Assembly (NCBI RefSeq): GCF_902764455.1
Contig: NZ_CACWVY010000007.1
Span: forward strand, 1-61,832
Direction of reading: 5' to 3'
Origin: an uncultured Methanobrevibacter sp.
GTDB taxonomy: Archaea > Methanobacteriota > Methanobacteria > Methanobacteriales > Methanobacteriaceae
Length of the DNA stretch: 61,832 nucleotides
In this document: positions 1 through 61,832 of the stretch, piece after piece
How the letters are laid out: each line of letters opens with the position of its first letter
Position numbering within the stretch: the first letter of the stretch is position 1
Notes under the pieces: generated by a model
Databases searched by the model: none
The model's input: the letters and a program-made list of their open reading frames with translations, nothing else
Told to the model about the DNA's origin: nothing
Made by a program: the position numbers and the translations under genes

Positions 1-3000
1 ACGTTTCTGATAGTTGCATTGGTAATGTTAACCTGAGTAGTAATTACTAAACTTGCAGAAGCACCATTAGCTAAGTCTCCAACAGTCCAAATACCAGTAG
101 TAGAGTTATAATTACCATCAGATCCTTTAAAGATTAATCCGGCAGGTAATATATCAGTTACTCTGGTGTTTACAGCTGTGTCTGGACCTTTGTTGGTTAC
201 AGTAACAGTCCAAGTAATGACTTCACCAGTTTTTACAATTTGTTTTGAAACCAGTTTAACAACAACCAAATCAGCTCTAGGGCCTACATCTGTAGAATTG
301 TTAGCTTCGTTGTTTGTTTTATTCGGATCATATACGTCATTGGTAACATTTACAATGTTGACTAAAGTTTTGTTGGTCACATCAACAAAAGTGGTCAAGT
401 TCAAAGTTTGTGATTCGCCTTTAGCCAAGGATTTAATGTACCATGTCATGTCATTTTCATCGAATATTCCTTTAGTTTTTGAATACTCTGTTAATATTAA
501 ACCAGCAGGCAATTTGTCTCTTACATACACTTCCAATGCAGTGTCAGGACCCTTGTTGGTAACAACGATAGTCCAAGTAATTTCATCACCGAATTTAGGA
601 TTCTTATTGGATACCAATTTGATAATTTCCAAGTCCGCTTCAGGGTCTACATCAGTAGTGTTGTTAGCTTTGTTGTTTTCAGTATTGTTATCAGGAGTAG
701 TGGAGTTTACTACAGCAACATTTGTAATAGTTGCATTGGTAATGTTTACAGTAGTAGTAATTACTAAACTTACAGATTTACCATTTGCTAAATCTCCAAC
801 AGTCCAAATACCAGTTGTTTTATCATAAGTACCATTAGAATTTTTAAAGATCAAACCATCAGGCAATTTATCAGTTACAGTTACATCTTTTGCATCACTA
901 GGACCGTTGTTGAATACAGTAATAGTCCAGGTGATTTCTTCACCGAATTTAGGGTTTTTGTTTGATACAGTTTTAACAATTTCCAAATCAGCAACTACAA
1001 TTACATCAACACTGTTCCAAGCTTTATTATTAGTATAATCTGAATCAGGTGTGGATGAATTTGTAAATACATTATTAACGATAGTAGTTTCAATTGTACT
1101 GTTTGCAATTGTTTCAAGAGTTAAACGACCATAATCACCAGTTGACATGTTTCCAATAGTCCAAATACCAGTAGTAGCATTATATTCATTACCAGTTCCA
1201 GATCTGCCACCACCTTTATTACTATTACCATAGAAAGTATAAGCTTTAACGAAAATTAACTCTTTAGGTAATTTATCTATAGCGTATGCATCAACTGCAA
1301 CATCAGGACCAAGATTTTCCACATAGATTGTCCAATAAACTGTTTCACCTGAAACAACTACATCCGGGTTTACATATTTCTCAACTTTTAAATCAGCAAT
1401 GTTTTCAACATCGATAGTGTCATTATCCTTATTGTTAGATTTGTTAGTATCATTGGTATCTGTGGTAACTTCTGCAACATTTGTAATGTTTTGACCGGAC
1501 ACATTAACTAAAGTGGTAATTAATAATGTTACATTATTATTAACAGGTAATGTTCCAATAGTCCAAATACCAGTAGAAGGATTATAATCACCGTTACTGT
1601 CATCACTAATCCAGACTAATCCTTTAGGCAATACATCATATACACGTGTATCAATTGCATCATCAGGACCATGATTTAAGACCGTGATATTCCATACAAC
1701 TTTATCTCCTTTTTTAGGAGTTGCATTGGATACTGTTTTGATTACTTCCAAATCGGTTTGGTGACCTACATCGATAGTTGCATTATCTTCATTGTTTGTT
1801 AAGTCTGGGTCAGGAGTCTGTGAAGTTACATTTACAATGTTGGTAATAACAGCTTTTGATGCATCAACAGTGGTATTAATGTACAATACTCTGACTCCGC
1901 CTTTTTCAACGTTACCGATAGTCCATTCGCCAGTATTATGATTGTATGTACCATTACCCTTATGGCTTACATAAGTTAAATTAGCAGGCAATATATCAGT
2001 AGCGACAGCATTTATAGCAGTATCAGGACCAATATTTACTACTACAATAGTCCAAGTAATATTATCTCCTTTTTGAGGACTGTGATTATTTACAATTTTA
2101 ACAACAGCCAAATCAGCCATTGGGTCAACATCAGTAGTGTTGTTAGCTTCGTTGTTTGAAGTGTCATTGTCCGGAGTATCGGAAGTTACTACAGCAACGT
2201 TAGTAATAGTTGCGTTAGTAATATTTACTCTGGTTTTGATTGTCAAAGTTACACTTGCATCGATTCCCAAATCACCAATTTGCCAGATTCCTTGAGTTGG
2301 ATCATATAATCCAGGACCTTTGTGAGTTATATAAACTAATCCAGCAGGCAATTTATCGTTTACAACAACATTTCTTGCATTGTTTGGACCTTTATTGTGA
2401 ACAGTTACAGTCCAGTCAATTTCATCACCGTATTTAGGAGTCTTGTTGGATACGAGTTTTGTAATTTCCAAATCAGCAATAGCCGGCACATCAATTGTTT
2501 CGTTGTCATAGTTGTTTGTTAAATCAGTATCATAGGTTGTAGTGGTAATGTTTACTTCATTAGTGATTTTACCAGTATCAACAACTTTAGTTGTAATATT
2601 CAAGGAATGTCTTTTACCAACATCCAAATTACCGACATTCCAGGTATTGGTAGTATGAGTGAATGTACCAATATCAGGAGCACTGTTTGAAACAAATTCC
2701 AAACCAGACGGCAATATGTCTCTAACTACAACATGTTCAGCCATATTAGGACCGTTATTTACAATAGTAATAGTCCAGACAACATTATCATATTTGTTTG
2801 GAGTTAGATTATTTACTTTTTTAACTACAGCAACATCAGCTTCAGGAGGCACAACAGTACCATTTTCAGCCTTGTTATTATATAATTTAGGGTCCTGTGT
2901 TGTTGAATTTACTGTTACAGTATTAATAATGGTTGCATCAGTTACAATGACTTTAGTGTAAACTTCCATGTATTGGGTTTCATTTACGGCCATATCTCCG

Positions 3001-4690
3001 ATATCCCATCTTCCAGTAATTCCTGCATGAGAAATTTGTCCTTTAGATACATATGGCTGTCTTGTTTGAATTAATTGAGAAATAGGTAAATAATCAATTA
3101 AAACTACATTTTCAGCAACATTAGGACCATAATTGGTAACATAAATATACCAAGTTATTTCATCACCATAGTGGGAAGTCTGATTAGATACTATTTTAAC
3201 TACGCCGACATCAGCTTCGGTTATAACTTCAGTATAATCATCATCATAATTGTTGTCTAAATCACGGTCATTGGAAGAGTTTACTGTAGCGTTATTTGAA
3301 ATATATCCATCGTAAATTGTTACCCTAGTATTAATAATTAATGTAATGGATTCGCCGTCTTTTAACATGCCAATATTCCATCTACCAGTAACCGGATTAT
3401 AGTCATTTGGTCTTGTTGAATTCTCGAATCTTAATCCGACAGGCAATTGATCAATTACGTATACATTTCTTGCATCATTAGGACCGTTATTTGTTACAGT
3501 AATATTCCAGGAGATTGTATCGCCGTGATAGGTTTTCCTGGTTGATACGGTTTTTTCAATAGTCACATCAGGATTGAAATAAACTGTATCATTGTCTTCA
3601 TTGTTAGTTGGATTAGGGTCCGGAGTTGAAGAGTTAACAACAGCCACATTGGTAATGTTATGAGCGGAAATAGTTACTCTGGTTGGAATGGTTAAAGTTA
3701 CAATTTCACCAACATCCATATTACCAATTGTCCAAACACCTCTAAGCCTATTATAATTTCCTTTAGATGCAATAGTAGTTCCATATATATCAAGGCCATT
3801 CGGCAAGACATCTCTAACATAAACGTCCATTGCTTTACTTGGACCGTCATTTTTAACGATAATAGTCCAATTAACCAGATCACCTTTATTTACATATTCA
3901 GATGAAGCTTCCTTAAATATACGTAAATCAGCACTGGAAGTAACATTAACTGTAGCGTTTACAGGAGGGTAATCCCAAACTCTAGCTGTATTGTTCCAGA
4001 TACCGTCTTTCAATGCAAGTGCCTTAATAGTAATTTTAGCATGAGTTTTAGCAGAAATGTTGGTAATTTCCCAAACCTGTTGATCAGGATAACCAATATG
4101 ATAAGTCAAAACTGCACCCTCTACTGTGGAATTAACATATCTGATTCCTTCAGGCAATACATCATATACTCTAACAGTCTCATTATAGAGAGTTGAACCG
4201 ACATTATATATTCTAATATAATATTCAAGATATTCGCCAGCGGAAGTATTGGTAACATTAGCCTCTTTGGTGTAGTATAAATCTACATGAATGGTCTTGT
4301 TGTCCACATTGTTGGACATGTTCCAGTCCCTTTCATAACAGGTGACATTAACGACATTGTCAAAGGTACCGAGTTCAGTGGTTTTAACTGTCAATTTTAA
4401 TGTTTCTGATCCTTCATGTTGTAAGAATCCAATATACCATTCATTGTTTACTGAATCATAACTACCTCTTGTAGCTGAAGCTGAAACAAATTTCAAGGAT
4501 TTTGGAAGGATATCTTTTACTCTAACGTTTGTTGCATTTGTTCCAACACCATATACTCTGATAGTGAATATTGCATTTTCCCCAACAAAGTAAACATCCT
4601 TGTCACTTGTTTTTGTAACACTTACATCTACATGAGGATTAATTGTGAAAGTGGTGGAATTTTTAATATGTGTATAAATGTCATCATCAG
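1..4690 (-). repeat. Array of about 13 DUF11 repeats inside the adhesin gene
   Basis: Each unit is about 350-370 bp (115-122 residues). It starts with a [AV]D[LV]x[VI]xK motif, continues through GDx[IV]xWTIxVxNxGP and a DxLPxGL segment, and ends with TIxNxAxVxSxTxDxxxxNN. Unit starts are visible near 4640, 4295, 3940, 3570, 3215, 2850, 2490, 2120, 1770, 1400, 990, 630 and 270. Neighbouring units differ by many substitutions, so the array is old; the units near 630 and 990, and 2120 and 2490, are closest to each other by eye. DUF11 is a beta-sandwich found in stalk regions of surface proteins. Confidence 0.9.
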
Positions 4691-7034
4691 GGTGTTCTGC
4701 GGTAACGTTATAAACTCCCGGATGGAATTGACGATCAGTCATGTTTTCCTTTTTAAGTGAAAGCAAAACATTACCAAATCTATTGGTTTTACCTTGATAC
4801 TCATAGACCAAACCATTATTATAGGTTACATTAACTTTAATAACTTGGTCGTCCTCACGTGCATCCTGATAAAGATACTTACCGTCATGACTATTTTCAA
4901 CACCATTCACAGGGTGAATTTCAGCGTCAGTGGTTGTTCTAATACCTGTCGGATAATGCTCATTAGGGTTTAATGTATATGTTACATTGTGGAAATAGAC
5001 TTCATCAACAGTCCTATTATTATAAATAGCGTTAATGAGGTTGTCACCAGCTACAAGAGTAACATTTACTAAAACTTCCAAATCTTCATCCCAATAAGAT
5101 TCAGGAGGTTTCGCTTCAGTAAATAAGAAATAACTCCATGCTTGGTTATTTTCAAAAGTATCATCATTTAAAATTAAATCATCACCGTTGTTGTAGATTG
5201 CAGAACCGTTACGTGCTGTATTATGTTTGAATTTAGAGTATGAAATTTCATTGTCCCTACCATTAATAAATATAGCACCACCTAATCCATAGTTCTGATC
5301 TGTTGAACTTGGTATAGCATGATTGTTTCTGAATTCTGAATTTAAGATTTTGGCATGACTGCCTATGGAGTGAATAGCTCCACCATGTCTTGATGCATTG
5401 TTATTTTCAAATTTGGAATTGTTCACATGTGAATAATCACCTTCCACATAAATTCCTGCACCGCCATGTGTTGCGTTGTTATTATAAAATTCAGAGTAAT
5501 CACAGGTGAAATGGTCTCCTTCAATATAAACAGTACCAGTATCTGAATCATGATTAGTAAATTTTGAATGATCAACAGAAGCATTATCTCCTTTAACATA
5601 AATTGCAGCACCTTTTCCTCCATGTGCAAAGTTATCGTCAAAAATTGAATCTATTGCAGCAGCATTATCACCAGTAATGTGAACTGCACCACCTTCAGGA
5701 GCTTCATTGAAATAGAATTTTGAATTTAAAAATGTATTGTTATCACCACTAATGTGTACAGCTCCACCTTCTTCAGTTGCGTTATTATTTCTAAAAGTAC
5801 AATTGTCGATAGTGATATTATGTCCATGGGTATTATTTCCATGAATAGCCTTAGGATAGTTAATTCCTCCAACCATAATACCTGCACCTTTTGTAGCGGT
5901 GTTGTTTATGAACACACAGTTTTTAACATCCATATTATTGTGAGAAAGACCTAATGCCCCACCTTCTGCTTTAGCATGACAGTTAATGAATTGACAATTT
6001 TCAATTATATATTTTTTATTTTCATTAAAGTCACCATGCGCATAAATTGCTCCACCAATCCATGCACTACAGTTAATAAAATTAGAATTGATTACTGTAT
6101 TTTCCCCTTCTGCCATACATATTGCACCAGAGTGCTGATTGGATGAAGTGTTAATAAAGTTACAGTTATCCATTCTACTATTAATCATTACAGTAAACTG
6201 ACCGGTATCTGTTTCATTTGTATCATCAGTGACTTTAGAATTAGTAAAGTTCACATTTGTTAAATTGGAATTTTTCAAATCCGCAACACATGTTCCGGAA
6301 ATTATGTTATCATATTCTACATTAATAGCCTTAGAACTGGATAAAACTGAAAATATTCCTTTGAATACATTATTACTTGAATTTAAAAACTTTACATTTT
6401 CCAAAGTACAATTTACAAATGTAAATACCCTTCCATATCCAGGATTATTATAGTTAAAATTAATAAACTGAATATTTTTAAGGATAACATTATCATATCT
6501 TACCATTTCTTTAGATTGAATATCTCTCCCATCAATAGTACCATTTTGTATTGTAATTGCTTTAGTTGTAGGAAGATTGCTAGGACTTTTTCCAGTGTAA
6601 GTTAAACCATTTAAATCAATAATATCTCCAGTACTTGCTGAACTGATCGCCTGAGAAATATTATGGAAAGTAGTTCCTTTGGGAATAATAGGAGGATTAG
6701 CACCTAAAACATCTACATTGTTGGAAGCCCCTAATACAGGCCCTCCTTTTTTAGTCATTTTTAAAGATTCTTTTACGTTAGAATCAGTTACATTAATAAT
6801 TTCATCTGAATTGGATGATATTTTCTCAACATTCGTATCATCTTCAGACGTCTCTAAATCACTTGTTCCAGCCTCCTGAACTGTTGAATCAGGAACTGAA
6901 ACAACTTGTTCATGTGGAACTAGAGTTAAATCGCTTGAATCTGCAGTACCATTTTCAACTGCTGAAACAGATCCAACAGCAAAAACCATCGCAAATACTA
7001 AAGCGATTACTAAAAGTTTCGCATAAATTTTCAT
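1..7034 (-). CDS. Giant adhesin-like surface protein, 3' end outside window
   Basis: The frame is open from an ATG at 7034 to the window edge, so at least 2,344 residues are present and the C-terminus is missing. The start follows a GAGAGGT ribosome site five bases upstream. The first ~25 residues are a signal peptide (MKIYAKLLVIALVFAMVFAV). After an acidic stretch comes a long parallel beta-helix region (DNA about 5000-6700) with repeated N-x-A-x-x-G-G-A-[IV] motifs of the Chlam_PMP/right-handed beta-helix type. An Ig-like segment follows, then at least 13 DUF11 units. This is the architecture of Methanobrevibacter adhesin-like proteins, thought to sit on the pseudomurein wall and contact partners or host; the target is unknown. 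It is rich in N-x-T/S sites. The cell-wall anchor would lie left of the window. Confidence 0.93.
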   Translation of the reverse strand, partial: MKIYAKLLVIALVFAMVFAVGSVSAVENGTADSSDLTLVPHEQVVSVPDSTVQEAGTSDLETSEDDTNVEKISSNSDEIINVTDSNVKESLKMTKKGGPVLGASNNVDVLGANPPIIPKGTTFHNISQAISSASTGDIIDLNGLTYTGKSPSNLPTTKAITIQNGTIDGRDIQSKEMVRYDNVILKNIQFINFNYNNPGYGRVFTFVNCTLENVKFLNSSNNVFKGIFSVLSSSKAINVEYDNIISGTCVADLKNSNLTNVNFTNSKVTDDTNETDTGQFTVMINSRMDNCNFINTSSNQHSGAICMAEGENTVINSNFINCSAWIGGAIYAHGDFNENKKYIIENCQFINCHAKAEGGALGLSHNNMDVKNCVFINNTATKGAGIMVGGINYPKAIHGNNTHGHNITIDNCTFRNNNATEEGGAVHISGDNNTFLNSKFYFNEAPEGGAVHITGDNAAAIDSIFDDNFAHGGKGAAIYVKGDNASVDHSKFTNHDSDTGTVYIEGDHFTCDYSEFYNNNATHGGAGIYVEGDYSHVNNSKFENNNASRHGGAIHSIGSHAKILNSEFRNNHAIPSSTDQNYGLGGAIFINGRDNEISYSKFKHNTARNGSAIYNNGDDLILNDDTFENNQAWSYFLFTEAKPPESYWDEDLEVLVNVTLVAGDNLINAIYNNRTVDEVYFHNVTYTLNPNEHYPTGIRTTTDAEIHPVNGVENSHDGKYLYQDAREDDQVIKVNVTYNNGLVYEYQGKTNRFGNVLLSLKKENMTDRQFHPGVYNVTAEHPDDDIYTHIKNSTTFTINPHVDVSVTKTSDKDVYFVGENAIFTIRVYGVGTNATNVRVKDILPKSLKFVSASATRGSYDSVNNEWYIGFLQHEGSETLKLTVKTTELGTFDNVVNVTCYERDWNMSNNVDNKTIHVDLYYTKEANVTNTSAGEYLEYYIRIYNVGSTLYNETVRVYDVLPEGIRYVNSTVEGAVLTYHIGYPDQQVWEITNISAKTHAKITIKALALKDGIWNNTARVWDYPPVNATVNVTSSADLRIFKEASSEYVNKGDLVNWTIIVKNDGPSKAMDVYVRDVLPNGLDIYGTTIASKGNYNRLRGVWTIGNMDVGEIVTLTIPTRVTISAHNITNVAVVNSSTPDPNPTNNEDNDTVYFNPDVTIEKTVSTRKTYHGDTISWNITVTNNGPNDARNVYVIDQLPVGLRFENSTRPNDYNPVTGRWNIGMLKDGESITLIINTRVTIYDGYISNNATVNSSNDRDLDNNYDDDYTEVITEADVGVVKIVSNQTSHYGDEITWYIYVTNYGPNVAENVVLIDYLPISQLIQTRQPYVSKGQISHAGITGRWDIGDMAVNETQYMEVYTKVIVTDATIINTVTVNSTTQDPKLYNNKAENGTVVPPEADVAVVKKVNNLTPNKYDNVVWTITIVNNGPNMAEHVVVRDILPSGLEFVSNSAPDIGTFTHTTNTWNVGNLDVGKRHSLNITTKVVDTGKITNEVNITTTTYDTDLTNNYDNETIDVPAIADLEITKLVSNKTPKYGDEIDWTVTVHNKGPNNARNVVVNDKLPAGLVYITHKGPGLYDPTQGIWQIGDLGIDASVTLTIKTRVNITNATITNVAVVTSDTPDNDTSNNEANNTTDVDPMADLAVVKIVNNHSPQKGDNITWTIVVVNIGPDTAINAVATDILPANLTYVSHKGNGTYNHNTGEWTIGNVEKGGVRVLYINTTVDASKAVITNIVNVTSQTPDPDLTNNEDNATIDVGHQTDLEVIKTVSNATPKKGDKVVWNITVLNHGPDDAIDTRVYDVLPKGLVWISDDSNGDYNPSTGIWTIGTLPVNNNVTLLITTLVNVSGQNITNVAEVTTDTNDTNKSNNKDNDTIDVENIADLKVEKYVNPDVVVSGETVYWTIYVENLGPDVAVDAYAIDKLPKELIFVKAYTFYGNSNKGGGRSGTGNEYNATTGIWTIGNMSTGDYGRLTLETIANSTIETTIVNNVFTNSSTPDSDYTNNKAWNSVDVIVVADLEIVKTVSNKNPKFGEEITWTITVFNNGPSDAKDVTVTDKLPDGLIFKNSNGTYDKTTGIWTVGDLANGKSVSLVITTTVNITNATITNVAVVNSTTPDNNTENNKANNTTDVDPEADLEIIKLVSNKNPKFGDEITWTIVVTNKGPDTALEVYVRDKLPAGLILTEYSKTKGIFDENDMTWYIKSLAKGESQTLNLTTFVDVTNKTLVNIVNVTNDVYDPNKTNNEANNSTDVGPRADLVVVKLVSKQIVKTGEVITWTVTVTNKGPDTAVNTRVTDILPAGLIFKGSDGNYNSTTGIWTVGDLANGASASLVITTQVNITNATIRN

Positions 7035-7486
7035 GTTTTTACCTCTCAAATGAATATTAAATTTTTCATTGTCTCGAAGAAAAACTTGCATACATATAAT
7101 ATATTAAAAATAGAATTGAATTGAAAGTCATGCATTTCTGCACTAATTAATATTATAAAACTTATAGTATATAAATGTTTGCAATTTTAGAAAAATTAAT
7201 TATCAAACTGGATAAAAAAATTACTGAAAAATTGAACATAGCTCTCGCTACATATGATAAAAAAGAACCAATATAAAATATATTGTAAATAATAAATTTT
7301 CAAATATAATATATTAAATTAAAATAACTATTGTAAATCAGCCATATAAAAACCATTTAAGCGATCTAGAATAACTGACCTGATAATCACCATACCAATA
7401 AATTCCAACCCCAACCACATAAAATCATTTGAAATAATTTTAAACAATTGAATTGGACAGATTAGTTATTTAATCCAACGTATTAA
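7035..7486. other. AT-rich intergenic stretch with adhesin promoter
   Basis: No gene is seen in these 452 bases. The part next to the adhesin carries its leader and promoter. The remainder, 7200-7486, is plain AT-rich sequence behind the stop of the neighbouring minus-strand gene, with no clear hairpin plus T-run. Confidence 0.6.
7165..7175 (-). promoter_or_regulatory. Probable TATA box for the adhesin gene
   Basis: TTTATATACTA on the minus strand, 131 bases upstream of the adhesin ATG. The identical 11-mer sits 127 bases upstream of the next secreted-protein gene (8702-8712). If used, it implies an unusually long leader of about 100 nt. A second AT-rich TATA-like stretch at about 7097-7110 would give a short leader instead. 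Confidence 0.45.
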
Positions 7487-8575
7487 TTAGCTATCATTAC
7501 CCCCGATAGCAGGGCAAAATTTTACATTATAATTATTACATGCTTTATTATATTCTACAAAACCTATTTTACACAAATCATCACCGGCAATAAAAGGATA
7601 ACCACCAGCAAAAAAATACTCGACATTCAAAAAATCACCAGCAAAATATTCAACATATAAATTTCCAGAAAAAACATCACCAAAACATATTTCACAAAAA
7701 TCCCCAGCAGCAATCAAAGGAAAACCACCAGCAAAAAAATACTCGACATTTAAAAAATTTCTAGAAAAAGCAGCATCAAAACAAGGATCAAAATTAGAAA
7801 AAGAAGGGTTAGTAATAACTATGATTATTCCATTTACATCACCAACTACAGAGTTGTCTATACTGTATGCAAAATCATTAGTTATTTTATTAATACAATC
7901 ATTCAAACTGCAATCTAAATCAGCAATTTTTTGATTGTTCAAATAAGTTTGTATCTTCTCATTCGTTAAAAGAATATCTTTCAATTCTAAAACTTTATTT
8001 ATATTATTTAAAGACGTCGTCGTCTCTTCTAAAGTAGTCGTTTCATAATTGAATAATTCTCTTATTATATTGTAATAATTTTCTGTTAAATCATTTGAAA
8101 TAAAGAATGAACCTTGTACATCAACACTAACATCATCCAATGTTAAGTCATCATGGCTAATCTCATTACTATTATTATTGTATTTTACAATATTACCCAA
8201 GTCATTTGAAATCACTTCATTGAATTCAGCATCTTCTTCGGGAATATCATCATAATGAGTTACAACATCAGAATCTTCAATTGATTCTGGAACTTCGACA
8301 GCATCTTCGACCTCATAATGTGAATTTTGTATTTCATCCTCATATTCCTGAGTTTGATCTTCTACAAAATCTTCATCATGATATTGTTCAGACACGTCAA
8401 CTTGAGTATCAACTTCTTCAAAGTTGTCATACTCTTCGACAATTATCTCTTCATCTGGATAATCATACTCTATATAAAAAGCATCTTCTGAATCCATAGC
8501 AGTAGCTACAGGAATCATTACTAAAATTAGCATAAATATTATGGATAATTTTAATATATCAGATTTCAAGTTCAT
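7487..8575 (-). CDS. Secreted acidic protein of unknown function with Cys-bearing internal repeats
   Basis: The ATG at 8575 is chosen because GAAAGGTG lies just upstream; the longer GTG start at 8584 would overlap that site. The product is 362 aa. Residues 1-25 form a signal peptide ending ...VMIPVATA. Residues ~27-150 are extremely rich in Asp and Glu. The C-terminal ~110 residues hold two copies of an FLNVEYFFAGG[FY]P[LF]IA unit 41 residues apart, each followed by a GDxC segment, plus several other Cys. No transmembrane anchor or wall-binding repeat is visible. I do not recognise the family. The protein shares a promoter box with the adjacent adhesin, so it may be a surface or secreted partner, but that is inference. 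Confidence 0.8.
   Translation of the reverse strand: MNLKSDILKLSIIFMLILVMIPVATAMDSEDAFYIEYDYPDEEIIVEEYDNFEEVDTQVDVSEQYHDEDFVEDQTQEYEDEIQNSHYEVEDAVEVPESIEDSDVVTHYDDIPEEDAEFNEVISNDLGNIVKYNNNSNEISHDDLTLDDVSVDVQGSFFISNDLTENYYNIIRELFNYETTTLEETTTSLNNINKVLELKDILLTNEKIQTYLNNQKIADLDCSLNDCINKITNDFAYSIDNSVVGDVNGIIIVITNPSFSNFDPCFDAAFSRNFLNVEYFFAGGFPLIAAGDFCEICFGDVFSGNLYVEYFAGDFLNVEYFFAGGYPFIAGDDLCKIGFVEYNKACNNYNVKFCPAIGGNDS
7601..7760 (-). repeat. Direct repeat inside the secreted acidic protein gene
   Basis: An accaccagcaaaaaaatact block followed by cgacatt occurs at 7601-7627 and again at 7724-7750, offset 123 bp (41 codons). It is identical at DNA level over this core, so the duplication is recent or is kept uniform by recombination. 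Confidence 0.8.
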
Positions 8576-8969
8576 TGTCGACACCTTTCATTTCATTCAT
8601 TCTATATATTTAATAATTAATATTGTATAACAATATTTTTCTTGCATGTTACTCAAGTGGAGATACCACTTTCATAATAACAAATTTATTTTGAAATCTT
8701 TTAGTATATAAACTTATACAGTTTGGCAAAAAAAATTTTAAAAAATATACAGTTTGAGTCTATTTGATATTTTTTAGACGGAGTATTCAATTTAGCTATA
8801 TGATGGATGTTATCAAAATATAACAATGTTAATTGAAAATCTTCAATGTTATGTTAAAAAAATATTACTGATACTGAAAATCATTTATTATAGTATAAAA
8901 TATCGGAACCCTACAAAAAAATATATTGTAAAACTAATCATTATTTAATATAAGCTATTATAATATATT
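8576..8969. other. Divergent intergenic region with two promoters
   Basis: It separates the minus-strand secreted protein from the plus-strand radical SAM gene. It holds the TTTATATACTA box (8702-8712), two copies of ATACAGTTTG about 33 bp apart (near 8716 and 8749), a small hairpin AGTGG-AGATA-CCACT near 8655, and a TATA-like TTTAATATA near 8944 that would serve the radical SAM gene. No coding sequence is seen. Confidence 0.5.
8702..8712 (-). promoter_or_regulatory. Probable TATA box for the secreted acidic protein
   Basis: TTTATATACTA on the minus strand, 127 bases before the chosen ATG, the same 11-mer and nearly the same spacing as at the adhesin gene. Predicted leader about 100 nt. Confidence 0.45.
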
Positions 8970-10082
8970 ATGAGTACTTTAGAAAAGATGAAAATCCTAA
9001 CAGATTCAGCACAATATGATCTTTGTGACTATGTCAGCCACAATAAAAGCTCTCAAATAAATCTGCCTGGGATTTATGAAGCCATCGGCCATAACGGATG
9101 TAAAATCCCTCTTTTTAAAACTCTATTAACAAATAAATGTAAAAATGACTGCAAATACTGTATTAATCAGTCAAAAAGAAACTTTACAAGGCTTGAACTG
9201 TCACCGGAAGAACTTGCCAGAGCATTTTTAGGATACTATAACAGAGGTCTTGTAAACGGACTTTTTTTAAGTTCAGGAATAACTGGTGATGTTGACTCCA
9301 CAATGGAAAAACAGATTGAAACTGTTCAACTTCTTCGTAAAAAATATGGTTATGATGACTATATTCATCTCAAAGTTGTACCTGGTGCAAGTAAAGATTC
9401 TATCAGAAGGGCAATGGCACTTGCCAATAGGGTCAGCATAAACATTGAAGCGGCAACTCCATCCGGTCTTGCAGAACTTTCATCAACTAAAGACTACAAT
9501 AAGGATATTTTAAGAAGGCTTTCATGGATAAATTCTCTACAGCACAAAAGTACAACATATCCAAATTCTACCCATACCACCCAACTGATTGTCGGTGCGA
9601 ATGATGAAAGTGACAAGGAAATTCTCACTAGAATGGAAAAAATCTACAAAAAATCAGAACTAAAACGAACATATTTTTCAGCATTTACCCCAATCGAAGA
9701 AACAGAATTTTCAAATAAACAAGCCTGTTCTACTGATAGAACCTCCAAATTATATAATGCAGACAGTCTACTTAATGATTATCATTATAACGTTAAAGAA
9801 CTTGTATTTGATGAAAATGACAAGTTGTCCCTTACACAGGATCCTAAAATTTTAGCTGCAAAAAATATGGATATATTCCCAGTAGAAATCAACTCCGCAC
9901 CACTAATAGAACTTGTCAGAGTCCCTGGTATCGGTGTAAAATCAGCCCGTCAAATAATTTCTATTAGAAAAAAATCACCATTTAAAAATAAAGAGCAGCT
10001 TAGAAAATTAGGTGTTGTAGTGGATAGAGCTGAGCCATATATAAAAATAAGCGGACAATATCAGACTACCTTTGATTTTTAA
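8970..10082 (+). CDS. Radical SAM protein with C-terminal helix-hairpin-helix (DNA modification/repair type)
   Basis: The 370-aa protein has a radical SAM cluster motif with Cys57, Cys61 and Cys64 (CKNDCKYC), so it should bind a 4Fe-4S cluster and SAM. The barrel includes a conserved FLSSGITGD segment. The C-terminus (~310-365) carries a helix-hairpin-helix, PGIGVKSARQII, typical of DNA-contacting proteins. This matches the family annotated as putative DNA modification/repair radical SAM protein (TIGR03916). In many bacteria that gene sits beside an uracil-DNA-glycosylase-like partner; no such partner is adjacent here. Substrate and reaction are unknown. It is likely a single-gene unit: the next gene is on the opposite strand. 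Confidence 0.88.
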   Translation: MSTLEKMKILTDSAQYDLCDYVSHNKSSQINLPGIYEAIGHNGCKIPLFKTLLTNKCKNDCKYCINQSKRNFTRLELSPEELARAFLGYYNRGLVNGLFLSSGITGDVDSTMEKQIETVQLLRKKYGYDDYIHLKVVPGASKDSIRRAMALANRVSINIEAATPSGLAELSSTKDYNKDILRRLSWINSLQHKSTTYPNSTHTTQLIVGANDESDKEILTRMEKIYKKSELKRTYFSAFTPIEETEFSNKQACSTDRTSKLYNADSLLNDYHYNVKELVFDENDKLSLTQDPKILAAKNMDIFPVEINSAPLIELVRVPGIGVKSARQIISIRKKSPFKNKEQLRKLGVVVDRAEPYIKISGQYQTTFDF

Positions 10083-10206
10083 CATTATCCTTCGATTATT
10101 TACCAAATAAAAGAATCACCATATATGATAAATTGTCAATATATTCAGGATATTATAGAAAAAAATAAGGTTACAATATATTATAGAAAAAATATACAAT
10201 CTATCA

Positions 10207-10218
10207 TTTCAAGTGTAA
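10207..10218 (-). other. Isolated origin-type box (mini-ORB core)
   Basis: TTACACTTGAAA on the minus strand, an exact match to the core repeated in the origin at 36229-36398. It lies in the gap between the convergent radical SAM and ParA-partner genes. It lacks the C/T-rich extension of the full boxes. Possible Orc1/Cdc6 site; chance is not excluded in such AT-rich DNA. Confidence 0.5.
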
Positions 10219-10242
10219 AATTTACAATAAAAAAAAAGTATA

Positions 10243-10860
10243 TTAAAACTCCTCAAATAATTTCCATATTTCAGGATATTTTTTGGAGACAGCCTCATCA
10301 ATTAAGGTTGAGGCCTCTTTAGAAATACTGAATTCAGGCTCGGTTTTACGCAGGTACCTGAATACTGCTGATGATCTTGCAGACCAGAGTGTAATTCTAG
10401 GATTCTTATTAACAATTTCTTTAACTTCATCAACATGAGCAGTATCTATTTGTTTTTCTTGTGATTCTTGTACATTTCCTTCACTGCTGTCTTCGCCAGA
10501 TATGTCCTCGGACTGCTCATCGCGCTCAACAGTTCCCTCTTGCTGATTTTCTTGTCTGATTTCTTCATCACTATCGGAATTAGTATCAGTCTCTTCCACA
10601 TTTTTCTCATCCTCTAATTCTTCAAATATATTTTTTGGTTTTTCTTCTTCCTTTGGAGATTCCTCTGCCTTAGGTTCCTCATCCTTTGGAGAATCTTCTA
10701 CCTTATCTTCTTCTTTTTTTGGAGATTCCTCTACCTGAGGTTCCTCATCCTTTTCATTTAGCATGTCCTCTAATGATGGAGTAGAATTACTGTCAAAATC
10801 TTCATCATAAAATTCAGGAATTAGAGAATCTAATCCTTTTCCGAGACCTTTACGAGGCAT
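10243..10860 (-). CDS. ParA-partner protein: ParB-type N-terminal peptide, acidic linker, small C-terminal domain
   Basis: The 205-aa product begins MPRKGLGKGLDSLIPEF. Residues 3-15 closely match the N-terminal ParA-stimulating peptide of bacterial ParB/Spo0J (KGLGKGI or RGLGRGL followed by ALx). The ParB CTPase and helix-turn-helix core is absent. Residues 20-140 are an acidic, low-complexity linker with imperfect ESPK-EE repeats. Residues 141-205 are a compact basic/aromatic domain, with RITLWS as a possible strand followed by two or three helices ending KYPEIWKLFEEF. The layout, a disordered tail plus small C-terminal domain, recalls archaeal SegB, whose C-terminus is ribbon-helix-helix; that link is inference. 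Its ATG overlaps the parA stop (TAATG), so the two are translationally coupled. Confidence 0.75.
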   Translation of the reverse strand: MPRKGLGKGLDSLIPEFYDEDFDSNSTPSLEDMLNEKDEEPQVEESPKKEEDKVEDSPKDEEPKAEESPKEEEKPKNIFEELEDEKNVEETDTNSDSDEEIRQENQQEGTVERDEQSEDISGEDSSEGNVQESQEKQIDTAHVDEVKEIVNKNPRITLWSARSSAVFRYLRKTEPEFSISKEASTLIDEAVSKKYPEIWKLFEEF

Positions 10861-11639
10861 TATACATCCTCCTCATCACGTTTAAGGATTTCTTTTGCTA
10901 ATTTTAAATAAGCTTTAGTTCCAGTACTGTCTGGATCATAAATTAAACATGGTTTACCAAAACTTGGTGCTTCAGCCAATCTGATGTTTCTTGGAATAAT
11001 GGTTTTAAACAATAGATTACTTTCACTAAAGTGGTTTTTCAATTCTTTATGAACATCTTTACTCAATCTGGTTCTCTTATCATATAGAGTTAGGAGAATT
11101 CCTTTAATTGGGGTTGGACTTCTAAGTCTCTTTTCGACTAATTGAATTGTATTAATTAAATCAGCCACTCCTTCAAGCGCATAATACTCAGCTTGGATAG
11201 GTATTAAAACACTATCGGAAGCTACTAATGCATTGACTGTTATGACACCTAAAGAAGGAGGTAAATCGATGAAAACATAATCAAATAATGGGACTACATC
11301 CTTAAGAGTTTCCTTTAAAATTATATGATAATTTTCTCGTTTAGAAAGCTCCACACCAGCACCACTAAGGGATATATTACTTGGGATAATAAACAAATTT
11401 TTAATAAACGTAGGAATTGTTGCTTTTTTAATACTAATATCCCCAATGATGGCATCGTAGATTGTATTTTCTATTGTAGTTTTATCAATCCCAAAACTAG
11501 TTGTAGCATTAGCTTGAGGATCCATATCAACCACTAAAACAGACTTTCCCATCACTGCTAGAGATGTCGCAGTATTTACAACAGTAGTTGTCTTACCGCA
11601 ACCCCCTTTCTGATTCATCACCGCAATTACTTCACTCAT
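10860..11639 (-). CDS. ParA/Soj/SegA-type chromosome partition ATPase
   Basis: This 259-aa protein has the deviant Walker A motif KGGCGKTT (Lys11 and Lys16), a Walker A' at VLVVDMDPQAN (34-44) and Walker B YVFIDLPPSLG. The size and motifs are those of small chromosomal ParA/Soj ATPases without an N-terminal DNA-binding domain. Such proteins dimerise on ATP and bind DNA non-specifically; a partner's N-terminal peptide triggers hydrolysis, moving DNA or cargo. The next gene in the operon supplies just such a peptide, and a dense motif array lies directly upstream. MinD-like positioning is a less likely alternative, since no C-terminal amphipathic helix is evident. The start ATG at 11639 follows AGGAGAATTC. 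Confidence 0.9.
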   Translation of the reverse strand: MSEVIAVMNQKGGCGKTTTVVNTATSLAVMGKSVLVVDMDPQANATTSFGIDKTTIENTIYDAIIGDISIKKATIPTFIKNLFIIPSNISLSGAGVELSKRENYHIILKETLKDVVPLFDYVFIDLPPSLGVITVNALVASDSVLIPIQAEYYALEGVADLINTIQLVEKRLRSPTPIKGILLTLYDKRTRLSKDVHKELKNHFSESNLLFKTIIPRNIRLAEAPSFGKPCLIYDPDSTGTKAYLKLAKEILKRDEEDV

Positions 11640-12057
11640 TAAAGAATTCTCCTATTTCTGATAAGTTTTAAGTTATCAGTTATGAATTATAACTTAAAAA
11701 TTCTATATTTTAATGAATAACAATTAAGTTATTCAGTATAAGTTAAAAGAACTAAGTTATTACTTCTTAATTATAACTTAAAGGAAATAACTTCTAAGTT
11801 CTAACTTCTAAGGGATAGGAATTAAGTTTTAAGTTAAAACTTCAAAGTTATAAAAAATAAGTTTTAAGAAATAACTTATCATAACTAACTTTTAACATAT
11901 AAGTTATATTTTATAACTTCTATCTTATAAATTATTCGTTTTCACATATAAGTTAACACTTAACACTTGCAAGTTATTAGTTATAAGTTATAACTAAAGA
12001 AAAAAAATTATAAGTTATAACTTATAAGTAAAAAAATATAAAAAAAATAAAGAAGGA
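11640..12057. repeat. Dense AAGTTAT/ATAACTT palindromic array (candidate partition site)
   Basis: The gap between parA and trpB2 holds roughly 15 AAGTT and 9 AACTT half-sites, most within TAAGTTAT or ATAACTTA, in direct and inverted order from 11663 to 12027. The longest perfect palindrome is TTATAAGTTATAACTTATAA at 12008-12027. That palindrome and a separate 24-bp stretch (11972-11995) recur exactly at 21928-21956. The array also must contain the parA promoter and the trpB2 terminator; the end near 12000 has a minus-strand T-run behind the palindrome. Its position directly upstream of the ParA operon resembles parS or SegB sites. Binding by the partner protein is inference. Confidence 0.8.
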
Positions 12058-13359
12058 TTATTTAGCATTTTGCATTGTTCCTTCAAAATAGCTAGCATAT
12101 CCTTTTAAGTCCAACATACCATGACCTGAGAAGTTAAGTACAATAGTTTTTTCTTCACCGGTTTGTTTGCATTTCAATGCTTCATCAATAGCAACTTTGA
12201 TTGCATGTGTAGTTTCAGGAGCAGGTAATACACCTTCATTACGAGCAAAAGTAATTCCTGCTTCAAATACATCCCTTTGATGAGCAGATCTAGGTTCAAT
12301 ATATCCTTCCTTGGTTAATAAAGATACTTGAGGTGACATTCCATGATATCTTAATCCACCAGCATGAACAGAAGGAGCAACAAAGTCATGACCTAAAGTA
12401 AACATTTTAAGCATAGGAGTAAATCCGTTTACATCACCAAAGTCATATTCATAAGAACCTTCTGTTAATGTAGGACAAGCACTAGGTTCAACAGCAATAA
12501 ACTGTGTATCACTATTTCCTTCAATCTTGTCTTTAATAAATGGGAACAAAGATCCAGCAAAGTTACTTCCACCGCCGGCACAGGCAATCATTACATCAGG
12601 AGTCTCTTCAGCAATTTCCAATTGTTTTTTAAGCTCCTGACCAATAACGGTTTGATGGAGCATGACCTGATTTAATACACTACCAAGAGTATATTTGACA
12701 TCATCATTTTCTAATGCCTCTTCCATAGCTTCTGAAATAGCTACACCTAAAGAACCAGGGTGGTCCGGATTTTCTGCTAAAATCTGGCGTCCTACATTGG
12801 TATTTTCACTTGGTGAAGCATATACATTACCGTTATAGATTTGCATAATATTCTTACGGTCAGGTTTTTGATTAAAGGAAACTTTAACCATATATACTGT
12901 ACAGTCTAAATCAAGCAAATTACATGCAAGAGACAAAGCAGTACCCCATTGGCCTGCACCGGTTTCTGTAGTTAATCTTTCTACACCTTCTTTTTTTGCA
13001 AAAAATGCTTGAGGAATTGCAGAATTTAACTTATGTGAACCCGTTGGTGAAGTATCTTCCCGTTTATAATAAATTTTGGCAGGAGTATTAAGGTATTCCT
13101 CCAATTTAGTAGCTCTAAATAATGGAGAAGGTCTGCCCATTTGCATATAAAGCTTACGTACTTCTTTAGGTATTTTAATATATCTTTCCTGGGAAAATTC
13201 CTGTTCCAATCCAGCTTTTGTAAAGGCTTTTTGAAGAGAAGCAATCTGATCTTTTCCTTCACTGTTGATTGGCATAGGAAGTTCTACAGGTAAATCAGCA
13301 TTAATATTGTACCATTCTTTTGGCACTTCATTTGAGTTTAAGGTAATTTTGTAATCCAT
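12058..13359 (-). CDS. trpB2: Tryptophan synthase beta chain 2 (TrpB2 type)
   Basis: The 433-aa protein is longer than classical TrpB (~400) and has the N-terminal extension of the TrpB2 class. The PLP-binding lysine is Lys110 in TGSHKLNSA, and TETGAGQWG and the CAGGGSNF phosphate loop are present. It would convert indole (or O-phosphoserine in some archaea) plus serine to tryptophan. It is not next to trpA or other trp genes, as is usual for trpB2. Regulation is suggested by two TGTACA boxes upstream of its TATA box. Confidence 0.92.
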   Translation of the reverse strand: MDYKITLNSNEVPKEWYNINADLPVELPMPINSEGKDQIASLQKAFTKAGLEQEFSQERYIKIPKEVRKLYMQMGRPSPLFRATKLEEYLNTPAKIYYKREDTSPTGSHKLNSAIPQAFFAKKEGVERLTTETGAGQWGTALSLACNLLDLDCTVYMVKVSFNQKPDRKNIMQIYNGNVYASPSENTNVGRQILAENPDHPGSLGVAISEAMEEALENDDVKYTLGSVLNQVMLHQTVIGQELKKQLEIAEETPDVMIACAGGGSNFAGSLFPFIKDKIEGNSDTQFIAVEPSACPTLTEGSYEYDFGDVNGFTPMLKMFTLGHDFVAPSVHAGGLRYHGMSPQVSLLTKEGYIEPRSAHQRDVFEAGITFARNEGVLPAPETTHAIKVAIDEALKCKQTGEEKTIVLNFSGHGMLDLKGYASYFEGTMQNAK

Positions 13360-13380
13360 AATAATAATTACATTAATGTA

Positions 13381-13412
13381 CTATATAAAACTTTGTTGTA
13401 CAAATATGTACA
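13381..13412 (-). promoter_or_regulatory. trpB2 promoter with two TRP boxes
   Basis: Two perfect TGTACA palindromes lie at 13397-13402 and 13407-13412, ten bases apart, just upstream (for the minus strand) of the TATA box TTTTATATAG at 13381-13390. A TGTAC remnant lies at 13377. In Methanothermobacter the repressor TrpY binds TGTACA boxes and also controls trpB2, so this is very probably a TrpY operator. trpY itself is not in the window. Confidence 0.8.
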
Positions 13413-13449
13413 GTTTAATTATTAATAATATAAGATACAATTTAAAATC

Positions 13450-14478
13450 ATGAGAATTTTAGCAATTGATGTCGGAACAGGAACTCAGGATATAATGATT
13501 TATGACAGCGAAAAAGAACTGGAAAACGCAATAAAGTTAGTATTACCTTCTCCACATTTATTTGTATCCCAAAAAATAAGGGAAACAGAAAATGACATTT
13601 ATTTCAAAGGAGAAATAATGGGTGGAGGAAAAATAAAAAATACAATCCTCGAACACATGGAAAAGGGATATGATGTGGTAATGCATCCAGTATGTGCCAG
13701 AACAATAAGGGACAATCTTGAACAGGTAAAGTCATTCGGAATCAAAATATCAGAAAACGAAAAAGACTTCAAAGATTATTCAAAAATAACATTGGGTGAT
13801 ATAAACATTACAAAATTATCACAGTTCCTTCTCGGATATGACCTTGAGTTTGATTTTGATAAAATTGCAATTGCAGTTCAAGACCACGGATACAATGAAA
13901 ATATGGGAGACAGGGATTTCAGATTTGAAAAGATACGAGAAAAAGTATCAAAACCTATATCCCCACTTGAATTTGGCTTTACAGAAAACGTTCCGGAATA
14001 CTTTACAAGAATGCATGCTGTAAAAAGACAAATTAAAAATGAAGGAATTGAAGATACACCAATGGTAATGGATACAAAGTTCGCATCAATAGCTGGAATG
14101 TGTTATGATGAATTGGCTGAAAAATTAAACAGCTTTATTGCAATAGACATAGGAAATGGCCATACAACAGCTGCATCAATTGAAAATGGAAAAATACAGG
14201 GAGTTTTTGAACATCACACTTCTAGTTTAACAGGGCAATCACTTGAAAGATATATAAAAAGACTTGCTTCAGGTGAAATTACACATGAAGAAGTATATAA
14301 TGACCATGGTCATGGCGCACATGTATTAAATCCTATTTCAAAAATAGAAAAAGTTATTGTAAGCGGACCTAAAAGAGAATTAATAGAAAAAACAAATCTT
14401 GACTGGCATCATGCAGCTCCTGGAGGAGACGTGATGATGACAGGAACCGTCGGATTGATAAAAACAATTATGGGATAA
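13450..14478 (+). CDS. DUF1786 family protein, actin/hexokinase-fold ATPase-like
   Basis: The 342-aa protein has two glycine-rich phosphate-binding motifs, LAIDVGTGTQDIMIYD at the N-terminus and FIAIDIGNGHTTAAS around residue 230, the pattern of the actin/Hsp70/sugar-kinase fold. This is the archaeal DUF1786 (COG4012) family, sometimes mislabelled as a pyruvate formate-lyase activating enzyme although it has no radical SAM Cys motif. A C-terminal HHAAPGGDVMMTGT segment is conserved-looking. The PHP gene starts five bases downstream, so the two are likely co-transcribed. Function is unknown. Confidence 0.85.
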   Translation: MRILAIDVGTGTQDIMIYDSEKELENAIKLVLPSPHLFVSQKIRETENDIYFKGEIMGGGKIKNTILEHMEKGYDVVMHPVCARTIRDNLEQVKSFGIKISENEKDFKDYSKITLGDINITKLSQFLLGYDLEFDFDKIAIAVQDHGYNENMGDRDFRFEKIREKVSKPISPLEFGFTENVPEYFTRMHAVKRQIKNEGIEDTPMVMDTKFASIAGMCYDELAEKLNSFIAIDIGNGHTTAASIENGKIQGVFEHHTSSLTGQSLERYIKRLASGEITHEEVYNDHGHGAHVLNPISKIEKVIVSGPKRELIEKTNLDWHHAAPGGDVMMTGTVGLIKTIMG

Positions 14479-14483
14479 ATAAA

Positions 14484-15143
14484 ATGTTAAAAATGGATTC
14501 ACATATTCACAGCGAATATTCACCAGACTCATCATCTAAGATAGATGATATTTTAGATGTTGCAAGAAAAAAAGAAATCGACATAATTGCCATAAGTGAT
14601 CATAATACTGTTGATGGAACAAGTGAAGTTATGAAAAAAACTAGAAATACAGATATACTTGCCATACCATCTATAGAAATTTCTTCAACACTAGGCCATA
14701 TTCTTGGTTTTGGGTGTGAGGAAAATATACCTCGTGACCTATCACCTGAAGAAACAATAGATAAAATTCATGATTTAGGAGGTATTGCAATAATACCTCA
14801 TCCATACTGCTTTTATAGACATGGTCTTCTGTGTAAAAGTGACTATAAAGATTTAAAAATTGATGCAATTGAGACAAAAAATGCAAGATTTATTGTAGGA
14901 TATTGCAATAACAAAGCAAAAAAATTATCAAAAAGAGAAAATTTACCTGGACTGGGTGCAAGTGATGCACACTACTGGAAATTCGTGGGAGACTGTTATA
15001 GTAAAATAGACTGCGAAAAAGATATAGACAGTGTAATAAAAGCAATATTAAAAGGAAAAGTAGAAGCACAAGGAAAAGGTACTTCAAATATTTTACTTTC
15101 AAAGTATCTTTTCGAAAGAAGAGTATTAAAGAAATTTGATTAA
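14484..15143 (+). CDS. PHP-domain metal-dependent phosphoesterase
   Basis: 219 aa with PHP motifs in order: DSHIHSEYSPDS near the N-terminus, ISDHNTVDG, IPSIEISSTLGHILGF, IPHPYCFYRHG, and GASDAHYW near the C-terminus. These supply the His/Asp/Glu ligands of a two- or three-metal centre. The family includes nucleotide and histidinol-phosphate phosphatases; the substrate cannot be told. It lies five bases behind the DUF1786 gene. Confidence 0.88.
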   Translation: MLKMDSHIHSEYSPDSSSKIDDILDVARKKEIDIIAISDHNTVDGTSEVMKKTRNTDILAIPSIEISSTLGHILGFGCEENIPRDLSPEETIDKIHDLGGIAIIPHPYCFYRHGLLCKSDYKDLKIDAIETKNARFIVGYCNNKAKKLSKRENLPGLGASDAHYWKFVGDCYSKIDCEKDIDSVIKAILKGKVEAQGKGTSNILLSKYLFERRVLKKFD

Positions 15144-15163
15144 AAAGAGTTATTCCCTCTTTT
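15143..15163. terminator. Bidirectional terminator hairpin
   Basis: AAAAGAG and CTCTTTT with a seven-base loop, lying between and into the convergent 3' ends of the PHP and Alba genes, with A/T-runs on both sides. Confidence 0.6.
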
Positions 15164-15425
15164 CAATTAAAATTTCTATAATAGACACATTTGTTTTTTC
15201 GTGGTTATAGTTTTCAATTTCTTCTGTAGAAATTTGAATATCTGTAACTTCTGAATTTGGAACAAACCTATTTCTGACAATTTCAGCAGCATCGACAGCT
15301 CTACTGATAGCTTTACCTCTAGCTCTTAAAAGAACACTATCTGAACCATCATTGAATTGAGTTACAACTGCTAAAACATAATTCATAACAGGTTTACTTC
15401 CAACAAAAATTGTATTTGTTTCCAT
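15150..15425 (-). CDS. albA: DNA/RNA-binding protein Alba
   Basis: 91 aa, the normal Alba size. It starts with [18 protein letters not shown], where the lysine of GSKP matches the acetylated DNA-binding lysine region of Sac10b, and continues with the conserved [21 protein letters not shown] core. Alba dimers coat DNA or RNA in archaeal chromatin. The window thus encodes both chromatin proteins, this one and a histone at 32555. Confidence 0.93.
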
Positions 15426-15728
15426 TATATTTCACCATATAAAATATATTGTAATTAATGTATATAAAATTTTACATTATTTAAACTAAACAAAAAAATA
15501 AAATTATTTAATATATTAAAATATTAATAAAATTTAAAATTATTAAAATAATCATTGTATAAAAAAATAAAAAAAAATAAAAAAGTTATAAAAAAAATAG
15601 ATTAATAAAAAATTTTATAAATAATGTATAAAAAAATTAGAATAAAAATGGAAAAAATATAAAATTTATAAAAATGTTTAAACAGTAGTTATATTATAAA
15701 AAAATATGTGTAAAAAATTATAAAAAAA
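15426..15728. other. Very A/T-rich intergenic stretch
   Basis: Almost only A and T between the Alba start and the 3' end of leuA. It must include the Alba promoter (TATA-like sequence near 15455-15475) and the leuA terminator. No gene or stable hairpin is seen; 15480-15725 is dominated by short A-runs. Confidence 0.6.
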
Positions 15729-17261
15729 TTATTGTGTTCTTTGAATTAACAATAATTTATTGATGGAATCAAGAACAGCCAAAATACTTGCCATAACTAT
15801 ATCCTGATTTGTTGACCGGCCGGTAGATTTGTTACCATGAGAATCTGAACTAACAACAAAAACTTCCGCAAGAGCATCTGTACCTCCGGTAATAGCTTCA
15901 AGATTATATTCTTCTAGTTCCATATCTATATCCTCTTGAATAAGCTCACGAACAGCACTTAAAGCAGCATCAACAGGACCAACACCGGTTTGAGCAGTTT
16001 CCTTTTCAACACCATCAATTTCAAGCTTTACCGTTGCGGTTGGAGAAACATTTGCACCCATAGATATACTCATTCCTTTAATTATTATAGGAGTTTCACG
16101 AGCTGATGCAAGTTCTGTAATAGCAATTGAAACCAAATCGTCATCAGTTACACATTTACCGCTGTCACCAAGAGATTTAATCTGAGAAAATACAGAATCA
16201 AATTGATCATCATTTAAATCTATGTGATATTCCTTAAGTTTGGATTTTAATGAATTGGCACCGGTGTGTTTACCTAAAACAATACGTCTTGAATGACCAA
16301 CCATCTCAGGAGACATTGGTTCATAAGTAGAGGAATTGTTTAAAATTCCGTGAACATGAATACCGGATTCATGAGCAAAAGCATTATCTCCTACAATCGG
16401 TTTATTGACTGGCATTTTAACACCTGTTAGGCGACCGACAAGATTTGACAGACTGTATAATCTGGTAGTGTCTAGACCCAAATCTATACCGTATGCAACT
16501 TTCAAAGTCATCACCAGCTCTTCAAGAGAACAGTTTCCGGTTCTCTCACCCAATCCGTTGACAGTAACATGTGCCTGGTCTGCACCACATTCAATAGCTG
16601 CCAATGAATTTGCTGTGGCTAAACCAAAGTCATTGTGAAAATGGACACTTATAGGAGTTTTTAACTTATTCTTTAAATCTGTTATTAATTCACGTGATTC
16701 AAGAGGAGTTAACACGCCGACAGTGTCAGGTACATCCAAAAAATCGGCTTTGGCATCAGAAACTTGAGAAAATATTTCTAATAAAAAATCCCTTTCTGTT
16801 CTAGTGGCATCTTCCGCTGAAAATTCAACTGTCAAACCATGGTCTTTTGCATATTCAACTGCACTTACGGCACTGTCTATAATTTCCTCTTTACTTTTCT
16901 TAAGTTTAAAGTCACGATGCAATGGAGAAGTACCTATAAATGTATGAATGTATCCCAAATCTGAATCTAAAACAGCATCAATGTCATTTTTAAGTGAACG
17001 TGCAAGACCTACTAGGGTAGATTGTAAATCCAAATCATTTATTTTTCTTGCAGATTCTATTTCGCCATTTGAAGAGGCTGGAAACCCAACTTCTATTTTA
17101 TCAACACCTAAATTGTTAAGTTTTTGGGCTATTTGGATTTTTTCATCAACAGTTAGAGCAACACCGGGTGTCTGCTCACCATCTCTTAAAGTGGTATCAA
17201 AAATATAAATCTTATCAGCAAAGTTCATATTTTCTATGTTAAACATTTCTTTATATTGCAT
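15729..17261 (-). CDS. leuA: 2-isopropylmalate synthase (LeuA; citramalate synthase possible)
   Basis: The 510-aa protein has the DRE-TIM barrel start [17 protein letters not shown], the metal ligands in [15 protein letters not shown], and [11 protein letters not shown]. The C-terminal third (~400-505) is the LeuA allosteric domain, with GVGPVDAA and [13 protein letters not shown]. This length and regulatory domain exclude short AksA-type homocitrate synthase and leave LeuA or CimA. The segment [20 protein letters not shown] is closer to what I remember of LeuA than of CimA from methanogens. leuC, leuD and leuB lie 36 kb away in the window. The first ATG is used; GTGATAC precedes it. Confidence 0.75.
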
Positions 17262-17320
17262 CGTATCACAATCTCTAATTTAAAAATATAACCTTATATT
17301 ATTATCGTTAAAGATAGAAA

Positions 17321-18526
17321 TTACTTTCTACCTTTAACCTTACGCAGTAACACAACAGCTACAATAATAACTATAATTAAAATTGCAATAGAATAATATA
17401 GTTGAACTGAAGCAGGTGTTTCATATTTTTCTATATTGAGAGAATAAACCTGACCGGAGTCATCTCCAAATAACAAACTGTTGCCATTAATTACAGCTGA
17501 AGAGGTAATAGCCGAATTGAACAAAATAGTTCCAGGATTATATGTAAATTCTTGAAGACCTGTGTATTTATTTAACACATAGAAATTACCGTTGTTGGCA
17601 CCGAAAGCTATTAAGTTGCCTTTTAAAGCAGGAGTGGATTGAATTTGTGAACCTGTAGAAAAGCTCCATTTAATTTTACCGTCACGAATATCAAGACATG
17701 TCAGATTACCCTCATCAGAACCAATATATACGCTGTTGTCATGTTCATCTAAGGTCGGTGAGGAGATGACTTTATTGTTAAGGTCAACTTTCCATTTTAA
17801 TTCACCTTCAGAAGTGTTTAAGCAGTATATGTTTCCGTCACTGGAACCGAAAATAACTGTATCATTAACATAGGTAGGTGAAGATAAAATTTCATCACCG
17901 GTTGTGAAATCCCAATTAGTGTCTTTATCTGTTTCAACACTGTACAGCTTGGAATTTGTAGATCCTATATAAATTGTATCATTCACAACAATAGGTGAGG
18001 ATTTAAGTTTGCCGTCTAGTTTCTTGTTTAATTCTACACTGCCGTCTTTTTTATCCAAACCGTATAAATGACCGTCATCACATCCAAAGTAAACTACATC
18101 ATCATAGAAAAATGGGGTTGACTGGACATTATTACAGTCATATTTCCATGCAATTTCATGATTGTTAATGTTAATGGATTTAAGACCATCTTCACAACCG
18201 ATATACAGTCTGTTGGAATTTACAATAGGAGATGAATTTGTTGGAGATTTCAAATCCAAATCCCATTCTTCCTTACCGGTCTGCATATCAATGGACTTTA
18301 AAATTCCTTCTGCAGATACAACATAAATATGATCCTTGTATATCGCAGGAGATGAATGTACAGGAGATCCCATACTAAATGTCCAAAGATTAGTGACGAA
18401 ATCTGAACCTTCCTCTCTAAAAGCGTTATGGTCAACTCCCCCTGCAAATGAATCCCAATCTGCAGCAGCTATTGGAGACAAACACAAAAGACAAATTACA
18501 AAAGCAATAATTAATTTTTTATACAT
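17321..18526 (-). CDS. Membrane-anchored PQQ-type beta-propeller protein
   Basis: The ATG at 18526 is preceded by TAGGAGGT, five bases away, so it is preferred over an upstream in-frame codon inside the permease gene. The ~401-aa product has a signal peptide (LIIAFVICLLCLSPIAAA). It then has about eight blades with the repeated pattern SSP-x-hydrophobic-x-x-x-x-[IV]YxGxxxGxLYxLD (PQQ_2/YVTN-like), and ends in a transmembrane helix plus KVKGRK. The propeller therefore sits outside the cell. No PQQ cofactor is implied. It follows the ABC permease by 10 bases, so it probably serves that exporter or binds its cargo; the ligand is unknown. Confidence 0.88.
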   Translation of the reverse strand: MYKKLIIAFVICLLCLSPIAAADWDSFAGGVDHNAFREEGSDFVTNLWTFSMGSPVHSSPAIYKDHIYVVSAEGILKSIDMQTGKEEWDLDLKSPTNSSPIVNSNRLYIGCEDGLKSININNHEIAWKYDCNNVQSTPFFYDDVVYFGCDDGHLYGLDKKDGSVELNKKLDGKLKSSPIVVNDTIYIGSTNSKLYSVETDKDTNWDFTTGDEILSSPTYVNDTVIFGSSDGNIYCLNTSEGELKWKVDLNNKVISSPTLDEHDNSVYIGSDEGNLTCLDIRDGKIKWSFSTGSQIQSTPALKGNLIAFGANNGNFYVLNKYTGLQEFTYNPGTILFNSAITSSAVINGNSLLFGDDSGQVYSLNIEKYETPASVQLYYSIAILIIVIIVAVVLLRKVKGRK

Positions 18527-18536
18527 AATAAACCTC

Positions 18537-19691
18537 CTATACATCCCTGTTAAATCGTTTTACACCTATTATAAAGAATAAAACAGTAAACCCTATTAAA
18601 ATTACTAAATCAACCCAGACATCACCTAATGTTTGTCCTTTAAGCATGACACCTCTCATTGCATCATTCAAATATGTCAATGGGAAAATATAAGCCAATT
18701 TTTGTAAAATCCACGGCATTGTTTCAATCGGATAAAATACTCCTGAAACAAACATCATAGGCATTGAAAACGGAAGTGAAATTTGAGCATAATCCTCCTG
18801 TGTAGAGGTTCTTGCGGAAAGCATTATTCCAAATCCGACAAAACATAAAGCTCCGATTACAAGAACAATAAATGTTCTTAGGAATCCTCCCTTAATACTT
18901 ACACTGAACAATATTACAGCCATGAATATTAATATCAAAGCTCTTACCAGCTCAATTAGTAATTTCGCTGCAATCTTTCCACCAATTACTGTAGCGACTG
19001 ATGTTGGAGTCATAAAGAGTCTTGCAAGTTCTCCAGTTTCACGTTCACCAGCAATAGTAGCTCCCATTCCCATCATACAACTCATCATGATTGTCATTCC
19101 TAAAATAGCAGGAACCAAAAAGTCAATATATTTTATATTTCCATAGATTCTGTTGATATGAAGGGAAATATCATCCTTAAAGTTATCGAGGGAATGGCCT
19201 AGGGAAGGAGTTATATTTGCATCCTGAGTTGACACGCTTGTTTGTGAAGCAACCATATTGGACAATCTGTAAAATATTCCCTGAGTTGAAGATTCAAGAA
19301 TTTGAGATGCCATCTGATCTGAGGAATCCAAATACAGCGTTACACTTTTCTGCTGCGAAGAATTTGAATCGTAATCTGAAGGCAGTATTATAGCCGCCTT
19401 GACTTCTCCCGAATCAACTCGGGCCTTTCCATCACTTATACTATCCATCACCTCAACTACATGATATGTTTCTGTTGATTTGATGGTGTTTAAAGTTAAA
19501 TCTGTTAAATCACCATGGTCCTGTGAAACGACAACAATCGGAAGGTCTGTCATTTCACCTCCCATTCCATATCCGAAAAGTAAAATCATGATTATTGGAA
19601 ATGCCAAAATAGATACTAATCTGGCAGGGTGCCTTTTAAGTGAAATCAATTCCTTTTTGATCATCCACCAGAATTTTTTAGGCTCTATCAT
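18537..19691 (-). CDS. ABC-2 type transporter permease
   Basis: 384 aa. One N-terminal helix (ARLVSILAFPIIMILLFGYG) is followed by a large extracytoplasmic domain (~residues 45-190) and five further helices, the layout of the DrrB/YhgE/Nod ABC-2 permeases. The conserved GERETGEL and FP[LM]TYLNDAMRG motifs are present. It overlaps the ATPase gene by 14 bases, so the two form one exporter. The PadR repressor gene upstream suggests drug or small-molecule efflux, though lipid or polymer export is possible. Confidence 0.9.
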   Translation of the reverse strand: MIEPKKFWWMIKKELISLKRHPARLVSILAFPIIMILLFGYGMGGEMTDLPIVVVSQDHGDLTDLTLNTIKSTETYHVVEVMDSISDGKARVDSGEVKAAIILPSDYDSNSSQQKSVTLYLDSSDQMASQILESSTQGIFYRLSNMVASQTSVSTQDANITPSLGHSLDNFKDDISLHINRIYGNIKYIDFLVPAILGMTIMMSCMMGMGATIAGERETGELARLFMTPTSVATVIGGKIAAKLLIELVRALILIFMAVILFSVSIKGGFLRTFIVLVIGALCFVGFGIMLSARTSTQEDYAQISLPFSMPMMFVSGVFYPIETMPWILQKLAYIFPLTYLNDAMRGVMLKGQTLGDVWVDLVILIGFTVLFFIIGVKRFNRDV

Positions 19692-20727
19692 CTTCTAACA
19701 CCTCGGATGTTGATTTTATAAATACATCTTCCAAAGAAGGTTCTTCAGTAAATATTGACTTAATAATACCTCCTGAAGATATTATAACATTCAAAACATT
19801 TTGAACAGCCATATCATCAAAGCTATCAACCCTTAAATTGATACGGCCATTATGTGCTACTTCAATACTTTTAACATCATCTGACTGCCTTATAGCTTCT
19901 ATAATATTATCATCCTGATTGGATAGAAGTACAGACATCTTTTTCATACTAAGGTTTTCCAAATCCTCTGTTGTAGATGTTGAAACTTCATTCTCTTCGG
20001 AAACTTTAGTTAAAGCGTCTTCAAGTTCATGTTTGTTGCTTTCCAAAAGAGAATCCTTAAGACCCTGAGGAGTATCATAAGCAACAAGATTACCAGTATT
20101 GATGATTCCCACATTGTCACAAAGCATGTCCACTTCATGCATATCATGGGAACATAAAATTATTGTATGTCCATTGTCATTCAATTCCCTGATTAAATCC
20201 CAGAGTGTACGTTTTGTTGTCGGATCAAGACCTATAGTAGGTTCATCCAAAAATAAAATTTCAGGTCTGTGAACGAGACTTGCAACAAGTGATGCCTTTT
20301 GTTTTTGGCCTCCTGAAAGCTGACCGACACGTTTATCCTTGGCATATTTAATGTCAACCAGTTCCATCAAATCCTCAATACGGGAATCTCTTTCGTTTGG
20401 ATCAACTCCATAGTAATCTGCACACAACTGTGAATTTTCCATAACGGTTAAATCTTTATAGAGGCTAACCTGTTGCGGAACCATACCCAAAAGGTTTCTG
20501 ACTTCATCAGGATTTTTCTGAACATCGTATCCGCCGACGAATGCCTGACCCGAAGTAGGCTGTATTAAACAGGTTAGCATTTTAATTGTTGTGGTTTTAC
20601 CTGCTCCGTTAGGACCCAGCATTCCAAAAATTGTTTTATCCGGAATTTCCAAATTCAGAGAATTAACGGCTTTGAAGTTATTGTTGTAAACTTTTGTTAA
20701 GTTTTTAGTTTCAATTGCGTTTTTCAT
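19678..20727 (-). CDS. ABC transporter ATP-binding protein (DrrA-like)
   Basis: 349 aa. Walker A is GPNGAGKTT (38-46), the signature LSGGQKQKASL, and Walker B ILFLDEPTIGLDP followed by an H-loop in ILCSHDMHE. A C-terminal extension of ~110 residues beyond the nucleotide-binding domain is typical of daunorubicin-resistance-type ATPases. The start is three bases behind the PadR stop and the end overlaps the permease gene, so these genes form one operon. Confidence 0.93.
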   Translation of the reverse strand: MKNAIETKNLTKVYNNNFKAVNSLNLEIPDKTIFGMLGPNGAGKTTTIKMLTCLIQPTSGQAFVGGYDVQKNPDEVRNLLGMVPQQVSLYKDLTVMENSQLCADYYGVDPNERDSRIEDLMELVDIKYAKDKRVGQLSGGQKQKASLVASLVHRPEILFLDEPTIGLDPTTKRTLWDLIRELNDNGHTIILCSHDMHEVDMLCDNVGIINTGNLVAYDTPQGLKDSLLESNKHELEDALTKVSEENEVSTSTTEDLENLSMKKMSVLLSNQDDNIIEAIRQSDDVKSIEVAHNGRINLRVDSFDDMAVQNVLNVIISSGGIIKSIFTEEPSLEDVFIKSTSEVLEDDRA

Positions 20728-20729
20728 AA

Positions 20730-21125
20730 TTAAATCTCCAAACCAGTCATATCTTTAAAAAAGGCCTGCCATGAAGGATTATTTAAAATATTATTTATGT
20801 GAATCTGAATTTCTTTTAAAAAGTCATTTCCCTCATCTGTTATTGAGTAATATTTGACCCTTTTATTGTTTTCATTTACTTTCCACTCCCCAACAATAAA
20901 TCCTCTTTTTTCCATTTCAGATAAAATAGGATATATCCTGCTGGAATTAACATTAATATCACATTTGGAATCTTTCAAGTTAAAAAATTCATCCAACCTT
21001 TTCATGATTCCATACCCATGGATAGATTCCTTTGAAATAATCCATAGGATTAAATTATGTATAATTCCATTTGAGAAGTTTTTGAATATTTTCTTATGTG
21101 AATCATTGAATTTTTCGTCAGTCAT
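20730..21125 (-). CDS. PadR-family transcriptional regulator
   Basis: 131 aa with the PadR winged helix: LILWIISKESIHGYGIMKRL, then NSSRIYPILSEMEKRGFI and VKYYSITDEG. PadR proteins usually repress their own operon and are released by small ligands. This one is first in the operon with the exporter, and an inverted repeat covers its start region (21133-21155). Confidence 0.92.
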   Translation of the reverse strand: MTDEKFNDSHKKIFKNFSNGIIHNLILWIISKESIHGYGIMKRLDEFFNLKDSKCDINVNSSRIYPILSEMEKRGFIVGEWKVNENNKRVKYYSITDEGNDFLKEIQIHINNILNNPSWQAFFKDMTGLEI

Positions 21126-21132
21126 ATTTCAC

Positions 21133-21155
21133 CATATGTCAAAATTTGATATATG
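21133..21155. promoter_or_regulatory. Inverted repeat, probable PadR operator
   Basis: Arms CATATGTCAAA and TTTGATATATG (one mismatch) flank a single central base, directly upstream of the padR start. It lies between padR and the divergent isomerase gene, so it could control both. It does not match the classical ATGT-N8-ACAT PadR site. Confidence 0.5.
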
Positions 21156-21193
21156 TAAACATTTAATATATTATTAAGTACTAATATATAAAT

Positions 21194-21907
21194 ATGAAAC
21201 TGGGTTTTACTACACTGGCTTTATTTATGGAACCTAACAATGACATCATCGATTTAGCTAAAAAACATGGATTTGAAATAATTGAAATACTTGCAGAAGG
21301 TCCTTTTTTTGAAAAAGACAATGGTGAATTTAAAGATTGCGGTCTGGACATTAGAATGCATGCTGCAACAGTGGACATTAACATCGCAAGTTTAAACCAG
21401 GGAATAAGAGCTGAAAGTGTAAGGCAAATGATTCATTGCGGGCATTATGCAGAAAGCATCAATGCAAATACAATAACTGTCCATCCGGGAATAATAGGCA
21501 GAAATGAACCGCACCTTAGAAAATGGGCACTGGAAATGTCAATTGAAAGTATTGGACAAATAATAGACAACACTAACGTTGAGATTTCAGTTGAAAATAT
21601 GCCTGTTCGTGGAAAATTCCTGGCAAATACAGTTGAAGAACTTGAAATGATTCAGGAAGCTACAGGTTGCAGCCTGACAATTGATACAGGTCATGGAAAT
21701 ACTTGCGGAAACCTTGAGGAAATGCTTTCTCTAAAAAATATAAGTTACTGTCACTTGAATGATAATGATGGAGTTAAAGACCAGCACATCACCTTAGGCG
21801 AAGGTACACTTGATTTAAATTTACTTAAAAAAATCGATACGGCAATTATAGAGCTGAATAACTTCGACAATATTCTTAAAAGCAAAGAGGTTATTGATAA
21901 CTTATAA
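21194..21907 (+). CDS. Sugar phosphate isomerase/epimerase-like TIM-barrel protein
   Basis: 237 aa of the xylose isomerase-like/AP endonuclease 2 fold. MKLGFTTLALF starts the barrel. Metal-ligand motifs are visible: TVHPG, EISVENMP, LTIDTGHGN and SYCHLNDNDG. It is shorter than endonuclease IV (~280 aa), favouring a sugar isomerase-type role. The substrate is unknown. It is transcribed away from the padR operon, and its stop is followed by the satellite motif cluster. Confidence 0.83.
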   Translation: MKLGFTTLALFMEPNNDIIDLAKKHGFEIIEILAEGPFFEKDNGEFKDCGLDIRMHAATVDINIASLNQGIRAESVRQMIHCGHYAESINANTITVHPGIIGRNEPHLRKWALEMSIESIGQIIDNTNVEISVENMPVRGKFLANTVEELEMIQEATGCSLTIDTGHGNTCGNLEEMLSLKNISYCHLNDNDGVKDQHITLGEGTLDLNLLKKIDTAIIELNNFDNILKSKEVIDNL

Positions 21908-21927
21908 TTTATAATTATTTTTTTATC

Positions 21928-21966
21928 AGTTATTAGTTATAAGTTATAACTTATAAGTTAAAAGTT
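21928..21966. repeat. Satellite copy of the ParA-array motif
   Basis: Positions 21928-21951 are identical to 11972-11995 of the array, and 21937-21956 is the same perfect 20-bp palindrome as at 12008-12027. It is followed by TAAGTTAAAAGTTATAA. It lies between convergent genes with T-runs on either side, so it may double as a terminator. I read it as a dispersed member of the array family. Confidence 0.75.
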
Positions 21967-21981
21967 ATAAAAAAATAAGGG

Positions 21982-22776
21982 TTAAAAATCAATATTTGTA
22001 ACCTCAAAAATATCATCAATAACATAATCTGTCTTATCCATCATCTTTGGAGAGACTTCTTCCTGCTGTTCAATAGTTAAAACACTAACATCAGCCTCAT
22101 TAAAAGCTAATAAATCATTCAAACCGTCTCCAACCATCATGACTTTATAACCACCCTCCTTAAGAATTGAAACAACTTCACATTTGCCACTTGTAGAAAC
22201 TGATCCGAATGCATTGTCTTCAGGTACATCCAATAAATTAGCTAATTTGTTAATAGCCCCTTTTCTGTCACCTGATGCTATAAATATTTCAATTCCCCTT
22301 GATTTAAGAATTTCAACTGTTTCAAAAACCCTTGGAAAAAATTTACCTGCAGAAGTTATTGTATATGCAACCTGACCCAAATCCATATCAACAATCAAAG
22401 CAGACCCGTTGCACAGTTCCATGTGAGGTATTTTTTCACTTAAAATATCAAAACCGTCTGTAATATCTGAAATAGTAGATGTGATTTCATTGTCAAGAAT
22501 TTCCTTTACTTCTGCCTTTGAAACCTGCCGAGTTGAAAAGCTGACATCGAAATCTATATTATATTCCTTAATGACATCTGAAATTAATGTATCCTGGTCC
22601 AGTTTTAAAAGTTTATTTGTATTGAACTGAAGTACAACCAAAGCCAAGGATTCAGCTGCATCAATCAAATCCAGAGAATTTATGTCAGTGAAAATATTGC
22701 CACTTAAAACATCTTTAATAACCCTGTATCTTTCAATCAATGTTCCTGAATTGTCAAATACAACCGCTTTTTTCAT
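21982..22776 (-). CDS. Soluble P-type ATPase-like HAD phosphatase (MJ0968 type)
   Basis: 264 aa. The nucleophile motif FDNSGTL is close to the DKTGT of P-type ATPases. The C-terminus has MVGDGLNDLLAFNEADVSVL, the GDGxND hinge motif, but there are no membrane helices. This matches the soluble archaeal family typified by M. jannaschii MJ0968, a stand-alone catalytic domain with phosphatase/ATPase activity. The physiological substrate is unknown. Confidence 0.85.
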   Translation of the reverse strand: MKKAVVFDNSGTLIERYRVIKDVLSGNIFTDINSLDLIDAAESLALVVLQFNTNKLLKLDQDTLISDVIKEYNIDFDVSFSTRQVSKAEVKEILDNEITSTISDITDGFDILSEKIPHMELCNGSALIVDMDLGQVAYTITSAGKFFPRVFETVEILKSRGIEIFIASGDRKGAINKLANLLDVPEDNAFGSVSTSGKCEVVSILKEGGYKVMMVGDGLNDLLAFNEADVSVLTIEQQEEVSPKMMDKTDYVIDDIFEVTNIDF

Positions 22777-22916
22777 ACTATCACCTGAAAATTAATTTAA
22801 ATTTTAAAATTTATTCTTTATAAAGTTATCAATTAATTATTAAAATGAAAAAAGAGACTGCAAAATTACAAAAAAACAATCTATGTTTAAATAATTAATA
22901 AAATATATTTAATAGC

Positions 22917-24590
22917 ATGATAAGAAAAACCAAATTAATTTTAATTTCAACAATACTACTATTCTTGGTTGTTGGTGCAGTATCGGCAAGTGATGATAAC
23001 ACAACCGATATCATCCAAAAAAATTTTGATGATGCACCAATATCACTACAAGATTCAATGGAAGAAAAATCTGATGATAATGTTTTAAAAACAGCTGTTG
23101 ATGAGGACAACAGTTTATCATCCATCGTTAATGATACAAGTGTTAGTGTAGAAAACAATGATGTATTAAATGCTGCTAAAAGCAAAACAAATTTAAAAAT
23201 TACAACAAATACAAATCTGTTAAAAACCGGAGACACATATAACTTATATTTAACTGATTTAAAAGGAAACGGAATAACAAATAAAGAACTGACCATAAAA
23301 TATGATGAAAAAACCTACAAAAAAACAACCGGAACAAGCGGTGAATTTTCTATTCCAGTTACTTCAAAGTCATATTCAAATTCAATGGAAATTTCTTTTG
23401 GCGGTGATGACAAGTATAACAAACTTACACAAACAATTAACTTCTATGTTAGCAACTCATTTTCAATAGATATTGGAAACAATAAACTGCTTACCAAAGG
23501 TTTTCTTAGAATATATTTAAAAGGCTCTAAAGACAGCATTTCCGAAAAAACAATCAAAATAAAAATCGGGAACAAAGTATACACAAAGAAAACTACCACC
23601 GAAGGTTTTGTAATAATAAAACCTCTTTTAAGCAAAGGACAATATGAAGTGGAGGTAACTTACGGAAAATATAACGTTTCCAAAAAAATCAACTGTATTG
23701 CAGGCGACGTTAAAAATCCAATGAAAAACTACATTCCGCTAAAAAATGGAGTACCTGACATTGACAGAATGCCTGCAAACTATGTAATGGGAGATGAAGA
23801 TGCAAAATATACCCTTACAAAAGACCAGTATAGAGAAGTAATGAAAAGAGACAGCTACTGTTTATATTTAAACGGCAAAATGTCAAAATACACATTCTTC
23901 AAAACTAACGAGTCAAGTAAATTTCACATTCTAAAACGTGAAAAATGGAATGTTATTGAAAGAGCATTTTATATAAAAGTTGTCAAAAAGAATCAGTATA
24001 ACTATTGGCCTTCAAAAATCACTGCAAATTTAAAAGGAAAATCATATACCTATCCTGAAGTTCGTGATTATCAAAATACAGGCTATACCTGCGGACCAAC
24101 ATCAGCAAGTGTTTGTACTCAGGTATTAAAAAATTACTATTCTGAAAAATACTTCCAGGTAAAGGCACATGTAACAAATGGAGTTAATATTCCAGTTTTA
24201 AAAGCTGCAATTGACAGCCATAATTTCAAATCTTATTACTACTACGGCAGCACATTAAACAGTGCAATTAAAGAATTGAGAAAAGGCGCTGCATTAATAG
24301 CTTTCCTGCCTGGTCATTACATAGCAATAATAGATATTAGTCCAGACGGCAAGAAAATTTTGGTCAGTAACTCATACGGCAGCTATGATGTCGGATCAGG
24401 CAAAGTTCCAACCAACTGGGTATCAGTCAGCTACTTCAAAACCAGATTTGCAGACATTGGACTAGTCATAAAAAATAAGTATAATCTTAAAAGCAGTGTA
24501 AAAACACAAACCAACAATTTCTATAAAAGCATGGGAACAAACTGGATTAGACAAAATACCAATGAAAGAATTCCTGACATAGGAGTTTAA
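22917..24590 (+). CDS. Secreted Ig-like protein with C39-like cysteine peptidase domain
   Basis: 557 aa. The signal peptide ends near VVGAVSA (residue 23), followed by a polar linker to ~90. Two Ig-like/beta-sandwich domains follow (about 90-180 and 182-262). A middle region (270-375) precedes a papain-like domain starting YTCGPTSASVCTQVL with Cys392 as nucleophile, His467 in PGHYIAIIDI and Asn485 as likely third residue. This is the C39/C39-like fold. Related Methanobrevibacter proteins are presumed to cut cell-wall pseudomurein peptides or process surface proteins; either is possible. No leader peptide exporter is nearby. Confidence 0.82.
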   Translation: MIRKTKLILISTILLFLVVGAVSASDDNTTDIIQKNFDDAPISLQDSMEEKSDDNVLKTAVDEDNSLSSIVNDTSVSVENNDVLNAAKSKTNLKITTNTNLLKTGDTYNLYLTDLKGNGITNKELTIKYDEKTYKKTTGTSGEFSIPVTSKSYSNSMEISFGGDDKYNKLTQTINFYVSNSFSIDIGNNKLLTKGFLRIYLKGSKDSISEKTIKIKIGNKVYTKKTTTEGFVIIKPLLSKGQYEVEVTYGKYNVSKKINCIAGDVKNPMKNYIPLKNGVPDIDRMPANYVMGDEDAKYTLTKDQYREVMKRDSYCLYLNGKMSKYTFFKTNESSKFHILKREKWNVIERAFYIKVVKKNQYNYWPSKITANLKGKSYTYPEVRDYQNTGYTCGPTSASVCTQVLKNYYSEKYFQVKAHVTNGVNIPVLKAAIDSHNFKSYYYYGSTLNSAIKELRKGAALIAFLPGHYIAIIDISPDGKKILVSNSYGSYDVGSGKVPTNWVSVSYFKTRFADIGLVIKNKYNLKSSVKTQTNNFYKSMGTNWIRQNTNERIPDIGV

Positions 24591-24681
24591 CATCGTGTTA
24601 AAATTATACAAAAAAAACAAGTTTATAAACCTTGAAAAATAAAGTATTAATATTATAATTTATGATTATTAAGGTGTTTTA

Positions 24682-26052
24682 ATGAACGTTATTGAAAAGT
24701 TAAACTCCATAAAAAATGGAGAAATGACAGCTAAAGAAAATGTAGAAAGCTTCATTAAAGTTATCGATGAAAATAACGAAAGCATTAATGCATTTATTGA
24801 ATTAAACTATGAAAATGCATTAAAACAAGCTGAAGCTATAGATGAAAAAATAGCAAATGGTGAAGACGTTGGTGCTTTAGCTGGATTAGTATTTGGTATA
24901 AAAGCAAACATTAATGTTGAAGATTTGATTATTTCAGCAGCTTCCAAAACCTTAGAAGACTACTACGGAAGCTATAATGCAACTGTCGTTAATGAAATTT
25001 TAGCTGAAGATGGAATAATCATCGGTATTTTAAATATGGATGAATTCGCAGCAGGAAGTTCAACAGAAACTTCCTACTATGGACCTACCCAAAACCCGGC
25101 TGCAATGGGTAGAATCCCAGGAGGTTCAAGTGGCGGATGTGCAGCAGCTATTGCAGCTGAAATGTGTGATATATCTATCGGTTCCGATACTGGAGGATCC
25201 ATAAGAAATCCTGCTTCCCATTGTGGTGTAGTCGGATTTAAACCTACCTACGGTGCAGTTTCAAGACAGGGTTTACTTGACCTTTCAATGAGTTTAGACC
25301 AAATAGGTCCGTTAGCTAATGATGTAAGCGGTATTGCAATAGCATTAAACACTATTGCAAAATATGACGAAACAGAATGTACCACCCTTGACTGGGAAAA
25401 ACCAGATTTCACAGAAGTACTTGAAGATACATCACTTGAAGGCATGAAAATTGCAGTATGTAAGGAATTCATTGACGTTACCGATGAAGAAATCAACAAA
25501 ACCGTGAACAAAGCAATCAACAAACTGGTTGATGCCGGCGCTGAACTTGTTGAAGTAAGCTTTGATTACATTGACTTATGTTTACCTACATATTACCTAA
25601 TTAACTATGTGGAATTCTTCTCTGCAACAAGAAAGTATGACGGAAGAGACTATGGTTCCAGAATCGAAGAGGTTTGCGGTGATGAAGTATTAAGAAGAAT
25701 CAAAATAGGTTCTCACATTGCTGAAGCAGAATTCAGTGGTAAATATTACAAACAAGCTTTAAAAGCAAGATCTGTAATTAGAGGAGAAATAACTTCAATG
25801 CTTGAAAATGTTGATTTGATTGTAGGACCTACAGTTCCTAAACTTCCTCACGAAATCGGCCAAGATTTGGAACCTATGGAAATGTATGCTTACGATATCT
25901 TAACAGTTATTGCTAACCTTGCAGGAATTCCGGCAGCAAGCATACCTGCAGGTAAAGTGGATGGCATCCCTGTAGGTTTACAAATACAAGCTAAACCATT
26001 AGATGACTTAAAAATCATTAAAGCTATGAGTGTTTTCGAAAACACTCAATAA
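24682..26052 (+). CDS. gatA: Glutamyl-tRNA(Gln)/aspartyl-tRNA(Asn) amidotransferase subunit A
   Basis: 456 aa, normal GatA length. The catalytic triad is clear: Lys74 in GIKANINV, cis-Ser149 in PGGSSGG and nucleophile Ser173 in SDTGGSIRNPA. GatA releases ammonia from glutamine for transamidation of mischarged tRNA. In Methanobacteriales the A, B and C subunits are often encoded apart, as here. An AAGGTG ribosome site precedes the ATG. Confidence 0.95.
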   Translation: MNVIEKLNSIKNGEMTAKENVESFIKVIDENNESINAFIELNYENALKQAEAIDEKIANGEDVGALAGLVFGIKANINVEDLIISAASKTLEDYYGSYNATVVNEILAEDGIIIGILNMDEFAAGSSTETSYYGPTQNPAAMGRIPGGSSGGCAAAIAAEMCDISIGSDTGGSIRNPASHCGVVGFKPTYGAVSRQGLLDLSMSLDQIGPLANDVSGIAIALNTIAKYDETECTTLDWEKPDFTEVLEDTSLEGMKIAVCKEFIDVTDEEINKTVNKAINKLVDAGAELVEVSFDYIDLCLPTYYLINYVEFFSATRKYDGRDYGSRIEEVCGDEVLRRIKIGSHIAEAEFSGKYYKQALKARSVIRGEITSMLENVDLIVGPTVPKLPHEIGQDLEPMEMYAYDILTVIANLAGIPAASIPAGKVDGIPVGLQIQAKPLDDLKIIKAMSVFENTQ

Positions 26053-26062
26053 TTTCTTTTTT
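26028..26062 (+). terminator. gatA terminator
   Basis: Perfect palindrome GAGTGTTTTCGAAAACACTC (26028-26047), overlapping the last gatA codons, followed by AATAATTTC and eight T. Confidence 0.65.
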
Positions 26063-26074
26063 TTATGAAAAATT

Positions 26075-26095
26075 TTACACTTGAAATACACCTCT
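26075..26095 (+). other. Isolated full-type origin recognition box
   Basis: TTACACTTGAAA followed by TACACCTCT. Over 21 bases it differs from the origin box at 36492-36512 at only two positions. It lies between the gatA terminator and the next gene, about 10 kb from oriC. It may be a secondary Orc1/Cdc6 binding site or a Cdc6-responsive promoter element. Confidence 0.75.
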
Positions 26096-26143
26096 AAAAT
26101 ATATATTAAAAAAATACAATAGATTATCAAGAGAGGTATTTTT

Positions 26144-27637
26144 ATGACAAAAATTGGACTTGCTTATTTGAACGGGTCAGTTCCGGGATTTGAAGATTTT
26201 GGAAATCTGCCTACAGACATTGTTAAAGAAAATGGTCTTGTAAATGGAAACAAAGCTTCCAAAGAACTTGATGCCCTAATTATTCCTGGGGGAACATTAA
26301 TAGAATCCAATGACATTAACATGCCATTAAATAAGGAAATTAAAAAAATGGCAAATGATGGAAAACCTATAATTGGAATCTGTGCAGGCTTTCAACTCCT
26401 TTCAAACCAGATAGACATCGGCAGAAAATCACCTGTACCTATTGTAAAAGAGGGACTGGGCCTGATTGATGTGAACTTTTCACCTCTTATTACAAGTGAC
26501 CGTGTTAAGGCAAAAGTATTTGACAACTCATTTTTAGTAAAAAATCAGACTGAAGATGTGGACGGCTTTCATACACATACATACGGTAAAGTGGAAGGTG
26601 ATGCCAAACCTTTATTCTATTCGAAAGTTCAAAGAATGAACTATGGAGACACTAACAAAAAGGGTGATTATAACATCTTTTCAGGAGCATGCAACGATGA
26701 TGGAAATGTTATCGGTACAATGATTCATGGCATACTTGATGAAAATCCTATACTTGTAGAAAATATTAAGGAACAAATAGATATATCAGACATTGATGAC
26801 ATTTACAATAGAAATATAGAAGTCAAAAAATTCCTCCAAAGCGAAGTAGGAATCAACACTGACATTAAAATACCTGAAATAAAACCTTTCAAGAAACCGA
26901 AATACTTGATGATTGGAAGTAACGGTTCCGACTCCGGGAAAACATTCATATTAACCGGACTTGCAGGTGCAATAAGAAAAAGAGGGTATAAAGTTGCCCT
27001 GCTCAAAGTTGGTCCTGATGTTCGAGACATTATACCCGGACTTTATCTTACAAAAGGAAAAATGGAAGATTTCGCCTCCATAAAAATTGGACACCTTGGT
27101 TGGAAAGATATTGAATCTACCGTCGCGAAATTAAACTCATCTGACTATGATATTGTTCTTATTGAAGGCGTTATGAGTGTATTTACAGGTCTTTTAAATG
27201 AAAAAGTACCATTTTCAGCTGCAGAAATTGCAATGTCATCAGACATTCCGATGATTTTAGCTTCAGGTGTAAACAAAGGCGGAATTGAATCAGCAGCAAT
27301 AGATTTAGTTTCACATGCAAATATGCTTGAAAAATTTGGTGTTGATGTAGAGGCGATTTTACTGAATAAAGTATACAATGACAATATATTCGACAACGTG
27401 GTTCCATATATTAAGAATAACACCAACGTGAAAAAAGTTTTAAAAATTCCTAAATTAAAAAATGCAGACATGAGAGGATTTATTCCAGAAGTAGAAATCA
27501 GATATGAACTGTTCACTTCCTATGCAATGGACCTTGTGGAAAACAACCTAAACATTGATGAAATAATAGCTATGGCAAAGGAAGTAAACTTTAAAAAGAT
27601 TTATTCATTTGAAGAAATTAAAAGCAAGGTGATATAA
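26144..27637 (+). CDS. CobB/CobQ-like protein with reversed domain order
   Basis: 497 aa. The glutamine amidotransferase domain comes first: nucleophile Cys80 in PIIGICAGFQLL, and His195 in GTMIHGILDENP. The dethiobiotin synthase-like ATPase domain follows, with P-loop GSNGSDSGKT at 258-267. In CobB, CobQ and CfbB the ATPase comes first. It probably amidates a carboxylate on a large substrate, but which one is unknown; a role in corrinoid, F430 or another cofactor is a guess. GAGAGGT precedes the ATG. The next gene overlaps its stop (TAATG). Confidence 0.85.
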   Translation: MTKIGLAYLNGSVPGFEDFGNLPTDIVKENGLVNGNKASKELDALIIPGGTLIESNDINMPLNKEIKKMANDGKPIIGICAGFQLLSNQIDIGRKSPVPIVKEGLGLIDVNFSPLITSDRVKAKVFDNSFLVKNQTEDVDGFHTHTYGKVEGDAKPLFYSKVQRMNYGDTNKKGDYNIFSGACNDDGNVIGTMIHGILDENPILVENIKEQIDISDIDDIYNRNIEVKKFLQSEVGINTDIKIPEIKPFKKPKYLMIGSNGSDSGKTFILTGLAGAIRKRGYKVALLKVGPDVRDIIPGLYLTKGKMEDFASIKIGHLGWKDIESTVAKLNSSDYDIVLIEGVMSVFTGLLNEKVPFSAAEIAMSSDIPMILASGVNKGGIESAAIDLVSHANMLEKFGVDVEAILLNKVYNDNIFDNVVPYIKNNTNVKKVLKIPKLKNADMRGFIPEVEIRYELFTSYAMDLVENNLNIDEIIAMAKEVNFKKIYSFEEIKSKVI

Positions 27638-28050
27638 TGGCTCTTAACTTAAGTCCTGAAAAGGGAGTAAAACTCACAAAAAAAGATAGGGCACATGTCC
27701 TGACAAAAATGAAACAAGGATGGAAGGCGACATGTCTGATTCCTGATTATGTATTTGATGAAAATGGCGATATACAAATTAACTCTGATAAAAATCGTCG
27801 TTTAGTTAAAATCGTTAAAATCCTGGATGATGGAATACATATTGAAAAAGCGCTTAAAAGCAAAACCCTTAGAATCAAATGGGAAAAAATAGCTTCAATA
27901 AGCATGTCAAAAGAAGTCAAAGATGGTTTGGAAATACAAATGCGTGACGGTAAATATGTATCATTCAGCATTTATAATTCCTATAAAATAAAACAAAATA
28001 CAGAATTTATAGCTAATCATATAGCTAAAAAGGCAAATGAGAGGAATTAA
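27637..28050 (+). CDS. Conserved hypothetical, possible PH-like domain
   Basis: 137 aa, basic, without signal or membrane segments. The middle (~residues 40-125) alternates hydrophobic strands, ending SFSIYNSYKIKQNTEFIANHIAKKA, which resembles bacterial PH/GRAM-like folds. Its ATG overlaps the stop of the CobQ-like gene, so it is probably translated with it and may act in the same process. No firm family is recognised. Confidence 0.7.
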   Translation: MALNLSPEKGVKLTKKDRAHVLTKMKQGWKATCLIPDYVFDENGDIQINSDKNRRLVKIVKILDDGIHIEKALKSKTLRIKWEKIASISMSKEVKDGLEIQMRDGKYVSFSIYNSYKIKQNTEFIANHIAKKANERN

Positions 28051-28734
28051 TTATTCCTCTAAATATTTATTAATGATGTCTTCGCCTCTAAGCAAGACTA
28101 ATCCGTTTTTTTCAGCGTATTTACGAGCATCAGCAACTGAGGTAGCTTGTCCAGTTTCACCATCCATCATTTCACAAACTACACAGACCGGAGTCACACC
28201 AGCCATTTCACATAAGGCAAGACCTATTTCTGTGTGTCCTTGTCTATTTTTAACTAATCCGTCTGATCCTCTTAAAAGACATACATGACCAGGAGATCTA
28301 AATGTTGCTCCAAACTCATCAAATCTTTCTTCTTTCATCATGATAGCCATTTCACTAATTGTCATAGCTCTGTCATGATCTGTAACACCAGTGAAAGATT
28401 TTCTGTGGTTAGTCCATATTGAAAATGATGATCTTTCATCGTATGGAATATCGGTTGGTGCAAGTTTAGCTAGTTCAGGGTATGTTTCTGTTGCAGCTTT
28501 CATAATGTCAACCATGAACGGCAAGTGAATAGCTTCACAAAAATCAGCATGTAAACAATTACAGATTAATCCGCCTGCGTCATTTCTCATTGTTGCAATG
28601 GATTTAGGGGTTACAAATTCAGAAGCGATAATCATATCAACTTCTCCTTCCCTATCATCATCATCAAAAACTAGTACGAATTCACCATTTCTAATAGCTT
28701 CTAAAGCTTCATCTAAGTTTGTTTCTTGATTCAT
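28051..28734 (-). CDS. ribB: 3,4-dihydroxy-2-butanone 4-phosphate synthase
   Basis: 227 aa, single-function RibB. The metal-binding acidic motif is FDDDDREGEVD (23-33). Further markers are the MRNDAGGLICNCL segment, RSPGHVCLLRG, and RQGHTEIGLAL with the catalytic His. It turns ribulose 5-phosphate into the four-carbon unit of riboflavin. AAGGAGA precedes the ATG. It is directly downstream of an FMN riboswitch, so synthesis should fall when FMN is plentiful. ribH is at 56269 and ribK is just upstream. Confidence 0.95.
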   Translation of the reverse strand: MNQETNLDEALEAIRNGEFVLVFDDDDREGEVDMIIASEFVTPKSIATMRNDAGGLICNCLHADFCEAIHLPFMVDIMKAATETYPELAKLAPTDIPYDERSSFSIWTNHRKSFTGVTDHDRAMTISEMAIMMKEERFDEFGATFRSPGHVCLLRGSDGLVKNRQGHTEIGLALCEMAGVTPVCVVCEMMDGETGQATSVADARKYAEKNGLVLLRGEDIINKYLEE

Positions 28735-28787
28735 AGTAATATCTCCTTATTTACTAGAACCAGGGCTAAAAATAACTAAATACTATT

Positions 28788-28917
28788 ATCTTCTCTTCCA
28801 TCCGGACTGTTACCGTCGGTTTTGGAATCTCACCAAATCAACACATATTTTGTGCTCGTGGACTTATTTTTTTAAATCACCACCGGTGGGGAATTGCACC
28901 CCGCCCCGAGAACGTAT
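28788..28917 (-). ncRNA. FMN riboswitch (RFN element) in the ribB leader
   Basis: On the minus strand the conserved blocks of the FMN aptamer appear in order: GTTCTC, GGGGCGGGGTGCAATTCCCC, ACCGGTGGTGAT, CCACGAGC, GGTGAGATTCC, ACCGACGGTAACAGTCCGG, ATGGAAGAGAA. The closing P1 stem is formed by TTCTC and GAGAA at the ends. About 50 nt separate the aptamer from the ribB ATG, including AAGGAGA, so control of translation or of early termination is possible. The element starts 55 nt downstream of the ribK stop. Confidence 0.95.
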
Positions 28918-28972
28918 TATCAAATATATTTATCATGTATAAAATACTTTTTGGTAAAAAAATAGAAATGAT

Positions 28973-29347
28973 TTAAAATTCAAGATAAACTATATCTCCA
29001 TCATTGAGATTCAACTTTTCCCTTACTTTAATTTCTGCAATAAATTCAAGGTACTTTTCTTCATGAGTGGTTTTTGCCGGAAAAACAATAGCTCCATCAA
29101 TTTCATCATTTAATTTAGCTTTAATATATTTTACAGCACCAAAACCATCATCAGGCTTTATCAAATTTTTGCAGGAATTCTTGATTTGAGAAATTTCATC
29201 CAGATACTGTTCATTAACAACAATGTTAAGTGTTCCAGGATATGGAACAAATCCCAAGTTTTTCTTAAACTCCTTAGTGTAAAATTCCTGTGACATGAAA
29301 TATTCAGCTTTTCCCAAACCTGTTGTAATTTCACCCTCAATTTTCAT
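28973..29347 (-). CDS. ribK: CTP-dependent riboflavin kinase
   Basis: The ATG at 29347 (MKIEGEITTGLG) is chosen because AGGGGGT lies five bases upstream. The ~124-aa size and motifs match archaeal RibK (MJ0056/DUF120): GLGKAEYFMSQEFY, PYPGTLNIVV, and IVFPAKTTH. It phosphorylates riboflavin with CTP to make FMN, the ligand of the riboswitch immediately downstream. Same strand as ribB; the two may be one transcript with the riboswitch inside it. Confidence 0.92.
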   Translation of the reverse strand: MKIEGEITTGLGKAEYFMSQEFYTKEFKKNLGFVPYPGTLNIVVNEQYLDEISQIKNSCKNLIKPDDGFGAVKYIKAKLNDEIDGAIVFPAKTTHEEKYLEFIAEIKVREKLNLNDGDIVYLEF

Positions 29348-29572
29348 AAAATACCCCCTAATTAAAATGACATGTAACAAAGATTAACATCAAAATATCA
29401 ATTATAATTTTAATTTAATTAATGTATAGAATCTTTTACTAAAATTTAAATTAAGTAATGTAGATTCATAACTATAATTAATACATTTTAATTAATAAAT
29501 ATTTTTGAAGAAATTTATTTAACGATAGAAATACAAAATATTATTATAATAAAATTTTACAGGGTAATTGAA

Positions 29573-31216
29573 ATGGAAATAAAAACTATCTCTACAGACG
29601 TGTTAATAATTGGTTCAGGAGGAGCAGGCTCAAGGGCTGCAATTGAAGTTGATAATGCTGGATTAAAAGCTATTATCGTGTCCAAAGGTCTTTCATTTAG
29701 ATCAGGTTGTACTGGAATGGCTGAAGGCGGATACAACGCAGTATTTAAAACCGTTGATAAGGATGATTCAATTGAGGCACACATACAAGATACACTTAAA
29801 GGCGGAAGCTACCTCAATGACAAAAAACTAGTTGACATTCTAGTAAACGAATCACCGAAAAGACTTATTGATTTGGAAAACTACGGTGCACTATTTGACA
29901 GACAGGAATCCGGTGAAATTGATCAAAGACCATTCGGTGGTCAAACCTACAGAAGAACATGCTATCAAGGAGATAGAACAGGCGCAGAATTATTAAACGC
30001 TCTTAAAGAAGAAATCATAAAAAGAGATATTGAATGCATTGAAGAAGTCATGATTACCTCATTGGTTACCTTAGATGATGAAGTCATTGGTGCAACCGGT
30101 TTAAACTTAAAGGATTCAAGTTTAATTTATTTTAAAGCAAAATCTGTTATTTTAGCCAGCGGAGGTGCTGGTCAATTATTCCCTGTAACATCAAACACCT
30201 CACAAAAAAACGGAGATGGTTTTGCAATTGCATACAGAGCAGGTGCCGATTTAATAGATATGGAACAGATACAGTTCCACCCGACAGGAATGGTAACACC
30301 AAAATCCAAAAGAGGAATCCTTGTAACAGAAGCGGTCAGAGCAGAGGGCGGACTTCTCATAAATAAAGACGGTGAAAGATTTATGAGCAGATATGCTCCT
30401 GAAAAAATGGAACTGGCTACCCGTGATGTTGTTGCCCGTTCAATATACAGCGAAATTATTGAAGGGCGAGGTACCGAAAACGGAGGAGTATACCTGGACA
30501 TTTCCCATCTGGATGATGACTATATTGATGAAAAACTTGAAACAATGGTTTTGCAATTTGAAAATGTCGGTGTGGACATTAAACATGAGCCTATAGAAGT
30601 AGCACCTACAGCTCACCACTTTATGGGTGGTCTGAAAATAGATACCGACGGATCAACTTCAATTAAAAACCTCTTTGGAGCCGGAGAAGTCTGCGGAGGA
30701 GTTCATGGAGCTAACCGTTTAGGAGGTAATGCACTTGCTGATACACAGGTATTTGGAAAAATATCCGGTGAAAGTGCATCCAAAGCCTGTAAAAATACAG
30801 AACTTAAAACTAATGAAAAACAGGTTAAAGAGGAAGCTTCAAGAATAGAAAATCTATTTAAAGAAGGTTCAATTAAACCAAAAGAATTTAAAAATAGAAT
30901 CAAAAAGCTAATGTGGGAAAAAGTTTCAATTGTTCGTGATGAAAAAACACTGAACGAAGCATTGAAGGAACTGCTTGAAATGCAAAAAGAACTGGACAAC
31001 CTAAGTGTCAGTGATAAAAAGCAATACAATACTGATTTAGTTAATGCTCTTGAAGTCATTAATATGGTTGAAATCTGTATTTTATCTGTAAAATCTGCAA
31101 TATTACGTAGAGAAAGTAGAGGAGCTCATTTCAGATCCGATTTCCCTGAAACAAATGATGAGTGGAAAAGAAGTATTATTGTTAATCAAAAAGAAATAAA
31201 ATTTGAAGCTAGATAG
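29573..31216 (+). CDS. tfrA: Fumarate reductase/succinate dehydrogenase flavoprotein (TfrA-like)
   Basis: 547 aa. The FAD-binding fold starts at VLIIGSGGAGSRAA; RSGCTGMAEGGYNA and the catalytic HPTG, REGG-like AVRAEGG, and APTAHHFMGG segments follow. The C-terminal helical domain is present. In Methanobacteriales the CoM-SH/CoB-SH-dependent fumarate reductase has TfrA and TfrB encoded at separate loci, which fits the absence of an iron-sulfur subunit here. It feeds the incomplete reductive TCA branch. SdhA-type naming is the alternative. The 3' end overlaps the convergent deaminase gene by eight bases. Confidence 0.88.
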   Translation: MEIKTISTDVLIIGSGGAGSRAAIEVDNAGLKAIIVSKGLSFRSGCTGMAEGGYNAVFKTVDKDDSIEAHIQDTLKGGSYLNDKKLVDILVNESPKRLIDLENYGALFDRQESGEIDQRPFGGQTYRRTCYQGDRTGAELLNALKEEIIKRDIECIEEVMITSLVTLDDEVIGATGLNLKDSSLIYFKAKSVILASGGAGQLFPVTSNTSQKNGDGFAIAYRAGADLIDMEQIQFHPTGMVTPKSKRGILVTEAVRAEGGLLINKDGERFMSRYAPEKMELATRDVVARSIYSEIIEGRGTENGGVYLDISHLDDDYIDEKLETMVLQFENVGVDIKHEPIEVAPTAHHFMGGLKIDTDGSTSIKNLFGAGEVCGGVHGANRLGGNALADTQVFGKISGESASKACKNTELKTNEKQVKEEASRIENLFKEGSIKPKEFKNRIKKLMWEKVSIVRDEKTLNEALKELLEMQKELDNLSVSDKKQYNTDLVNALEVINMVEICILSVKSAILRRESRGAHFRSDFPETNDEWKRSIIVNQKEIKFEAR

Positions 31217-31224
31217 CTTCTTTT
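31205..31224. terminator. Hairpin shared by convergent tfrA and deaminase genes
   Basis: GAAGCTA-GA-TAGCTTC followed by TTTT, covering both stop codons. Confidence 0.6.
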
Positions 31225-32513
31225 AAATTTTTAATTGCTTCGCGAGCTTTGTCATAGATTTCTTGCTCATCCAATACAGTTAATTTTTTATTTTCCATTA
31301 ATATTTTTCCATTACAAATTGTAGTGTCTACATTTGAACCGTTAGCTGAATAAATCATGTTGGATGTTAATGTAGAACTGTCCGGAACCATATTAGCGGA
31401 ATTTGTATCAACTAAAATAATATCTGCTTTTTTGCCTACTTCAATTGAACCAATCTCATCACTTAAACCTAAAGCTTCAGCACCTTTGATAGTACCCATG
31501 GCTATAGCTTCATGTGAGTTTAAAACATTAGGATCAAGGGTTGAAACCTTTTGAAGTAAACTTGCAGTTTTTAATTCTTCAATTAAATCAAGATTATTGT
31601 TGGAAGAAGCACCGTCTGTACCAATTGAAACGCAAATATCATTTTCAATCAATTTGGAAACTGGAGATATTCCTGAAGCCAATTTCATGTTACTGCACGG
31701 ATTGTGTGAAACTTTTACACCATGTTTTTTTATGATTTCAATTTCATCATCACTTAACCATACACAGTGAGCTGCAACAACATCAGGACCTAAAAAGCCT
31801 ATTTTTTCAAGATATTCAAATGGCCTTAATCCTTTTTCTTCTGAAACATCATTGATTTCCTTCTGGGTTTCTGAAACGTGTATATGAATACCCATATTGT
31901 ATTCGTCAGCCAGTTGACGCACTTTTATCAGCAGTTCCTCTGAAGCTGTGTAAGGAGAGTGAGGTCCGAAGAAAACTTTTATTCTTCCGTCAGCCATTCC
32001 ATTGCAGTTTTCAAATAATGTTAAATTTTCCCTGATTTCAGCTTCTCTTCTTTCAGCATCTCCAAAATCAATCATTCCATAAGACAAAACAGCTCTGATT
32101 CCTGCCTCATCAATAGCACGTGCCACATCTTCCATGTAAAAGTACATGTCGGAAAATGTTGTGGTTCCTGACTTGATAAGTTCAACAGCTCCTAAAAGAG
32201 CCCCAATATAACAATAATCTCCATTAAGATTAGCTTCCATTGGCCATATATGATCATTTAACCAGCTGTCCAAACTTAAATCATCAGCTAATCCTCTAAA
32301 TAAAGTCATGGATAAATGAGTATGAGTATTTACTAATCCAGGAAGTAAAATTTTTCCTGAAGCATCAATTATTTTATCAACGTTAGTTTCATCAATTTCA
32401 TCTGAAATTTCTGCGATTAAATCATTTTTAATTAAAAGAGATTGTCTTTTTTCTTCAAAATTATTCGGATTTAAGATAAATGCATTCTTAATTAAAATAG
32501 TATTATCTGACAT
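31209..32513 (-). CDS. dadD: 5'-deoxyadenosine/MTA/SAH deaminase (amidohydrolase)
   Basis: 434 aa of the amidohydrolase fold: metal ligands NTHTHLSMTLFRG near residue 60, HIHVSETQKE, VVAAHCVWL and SIGTDGASSNNNLD. It matches archaeal DadD (MJ1541), which deaminates 5'-deoxyadenosine and also SAH and MTA, allowing recycling of SAM by-products. Radical SAM enzymes, two of which lie in this window, produce 5'-deoxyadenosine. Confidence 0.88.
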   Translation of the reverse strand: MSDNTILIKNAFILNPNNFEEKRQSLLIKNDLIAEISDEIDETNVDKIIDASGKILLPGLVNTHTHLSMTLFRGLADDLSLDSWLNDHIWPMEANLNGDYCYIGALLGAVELIKSGTTTFSDMYFYMEDVARAIDEAGIRAVLSYGMIDFGDAERREAEIRENLTLFENCNGMADGRIKVFFGPHSPYTASEELLIKVRQLADEYNMGIHIHVSETQKEINDVSEEKGLRPFEYLEKIGFLGPDVVAAHCVWLSDDEIEIIKKHGVKVSHNPCSNMKLASGISPVSKLIENDICVSIGTDGASSNNNLDLIEELKTASLLQKVSTLDPNVLNSHEAIAMGTIKGAEALGLSDEIGSIEVGKKADIILVDTNSANMVPDSSTLTSNMIYSANGSNVDTTICNGKILMENKKLTVLDEQEIYDKAREAIKNLKEAI

Positions 32514-32542
32514 AATAACACCTAAAAAAATAAAAAAAGTAG

Positions 32543-32568
32543 TTAAAAACTTATTTATAAGTTTTTAA
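32543..32568 (-). terminator. Histone gene terminator
   Basis: TTAAAAACTTAT and ATAAGTTTTTAA arms (12 bp, perfect) with a two-base loop at the end of the histone gene, followed on the minus strand by an A/T-rich tract. Confidence 0.6.
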
Positions 32569-32761
32569 TTGCTAATTTGATATCATCTGCTTTAACAGTT
32601 TTACGTTTTGCGATTTTAGCTACTTGGTTTGCTTCTTTAGCAACGTTACGAGCAACTTCTTCTAAGTATGCAGCTAATTCTTCTTTTGCATCTTCGCTAA
32701 CTCTTTCAGCACCAGATTCTTTAATGATTCTTGCAATAGGAGCTTTTGGTATTTCAGACAT
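32555..32761 (-). CDS. Archaeal histone
   Basis: The ATG at 32761 ([20 protein letters not shown]) is preceded by GAGGTGA; 68 aa, the HMf/HMt size. The histone-fold residues are intact: [12 protein letters not shown] at helix 1/loop 1 and [13 protein letters not shown] at loop 2/helix 3. It wraps DNA as dimers and longer stacks. A long inverted repeat lies in its 5' region. Confidence 0.96.
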
Positions 32762-32791
32762 AATTTTCACCTCACTATAAGTTAATCAAAA

Positions 32792-32819
32792 CTTATTATT
32801 AACATCGATTAATAATAAG
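32792..32819. promoter_or_regulatory. Long inverted repeat upstream of the histone gene
   Basis: Perfect 11-bp arms CTTATTATTAA and TTAATAATAAG separated by six bases (CATCGA), centred about 45 bases before the histone ATG. It could be an operator or a leader hairpin. Confidence 0.6.
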
Positions 32820-32960
32820 CTAAATATCATATTACATGACTTAATATTTAAATATTTTGCAAAATTAAAGGATAAATTAGAAAATAATCAAGTATATTGA
32901 GAAAGTATTTAATAAAAAGATTTAAAATATATTATAAGAAAAAAATATTGAGAAGATAAG

Positions 32961-33821
32961 ATGAAAATAAAAATTGCCATTCCTTCCAAGGGTAGAATAA
33001 GTGAACCATCAATAAACATTTTAGAAAAGGCTGGTTTAGGATTAATCGATAAAAATAATAGAAAACTGATTTCAAAAACATTTAACGAAAATATAGAGGT
33101 AATGTTTGCACGGGCATCTGATATTCCTGAATTTGTAAATGACGGAGTAGCAGATATGGGAATAACTGGTGTAGATTTAATTAAGGAAAGTGAATCAGAA
33201 GTCATTGAATTACTCGACTTGAGGTTTGGACAAACTAAATTGGTCCTTGCATCTCCTGAGGAGTCAAATATAAACTCCATAGATGATATAACACAGGACA
33301 TGAAAGTTGCTACTGAATTTCCTACTTTAACTGAAAAATATTTAAATGAAAATGGTTTAAATTTGAAAATCGTGAAATTAAGCGGATCTACAGAAGCAGC
33401 TCCATTTATCGGCATAGCCGATTTAATTACTGATTTAACCAGTACTGGAACCACTTTAAAAATGAATCACCTTAAAATTATTGACACAATACTTGAAAGC
33501 AGCATAAAACTCATTGCTAATGAAGATAGCTTAAAATCAAAAAAAGAGCTAATTGAAGCAGTCAGTACAAGTATTAAAGGTGTGCTGGATGCCGACCGTA
33601 AAAAACTTGTAACAATGAATGTTAAAACAAAGGATTTGGATAAAGTTAAAGAAGTAATGCCGTCCATGGGCGGTTTAACAATATCTGAAGTACTGTCCAA
33701 TGAAAAAACTGTAGCAGTTCAGGCAGTAATTGATGAAAAAGAGGTATTCGAACTGGTCAATGACTTGAGAAATGCTGGTGCAAAAGATATACTTGTAATG
33801 CCTATTGAAAGAATTATTTAA
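32961..33821 (+). CDS. hisG: ATP phosphoribosyltransferase (long form)
   Basis: 286 aa, long-form HisG with a C-terminal ACT-like regulatory domain (~residues 215-286). The start is KIAIPSKGRISEP, and the PRPP loop is TDLTSTGTTL near residue 160. It catalyses the first, histidine-inhibited step of histidine synthesis and needs no HisZ. No other his gene is adjacent; pyrB follows after 12 bases. Confidence 0.95.
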   Translation: MKIKIAIPSKGRISEPSINILEKAGLGLIDKNNRKLISKTFNENIEVMFARASDIPEFVNDGVADMGITGVDLIKESESEVIELLDLRFGQTKLVLASPEESNINSIDDITQDMKVATEFPTLTEKYLNENGLNLKIVKLSGSTEAAPFIGIADLITDLTSTGTTLKMNHLKIIDTILESSIKLIANEDSLKSKKELIEAVSTSIKGVLDADRKKLVTMNVKTKDLDKVKEVMPSMGGLTISEVLSNEKTVAVQAVIDEKEVFELVNDLRNAGAKDILVMPIERII

Positions 33822-33833
33822 AAACTGGAAGGG

Positions 33834-34769
33834 TTGATTAGAATTTTTGATTTAAAAAACATAATTTCAATTAAAGATTTTGAAAGAAAAGATGTTGATT
33901 ATATTCTCGAAGAAGCTGAAAAATTAGAGGATATTGCAAAATCAAGAGAAACATGTGATGAACTTAAAGGAAAACTTCTTGGTTTAATGTTTTTTGAACC
34001 ATCAACAAGGACAAAAATGTCTTTTGAAACTGCAATTAAACGTTTGGGTGGAGATGGAATCGGATTTGAAAACAGCGGATCAAGTTCTGTTTCCAAAGGT
34101 GAAAGCATTGCAGACACAGCAAAAATGTTTGAAGGATATTGTGATGCACTGGTTATCAGGCATGAACTTGAGGGAGTATCAAAATTCATATCAGATATAG
34201 TGGATGTTCCTGTTATAAATGCAGGTGATGGAGCCGGTCAGCACCCAACACAAACATTACTTGACTTATACACTATCAAAAAAGAAATTGGAGAAATTGA
34301 CAACTTAAAAATAGCCTTGATTGGTGACTTGAAATATGGACGAACAGTTCATTCCCTATCAAATGCATTAGGATTATACAAAAATGTTACCCTTTATTTG
34401 GTTTCACCGCCTGAGCTAAAAATGCCTCAAGAAGTATTTCACGATATTAACAAAACAAATGTAACATGGATTGAAGTAGATTCAATTGAAGAAATAATTG
34501 ATGATGTTAATGTTTTATATGTAACCAGAATCCAAAAAGAGCGATTTGGGGATATCAATGATTATTTAAAAATAAAAGGAGCTTATATAATTAACAAAAA
34601 AATGTTAGAAGGTAAAGATCTGATTGTTATGCATCCTTTACCAAGAGTTGATGAAATAGATACTGATGTGGATAATACAAAATACAACAAATATTTTACA
34701 CAGGCGGCCAATGCTGTTCCAGTTAGAATGGCAATTCTAAAAACATTAATAAAAAACAACCCTAAATAG
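33834..34769 (+). CDS. pyrB: Aspartate carbamoyltransferase catalytic subunit
   Basis: 311 aa with a TTG start preceded by GGAAGGG. Carbamoyl-phosphate motif [14 protein letters not shown] and aspartate-side HPTQTLLDL are intact, as is [10 protein letters not shown]. It makes carbamoyl-aspartate for pyrimidines. The regulatory subunit gene pyrI is not adjacent. It probably shares a transcript with hisG and ends by overlapping the convergent orc1/cdc6 gene. Confidence 0.95.
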
Positions 34770-34783
34770 TGTAAAGGGTTGTT
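34755..34783. terminator. Hairpin between convergent pyrB and orc1/cdc6
   Basis: AACAACCCT and AGGGTTGTT, a perfect 9-bp stem with an 11-base loop, spanning both stop codons; A-run on one side and T-run on the other. Confidence 0.65.
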
Positions 34784-35931
34784 TCAAGTAATGTTTCATC
34801 ACATTGAAGTTTGATAATATTGGTTCTTCCTTTTCCACGACCACGTGAAACTGTGTTTGTAGAAATAATACCCAATAACTCAAGTTCATTTATAAAATCA
34901 AAGATTCTTCTATAGGTTACAGCATCTTTTTTGGAAATTTCCTTATATTCCTCATATAATTTACCTGAAGATATTTCTTCATCCTGCTTTGTCAAGTTGA
35001 GGATAGCTTCCAAAACCCTTTGTTGCTGTAGCGGCAATGTGGAAATAATTTCAGTAACTTTATTGTGTTCAATAGTATCCTTAGCTTTTCTTACATGTTC
35101 ACCTGTGACTTTTTCTGAATTATCATCAAATGCCAATTCACCTGCATTTTTTAAAAGATCAAGAGCATATCTTGCATCACCTTCTTCTTTAGCAGCCATT
35201 GCAGAACATAATGGAATTACATCATCATCCAAAACTCCTTCTTTAAAAGACAACTCTGCCCTTTCAGATAAAATGTCAGATAACTGATCTGCTCCGTATG
35301 GAGGGAAAACAATCTCCTTATCTTTTAAGCTGCTGGTTACTCTGGATTTTATTAAATTCTTAAAGTCTAAAAAGTTACTGATTGATAAAACAGAAACATT
35401 GTCTGTTCTTGTTAATGTGTATAATATTCCATCACCATCTTTTTCAAGCAAAATGTCAATCTCATCCAAAATAACAATTAATTGCAGTTTTTTACCGAAT
35501 GCATTGGTTCTGAAAATATCCCTGAATGTGTTGACAACTTCACCTTTAGTCCAACCACGATTAGGAACATCACGGCCTAACTGATTACATAATCTGGCTA
35601 AAACCTGATACTCAGTATTGTAATCTGTACATCTGACATATTCAACTTTAACAAATACATTTTTCTTATTAGCAATTTCAATTAGCTGTTCACGTGCAAA
35701 CTTGGATGCTGCAGTCTTTCCTGTTCCTGTTTTTCCATAAAGAGTAACATTAGAAGGAGTAATGTTGTTTAAAACATCTACCCAATATTTTGCAATCTGT
35801 CTGATTTGATCTTCTCTGTGAACCAATTTATCAGGTAAATATCTATGATCCAATGGAGCTTTATCTTTAAATATACTTTTCGATACTGTATTACCCATAT
35901 CTTTTTCTAAATCTTCAAAAACGTTTGACAT
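34762..35931 (-). CDS. orc1: Origin recognition/initiator protein Orc1/Cdc6
   Basis: The ATG at 35931 ([12 protein letters not shown]) follows GTGGTGG; 389 aa. AAA+ motifs: Walker A GKTGTGKT (66-73), Walker [12 protein letters not shown], sensor 1 SISN, then a sensor-2/lid domain. A C-terminal winged helix (~300-389) includes [16 protein letters not shown]. It binds origin boxes and loads MCM. The gene borders the origin and reads away from it, the usual archaeal arrangement. Confidence 0.96.
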
Positions 35932-35965
35932 TATACCACCACAATAATAAGTAAAAATCATGAAA

Positions 35966-36568
35966 AATAATTAAGTATAATTTCCAGTGTTATTAATATT
36001 TACCACCTGATAAATAAACTTTTTCATTGCAAAAGTGCCATGAATTGATAAATTTAAGAAAATGTAAAAAATTTTCTCTGTTTAAAATGATTTATAATAT
36101 TATTAAACAATTTAAATTTACTATTTTTAATAAATTGAAGTTAAAATTGAATATTTATAAGAATTAAATATTTTAAGACATTTAAAATAAAAAAATGAAA
36201 TATCACTATTTCAAATATAAAATAATAATTTCAAGTGTAAATATTAAAGAAAAACAATGAAAATAAGGCCTCAGATGGCTTGAAAAACAAGATTTTTGAA
36301 AAAATTATAATGATTTTACATTGAGAGGGAGACATGTATTGCAAGTGTAAACAATTTCATGCGCAAAGCAAAATTGAAGGGGTGTGTTTCAAGTGTAACA
36401 AAAATGAGAAATTGTAATGAAATTGTAACATGATAGACACAATCAAATAATGTAGTGAAAATGAAAAAATAGAGAGATAAATTTCAAGTGTTTACAGTTG
36501 AAATATACCTCTTCTGTCTTAATATACCCTCGTAAATGTTACAGTTGAAAAGTACCTCTCCCTCTCTA
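35966..36568. other. Replication origin (oriC) with inverted ORB clusters
   Basis: The gap of about 630 bp upstream of orc1/cdc6 holds repeated origin boxes. Minus-oriented TTACACTTGAAA-type cores lie at 36229-36240, 36339-36350 (one change), 36387-36398 and, weaker, 36482-36493. Plus-oriented TTACAGTTGAAA cores lie at 36492-36503 and 36539-36550. The boxes at 36339-36350 (read on minus) and 36539 (read on plus) both carry TCTCCCTCTC at bases 19-28, so a full box is about 28 bp. An extremely A/T-rich stretch (36030-36230) would be the unwinding element. The core equals the mini-ORB described in Methanothermobacter. Confidence 0.92.
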
Positions 36569-37048
36569 CAAGAACATATCATTCTCATTTGAAGGAACAG
36601 TAAAGTCATTCAAACTGCCAAATTTCTTATCAATTAACCAAATACAATGTAATTTAGCTTTGAAAACTCTTTTCATAGTTTTCATAAATTCATGTTTAGT
36701 TAAACCATCATTAAATATTTGTTCAGTAACAACGAATTGCTGTAAAATGTTCTGGTTGATTTGAAGTTCAAAATCAACTAAAAAATTATTTAATCCAAAG
36801 TTTAATTCCAGAATGAAATCTTTTTGAGTTTTAACATCTGTTGACTTCATCAAATCAAGATGTTGTGGAGCTACCTGAGTAGCACATGCAATTATAATAC
36901 AGTCTTTATCTTTAGGTTTAACAACATCCATAATATTCTCTTTTGGAAACTCAACAATAAAATGAAAATCAGCATTCTCATCATATTTCATTTCTCTTAA
37001 GCAATCTTCGTCAAGTAACCATTTTTTGATTTGTTCTTCGATTTCCAT
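36566..37048 (-). CDS. Conserved hypothetical, DUF2299-like
   Basis: 160 aa, cytosolic, mixed alpha/beta, with EIEEQIKKWLLDED at the start, a CIIIACATQV strand and a long helical tail. I think it belongs to archaeal DUF2299, but from memory only. Its stop codon overlaps the outermost origin box, so it is the origin-flanking gene opposite orc1/cdc6. No function is known. Confidence 0.65.
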   Translation of the reverse strand: MEIEEQIKKWLLDEDCLREMKYDENADFHFIVEFPKENIMDVVKPKDKDCIIIACATQVAPQHLDLMKSTDVKTQKDFILELNFGLNNFLVDFELQINQNILQQFVVTEQIFNDGLTKHEFMKTMKRVFKAKLHCIWLIDKKFGSLNDFTVPSNENDMFL

Positions 37049-37112
37049 GTTATCATCTTTTTTAAAATTATAAATAATAAATTATTTATTTTTTTATTAT
37101 ATATAATAAAGT

Positions 37113-38147
37113 ATGATTGAATATAATAATATAATAAATAATATAATATCAATCGATACAACTAATATTGTTTCTTTGAATTTATTTTTATTTATTGTAT
37201 TAGGACTGTTGTTTTCACTTGCAATTGATGTTATCTTCGGTGAACTGCCAACAAAGGTCCATCCTGTTGTTATAATCGGATCAATCATAACATTTTTTAA
37301 AAATATTTTTATTAATATAAAAAACAGATTTTCAGGACTGCTGCTGGTTATATGCAGTGGTATTTCTGTTAGTGTTATATTGTTAATATTGTATGTTATT
37401 TGTCAAGTAAACATTATATTGTTATTTGTTGCTTTTGCAATTCTTTTATCATCCACATATTCAATAAATATGTTATTAAAAACAGCTATGGATGTTAAAG
37501 ATGATTTGGATGAAAGTATTGACAAGGCAAGAAAGTCAGTTTCTTATCTGGTGAGCAGAAACACAGGTGAGCTTACAGAAAGTTTTATTGTTTCAGCTGT
37601 AATTGAAAGCCTGACTGAAAACATCACAGATTCATATGTTGCTCCAATCTTTTATTATACAATATTTGGAATAATTATATTGATTTGGCCATTTGACAAT
37701 CAGTTGTTTTATTTGCTGTTGATTCCAATGTTGTACAGGATGTTTAATACACTTGATGCAATGGTGGGATATAAAACTGATGAATTATCTGATATTGGTT
37801 TTGTACCTGCAAAAATTGATGATATTTTAAATTACATTCCTTCACGTATAGCAGGAATTTATGTTGTAATATCTGCCTATCTACTTAAATTAAATGGTAA
37901 AAACAGTTATAAAATAATGAGAAGAGATGCAAGAAAATGTCCAAGTCCTAATTCAGGTTATACAATGGCAACAACAGCAGGAGCACTGGATATTCAATTA
38001 GTTAAAAAAGATACCTATATTTTAGGGGATGTCAACAAGGAAATTGACAAGGAAGACATTACAAAAGCTGTTAATCTGTCAAAATTAACAATTATATTAT
38101 TTACATTCACAGTATTGATTTTATTAACATTAATTTTTTTAACTTAA
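37113..38147 (+). CDS. cbiB: Adenosylcobinamide-phosphate synthase (CbiB/CobD)
   Basis: 344 aa, polytopic membrane protein. Family markers are DVIFGELPTKVHPVVIIG, SYLVSRNTGELTESFIVSAVIESLTENITDS, MYRMFNTLDAMVGYK and RDARKCPSPNSGYTMATTAGAL. It attaches the aminopropanol(-phosphate) arm to adenosylcobyric acid. cbiG follows after 25 bases, so the two are probably co-transcribed. Confidence 0.93.
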   Translation: MIEYNNIINNIISIDTTNIVSLNLFLFIVLGLLFSLAIDVIFGELPTKVHPVVIIGSIITFFKNIFINIKNRFSGLLLVICSGISVSVILLILYVICQVNIILLFVAFAILLSSTYSINMLLKTAMDVKDDLDESIDKARKSVSYLVSRNTGELTESFIVSAVIESLTENITDSYVAPIFYYTIFGIIILIWPFDNQLFYLLLIPMLYRMFNTLDAMVGYKTDELSDIGFVPAKIDDILNYIPSRIAGIYVVISAYLLKLNGKNSYKIMRRDARKCPSPNSGYTMATTAGALDIQLVKKDTYILGDVNKEIDKEDITKAVNLSKLTIILFTFTVLILLTLIFLT

Positions 38148-38172
38148 TTTTAAATATATATTTAGTGATAAT

Positions 38173-39186
38173 ATGAAAATTGCTATAGTTTCTGTTTCTA
38201 ATAAAGGCCAAAAGCTGGCATTAAAATTAAAGGAAAAATTGGACAGTGATTCTACAATTATTAGATGTGATCTTTTTCACAAGAATGTTAAAAAATATTT
38301 AAAAATTGCTTTTTTTGAATATGATGCAGTAATTGCCATAATGGCATCTGGAATATTAATAAGAACAATTGCACCCTACATTGAATCAAAAGTGACAGAT
38401 CCTGCCATTTTAAATATTGATGATAATGGAAAATTTGTAATTTCAACATTATCTGGTCATTTAGGCGGTGCAAATTCATTAACCAATAAAATTGCCAACT
38501 TAATAAATGCTGTTCCTGTAATTACAACATCCACAGATGTAAACCGGAAATTGGGAATAGATGTTCTGTCAAAAGACCTTTATCTATCAATTGACAATAC
38601 AAATGAAATCTTGTTTTTCAACAAGGCAATATTGGAAGGAAGAGAAATTGCATTTACACTAAATCCAAATAAAAATTATGATTATCTGACTGATTATTTG
38701 AATAATAATACACTTGAAATAGTTCTCTCTATAAATTATTCATCTAATGTAAATCCCGATGAAATCCATGTAAATTTAGATGAACATAAAATAGTTTTAA
38801 AAGAGAAAAAAATTGTTGTTGGAATAGGATGCAGACGTGGAAAGGAATATGAAAAGATATTGGAAGCTTTTGAAAAGTCTTTAAATGATTTGAATATTCA
38901 TAAATCACGTGTTAACATGTTATCATCTGCTGAAATTAAAAAAGATGAAAAAGGCATTTTGGAGTTATCTGAAAAACTTGAAATTCCTGTAAATTTTGTG
39001 GATCTGGAAAAATTGAAATTGTTTGAATCAAAAGATATTCAAAAATCAGAATTTGTAAAATCAAAATTCGGAATATATGGTGTTTGTGAACCTTCAGCAT
39101 TAATAACAGCAGGTTTTGATTCAAAATTAATATATAAAAAAACTTCATATGATGGCGTAACAGTAGCAATTGCCATCTCAAAATAA
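38173..39186 (+). CDS. cbiG: Cobalt-precorrin-5A hydrolase
   Basis: 337 aa with the three CbiG parts: an N-terminal domain (to ~residue 110) with VIAIMASGILIRTIAPYIESKVTDPA, a core with STLSGHLGGANSLT, and a C-terminal domain starting VVGIGCRRGKE and ending GVCEPSALITAG. It opens the delta-lactone and releases acetaldehyde in anaerobic corrin synthesis. The start follows TTAGTGATAAT. Confidence 0.93.
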   Translation: MKIAIVSVSNKGQKLALKLKEKLDSDSTIIRCDLFHKNVKKYLKIAFFEYDAVIAIMASGILIRTIAPYIESKVTDPAILNIDDNGKFVISTLSGHLGGANSLTNKIANLINAVPVITTSTDVNRKLGIDVLSKDLYLSIDNTNEILFFNKAILEGREIAFTLNPNKNYDYLTDYLNNNTLEIVLSINYSSNVNPDEIHVNLDEHKIVLKEKKIVVGIGCRRGKEYEKILEAFEKSLNDLNIHKSRVNMLSSAEIKKDEKGILELSEKLEIPVNFVDLEKLKLFESKDIQKSEFVKSKFGIYGVCEPSALITAGFDSKLIYKKTSYDGVTVAIAISK

Positions 39187-39213
39187 CAATAATATAAAAT
39201 AAAAAAAGTAAAA

Positions 39214-39462
39214 TTAGATAGATTCTAATTTAGATAGAACTTCCCAAATTAAAGTTCTTGCATGTACTGGAATATTAGGATCATTACTGATTTCATCTAA
39301 TTTTCCTAAGACAGTACTTATTCTTACAGATTGGTCTTGTTCTTCGTCTTTTAATAATGCACTAGAATCACTAGCAGCCTCTCTTATATTACGAGGAACA
39401 GTATTATTATCTGCGATATATTCAAGTATTTCACAAACTTCATCGATTTGACCACTCATCAT
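39214..39462 (-). CDS. UPF0147 family protein
   Basis: 82 aa, almost entirely helical and acidic, with the conserved VPRNIREAASDSS and NDPNIPVHARTLIWEVLSKL. This is the archaeal UPF0147 family of unknown function. Two adjacent ATGs are possible starts; GGAGGGAG lies just upstream and favours the second by spacing. Confidence 0.88.
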   Translation of the reverse strand: MMSGQIDEVCEILEYIADNNTVPRNIREAASDSSALLKDEEQDQSVRISTVLGKLDEISNDPNIPVHARTLIWEVLSKLESI

Positions 39463-39604
39463 ACTCCCTCCAAAATAAATTATATAAATAGAAATAGTTT
39501 ATATTAATATAATAATATGTAATTAATAACTTTAAATAGTTTTTGGTTATATTAACTAATTAATATTAGAAAAATTTATATTTAATTAAATTGAATTATT
39601 ATAC

Positions 39605-39775
39605 ATGTCAGATATAAGCAAAACAACAATAAATTTACCTGTGGACTTGAAAAAAGAACTAAAAAAAATAGCTATTGATGAAGATACTTCATTATCTGGA
39701 TTAATCCTAAAAATGATTGAAGAAGGATTAGCTAATAGAAATAAAAGTAATGTAACTTCAGATGAAGATTTTTAG
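39605..39775 (+). CDS. Small ribbon-helix-helix (CopG-like) protein
   Basis: 56 aa. The N-terminal strand ISKTTINLPVDLKKELKKIA is followed by EDTSLSGLILKMIEEGL, the pattern of an RHH DNA-binding dimer, then a short polar tail. It is probably an autoregulated repressor or antitoxin-like protein, though no toxin gene is next to it. The stop overlaps the convergent aldolase gene by four bases. The TATA-like TTTATATTTAATT lies ~25-40 bases before the ATG, so the transcript may be nearly leaderless. Confidence 0.8.
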   Translation: MSDISKTTINLPVDLKKELKKIAIDEDTSLSGLILKMIEEGLANRNKSNVTSDEDF

Positions 39776-40356
39776 ATATCTTCAACTGAATTTAACATTA
39801 ATGAGATAAATTGAGTTTTTGCAGACTCTTCGACAAATATTGCAAGTGATTCTGCTTCTTTTAAATTTTTACCAACACAAATCACACCATGATTTTTTAG
39901 AACAAGTACATCATCGTTACCAATGCCTTCGCTGGCGCTGATTGCAAGCTCTTCACTTCCTGGTTTTTCGTAATCAATAGAAGGTAAAAATGGTTTTTTT
40001 ATTTCTCCAAAACCTTCAAGCCTTTTAATTTCTTTATTGGAAAAAGCAAAACCTGTTTCATAGGGAGCATGTGTATGAACTATTGCATTAACGTCATCCC
40101 TTTTTTTATAAATTCCCAAATGCATATTAATTTCAGAAGATGGTTTCCCATTTGATAACAGGTTTCCATCTATATCAACCAAAACAATATCTTCAGGATC
40201 TAAACCAGATATTGATTTCAAAGTTGGAGTAATGGCAATAATATCGCCACTGGCGCCTCTTATTCTTTTACTTATATTACCTGATTTTCCTGAAATTAAA
40301 TTTTTATCGTAAAGATTGTTTCCAGTATCAATAATTTCTTGAATATTTTTTATCAT
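39772..40356 (-). CDS. fucA: Class II aldolase (L-fuculose-phosphate aldolase type)
   Basis: 194 aa. Zinc-site motifs: SSEINMHLGIY with the catalytic Glu, AIVHTHAPY with two His, and VLKNHGVICVG with the third. Archaeal FucA (MJ1418) makes lactaldehyde linked to coenzyme F420 synthesis, which fits a methanogen. The DP1 gene starts 9 bases beyond its own start on the same strand, so they may be one operon. Confidence 0.88.
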   Translation of the reverse strand: MIKNIQEIIDTGNNLYDKNLISGKSGNISKRIRGASGDIIAITPTLKSISGLDPEDIVLVDIDGNLLSNGKPSSEINMHLGIYKKRDDVNAIVHTHAPYETGFAFSNKEIKRLEGFGEIKKPFLPSIDYEKPGSEELAISASEGIGNDDVLVLKNHGVICVGKNLKEAESLAIFVEESAKTQFISLMLNSVEDI

Positions 40357-40365
40357 ATAATTCCT

Positions 40366-42126
40366 CTATAAAAATTTGAAATGTTTATATTTTCCTTTAT
40401 GGATAACAGGAACTTCTGCAGGTGTTGGTTCAATATTATGAATTTTTTGGAAGCTTGTTTGTGTCTGAAAAGTTCCTGAATTGATTAAATGAATTCCATT
40501 GAACCTTCTGTAGGAATTAACGTGAACATGACCTGTGTGTAATATGTCAGGTACCTCTTCAATAACAAGATAATCTTCAAGTTCTGATGCTAATGGAGTT
40601 CTTTCACCATAAATTGGAGCTAAATGCCTTTTTTTCATAAGTTCTTCCATTAACAAATCATTTTTCTCATATGTAAACTCTTTAACAGCCATAACCAAAT
40701 CGTCAAAACTACGGCCGTGATAAATTAGAACTTTAATACCGTCAAGGGAAACAACACCAGGATTTGAAATAAATTCCACATTATCCAGTTCGTAAAGTGC
40801 CTTAGCATATTCTTCAGGAACTGCAGGTTGAGGTTCTGCAACTCTGGATGCATCGTGGTTTCCAGGAGCAATAATAATTTTAATGTCACTTCTGATGTTT
40901 CCAAGGAATTTAGCTGCTTCATCATATTGTTTTGTGATATCTTTAATGGCCAATTCCTGTTCCTGATTAGGATATACACCAATACCGTCAACAATATCTC
41001 CTCCGATAATCAGGTATTTGATGTCTTCGGCAACTCTTCTTTGTTCTTCAGTTCCAAAGTCACAATTAATCCAGTCAATGAATCTCAAGAATGCATCTTC
41101 CTGAAATGTCAGACTGCCTATGTGAACATCGGATAAAAATACAATACCAAAATCCATCTCTTTTTCAGGAATCCTTAATACACCTGGATTAATTATCTGC
41201 TGACCGAATGCAAAGTTTCTGTCATCACTTTTATTGGCTATAACACCGATTACTTCATCCCTTACCAGTTTTTCAGCTTCGGCAAATAACTCATCATTGT
41301 TTTGTGAAAATAGAATGGATATGTTTCCGGTATCATCTTCAAATTCAACGATTTTATGACCATTTTTACTGGATCTTATCTCTTTGACCATTAGAATTAA
41401 ACTTAAGCTATCCTGTGAATCATCAATATCGGCGATTTTGGTATAGTTTCTAAGTTCAGGTCTTTGAGAAAGTATTTTTTCCAGTTTTTCATATCTGCTG
41501 TTGAAATAGGCGATTAAATTTTCAATCTCTCCGCTGGTATATGATTTTTTACTCATGTCTTGGATAATTTCAAAATCATATTCCACATTGGTTTTTTGTT
41601 CATTTCTCTTAAATTTAATTTTAGCATCTTTAACAGTTTCAGAAGCTTCAACAATTGCTTTATTAACATATTTTTCAGGTTTGTCACTGTCCTTTTTTAG
41701 GTTTTCAATTGATGTTGGTTTTACTTCAGCTTTTTCAACTGTTTTAACTTCTGCTTTATTGATATCTTTTTTTATTTTTTCCGGTGCTGGTTTTTCAACA
41801 GTCTTAATTTCTTCTGGTTTATCAAGTTGTGGTGTTTTTTTTACAGGTTCTTTTATCTCTTGAGAACTCATATCAACTGAATTATCATTTGTTAATGTTT
41901 TTTGGTTTGAATTATCGGTTTTTACAGTATTTCCTAAAAGTTCATCAATAGTTTCACCACTGACAGATACCAAATCCTTTGATGAAAACTTATCACCTTT
42001 TAGCTTTACTATTAATGAAGATGCAAAATCTAGAGGATTTTCAGCATTAATAACTTTATTATAAGCTTCTGGTGATAGGTTAATTCCTTTTTTTGCAAAT
42101 TTTAATAGAATTTTATTAGTTGACAT
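40366..42126 (-). CDS. polB: DNA polymerase D small subunit (DP1)
   Basis: 586 aa. The N-terminal ~200 residues are charged and partly disordered, with Lys/Glu/Pro repeats. An OB-fold follows (about 235-310), then a calcineurin-like phosphoesterase domain with all motifs: [39 protein letters not shown]. This is the proofreading 3'-5' exonuclease subunit of PolD. DP2 is not in the window. It is 4-6 kb from oriC. Confidence 0.95.
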
Positions 42127-42295
42127 ATTAATTAATTTTTTAATTTTCTATGTTAATAAACTTTGAGAATTTATATTTGTATTTTTTGTAAAAACCTGTA
42201 AAATTGTCTTTTATAGTTATATTTATTATATATTAAAAATAAAATTTAAATTATTATAATATAATTATTATAATTTAAGTAATGATTGTGATAAA

Positions 42296-42793
42296 ATGGC
42301 GAATAAAATAGTTAGAATTATTTTAATTGTTGTATTATTTGTAGTATTCTTTGAGTTAGGCCTTTTAGGTTCATATACTATTGTTACTTCTGAAGCGCCT
42401 AATGTTCAGGGTTTAATAGATATGCAAATTTCTAAAATTTCAGGTTTCTTCAGTCCAGATAAAGTAAACCAGGTTTTAGTTAAAGATCCAACTCCAGTTT
42501 CAATTTCTAACAAAAAAGATATTGCTCTACAGCTTGAAGAACTGTCGAATGTTGATGGAGTTAATTATGAATCTATTAATGTAACTACATTAGAAGACCC
42601 AAAGAATTCTGAATTTAATGTAACTATTGAAGCTTTAGGTTATGCTTCACCTAATTCTACTTCCGGACAAATTGTAATAAGTCAAACTCCTTCATATAAG
42701 GTAATTGCTAATGGTGTGGCTTCTTACAAGGGAACAGGATTGCTTGTGGAGAAAGATACTATTAAAATAAATTCAGTGTTAAAATTATATTAA
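42296..42793 (+). CDS. Membrane-anchored protein of unknown function
   Basis: 165 aa. One N-terminal helix (IVRIILIVVLFVVFFELGLLGSY) anchors a ~135-residue extracytoplasmic domain rich in beta-strand with several N-x-T/S sites. No family is recognised. cbiH begins nine bases after the stop, so they are probably co-transcribed, but no corrinoid role can be inferred from the sequence. Confidence 0.78.
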   Translation: MANKIVRIILIVVLFVVFFELGLLGSYTIVTSEAPNVQGLIDMQISKISGFFSPDKVNQVLVKDPTPVSISNKKDIALQLEELSNVDGVNYESINVTTLEDPKNSEFNVTIEALGYASPNSTSGQIVISQTPSYKVIANGVASYKGTGLLVEKDTIKINSVLKLY

Positions 42794-42801
42794 GTGATTG
42801 T

Positions 42802-43875
42802 ATGATTAATGTTATTGGTATTGGTCAGAATAGAGAGAACATGACTTTAGGAGCCATAAAAGCTATTGAAGAATCAGATGTAATTATAGGTTATAAGAAA
42901 TATGTAAATCAGATTGATGATTTGATAGCTGATAAGGAAATTATTAAAAAAGGAATGGGCGATGAGATAGCTAGAGCTGAAATGGCTATTGAAAAAAGTT
43001 TGAATGGACAAACAGTATCATTAATCAGTTCTGGTGATCCTGGTGTTTTTGGAATGGCAAATGTGCTATATCAGATTGTAAGCAAATATGAAAATGTGGA
43101 AGTTAAGGTTTATCCTGGCGTATCAGCCCTAAATTATGCTTCAAGTAAACTTGGAGCTCCCTTACATGATTTTGCTGCAATCAGCTTAAGCAACATCTTA
43201 ACACCTCTTTCTGAAATTGAAAAGAAATTGAGATATGCGCTTGAAGCTAATTTAATTGTTGCTATTTATAATCCTTTAAGTAAAACTCGTAAAGAACCTT
43301 TCAGAAGATTTAAACAATGTGTAATTGATATTAAAGGTGAAGATGCTTTAATAGGTATTGTGGATAGTACATATGAACCGGCAAAGGAAACAATCGTTAA
43401 AGTAAAGGATCTAACTGAAGATATTGTCAACATGTCTTGTACATTGATTGTAGGAAATGACGTAACTTATGTTCAAGACGGTAAGCTTATTACTCCTAGA
43501 GGCTATGTTATAAGGTCTCAAATTCATCCGTTATCACAAGATCATTATGAAAAATTCTTGAATGGGGAAGTAGTCCATGGACCTAACAGGGAATGCGATT
43601 ACTATCCATGTCATTATGAAGGACAGTACTGTGACTTCTGTTATTGTCCGTTTTATCCGTGCGGTGATTCTTCAACAGGTGGAGAATGGATTAAAGGCAA
43701 AGGTGTTTGGAATTGTAAGGAATGCAATTGGTTGCATGAAAAAGAAAGTGTTGAATGCTTAAGAAAGCCTTTGGAAAATATTTTAGAAGATGTTGAAGAT
43801 TTAAAAAGCAAGAAAAAAACTTTATTAAAACTTAGAAGAGCATGCTTATTGAAAAGTAATCCGAATGATCTTTAG
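42802..43875 (+). CDS. cbiH: Cobalt-precorrin-3B C17-methyltransferase with Cys-rich tail
   Basis: 357 aa; standard CbiH/CobJ is ~240. Residues 1-~240 are the SAM-dependent tetrapyrrole methyltransferase: MINVIGIGQNRENMTLGA, SSGDPGVFGMA, YPGVSALNYASSKLGAPLHDF and IYNPLSKTRKEPF. The extra C-terminus (~255-320) has nine Cys in CxxxxC, CxxCxC, C and CxxC groups, suggesting an Fe-S cluster or zinc. An Fe-S-bearing extended CbiH is known in some bacteria. It contracts the corrin ring. It lies 9 bases behind a membrane protein gene. Confidence 0.9.
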   Translation: MINVIGIGQNRENMTLGAIKAIEESDVIIGYKKYVNQIDDLIADKEIIKKGMGDEIARAEMAIEKSLNGQTVSLISSGDPGVFGMANVLYQIVSKYENVEVKVYPGVSALNYASSKLGAPLHDFAAISLSNILTPLSEIEKKLRYALEANLIVAIYNPLSKTRKEPFRRFKQCVIDIKGEDALIGIVDSTYEPAKETIVKVKDLTEDIVNMSCTLIVGNDVTYVQDGKLITPRGYVIRSQIHPLSQDHYEKFLNGEVVHGPNRECDYYPCHYEGQYCDFCYCPFYPCGDSSTGGEWIKGKGVWNCKECNWLHEKESVECLRKPLENILEDVEDLKSKKKTLLKLRRACLLKSNPNDL

Positions 43876-43885
43876 GGGAAATTGA

Positions 43886-44485
43886 ATGTCGATTAAAAAG
43901 TTATTAATTGAAATGAAAAATTTATCGGAACTTATGGTTGATTTAGCTTATTCAGCAGTTTTATTTAACAGCAAAGCAGCGGCAGAAGAAGTAATTGCTT
44001 TAGAAAATGAAGTTAATGCAATGAATTATGAGATAAAAAAAGAATCCCTGGTGGCTGCTAGGTCCTATGAAGATGCTGAAAAATTAACAGCACTTTTGGA
44101 AATTGCTGAAGCTGCTGAAAGTATTGCAAATGCAGCTAAAGATTTAGCTGACTTAGTAATTACTGGTTTTAAACCACATCCTGTATTTAAAATGGTAATG
44201 GAAGAATCTGATAAAAGTATTGTTAGAGTTTCTGTTAGTGAAGAATCTGATTTAGCAAATAACAGTTTAGGAGATTTACTTTTAGTAAATCGTACAGGTA
44301 TGAGAGTAATTGCTATTAGAAGAGGAACTTCCTGGATTTACGGTCCGGATAAACATACAACCATTTTACCAAATGATACATTAATTTTAAAAGGTACAGA
44401 AGCAGGTGCAGATTTACTTGAAAAATTGGCTGCAGGAACCTGTACTTTAGAAGAAATTCCAGAAGAATTAGAAGACGAAGATTAA
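43886..44485 (+). CDS. PhoU-like/TrkA-C regulatory protein
   Basis: 199 aa. Residues 1-~100 form a PhoU-type helical bundle, and ~105-185 a TrkA-C (RCK_C) domain with [18 protein letters not shown] and VIAIRRG. Such proteins gate or regulate cation transporters through ligand or nucleotide binding. The next gene is an MgtE/SLC41-type transporter, its probable partner. Confidence 0.87.
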
Positions 44486-44518
44486 AGAGTGATAATATGA
44501 TAATAGGTAGTGATAATT

Positions 44519-45781
44519 GTGAAAGACCAACAGAAGAAGATTCGCAGTTCACTATCTACAAAAGTAGTCAGTGATTTTTACGCTGAACACAAATCTATTA
44601 TTAAAGAAGGATTAATTGCTCTTTTGATATGTGCTATAGGAGATTTATTTGCCGGTGTAATCTTAGGCAAAATGACATTTTTCCTTGAAACTTTTCCTGG
44701 ACTTTTAGTTATAGTTCCTGGTGCAATTGGTATGAGAGGAAATATTTTCGGTTCATTTGCTTCAAGATTATCAACTAACTTGCATATAGGTTTGATTTCT
44801 CCTAAATTTAAATTTTCAGAACAGCTGAATTACAATATATACTCATCTTTTGTTTTAACATTGGTTTTATCCATATTTTTAGGAATCGTCGGTAAGATAT
44901 TCTGTATTTTGTTGCGTTATCCTTCAATGGAACTGATTGACTTTATTTTGATTTGTTCTTTTTCAGGTTTGATTTCAAATTTAGTAATGCTTCCAATAAC
45001 AATGTTGGTTTCATTTAAAAGTTTTGAACATGGATGGGATCCGGATAACATTACAAGTCCGATTATTGCAGCCTGCGGAGACTTATTGACCTTACCTGCA
45101 ATTATTGCATCAACATATATCTTAACATACACATGCTTTAATTACATTATAAAAGACATTGTCCTTGTAGTGATATTAATATCTGTTTTAATAGCTTTTA
45201 TTTATTGTTACAGATTGTCTGATGAGACAAAAACCATTTTAAAGCAATCCACTCCTATATTGTTATTATGTTCCTTTTTAGGAGGTTCTGCAGGTGGAAT
45301 ATTAAACAGTTCTCTTGAAACATTGCTTACAAATCCTAGTTTGCTTACTTTAATTCCTCTATTTTCAGGAGAAAGCGGCAGTTTAATAAGTATTTTAGGA
45401 GCCAGATTATCATCAGGACTTCACTCAGGTTTAATAGAACCGTTCAATAGGCCTAAAGGAGAAGCTTTACATAATTTTGGTATTTCTTATATTTTAGCTA
45501 TTATTATTTTCCCAGTAATTGGCCTATTGGCTGAATCATCTTCAGTGGTTCTTGGAACAGTCGGTGTTGGTTTTGATAAAATCGTTGGAATCAGTACATT
45601 ATCAGGTCTGATTTTAGTTACAATCATGGCATTTTCAGTTTATTATATTTCGACAATTTCATATACTCATAATTTGGACCCGGATAATATTGTAATACCA
45701 ATTTCAACCAGTGTTACAGACTCAATTTCAAGTTTAATATTGATATCTGTTTCATTATTGCTTTTAGGAGCTTTAATTTAA
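44519..45781 (+). CDS. MgtE/SLC41-type divalent cation transporter
   Basis: Two MgtE membrane domains in tandem. Each carries a P-G-[AL]-x-x-x-x-G-N/S-type signature: IVPGAIGMRGNIFGSFASRLSTNLHIG in the first half (split here as PGAIGMRGN and SFASRLS) and GESGSLISILGARLSSG in the second. No CBS/N domain is present, as in SLC41-like archaeal forms. It probably moves Mg2+. The GTG at 44519 is chosen because AGTGATAATT precedes it, as at leuD; a GTG nine bases earlier is possible. It pairs with the PhoU/TrkA-C gene 33 bases upstream. Confidence 0.88.
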   Translation: MKDQQKKIRSSLSTKVVSDFYAEHKSIIKEGLIALLICAIGDLFAGVILGKMTFFLETFPGLLVIVPGAIGMRGNIFGSFASRLSTNLHIGLISPKFKFSEQLNYNIYSSFVLTLVLSIFLGIVGKIFCILLRYPSMELIDFILICSFSGLISNLVMLPITMLVSFKSFEHGWDPDNITSPIIAACGDLLTLPAIIASTYILTYTCFNYIIKDIVLVVILISVLIAFIYCYRLSDETKTILKQSTPILLLCSFLGGSAGGILNSSLETLLTNPSLLTLIPLFSGESGSLISILGARLSSGLHSGLIEPFNRPKGEALHNFGISYILAIIIFPVIGLLAESSSVVLGTVGVGFDKIVGISTLSGLILVTIMAFSVYYISTISYTHNLDPDNIVIPISTSVTDSISSLILISVSLLLLGALI

Positions 45782-46644
45782 TACCAAGCTTTTAAAATCA
45801 AATTACAATCATTCGTTTGAAAATAATCATAGTTTAAATCATCGATTTTAAATGTTTTCGGCACACTAATCAGCACGGCTTTTGCATGTGGCTTGTTGAA
45901 ATGAATAAATACAACTGCACTGCTGTCATCATAGAAGTCAAATTTATCGTTTATATTTATTATATCTGATTTTGGATTTTCCCAGAATCTTGATTTGACC
46001 ACCCTTGTAGTATCAACCATATACTGAAGATTATTTTTTTCTTCCTTATCAATCAGCAGATAATAGTTTGACTTTCGCATGTTGCCTTTAAATACTTTAA
46101 AGTAATTGCAGCTATGTGAATCCTGTTTGTGGTTATGATTGCATTTACCTTGAATTTTAAAGTCTTTTAACACAAATTTTTTATAAAAATCACATTTCAC
46201 GGCTCTATTTACAGAAAAAACATTTCCCTTTTCGTTTTTATCGCCGATTTTTACACATGAAATACTGCTCTTCATTGGTATCAGTTCAATTGATGTTTTC
46301 AGTTTTGAATTGAATAACTTTTCTGTAACCAGTTTTTTGTAGTTTTTTCCAAGAACAGTAAATTTTTCATATGATACGCTGTTCGGGATAATTTCCTCAT
46401 GTTCATTAATAATTGCCAGTCCTGGCGTTCCTTTTTTATATTCAAACCAGTTTTCAGGAACTCCCGGATTATTTATCAAATTGTCGATGACTTCTGAAAT
46501 TATAATTTCAGTGTGTTCCATTTCCGATGAGGTAACGGCTTTGTTTGTAATATTTTCGGACATATTTAATACAATTCCGCTTATCATTAAAATTACAATC
46601 AAAACAATTGCTATTTCAACAACAACGTTTCCTCTATTATCCAT
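45778..46644 (-). CDS. Pilin-like secreted protein with class III-type signal
   Basis: About 288 aa from the ATG at 46644, behind GGAGGTGA; GTG at 46659 and two nearer ATGs are alternatives. The N-terminus DNRGNVVVEIAIVLIVILMISG looks like an archaeal pilin: cleavage after Gly would leave Asn at +1 and Glu at +5, then a hydrophobic helix. The remaining ~250 residues form a Cys- and His-containing globular domain (for example GKCNHNHKQDSHSC) of unknown type. Its 5' end overlaps the neighbouring pilin-like gene by eight bases. Confidence 0.72.
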   Translation of the reverse strand: MDNRGNVVVEIAIVLIVILMISGIVLNMSENITNKAVTSSEMEHTEIIISEVIDNLINNPGVPENWFEYKKGTPGLAIINEHEEIIPNSVSYEKFTVLGKNYKKLVTEKLFNSKLKTSIELIPMKSSISCVKIGDKNEKGNVFSVNRAVKCDFYKKFVLKDFKIQGKCNHNHKQDSHSCNYFKVFKGNMRKSNYYLLIDKEEKNNLQYMVDTTRVVKSRFWENPKSDIININDKFDFYDDSSAVVFIHFNKPHAKAVLISVPKTFKIDDLNYDYFQTNDCNLILKAWY

Positions 46645-47584
46645 CATCATCACCTCCACTTAATCCATATTTTTTTCTATGGGAGCTGTCTAAAATCAGG
46701 CTGTTAATGTCGGTTTTATGTAATTTCTGTCCTGTATAGTGGTCATGAAATACAACATGGTCAGAACATGAAATCGAATCGTTTGTCAGAGGTGTACGGG
46801 TTTGGATAAAGACTTCCATACCGTAATGAGGACATTTTCCCTTGCCTTCCAGTCTGCACAGATAACAGCTTCCGTCAGCGCTTTCATGAAAATAGCCTTT
46901 TTCAAGACAGTTTTTCAAAACTCCCGGATCTCCATGATGAGTGTAGGGGTCATATGGGCATTTCTTAATTGTTGCAGGTGATTTTGCAAATAAATATGAA
47001 AATGGTGAATCAAGGTTTCTGACTTTCAGATATCTTGCAAGGGCATTCTTGTAGTGAATAAAATCTCCCCTGACATATATTCCTGATGCTGCAGATAAAA
47101 TTGCCGGAGGCAGCGGGTCTCTTAAGCCTTCTATAGAAACGTGTTTTTCTACAATTTTATTGTAGTGATTGCTGTTCTTTTTTATATTCAGTTTGACTTT
47201 AAACAGTACTTTCCAGGGACTGTCGGTACTTTCAACTGATATCACTTCAGAATTTATTATAATATCATATTTCTGCTCAAATTCCTTGTTTTTAGATTCC
47301 AGTTTTTTGTTTAAATTCTTTTTTATCTGGTCTTCACTGTTTAACAGTTTGTAGGTGTGATAGACTTTATTGCACGCATCAGCTATTGAATCTCTGCCTA
47401 AAATTTCTATATTGTTGGAGTAGTCATCAATAATATATTTGAAATTATCGTTCTCCTGAGAATCAATATTATGGTCATCAATATAATTTAAGGTAGTAAA
47501 AACAAAAATAGCAAGTAGGAGCAATGTTGTTATCAATATAACTGTTGAACCCAGTATTAAATTTCCATTTGAATCGATTTTCAT
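46637..47584 (-). CDS. Second pilin-like secreted protein
   Basis: 315 aa. The N-terminus SNGNLILGSTVILITTLLLLAIFV has a glycine followed by a hydrophobic helix, but Gly rather than Glu at the +5 position. A helical stretch (40-130) and a C-terminal domain with several Cys (KKCPYDPY, GSCYLCRLEGKGKCPHYG) follow. It is the first gene of a two-gene unit with the other pilin-like protein. Lack of Glu5 is typical of tip (GspK-like) pseudopilins; function here is inferred only. Confidence 0.7.
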   Translation of the reverse strand: MKIDSNGNLILGSTVILITTLLLLAIFVFTTLNYIDDHNIDSQENDNFKYIIDDYSNNIEILGRDSIADACNKVYHTYKLLNSEDQIKKNLNKKLESKNKEFEQKYDIIINSEVISVESTDSPWKVLFKVKLNIKKNSNHYNKIVEKHVSIEGLRDPLPPAILSAASGIYVRGDFIHYKNALARYLKVRNLDSPFSYLFAKSPATIKKCPYDPYTHHGDPGVLKNCLEKGYFHESADGSCYLCRLEGKGKCPHYGMEVFIQTRTPLTNDSISCSDHVVFHDHYTGQKLHKTDINSLILDSSHRKKYGLSGGDDDG

Positions 47585-47755
47585 TATTAAAAATATGGCT
47601 TAAATTTATAAATTTATTATTGAAGTGCGACCATATGATTTTGCACAATTATGTATTACTTTTTTTGAAATTGATGAAAATAAGTAATAAAAAAAATACC
47701 TATTTATATTATTTAAGATAAATTATACATATTAGAAAATATATGGAGGATTTAC

Positions 47756-48154
47756 ATGTCAGATACTGTAAGAACATGGCGTCATATACAACAAAGATAC
47801 AATCTTATAGGTTCTAAATGTAACACTTGTGGTGAAGTTTTCTTCCCAGCCCGTGTTGTTTGTCCTAATTGTAGAAGAAAAGGAAAACTCGAACCTTTCC
47901 AATTTTCAGGAAAAGGAAAAATATATACTTATTCAATAATCAGATCAGCACCTGATGACTTTAAAAAATCAGCTCCTTATGCTGTGGCAATTATTGAACT
48001 TGAAGAAGGTGCTAAATTAACTACACAACTTGTAGATTGTGATGTAGAATCTTTAGAAATCGGTGACGATGTGGAAATGGTATTCAGAAGAATTAGAGAG
48101 GATGGAAAAGACGGAGTTATCTCTTATGGATACAAATTCAAAGTTATCAAATAA
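47756..48154 (+). CDS. DUF35 zinc-ribbon/OB-fold protein
   Basis: 132 aa. A rubredoxin-like zinc ribbon with Cys22, Cys25, Cys36 and Cys39 is followed by an OB-fold (about 50-130) including FSGKGKIYTYSIIRSAP. This is the DUF35 acyl-CoA-associated family. In archaea it bridges acetoacetyl-CoA thiolase and HMG-CoA synthase, but neither gene is adjacent. The chelatase gene starts inside its 3' end. Confidence 0.9.
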   Translation: MSDTVRTWRHIQQRYNLIGSKCNTCGEVFFPARVVCPNCRRKGKLEPFQFSGKGKIYTYSIIRSAPDDFKKSAPYAVAIIELEEGAKLTTQLVDCDVESLEIGDDVEMVFRRIREDGKDGVISYGYKFKVIK

Positions 48155-49040
48155 TACTGCTGTAATTCTTGTAAGCCATGGTAGTACTTTACCATATGCT
48201 GAAGAGGTATTTACAGAAATAAAACAAAAATTTATCAAAAAAACAGATATTGCAACTGAAATAGGTTATATGAAAGTGTCAGAGCCAACAATTGCAGGAG
48301 CTGTAGAAATATTAAAGGGTGAAGTTGAAGATTTAGACAAAATTATTGCACTTCCAGTATTTTTAGCTCCAGGAATTCACACTAACATTGATATTCCTCA
48401 GTTATTGGGTTTAGAGCCTTTGGAAGTTGATCCAAGATGTCCTGATGGAAATTACCCTCCGGAACATTATTTATCAATAGCCGACGATGTTGATTTCGAC
48501 GGTGAAATTCAGCTTTTAGGTTCTATTGGACCTAGAGATGAGCTATTGGATATTATTGATAAAAGAATTAATGAAGCTTTAGCACAATCCAAATTGGATG
48601 ACAGTGCTAAAACCGGAATTCTACTTGTGACTCATGGTTCAAGACTAAATTACAATAAGGAATTTGCTACCGCATTATACAATAAATTTGAAAAGACTTG
48701 TGATTTGCCATCAAGTTTCGGATTCATGGAACTGTGCGGACCTAGCATACCTGAATCTATTAATAAATTAGTTGAAGAAAATGATTTGGAAAGACTGGTT
48801 GTCATTCCGGTATTTATTGCTCCGGGAATGCATACAACTCATGACATTCCGCATATTCTAGGGCTTTTAGAAGAGCATGAACATAAACATGAACATTCTC
48901 ACGGACATGGCCACGGTCATGACCACACTCATGACCTGACTCCTGTGGAGTTTGACGGAGAAATATTATATCAGGAACCTATTAAAGCGGATGATATATT
49001 AATAGATATTCTGATTGCAATGATAAACGAAGCACAATAA
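48126..49040 (+). CDS. cbiX: Two-domain sirohydrochlorin-type chelatase with His-rich segment
   Basis: The ATG at 48126 is chosen because the domain begins right after it; it overlaps the DUF35 gene by 29 bases. The 304-aa protein is two CbiX domains in tandem: VILVSHGST (His18) with FLAPGIHTNIDIP, and ILLVTHGSR with FIAPGMHTTHDIP. Archaeal CbiX/CfbA is normally a ~130-aa single domain forming homodimers, so this is a fused dimer. A His-rich stretch (HEHKHEHSHGHGHGHDHTHD) near residue 255 probably binds metal. It inserts Co2+ or Ni2+ into sirohydrochlorin; metal choice is unknown. Confidence 0.88.
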   Translation: MDTNSKLSNNTAVILVSHGSTLPYAEEVFTEIKQKFIKKTDIATEIGYMKVSEPTIAGAVEILKGEVEDLDKIIALPVFLAPGIHTNIDIPQLLGLEPLEVDPRCPDGNYPPEHYLSIADDVDFDGEIQLLGSIGPRDELLDIIDKRINEALAQSKLDDSAKTGILLVTHGSRLNYNKEFATALYNKFEKTCDLPSSFGFMELCGPSIPESINKLVEENDLERLVVIPVFIAPGMHTTHDIPHILGLLEEHEHKHEHSHGHGHGHDHTHDLTPVEFDGEILYQEPIKADDILIDILIAMINEAQ

Positions 49041-49057
49041 GCTTCGTATATTTTTTT
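49027..49057 (+). terminator. Chelatase gene terminator
   Basis: ACGAAGC and GCTTCGT flank a loop containing the stop codon, followed by ATATTTTTTT. Confidence 0.75.
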
Positions 49058-49122
49058 GAAAAATTTTTTTTTCAAGATAACTTAAACGATTTTAACTTAA
49101 AACTTATAATGGATGATAAAAT

Positions 49123-49605
49123 ATGTCTGATAAAAAAACTGGAATTTTACTTTTAAGCCACGGATCAAGATTGGACGATGGAGAGGAAGTAATTAAAGCT
49201 TATAAAGAAATGTATACTGAAGAGTTTCCGGAAATGCCTGTAGAATATGGATTTATGGAAATTAGAAAACCGGGAATTCCAGAAACAATCAATAAATTAA
49301 CTTCAGAAAATGATTTGGATAAGATTATTGTTGTACCGGTGTTTGTAGCTCATGGTCTTCACACAAAAAGAGACATACCTGAACTACTTGGTATTGAAAG
49401 TGATTTTGATGAAGAAGCAGTTTCAGGTCATCATCATCACCATCATCACGACCATGGCCACGATCACGGACATCATCATCACCATCATCACGACCATGAT
49501 GATGAAGAATTTGAATTTGATGGTGAAATCGTATTGACTGATCCTTTAGGAATTGATACACGTTTATACGAAATTATTAAAGACAGAGTTTCAGATGCAT
49601 TATAA
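49123..49605 (+). CDS. cfbA: Single-domain sirohydrochlorin cobalto/nickel chelatase with His-rich loop
   Basis: 160 aa, the short CbiX/CfbA type. His13 in LSHGSR and His80 in VFVAHGLHTKRDIP correspond to the metal-site histidines of short CbiX. Residues 103-125 are a run of His broken by Asp and Gly, a metal-binding loop. CfbA supplies Ni-sirohydrochlorin for F430 and Co-sirohydrochlorin for corrinoids. It sits right behind the two-domain version, and its domain resembles that protein's second half, so they arose by duplication. Confidence 0.9.
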   Translation: MSDKKTGILLLSHGSRLDDGEEVIKAYKEMYTEEFPEMPVEYGFMEIRKPGIPETINKLTSENDLDKIIVVPVFVAHGLHTKRDIPELLGIESDFDEEAVSGHHHHHHHDHGHDHGHHHHHHHDHDDEEFEFDGEIVLTDPLGIDTRLYEIIKDRVSDAL

Positions 49606-49620
49606 TTCTGAAACCTTTTT
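49588..49620 (+). terminator. cfbA terminator
   Basis: GTTTCAGA and TCTGAAAC, an 8-bp perfect stem around the stop codon, followed by CTTTTT. Confidence 0.72.
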
Positions 49621-49719
49621 ACTATTTTTTTAACATTAACGATTGGCATTTTCTTTTTCAAACTCTAAATAAATAATTTTCAAATAACTATATTTATTTT
49701 AAAATCAATAGTAATATTC

Positions 49720-50643
49720 ATGAGCTTAAAAGTCTCTGATATTGGTGAAAAAGAATTAATTAGATATATCATTGCTAATTCTAGGAGTATTACTCCTGAT
49801 GATACTGCCATTACCAAATTAAATTCTACAAATCTGATTTCAACCTGTGATATGCTAATTCAATCCAGACATTTTCCCGAAAACATGTCTTATTTTAATA
49901 TGGGTTTTAAAGCTGTTACTGTTAATGTAAGTGATCTTGCAGCAATGGGGGCCGAACCTTTAGGATTTCTTCTGGCTATTGCACTTCCTAAAGATTTAAA
50001 ATTGGATTCATTTAAAGAAATTATTGAAGGTGTATTGAATGCCTGTAATTACTATCAAATTCCTCTTATAGGTGGGGATACCAATGAAGCATCTGAAATT
50101 ATTATTTCGGGGACTGCTTTGGGAATTACTGATAAGCCATTGATGAAAGACACCTACAATATCGGTGATTTAATAGCTGTTACGGGCGATATTGGACTGG
50201 CGGCATTGGGTTTTGAATTGGATTCTTTTGATAATATTTATATAAAACAGGCTTTAAAGCCAGAAGCCCGCATAAAAGAAGGTTTGATTTTAAGGGATTT
50301 TGCCACATCAGCCACAGACATTACAGACGGGCTTGCCAGTGAATTGTATGAGATTAAAAAAGATGGTTTTGGATTCATGATTCATGAGGAGCTTTTGGGA
50401 ATTTCTGATGAATATAAATCCTTAGCTGAAAAATTTAATTTAAATTATCTGGATTTGGTTTTGCATGTCGGTGAAGACTTTGAGCTATTGTTTACAATAT
50501 CCGGAGATGATTTAGAAAAATTGCCTATTGATTATAAGGTGATTGGAGAGGTTACAGATTCGGATGTCATTGAATTAACGCTTGAAAATGGATTTGTAGA
50601 AAGAATTGAAAATAAGGGCTATGAGCATTATGTTAGTGAGTAG
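49720..50643 (+). CDS. thiL: Thiamine-monophosphate kinase
   Basis: 307 aa. Markers of the ThiL/PurM fold: SDIGEKELIRYI, PDDTAI, STCDMLIQSRHF, NVSDLAAMGAEPLGFLLAIALP, PLIGGDT and SATDITDGLASEL. It makes thiamine diphosphate from thiamine phosphate. The next gene starts inside its 3' end. Confidence 0.93.
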   Translation: MSLKVSDIGEKELIRYIIANSRSITPDDTAITKLNSTNLISTCDMLIQSRHFPENMSYFNMGFKAVTVNVSDLAAMGAEPLGFLLAIALPKDLKLDSFKEIIEGVLNACNYYQIPLIGGDTNEASEIIISGTALGITDKPLMKDTYNIGDLIAVTGDIGLAALGFELDSFDNIYIKQALKPEARIKEGLILRDFATSATDITDGLASELYEIKKDGFGFMIHEELLGISDEYKSLAEKFNLNYLDLVLHVGEDFELLFTISGDDLEKLPIDYKVIGEVTDSDVIELTLENGFVERIENKGYEHYVSE

Positions 50644-51502
50644 AGAATTATACAAAAAAAGTTCCAAGACACAAAAAATCAGATGTGAAATCTGTGCAAA
50701 CTATTGTAAAATAGCTGATGGTAATGTCGGAATATGCAAACAGTATAAAAACATTAACGGTGAGCTATTTGATGAATCATATGGTATTGTTTCATCATTA
50801 AGTCCTGATCCGGTTGAAAAGAAGCCTTTAAATAAATTTTTACCAGGCACATTTACATACTCCATTGGCGGTTTTGGGTGTAACATGACATGTTTGCACT
50901 GCCAGAACTATATGATATCTCACGAATATGATAAAAATTCAAGAGGTATTAAAATAACGCCGGAAGCTATTGTGGAAAATGCAATTAAATATAATTGTAA
51001 GTCAATTGCTTGGACCTATAATGAACCTACTATACACTTGCCTTTCAGCAAAAAAACTTCGCTTCTTGCAAAGCGTGAAAACTTGAATGTAATATATGTC
51101 AGTAACGGTTACTATTCAGACAAATCCATTGAAGAGGTTTTGACTTTTGTGGATGCATTCAACATAGACTTGAAATCCATGTCCAAGGATTTTTACAAAA
51201 AGGTCTGTGGAGCTGATTTGGACATTGTTTTGGATAATCTTAGAAGAATTTATCTTGAAGGAAAACACTTGGAGATAACAAATCTGATTATTAATGATTA
51301 TAACGATTCAATTGATGAAATTACTGAATTGTGTGATTTTGTTGTTGGTGAATTAGGTCCTGAAGTTCCACTTCATTTTTCAAGGGCATTTCCTTACTAT
51401 AAAATGGATGACATATCCCCAACACGGCCAGAAATTCTGTTTAAAGCACGTGAAATTGCTTTAGAAAAAGGAATTGAGAATGTTTATTTGGGCAATATTT
51501 AG
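50630..51502 (+). CDS. AmmeMemoRadiSam-type radical SAM enzyme
   Basis: The ATG at 50630 is used, overlapping thiL by 14 bases, with AAGGG upstream; an ATG at 50621 is possible. 290 aa. N-terminal Cys19, Cys22, Cys26 and Cys36 may bind zinc or an extra cluster. The radical SAM motif is CNMTCLHC (84, 88, 91). WTYNEPTIH and FNIDLKSMSKDFYKKV are family features. This is the PflA-like partner of the AMMECR1/Memo pair found across archaea, with unknown substrate; neither partner is in the window. Confidence 0.88.
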   Translation: MLVSRELYKKSSKTQKIRCEICANYCKIADGNVGICKQYKNINGELFDESYGIVSSLSPDPVEKKPLNKFLPGTFTYSIGGFGCNMTCLHCQNYMISHEYDKNSRGIKITPEAIVENAIKYNCKSIAWTYNEPTIHLPFSKKTSLLAKRENLNVIYVSNGYYSDKSIEEVLTFVDAFNIDLKSMSKDFYKKVCGADLDIVLDNLRRIYLEGKHLEITNLIINDYNDSIDEITELCDFVVGELGPEVPLHFSRAFPYYKMDDISPTRPEILFKAREIALEKGIENVYLGNI

Positions 51503-52075
51503 GTGATGGTTAGGTGATTGAATTTCACCCAGATAAATATTGTCTATTTTCAAAAAATGTCACAAATTAAAATTCCAGTTCACTGAAATCGTTTTCATTA
51601 ACTCCTCGCCTTGAAAACTATAACATATTTTTGATTCATATTCAATATTATCAAAAATGCTATTATCTTATAATAAGCTTATTAATTGCTTGTTATAAGT
51701 GACTGCTAAAAAATAATGGAGTCTAAAAGCATTTCAACCATCATCCGCCTCATAGGAGGAAACTTGAATAGGAATTTAAAGGGTTTCAAATTAATTTCTC
51801 CAATTTTTTTAAAAATTTTTATGAGTTCCAGTACTCATTATTTATTACTTTTTTATATAAAGTATTACTTTTTATTTAATTATTAATATTTAAATATTAT
51901 GAAAAATAAGAATTAACTATTGGAATTTATTGGAATTCAAATTTAGTTTTCCAATATTAATAATTGTTAGGGTTTTTTTAACCCTACTTTTATTAAAATA
52001 GCTTTTTTTAGAAGAAAATTCATTGTATTAATGTATTTTAAATTTTAAAAACAGAATATAAAAAAAGAAAAAAAT
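51503..52075. other. Long intergenic region with several hairpins, no gene seen
   Basis: No credible coding sequence. Structures seen: GGTGA/TCACC at 51512-51528 behind the radical SAM stop; CCTC-ATAG-GAGG near 51753 in the only GC-richer patch (51700-51790); ATGAGT/ACTCAT at 51821-51838; TATTGGAA/TTCCAATA arms around 51918-51956; and TAGGGTT/AACCCTA with a T-loop at 51968-51985. The last is probably the terminator of the minus-strand gene at 52076. A small RNA in 51690-51840 is possible but unproven. Confidence 0.5.
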
Positions 52076-53281
52076 TTAAAAATCAATAGATTGATCTCTT
52101 TTTATTTGGTGTCCATTCCATGCTTGCACACTGGTCCATTCTGCAGGTTCGGAAGTCCAAAATGCATCGCTGGCATCTAAACCTAATGGTAGGAACACTG
52201 TACAGCAGAAATAAAGACTGCCTGTGTTGATATCACTTTCTGAAATATCAGTTTGTGAACCATTTAATCCAAGAAGCAACCATCCGTTGTTTGAAAAGTT
52301 TTGGTTTTCACTGAATTGTTTTTTCAAAACGGCTGTTAGAGCGCATCTAACCTGTGCAGGATTAATATTTCTTGGTAATATTTTTAATAAAGCTGCTTGT
52401 GATAGTAAATGGAAAACACCGCAACGATATGATAGACAACTTCCTATCAGAGGATAAGTAGCATCAGGTGCGATTGTTCTTTCCAGCTGTGATGATAATC
52501 TTGATGATCTCATCAATTGAACGTCAAGAAATTCGCCTTCTGCAATTCCATATTTTCTCATTACTTTTAAAATATCGTTTAACATAGGATGAATTACCAT
52601 ACTGTTGAAGTAATCAGAAGTAAAAACTTCTCCGTCAGAGTAAATTCCATCTCCCCTATAGAAATCATCTCTGAATCTGCTAATACCATAACTTAAACGC
52701 TCTTTATCACATTCTCCTGTAAATTCCAAAAGAGCAGCTTCAATCATGGATGTAAATAACAACCAGTGATTTTCGTATGGTGCAATAACTCTTGTATTTT
52801 TGAGTTCACGGATAATTCTTGCCTGATCATCCATTTGTAAATTAAGCCAAATTTGATTTTTGGCTCTTAATAATCCTTGAGCAAATAAAGCGACATCAAC
52901 TAAAGATTGTTTTGGTTCAACTACAAATATATAGTCGTTATTGTTAGGATTAACTGCATTGGAGATAGCTCTTTTTGTCATGCGAATGTATTTTTCACGG
53001 ACGATTCCTTCTTCAGAGTTATCGGCTCCTAACTCTAACCATGGTGCAATTCCATTAAACACACGTGCAAAAGCTTCAAGATATGAAAATTTTTGACCTT
53101 CGAGACTAGGGGACTCATAAGGCATATTCTTCCTTAATGAACTTTTTGCAAGGTTATTCAAAACAGGATATGCTATTTTTTGTAAAGTTGAAACCCAGAA
53201 AACCCTGTCACTTAAAGAAAACTCTTGTTCTTCAATAACAGGTTCTTCTTTTTTTCTTAGTTTATTCAAAAATGATGCCAT
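52076..53281 (-). CDS. DUF2264 family protein, probably acquired from gut bacteria
   Basis: 401 aa, no signal peptide. The sequence RVFWVSTLQKIAYPVLNNLA, FARVFNGIAPWLELG, and EPKQSLVDVALFAQGLLRA, plus NHWLLFTSMIEAALL and RDDFYRGDGIYSDG, match DUF2264, an all-alpha toroid-like family common in gut Bacteroidetes and Firmicutes and often linked with polysaccharide use. The role in a methanogen is unknown. It stands alone, between a long gap and the leuC promoter. Confidence 0.82.
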   Translation of the reverse strand: MASFLNKLRKKEEPVIEEQEFSLSDRVFWVSTLQKIAYPVLNNLAKSSLRKNMPYESPSLEGQKFSYLEAFARVFNGIAPWLELGADNSEEGIVREKYIRMTKRAISNAVNPNNNDYIFVVEPKQSLVDVALFAQGLLRAKNQIWLNLQMDDQARIIRELKNTRVIAPYENHWLLFTSMIEAALLEFTGECDKERLSYGISRFRDDFYRGDGIYSDGEVFTSDYFNSMVIHPMLNDILKVMRKYGIAEGEFLDVQLMRSSRLSSQLERTIAPDATYPLIGSCLSYRCGVFHLLSQAALLKILPRNINPAQVRCALTAVLKKQFSENQNFSNNGWLLLGLNGSQTDISESDINTGSLYFCCTVFLPLGLDASDAFWTSEPAEWTSVQAWNGHQIKRDQSIDF

Positions 53282-53406
53282 AATAATAATTTAGAATACA
53301 TAATATATAAATTTAAGATATTTGAAAAATGAATTTTTTTTAAAATAAAACGAACTTATATATTTTATAAAATACATATAATTATCATTATTAAGAGGTT
53401 GATAAT

Positions 53407-54651
53407 ATGCCAACAATGTCAGAGAAAATATTAGCTAGAGCATCTGGTAAAGATACAGTTGAAGCTGGAGACATAGTTATAGCAAATATTGATGTAGCGA
53501 TGACACATGATTTAACCGGACCTCTTTCAGTAGAATCCTTTGAAAAAATTGGAGCTGAAAAAGTTTGGGATTCGTCAAAAATAGTAATTCCATTTGATCA
53601 TCAGGTTCCAGCAGATTCAATTGATTCGGCGAATAATCATATTATTATGAGAGATTTTGTTGAAAAACATAATATTGAGAACTTTTATGATGTTAATGCT
53701 GGTGTTTGCCATCAGATACTTCCGGAATTAGGTCATGTCGTGCCTGGAGAAGTAATTGTGGGTGCTGATTCACATACTTGTACTCATGGAGCTTTAGGTG
53801 CATTTTCTACAGGTATTGGTTCAACAGATATGGCCATGGTATTTGCTGAAGGTAATTTGTGGTTTAAAGTACCTGAAACAAACAGGTTTGAAATCACAGG
53901 CAATTTGAAGGAAAATGTTTATGCAAAAGATGTTATCCTACATATAATTGGCCGGATGGGAGCCGATGGTTCAACATACAAGGCATGTGAATTCGCTGGA
54001 GATACTGTTAGTGACATGAGCATTTCTGACAGAATGGTTTTATGTAATATGGCCATTGAAATGGGTGGAAAAACAGGATTGGTAGAAGTGGATCAAAAAA
54101 CCATTGATTATGTTGAAAGCCGCTCGGATAAGCCATATAAAATCTATAAAACAGATTTGGATTCACCATCTCTTAATATAATTGATGTTGATGTTAGTGA
54201 CTTGGAGCCCCAAGTGGCTTGTCCGCATAATGTTGATAATGTAAAGCCTGTAAGTGAAGTTGACCAAGAGTTAGACCAGGTATTTTTGGGGTCCTGTACA
54301 AATGGAAGGCTAAGCGATTTAAGGGATGCTGCAAAAATACTTAAAGGCAATAAAGTAGCTAAAGGCACTAGAATGCTGGTTATTCCTGCATCCAGGGAAG
54401 TTTACTCAAAAGCTCTTGATGAAGGTTTAATTAGAATATTTGTTGATGCAGGAGCACTTGTATCTGCTCCTTGCTGCGGTCCGTGTCTTGGAGGACATAC
54501 TGGTATAATAGGTCCTGGAGAAGTAAGCCTTTCTACTTCAAATAGAAACTTTAAAGGAAGACAAGGTTCACCTGACGGAAAAGTATACTTATCCTCAGCA
54601 GCTGTTGCGGCAGCTTCAGCCATTGAAGGAAAAATTGTAGCGCCGGAGTGA
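53407..54651 (+). CDS. leuC: 3-isopropylmalate dehydratase large subunit (LeuC/HacA family)
   Basis: 414 aa, the archaeal-type large subunit. Aconitase-fold markers: [22 protein letters not shown], and the 4Fe-4S ligand Cys in [12 protein letters not shown] and [11 protein letters not shown]. It isomerises 2-isopropylmalate and may also handle homologues for 2-oxosuberate (coenzyme B). The TATA-like TTATATATTTTAT near 53355 and AGAGGTTGAT before the ATG mark a promoter and ribosome site. leuD starts 4 bases after its stop. Confidence 0.9.
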
Positions 54652-54655
54652 TATT

Positions 54656-55135
54656 GTGAAAGGAACTGCATGGAAATTTGGAAACGATATTGATACGGAT
54701 ATTATTGTTCCTGGAAGATATTTGATTTATACAGATGAAGAAAGATTGGCCGAACACTGTATGGAAGGTTTGGACGCTGATTTCAATAATAAATGCAAAA
54801 AAGGGGATTTCATTGTAGCCGGAAGGAATTTTGGTTGCGGTTCATCTCGTGAGCATGCACCTATTGCACTTAAAGGCGTTGGCATTTCAGCAGTAATAGC
54901 AGAATCTTTTGCCAGAATATTCTATAGAAATGCTACAAATGTTGGTGTTCCGCTTTTGGAAGCTCCAGGAATTACAGAACTTGTTGAAAACGCTGAAGAA
55001 ATTGAAGTTGATATGGAAAAAGGAATAATAACTAATGCAAATGGAGAATCAATAACATTTAAAAAATTGCCTCCATTCATGTTAGAAATATTAGAGCAAG
55101 GTGGTTTAATTGAATACCTCAAAAACAAAAGATAA
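54656..55135 (+). CDS. leuD: 3-isopropylmalate dehydratase small subunit
   Basis: 159 aa with a GTG start behind [24 protein letters not shown] and [16 protein letters not shown] are the small-subunit signatures. The loop reads YLIY; isopropylmalate isomerases have YLVY-like loops whereas methanogen homoaconitase has YLRT, so a leucine role is favoured over homoaconitase (from memory of the published comparison). Its end overlaps leuB. Confidence 0.88.
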
Positions 55136-56117
55136 ATATCAGATTGCCATTGTTCCAGGTGATGGAATAGGAAAGGAAGTAATGGAAGCTACAATCTTTG
55201 TTCTTGATAGTTTAGGTATTGATTTTGATTATGTTTATGGTGATGCAGGCGATGAATGTCTTGAAAAAACTGGAACAGCTCTTCCAGGTGAAACTTTAGA
55301 CATTATTCGCAATGCTGATGCCTGTTTATTTGGTGCAGCTGGAGAGACTGCAGCTGATGTTATTGTAAAAATACGTCAGGAAATGAAAATGTTTGCAAAT
55401 TTAAGGCCTGTAAAAGCATATCCAAATACAGATTCATTGTCTGATGACATTGATTTTATGATTGTCCGTGAAAATACTGAGGGTATGTATATAGCAGATG
55501 AAGAGGAATTCACTGATGAAGGGGCTGTTGCAAGACGTATAATTACAAGAAATGCTGAAGAGCGCATTATTGATTATGCGTTTAATTATGCAGTTGAAAA
55601 CAATAAATCCAAAGTTACAGCTGTTCATAAAGCTAATGTATTAAAGAAAAGTGACGGTTTGTTTAAGGAAATTTTCTATGAAGTTGCTCAAAACTATCCG
55701 GATATTGCAACAGAGGACTTTTATGTAGATGCAACAGCAATGTATCTCATTACACAACCTGAAAGCTTTGAAGTCATTGTAACCACAAATCTCTTTGGTG
55801 ACATATTGTCAGATGAAGGTGCAGGTCTTGTAGGAGGGCTTGGTTTAATTCCTTCTGCAAATATTGGTGAGGATGCAGCATTGTTTGAACCTGTACACGG
55901 TTCAGCACCGGATATTGCAGGAAAAGGCATTGCAAATCCGATTGCAATGATGTTGTCATCTGTAATGATGCTTAGATACATTGGTGAAATTGAAGCTGCA
56001 GACAAATTTGATGCAGCTATTTTAAAAGTATTAAATGATGCTAATGTTTTAACCGGTGATTTGGGAGGTAATGCTTCCACTATGGAAGTAGCTCAAGCGG
56101 TTAAAAATAATTTATAA
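55110..56117 (+). CDS. leuB: 3-isopropylmalate dehydrogenase (LeuB/AksF family)
   Basis: 335 aa from a TTG start behind AAGGTGG, overlapping leuD by 26 bases. Beta-decarboxylating dehydrogenase motifs: IVPGDGIGKEVM, FMIVRENTEGMY, NLFGDILSDEGAGLVGGLGL and FEPVHGSAPDIAGKGIANP. In methanogens the same enzyme may serve leucine, isoleucine and 2-oxosuberate pathways. It follows leuC and leuD in one operon. Confidence 0.9.
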   Translation: MNTSKTKDKYQIAIVPGDGIGKEVMEATIFVLDSLGIDFDYVYGDAGDECLEKTGTALPGETLDIIRNADACLFGAAGETAADVIVKIRQEMKMFANLRPVKAYPNTDSLSDDIDFMIVRENTEGMYIADEEEFTDEGAVARRIITRNAEERIIDYAFNYAVENNKSKVTAVHKANVLKKSDGLFKEIFYEVAQNYPDIATEDFYVDATAMYLITQPESFEVIVTTNLFGDILSDEGAGLVGGLGLIPSANIGEDAALFEPVHGSAPDIAGKGIANPIAMMLSSVMMLRYIGEIEAADKFDAAILKVLNDANVLTGDLGGNASTMEVAQAVKNNL

Positions 56118-56136
56118 AAATTAAAGGAGAAAAAAT

Positions 56137-56250
56137 ATGAATTTCAAAAAATTAACTAGAATGCAATTGGCAGCACTTTTTATCATATTCATTATGGTAG
56201 TTAGTGGGGTCGCAGGATTCCTTCTCATTATATTTAGTGGTGGAGCATAA
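56137..56250 (+). CDS. 37-aa single-pass membrane protein
   Basis: ATG at 56137 behind AAAGGAG. The product is MNFKKLTRMQL followed by one transmembrane helix (about residues 11-33) and a GGA end. It lies in the gap between leuB and ribH, 19 bases after the one and 18 before the other, in the same direction. The ribosome site, exact fit in the gap and hydrophobic helix argue that it is real. Function unknown. Confidence 0.72.
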   Translation: MNFKKLTRMQLAALFIIFIMVVSGVAGFLLIIFSGGA

Positions 56251-56268
56251 AATTAAGAGGTAGATAAA

Positions 56269-56685
56269 ATGGTAAAATATGAAATTGCAGCAGTTGTTGC
56301 AGAATTTAATTATGATATAACTCAGATGATGTTAGAATTAGCTAAAGCTGAAGCTAAAAATAGAGATTGTGAAATTACAAAAGTAGTAGCTGTACCTGGC
56401 GTATTTGATATGCCTCTTGTAATTAAAAAATTATTACAAAAAGGCGAATATGATGCATTAATTACTTTAGGCGCTGTTATTGAAGGTGCAACAGACCACG
56501 ATCAAATTGTAGCACAACATGCTTCCCGTAAAATCGCTGATTTAGCACTTGAATATGATACTCCAGTTGCACTTGGAATTACTGGTCCGGGAATGACTAG
56601 AATGGATGCTCACAGACGTGTTAAAAACGCAAAAAGCGCTGTTGAAGCAGCTATTAAAATGTGCGACAGATTAAAAGAAATTTAG
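56269..56685 (+). CDS. ribH: 6,7-dimethyl-8-ribityllumazine synthase
   Basis: 138 aa. Lumazine synthase motifs: AAVVAEFNYDIT, VPGVFDMPLVIKKL, TLGAVIEGATDHDQIV with the catalytic-region His, and GITGPGMTRMDAHRR. It condenses the RibB product with the pyrimidine precursor. AGAGGTAGAT precedes the ATG. Its gene is in the leu run, away from ribB-ribK, and has no riboswitch of its own. Confidence 0.94.
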   Translation: MVKYEIAAVVAEFNYDITQMMLELAKAEAKNRDCEITKVVAVPGVFDMPLVIKKLLQKGEYDALITLGAVIEGATDHDQIVAQHASRKIADLALEYDTPVALGITGPGMTRMDAHRRVKNAKSAVEAAIKMCDRLKEI

Positions 56686-56693
56686 ATGGTTAT

Positions 56694-57632
56694 ATGGAAA
56701 TTTTAAAACCAAATGAATTAAGGGAAAAATTTCAGGACCCTTGGATTGCACCATACGAAAAGGTATTGACTATGGTTGATGGGGATAAAGTGGAACTTGT
56801 AGAGTACCATCCATGCATTTCAGGGTCTCATTGGTTGTTAAATCAATACAGAAACAATTCCGAGTTAATAGATTCAGCTTATCGTGATGGAAACAAGCAT
56901 GTTTACTCATGTCATGTTGGAAGTGCACCATTGGACTTAAAAGCTAGTTTTAATGCTGCGGGAATCGATGAAATTGTCATTGACGGCGATGAAGTTAAAG
57001 TTACTCACGCAGGTCTTGCAGGTGCTGGCGTTGGAGCTGGAATGTGCAGAGGAATGGGTGAAGGAGTAAAATACGTTGAGCTTATTGAAGTTGGCGGAGG
57101 CTCAAAAGAAGGTAAAGCTACTGTTGTAACTCCTAAACTTGAAAAAGTTGTTATTGGTGTTGATGATACTGATACTAAAGATGCTGGAGCTACATGGACA
57201 ATGGCCCATAATTTAGGTGTTGAACTTGCAAGTGAAGGTTTTGAATACTTGGATCATATCATTGTGCAACTTTATCCGCATAATCCTCACAAAACTCAAA
57301 ATTGTGTTTCTATTGCATTGACATTTGCAGTTGAAGAATCCAAAAAGGAAGATTTAATCAATAGAGTTATTGAAATTCTTAAAAGAGATACATTATCTGA
57401 TAAAACAGCAATAGCTGTTTTAGAAGGTTTAGATATTCCTCAAAAATTAAGAGAATACTCAATTGATACCAAATCCGGAATGATGGATGTTGAAACTGCA
57501 GAAAAAGTTGCAAAAGAATTAGATATTCCATTAATTGCTGTTACTGGTGAACAGGGTAAAGTCGGTGCTTTGGCTGCACTTGGTCTTTATGATGATGTTG
57601 AAGAAGCAGTAAAAGCATATGATAAAAAATAA
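56694..57632 (+). CDS. Methanogenesis marker protein 11
   Basis: 312 aa from the ATG at 56694, eight bases after the ribH stop. YHPCISGSHWLLNQYR and YSCHVGSAPLDLKASFNAAG make up the first half. VVIGVDDTDTKDAGATWTMAHN begins a domain like that of TiaS, the tRNA(Ile2) agmatidine synthase. The combination is the methanogenesis marker 11 family (TIGR03280), found only in methanogens and relatives, with unknown reaction. Confidence 0.88.
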   Translation: MEILKPNELREKFQDPWIAPYEKVLTMVDGDKVELVEYHPCISGSHWLLNQYRNNSELIDSAYRDGNKHVYSCHVGSAPLDLKASFNAAGIDEIVIDGDEVKVTHAGLAGAGVGAGMCRGMGEGVKYVELIEVGGGSKEGKATVVTPKLEKVVIGVDDTDTKDAGATWTMAHNLGVELASEGFEYLDHIIVQLYPHNPHKTQNCVSIALTFAVEESKKEDLINRVIEILKRDTLSDKTAIAVLEGLDIPQKLREYSIDTKSGMMDVETAEKVAKELDIPLIAVTGEQGKVGALAALGLYDDVEEAVKAYDKK

Positions 57633-57657
57633 TCTAAGATATTATTCTTAGATTTTT
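57631..57657 (+). terminator. Marker 11 terminator
   Basis: AATCTAAG and CTTAGATT around an 8-base loop, followed by TTTT, at the stop codon; also near the convergent glycosyltransferase gene. Confidence 0.72.
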
Positions 57658-57678
57658 TACTATTTTTTTTAAAATTAA

Positions 57679-59400
57679 CTAAATGTTTCTTATATAAATA
57701 TTCAGGAAAGTATTTTGGTCCTGTCTTAATAATTGTTTTATTGAAGTGTTGTTTGTTGGCATGAAGTTTATTTTGATGTTATGGCCGTTATATGTAAATT
57801 CCTGAGTAGTATTATCAAATGTTCCGTTTGCATATTTGATAAACATTACAGGTTCATCATTGATGCTTGCGTAATATGTTGTGTTGTTTTTAAAGATTCC
57901 ATAAGAGCTGGCAACACTAACATTGTCAATGATTACTTCATAGTTGCATGAAGTTTTATCTCTTGATGTTATAATAAAGTTCTCGGAAACGGACGTATTA
58001 TTGTTTTCGAACTTATGAACTACACCTGTTCCTTCAAATATTTCTTTCAAACGGCTGTTTTGAATAACTGAATCTGTCTGTAGGTCTAGAGCTTTTTGGG
58101 CATCCAGCGGTAATCTAAGTCTGCCTCCATCACCGGGTCTGGTTTCATTAATTGTATATGATACATCCTTGATAACAACTGTATCATTTAATCCAATACC
58201 CAACGTCATCATGGCATCATCAGGCATACGTATCTGATTTGATTCATTTTCAATAGCAGTATCTATAATGTATGGGCCTCTTGCAGAAATAGCATTGCTT
58301 GACTGGTGATTGTCGGCATATATGATTAAATTCCTTGAGTTAGGCTCTATTGAGAGAACACCGTTATCATAGTGGGCCGCACCAATAAATGTTGAAATCA
58401 TTAAAAGAAGAACGACAATGGAAATTATCATTGGGAAATGAATTTTAACAAAGGACCTTATAATATTTTTACCGGGGGTCTTTCTAAAGATTACAATTGA
58501 CTGGAAAACGACTTTTACTATGTAATAAATTGAAATTATGACTCCAATTACTGTAAAAATTACAGCAACTTCAAGAGGGATGAATTTAACGAAAAATACG
58601 ATAAATAATCCAAGAATAACAAGAGACAAACCTACGATAGCCATTCTGATATAATAGCCGATATCATCAATCATTGTTACTCTTCCGTACTTGTTAGCAC
58701 GGTTAATAATTGTTCTTACAACTTCGTTTGCCATCAGATTCAAATCAGCAAGCGGAGACATATCATGCTGTATTGCACCGATGTCCACTTCCAGAATAGA
58801 TATTCCTAAAACATCAGCGTCAATAACGATACCTACATCAACACCGTAGTCCTTTTCAAAATTGATTTTCTTTAATATATCTTTACGAGCCGCAAATTGA
58901 CCGCTTAAAGGCTGTTCAAATGAAATTTCTGGGAAAAAGTAATTTAAAAGCGGTTTTGCAGTTAGTTCAGTTACACGTCCACTTTCACGGGCAAATTTGG
59001 TTTTTGTAATTTCAGCTTTACCTTCAAGAATTGGCCTAATCATAGCCTCAACTTTTTTAGAGGTTAAATTATAAATGTCCGCATCAATAAAAGCTATAAT
59101 ATCACAATCCACTTTTTTATAACCAGTATATAATGCTTCACCCTTACCTTTATTGGTTTCATGAGATATCACTATTGCGCCTGCATTTTCAGCTTCTTCA
59201 ATGGTATTGTCACTTGATCCATCATTAACAACAATGATTTCATCTACGAAGGATGCCTTTTTTACCACTTCAACTACTTTGGCAACGGTATCCTCCTCGT
59301 TGTATGCTGGAATAATAACTGAAACCTTTTGATATTTTTTAGGTTTTTCACTTTTTATGCTAGCTAATAAAAAGATAAATATTACAAAAAACCAATACAC
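57679..59400 (-). CDS. Membrane glycosyltransferase family 2 with external C-terminal domain
   Basis: 573 aa from a GTG behind CGGTGA. Residues 1-14 are hydrophobic. The GT-A domain (25-240) has VSVIIPAYNEED, VVNDGSSDNT, the DAD metal motif in IAFIDADIY and PLSGQFAARKDI. Helices lie near 251-272, 275-300 and 322-343. The C-terminus (345-573) is outside, with several N-x-T/S sites. It holds two similar half-motifs, RMPDDAMMTLGIGLNDTVVI and RLPLDAQKALDLQTDSVI, which resemble a double-psi barrel half-repeat. It probably glycosylates a lipid carrier or surface polymer; the substrate is unknown. Confidence 0.85.
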   Translation of the reverse strand: MYWFFVIFIFLLASIKSEKPKKYQKVSVIIPAYNEEDTVAKVVEVVKKASFVDEIIVVNDGSSDNTIEEAENAGAIVISHETNKGKGEALYTGYKKVDCDIIAFIDADIYNLTSKKVEAMIRPILEGKAEITKTKFARESGRVTELTAKPLLNYFFPEISFEQPLSGQFAARKDILKKINFEKDYGVDVGIVIDADVLGISILEVDIGAIQHDMSPLADLNLMANEVVRTIINRANKYGRVTMIDDIGYYIRMAIVGLSLVILGLFIVFFVKFIPLEVAVIFTVIGVIISIYYIVKVVFQSIVIFRKTPGKNIIRSFVKIHFPMIISIVVLLLMISTFIGAAHYDNGVLSIEPNSRNLIIYADNHQSSNAISARGPYIIDTAIENESNQIRMPDDAMMTLGIGLNDTVVIKDVSYTINETRPGDGGRLRLPLDAQKALDLQTDSVIQNSRLKEIFEGTGVVHKFENNNTSVSENFIITSRDKTSCNYEVIIDNVSVASSYGIFKNNTTYYASINDEPVMFIKYANGTFDNTTQEFTYNGHNIKINFMPTNNTSIKQLLRQDQNTFLNIYIRNI

Positions 59401-59548
59401 TAAAATTCACCGTAATTTTTTTTAATCATTTATAAATATGTTATTAAAGTAGATATAAATGTTATTGAAATTTGAGAGAGTTTTTTACAAAAAATTTTAA
59501 ATTGATTGTAAATCTAATTTAGAAATATAAATTTTAGGATTGTAACTG

Positions 59549-61702
59549 ATGATTATTAATACTTTAGAAAAGGAATTGAATTTAGCCGATTGGCAAGTTA
59601 AAAAAGTTATAAAACTTATTGATGATGGAAATACCATCCCGTTCATTGCAAGGTATAGAAAAGATGTGACAGGTTCACTCAATGATGAAACATTAAGAAA
59701 ATTTGATGAAAGATTGAAATATCTTAGAAATTTGGAAGAAAGAAAGGAAAAGGTTTTAAAAAGAATTGAGGAACTTGGAAAACTAGACGATAATTTGAAA
59801 AGCCAGATTTTAAATGCAAGTTCTTTGGTTGAACTTGAAGATTTGTACAGGCCTTATAAATCTAAAAAACAGACAAGAGCTACTAAAGCGCGTGAAAAAG
59901 GATTACAACCTTTTGCAGAAATTATACTTGCTCAGGAAGTTAATGAATCTGTTAAAAAAATAGCCAAAGATTATGTGAACCCTAAAAAAGAAGTTAATAC
60001 TCCTGAAGAAGCAATACAGGGTGCACAGGATATCATTGCAGAAATAATTTCAGACAATTCTGATTTTCGTAAAAAAATCAGGCAAAATACTTATTTCACA
60101 GGCCAGATTACTTCAAAAGCCAAAGATAAAGATATTTCAACAGAATATGAAGTTTATTATAATTATTCAGAAAATATCAAGAAAATTCCTCCACATAGGA
60201 TTTTGGCAATCAACAGGGCGGAAAAGGAAGGCGTAATTAAGGCAAAGATTGAATGTGACAGTGATGATATTAAAAGGTATTTGGCAAGACATACATTAAA
60301 AAACATTTCCAGCATTCCTGAAAAAATAGAATACAATCGATATACCACTCCGATTATTAGGGAAGCTATTGATGATGCTTACAAAAGGTTGATTTCACCT
60401 GCAATCGAAAGGGAAATCAGAAATTACCTTACAGCTAAGGCCGAAGAGAAATCCATTGAAGTGTTTGCTCAAAATTTAAATCAGGTATTGATGGAATCTC
60501 CTCTTGTCGGTAAAACTATTTTAGGTTGGGACCCGGCTTTCAGGACAGGTTGTAAACTTGCAATAATTGATGAAACTGGAAAAGTACTTGATACTGCACT
60601 GATTTATCCGACTGAACCTCAAAATAAAGTCGCTGAATCAATTGAAACTGTTCGCATGCTGATAGATAAATATGACATTAACGTTATAGCTATAGGAAAT
60701 GGTACTGCTTCAAGGGAATCCGAAGAAATTGTTGCAAAAATCATTAAAGGAACAAATGTGGAGTACATCATCGTTAATGAAGCTGGAGCGTCAGTATACT
60801 CTGCATCTAAATTGGCTGATGAAGAGTTTCCTGACTTCACTGAAGGTGAAAGGAGTGCGGTTTCTATTGCAAGAAGACTGCAGGATCCTTTGGCTGAACT
60901 TGTTAAAATTGACCCTAAATCCATTGGAGTTGGACAGTATCAGCATGACATGAATCAAAAACAGCTTTCAGAATCTCTGGATGGGGTTGTTGAAAAGGTA
61001 GTAAATGAGGTCGGTGTTGATTTGAATACTGCATCATACAGCTTGCTTAACCATGTTTCTGGAATTGGAAAGACTACAGCTCAAAACATAATCTCTTACA
61101 GGGATGAAAATGGAAGTTTCACAAACAGAAAAGAGCTGTTAAATGTGAAAAAGTTAGGCAAAAAAACATTTGAGCAATGTGCAGGTTTTGTAAAAATCGA
61201 TAATCCCTATTATCCTCTAGATAACACTACAATTCATCCGGAATCTTACAGTGCCACTAAAAAGCTTCTAAAAAAACTTAACTGCACGGTCAATGATATC
61301 GGTTCCACTAATTTAAAGTTGGATAATCTTGATTTGGAAAGTATTTCAGAGGAGCTTGATATTGGTCAGGAAACGTTAAAAGACATAATTGGTGAACTTA
61401 AAAAACCGGGTCGTGACCCTCGTGAAGACATGCCAAAACCGATTTTAAGAAAAAACGTGCTGTCAATTGAAGATTTGGAAGAGGGAATGATAATGCAGGG
61501 AACTGTAAGAAATATTGTTGATTTTGGCGCATTTGTAGATATTGGAGTTCATCAGGACGGATTGGTTCATATATCCCAATTGGTTGCTGATAAATATGTC
61601 AAACATCCTTTGGATATTGTCAGTGTTGGACAAATTGTTGATGTAAAAGTTTTGGATGTTGATTTAAAAAGAAATAGAATTAACTTATCAATGATTTTGT
61701 AA
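59549..61702 (+). CDS. tex: Tex family RNA-binding protein
   Basis: 717 aa, the usual Tex length. In order: N-terminal helical region with GNTIPFIARYRKDVTG, a YqgF/RuvX-like domain with LGWDPAFRTGCKLAIID (from ~residue 327), helix-hairpin-helix motifs with NHVSGIGKTTAQNII (~500-550), and a C-terminal S1 domain with GTVRNIVDFGAFVDIG. Tex is mostly a bacterial protein linked to transcription and RNA handling, and is uncommon in archaea, so it may have been gained by transfer. It is transcribed alone. Confidence 0.92.
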   Translation: MIINTLEKELNLADWQVKKVIKLIDDGNTIPFIARYRKDVTGSLNDETLRKFDERLKYLRNLEERKEKVLKRIEELGKLDDNLKSQILNASSLVELEDLYRPYKSKKQTRATKAREKGLQPFAEIILAQEVNESVKKIAKDYVNPKKEVNTPEEAIQGAQDIIAEIISDNSDFRKKIRQNTYFTGQITSKAKDKDISTEYEVYYNYSENIKKIPPHRILAINRAEKEGVIKAKIECDSDDIKRYLARHTLKNISSIPEKIEYNRYTTPIIREAIDDAYKRLISPAIEREIRNYLTAKAEEKSIEVFAQNLNQVLMESPLVGKTILGWDPAFRTGCKLAIIDETGKVLDTALIYPTEPQNKVAESIETVRMLIDKYDINVIAIGNGTASRESEEIVAKIIKGTNVEYIIVNEAGASVYSASKLADEEFPDFTEGERSAVSIARRLQDPLAELVKIDPKSIGVGQYQHDMNQKQLSESLDGVVEKVVNEVGVDLNTASYSLLNHVSGIGKTTAQNIISYRDENGSFTNRKELLNVKKLGKKTFEQCAGFVKIDNPYYPLDNTTIHPESYSATKKLLKKLNCTVNDIGSTNLKLDNLDLESISEELDIGQETLKDIIGELKKPGRDPREDMPKPILRKNVLSIEDLEEGMIMQGTVRNIVDFGAFVDIGVHQDGLVHISQLVADKYVKHPLDIVSVGQIVDVKVLDVDLKRNRINLSMIL

Positions 61703-61832
61703 TCAAAATCTTTTCATGATTGAGCAATATTATTGACTCTTTCAAAAACTTTGTTGATTTTAAAAATTCAATGTAGTTGACAGGATATCTTTTAAATTAC
61801 TAGAAAACACAAAAATGAAATGTGTTTTAAAA

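Follow-up and report, generated by a model that had tools for sequence, protein, structure and literature searches.

A probable euryarchaeal segAB operon in Methanobrevibacter with a ParB-type tail on SegB and a lattice of 7-bp repeats before segA

In the window analysed here (the whole stretch of 61,832 nucleotides from an uncultured Methanobrevibacter sp.), a pair of adjoining genes was found that is very probably the euryarchaeal form of the chromosome-segregation operon segAB, in which SegB would sit on 7-bp repeats (heptads) and its N-terminal tail would drive SegA. Judged by the homology of its second product, the locus is a euryarchaeal segAB operon, a kind of system already published (PMC5120986, PMC12284271). 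In the literature searched, no description of a ParB-type tail joined to SegB was found, no paper containing the heptad strings, and no earlier report of the heptad lattice or its distribution; an earlier mention is possible, and priority is not certain. The heptad site is defined and has predicted positions in several finished genomes of the Methanobacteria, which brings the euryarchaeal centromere within reach of a single test by gel shift or ChIP-seq. The common tail would tie the archaeal system mechanistically to the activation of bacterial ParA.

Table 1. Positions of the genes, protein regions and repeat sites in the window
Feature	Position	Strand	Description
segA	10860..11639	-	Soj/ParA-type Walker ATPase, 259 aa
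segB	10243..10860	-	205-aa partner of segA, directly downstream
segB tail	10816..10860	-	N-terminal; ParB-type, putatively ParA-activating; residues 1-15 = MPRKGLGKGLDSLIP
segB linker	10447..10812	-	variable, acidic; residues 17-138
segB C-terminal domain	10246..10446	-	predicted ribbon-helix-helix-type DNA-binding domain, residues 139-205; profile match to SegB
Candidate SegB-binding/centromere array	11662..11997	.	continuous 7-bp register of 48 TAASTTA heptads, some degenerate
Three extra heptads	12011..12031	.	shifted register, at the far end of the intergenic region that holds the array
Isolated six-heptad site	21926..21967	.	candidate dispersed SegB site, convergent intergenic gap
orc1/cdc6 (TIGR02928)	34807..35874	-	replication-origin marker at a distance of 24 kb from segB; listed for context and not part of the system

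The gene pair and the identity of its second product

A ParA ATPase and a partner forming a two-gene unit at 10243-11639 had been proposed from a sequence-only reading of this DNA, and both open reading frames were present there. The overlap of stop and start codons in TAATG, also read earlier, was found at 10858-10862, with one base common to both genes. The product of segA matched AAA_31 (E 5e-62). Its nearest solved structure was the M. xanthus ParA (8ray, 244 bits), whereas the Sulfolobus SegA (7dut) reached only 64 bits.

The product of segB opens with MPRKGLGKGLDSLIPE and contains the ParB-like tail GLGKGLDSLIP, followed by the long acidic linker that had been noticed before (49 D/E and 13 K/R among its 122 residues). 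No Pfam or NCBIfam family matched the protein, including ParB/Srx CTPase and helix-turn-helix families, in agreement with the earlier statement that the partner carries neither fold. The C-terminal domain, which had been called unknown, was found to match a known one. A HMMER profile of 27 such domains, searched against the PDB, matched the ribbon-helix-helix domain of the Sulfolobus SegB (7dv2/7duv) over the whole domain length with an E-value of 3e-11, and the next matches followed at E 0.13 and above. The domain was nearly invariant among homologues, with the consensus NPRI[TS]LWSxxSAAVxRYLRKTxPEFSISxEASxLIxEAxxxKYPEIW. The structure prediction that had been suggested for detecting a ribbon-helix-helix fold agreed in part. 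The AF2 monomer of the domain (pLDDT 81.5) placed SegB chains as the top three Foldseek matches, with E-values that were not significant, and the monomer showed no ribbon strand. A histone-like fold, considered from the SIS/EAS pattern, was rejected; H2B appeared only below threshold (E 0.13 and above), and SegB fitted far better.

By this homology of the C-terminal domain with SegB, the operon is segAB. The earlier reading had spoken of an analogue of SegAB, which was right as to the likeness and too weak as to the kinship. Its remark that no system with this domain order had been described holds for the ParB-like tail on a SegB domain, but not for the euryarchaeal segAB operon, which has been published. 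Its view of the partner as a small ParA adaptor is supported, with a tail of the ParB activating type and a C-terminal domain of a known DNA-binding fold.

Of the 139 genomes of the family, 123 contained segB (17/17 genera), as did 136 of the 152 genomes of the phylum set, the Methanobacteria (20/20 genera). At every locus read it stood beside segA, after a ParA. In the family search that had been proposed, the homologues kept the tail and adjoined parA, and the C-terminal domain is of a known DNA-binding fold; the outcome named earlier as a refutation did not occur. In three Thermococci loci (L104, L106, L108), the segB product was about 105 residues long and had a short linker. The apparent absences of segAB in G064, G084 and G094 were contigs ending inside the heptad array, or an open segA; homologues without segAB were for this reason discarded as negative controls. 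Several Methanobrevibacter MAG contigs (L191, L193, L194) end inside a heptad array, and segAB is thus falsely missing from such genomes. A search of the phage set with the Sulfolobus domain as the query found no SegB on archaeal viruses.

A few loci stood apart. One labelled 'Bacilli bacterium' (L046) contained a Methanobrevibacter segAB locus at 95% identity and is probably a misassigned contig. A plasmid of Methanohalobium evestigatum (pMETEV01, L187:4944-6469) encoded a protein of 177 aa whose C-terminal domain resembles that of SegB (33% identity, E 9e-4). Its gene follows an AAA-type ATP-binding protein and not a ParA, lies next to orc1/cdc6 and has 7-bp-periodic TATAAAG repeats upstream; the protein is possibly a plasmid SegB with a different motor.

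The ParB-type tail and its putative docking pocket

The start of the segB product had been read as the ParA-stimulating peptide of ParB/Spo0J, and this was borne out as a sequence pattern. All 145 SegB tails extracted showed the xLGxGLxxLI motif without variation, the extraction being regex-based with the motif itself as the query; by inspection, essentially every intact partner carried the tail. The tails of 11 full-length bacterial ParB proteins, whose genes adjoin those of the closest bacterial ParAs, showed the same columns. The distance between the tail and the C-terminal domain varied from 36 to 254 residues in the homologues. The invariance of the tail beside a hypervariable linker argues that the tail has a role, even if it is convergent.

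SegB has been described as a protein without similarity to ParB (PMC9178275, PMC12284271). In the Sulfolobus SegB, the N-terminus is basic, and its visible part, KKKRKSEDEEKIINN, is without GLGxGL, in one protein whose residues 1-8 and 24-25 were unseen. The ParB-type tail is essentially universal in the SegBs studied here and apparently lacking in that of Sulfolobus. The N-terminal region of the Sulfolobus SegB stimulates SegA (PMC11229316, citing Yen 2021), and the activation of SegA would thus differ at least in sequence.

The tail covers only about 11 residues, and the remainder of the protein is without ParB similarity, as would be expected if this short motif had arisen by chance or convergence and did not serve to activate ParA. 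This explanation is very unlikely, in view of the invariance of the motif in 145 SegBs whose adjoining linker varies freely, and of an ATPase from the Soj lineage, in which the partner proteins have this tail as well. The docking pocket is also mostly retained in SegA. In the M. xanthus ParA, a pocket formed by Y81, E82, D110 and E117 receives the central Arg/Lys of the ParB tail (PMC12462528). These residues align with Y61, D62, S90 and E97 of the SegA studied here, where three of the four are kept (Tyr61, Asp62 and Glu97). The pocket Tyr was retained by most of the SegA homologues, and Tyr together with Glu in most cases.

The heptad lattice and the dispersed sites

Half-sites of AAGTTA/TAACTT were found to fill the 418-bp gap upstream of segA. 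In dissimilar relatives, the distances between half-sites were 7k for FF/RR, 6+7k for FR and 8+7k for RF pairs, which identifies the unit as a 7-bp pseudo-palindrome, TAASTTA, on a fixed lattice. The motif array that had been noted directly upstream of the operon is real; 31 of the 39 neighbouring G/C-centred heptads in the window were in 7-bp phase, whereas 1000 dinucleotide shuffles gave 3.3 on average and never more than 11. Over 51 upstream regions dissimilar to one another, the in-phase pairs of neighbours numbered 551 of 666 (shuffle maximum 41). The lattice recurs before segA across the Methanobacteria and was also present upstream of segA in the Thermococci, with p 0.0002-0.0004 in L106/L108 and a marginal p of 0.08 in L104. 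No heptad array was found directly upstream of segA in G139. The 13-bp frame consensus was TTATAA-S-TTATAA, and TTATAASTTATAA had 39 matches in the window against 8.8 expected, concentrated at 11659-12034 and 21895-21970. The 7-base-step repeat is probably the DNA gripped by SegB.

The Sulfolobus motif TCTAGASTCTAGA had 6 matches in the window at up to 3 mismatches (11 expected) and was thus not enriched; only the layout is common. Euryarchaeal SegB sites were expected to diverge from the Sulfolobus motif (PMC12284271, a 2025 study), so the sequence of that motif is not defining for the SegAB family. A loose search of the window for the 16-bp parS palindrome of bacteria gave 11 matches against 2.9 expected; those with one mismatch lay at 1341-1356 and 36385-36400, and further matches at 26073 and 46249. 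The match at 36385-36400, which has the sequence TGTTACACTTGAAACA when read on the opposite strand, lies 0.5 kb upstream of orc1/cdc6 and is perhaps a mini-ORB-like origin-recognition repeat.

Dispersed sites were searched in genomes with three heptads at up to 3 mismatches. The isolated sites consisted of 4-8 heptads and formed clusters around segAB, as a rule close to orc1/cdc6. In the genome of the window, the site at 21926-21967 was the perfect one outside the array; other, weaker sites lay on unplaced contigs. In three relatives (L191, L193, L195), heptad sites adjoined the two genes that border this gap in the window or lay between them. In G139 (1,243,342 bp), all six sites, each of exactly five heptads, lay at 1.0736-1.1365 Mb, within 63 kb, with segB at 1.043 Mb. 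In G149 (1,751,377 bp), all five sites lay at 1.2869-1.3621 Mb (75 kb) and spanned segAB; segB is located at 1.319 Mb there, and orc1 at 1.278 Mb. The positions predicted to be occupied by SegB in G149 are 1286879-1286913, 1294865-1294899, 1317957-1318005, 1337245-1337272 and 1362083-1362110. The chance of such clustering under random placement was about 2e-6 in G139 and 2e-5 in G149. The sites of G151 and G039 were likewise clustered, with one stray weak site in G039. No 3-heptad site at up to 2 mismatches was found in G123 (M. stadtmanae-like).

Two three-heptad sites, 330 bp apart, lay inside a 400-aa open reading frame (L177, G000:C10:15882-16248). One 241-kb contig (G119:C4; L189, L190) contained ten or more heptad sites, crowded towards one of its ends and sparser further along; segAB was not found in this genome and may lie just past the end of the heptad-rich contig.

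The longest array sits directly upstream of segA, as would an operator by which SegB or another regulator autoregulates segAB, the whole being a regulatory or plasmid-type module without a role in chromosome segregation. Omega and other ribbon-helix-helix partition proteins double as repressors. In pSM19035, parS overlaps promoters (PMC9499535), which also favours an operator. This explanation is nevertheless unlikely, since isolated sites occur far from segA, among them the convergent gap at 21926-21967 where no promoter is expected, and since those of G139 and G149 are gathered in 5% of the genome. An array of 48 heptads is far beyond the need of an operator, and the operon is near-universal and origin-linked, which is not plasmid-like.

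The main orc1/cdc6 gene was found 9-25 kb from segAB in most of the finished or near-finished genomes, the exceptions being G149 and G145 (about 40 kb), G019 (about 85 kb), G139 (about 200 kb) and G141 (about 310 kb). A gene at 15150-15425 of the window, 3.5 kb from segA, encodes a 91-aa protein which we take by eye to be an Alba-like chromatin protein. The sites and segAB both lie near orc1/cdc6 in most genomes, and the heptads might be bound by a replication initiator or another protein of the origin region, with the closeness to segAB being incidental. Such a reading is highly improbable; no heptad array flanks orc1 in the window, and the arrays follow segA both in the Thermococci and in G141, a genome with a long distance between segA and orc1. 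The palindrome with a central S and the 7-bp period are, moreover, the layout of the published SegB motif.

The preferred reading, a segAB operon with SegB on the heptads, allows a mechanism to be proposed by analogy. Against this reading count the distance between segAB and orc1 in G139 and G141, the missing array before segA in G139, the missing three-heptad site in G123, the marginal lattice of L104, the tail-less Sulfolobus SegB and the AF2 monomer with its non-significant Foldseek matches. In pSM19035, each 7-bp repeat is occupied by one dimer of the omega protein, and ParA is activated only where four or more repeats are contiguous, five being equal to seven (PMC9499535). SegB has been described as wrapping DNA in an omega-like superhelix (PMC9178275). 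Together with the stimulation of SegA by the N-terminus of SegB and with sites of 4-8 heptads, this suggests a coat of SegB on DNA. SegB dimers would bind side by side to TAASTTA through the ribbon-helix-helix domain, one dimer per 7 bp. They would coat the long array before segA, where SegB may also repress the operon, as well as the short sites of 4-8 heptads dispersed over the segAB/origin region. Many ParB-type GLGKGL tails would be displayed on this coat by the acidic linker. On meeting SegA-ATP dimers bound to DNA, the tails would dock and stimulate the hydrolysis of ATP, in the manner of the ParB tail acting on ParA. Through repeated cycles of capture and release, the origin regions would then be moved apart by a diffusion ratchet, and in this way the system would segregate the chromosome.

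Comparison with known systems

The form of the archaeal chromosomal centromere and the variation of SegAB in Euryarchaeota have been named as open questions (review, PMC5120986), and in Thermococcus a 2025 genome-wide study reported no SegB motif near segAB (PMC12284271). Like the pair studied here, the Sulfolobus SegAB is an overlapping segA-segB pair with a homologous SegB domain, and its sites occur upstream of segA and also dispersed, clustered near segAB and the origin. The consensus of the Sulfolobus SegB is TCTAGA-S-TCTAGA, with sites clustered at segAB/oriC1 that are mostly intragenic (PMC12284271). Both this consensus and TTATAA-S-TTATAA are S-centred palindromes with a 7-bp period, but their bases differ. 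The sites read in our study were mostly intergenic, and long contiguous arrays were present. The SegA found here is much closer to the bacterial Soj than to the Sulfolobus SegA, and its SegB partners have the ParB-type tail that the Sulfolobus SegB seems to be without.

The bacterial ParABS system (Soj/Spo0J) shares with the present one a ParA of about 50% identity, the activating tail GLG[KR]GLxxLIP, an origin-proximal operon and several dispersed sites near the origin. Unlike bacterial ParB, the segB product has no CTPase fold, helix-turn-helix or ParB C-terminal domain, and heptads seem to stand in place of the 16-bp parS. No canonical ParB gene was found in six of the ten genomes searched, and the other four gave weak, mostly sub-cut-off ParB_N matches. 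The sole match above the cut-off, a 207-aa ParB-like protein, adjoins a DNA methyltransferase and was rejected as a canonical ParB elsewhere in the genome, as it is without the GLGKGL tail.

The delta-omega-parS system of pSM19035 is similar in its ParA, its small ribbon-helix-helix protein and its contiguous 7-bp repeats, at least four in number and in either orientation; it differs in being plasmid-borne and in its heptad, WATCACW. No omega match appeared in the PDB searches. It is fairly probable, at a lower confidence than the assignment to segAB, that the SegB centromere is a lattice of 7-bp steps in both archaeal branches (TTATAA-S in Euryarchaeota and TCTAGA-S in Sulfolobales) occupied by side-by-side ribbon-helix-helix dimers, and that the euryarchaeal system, with a SegB domain, a bacterial ParB tail and a Soj-type ParA, is part ParABS and part SegAB.
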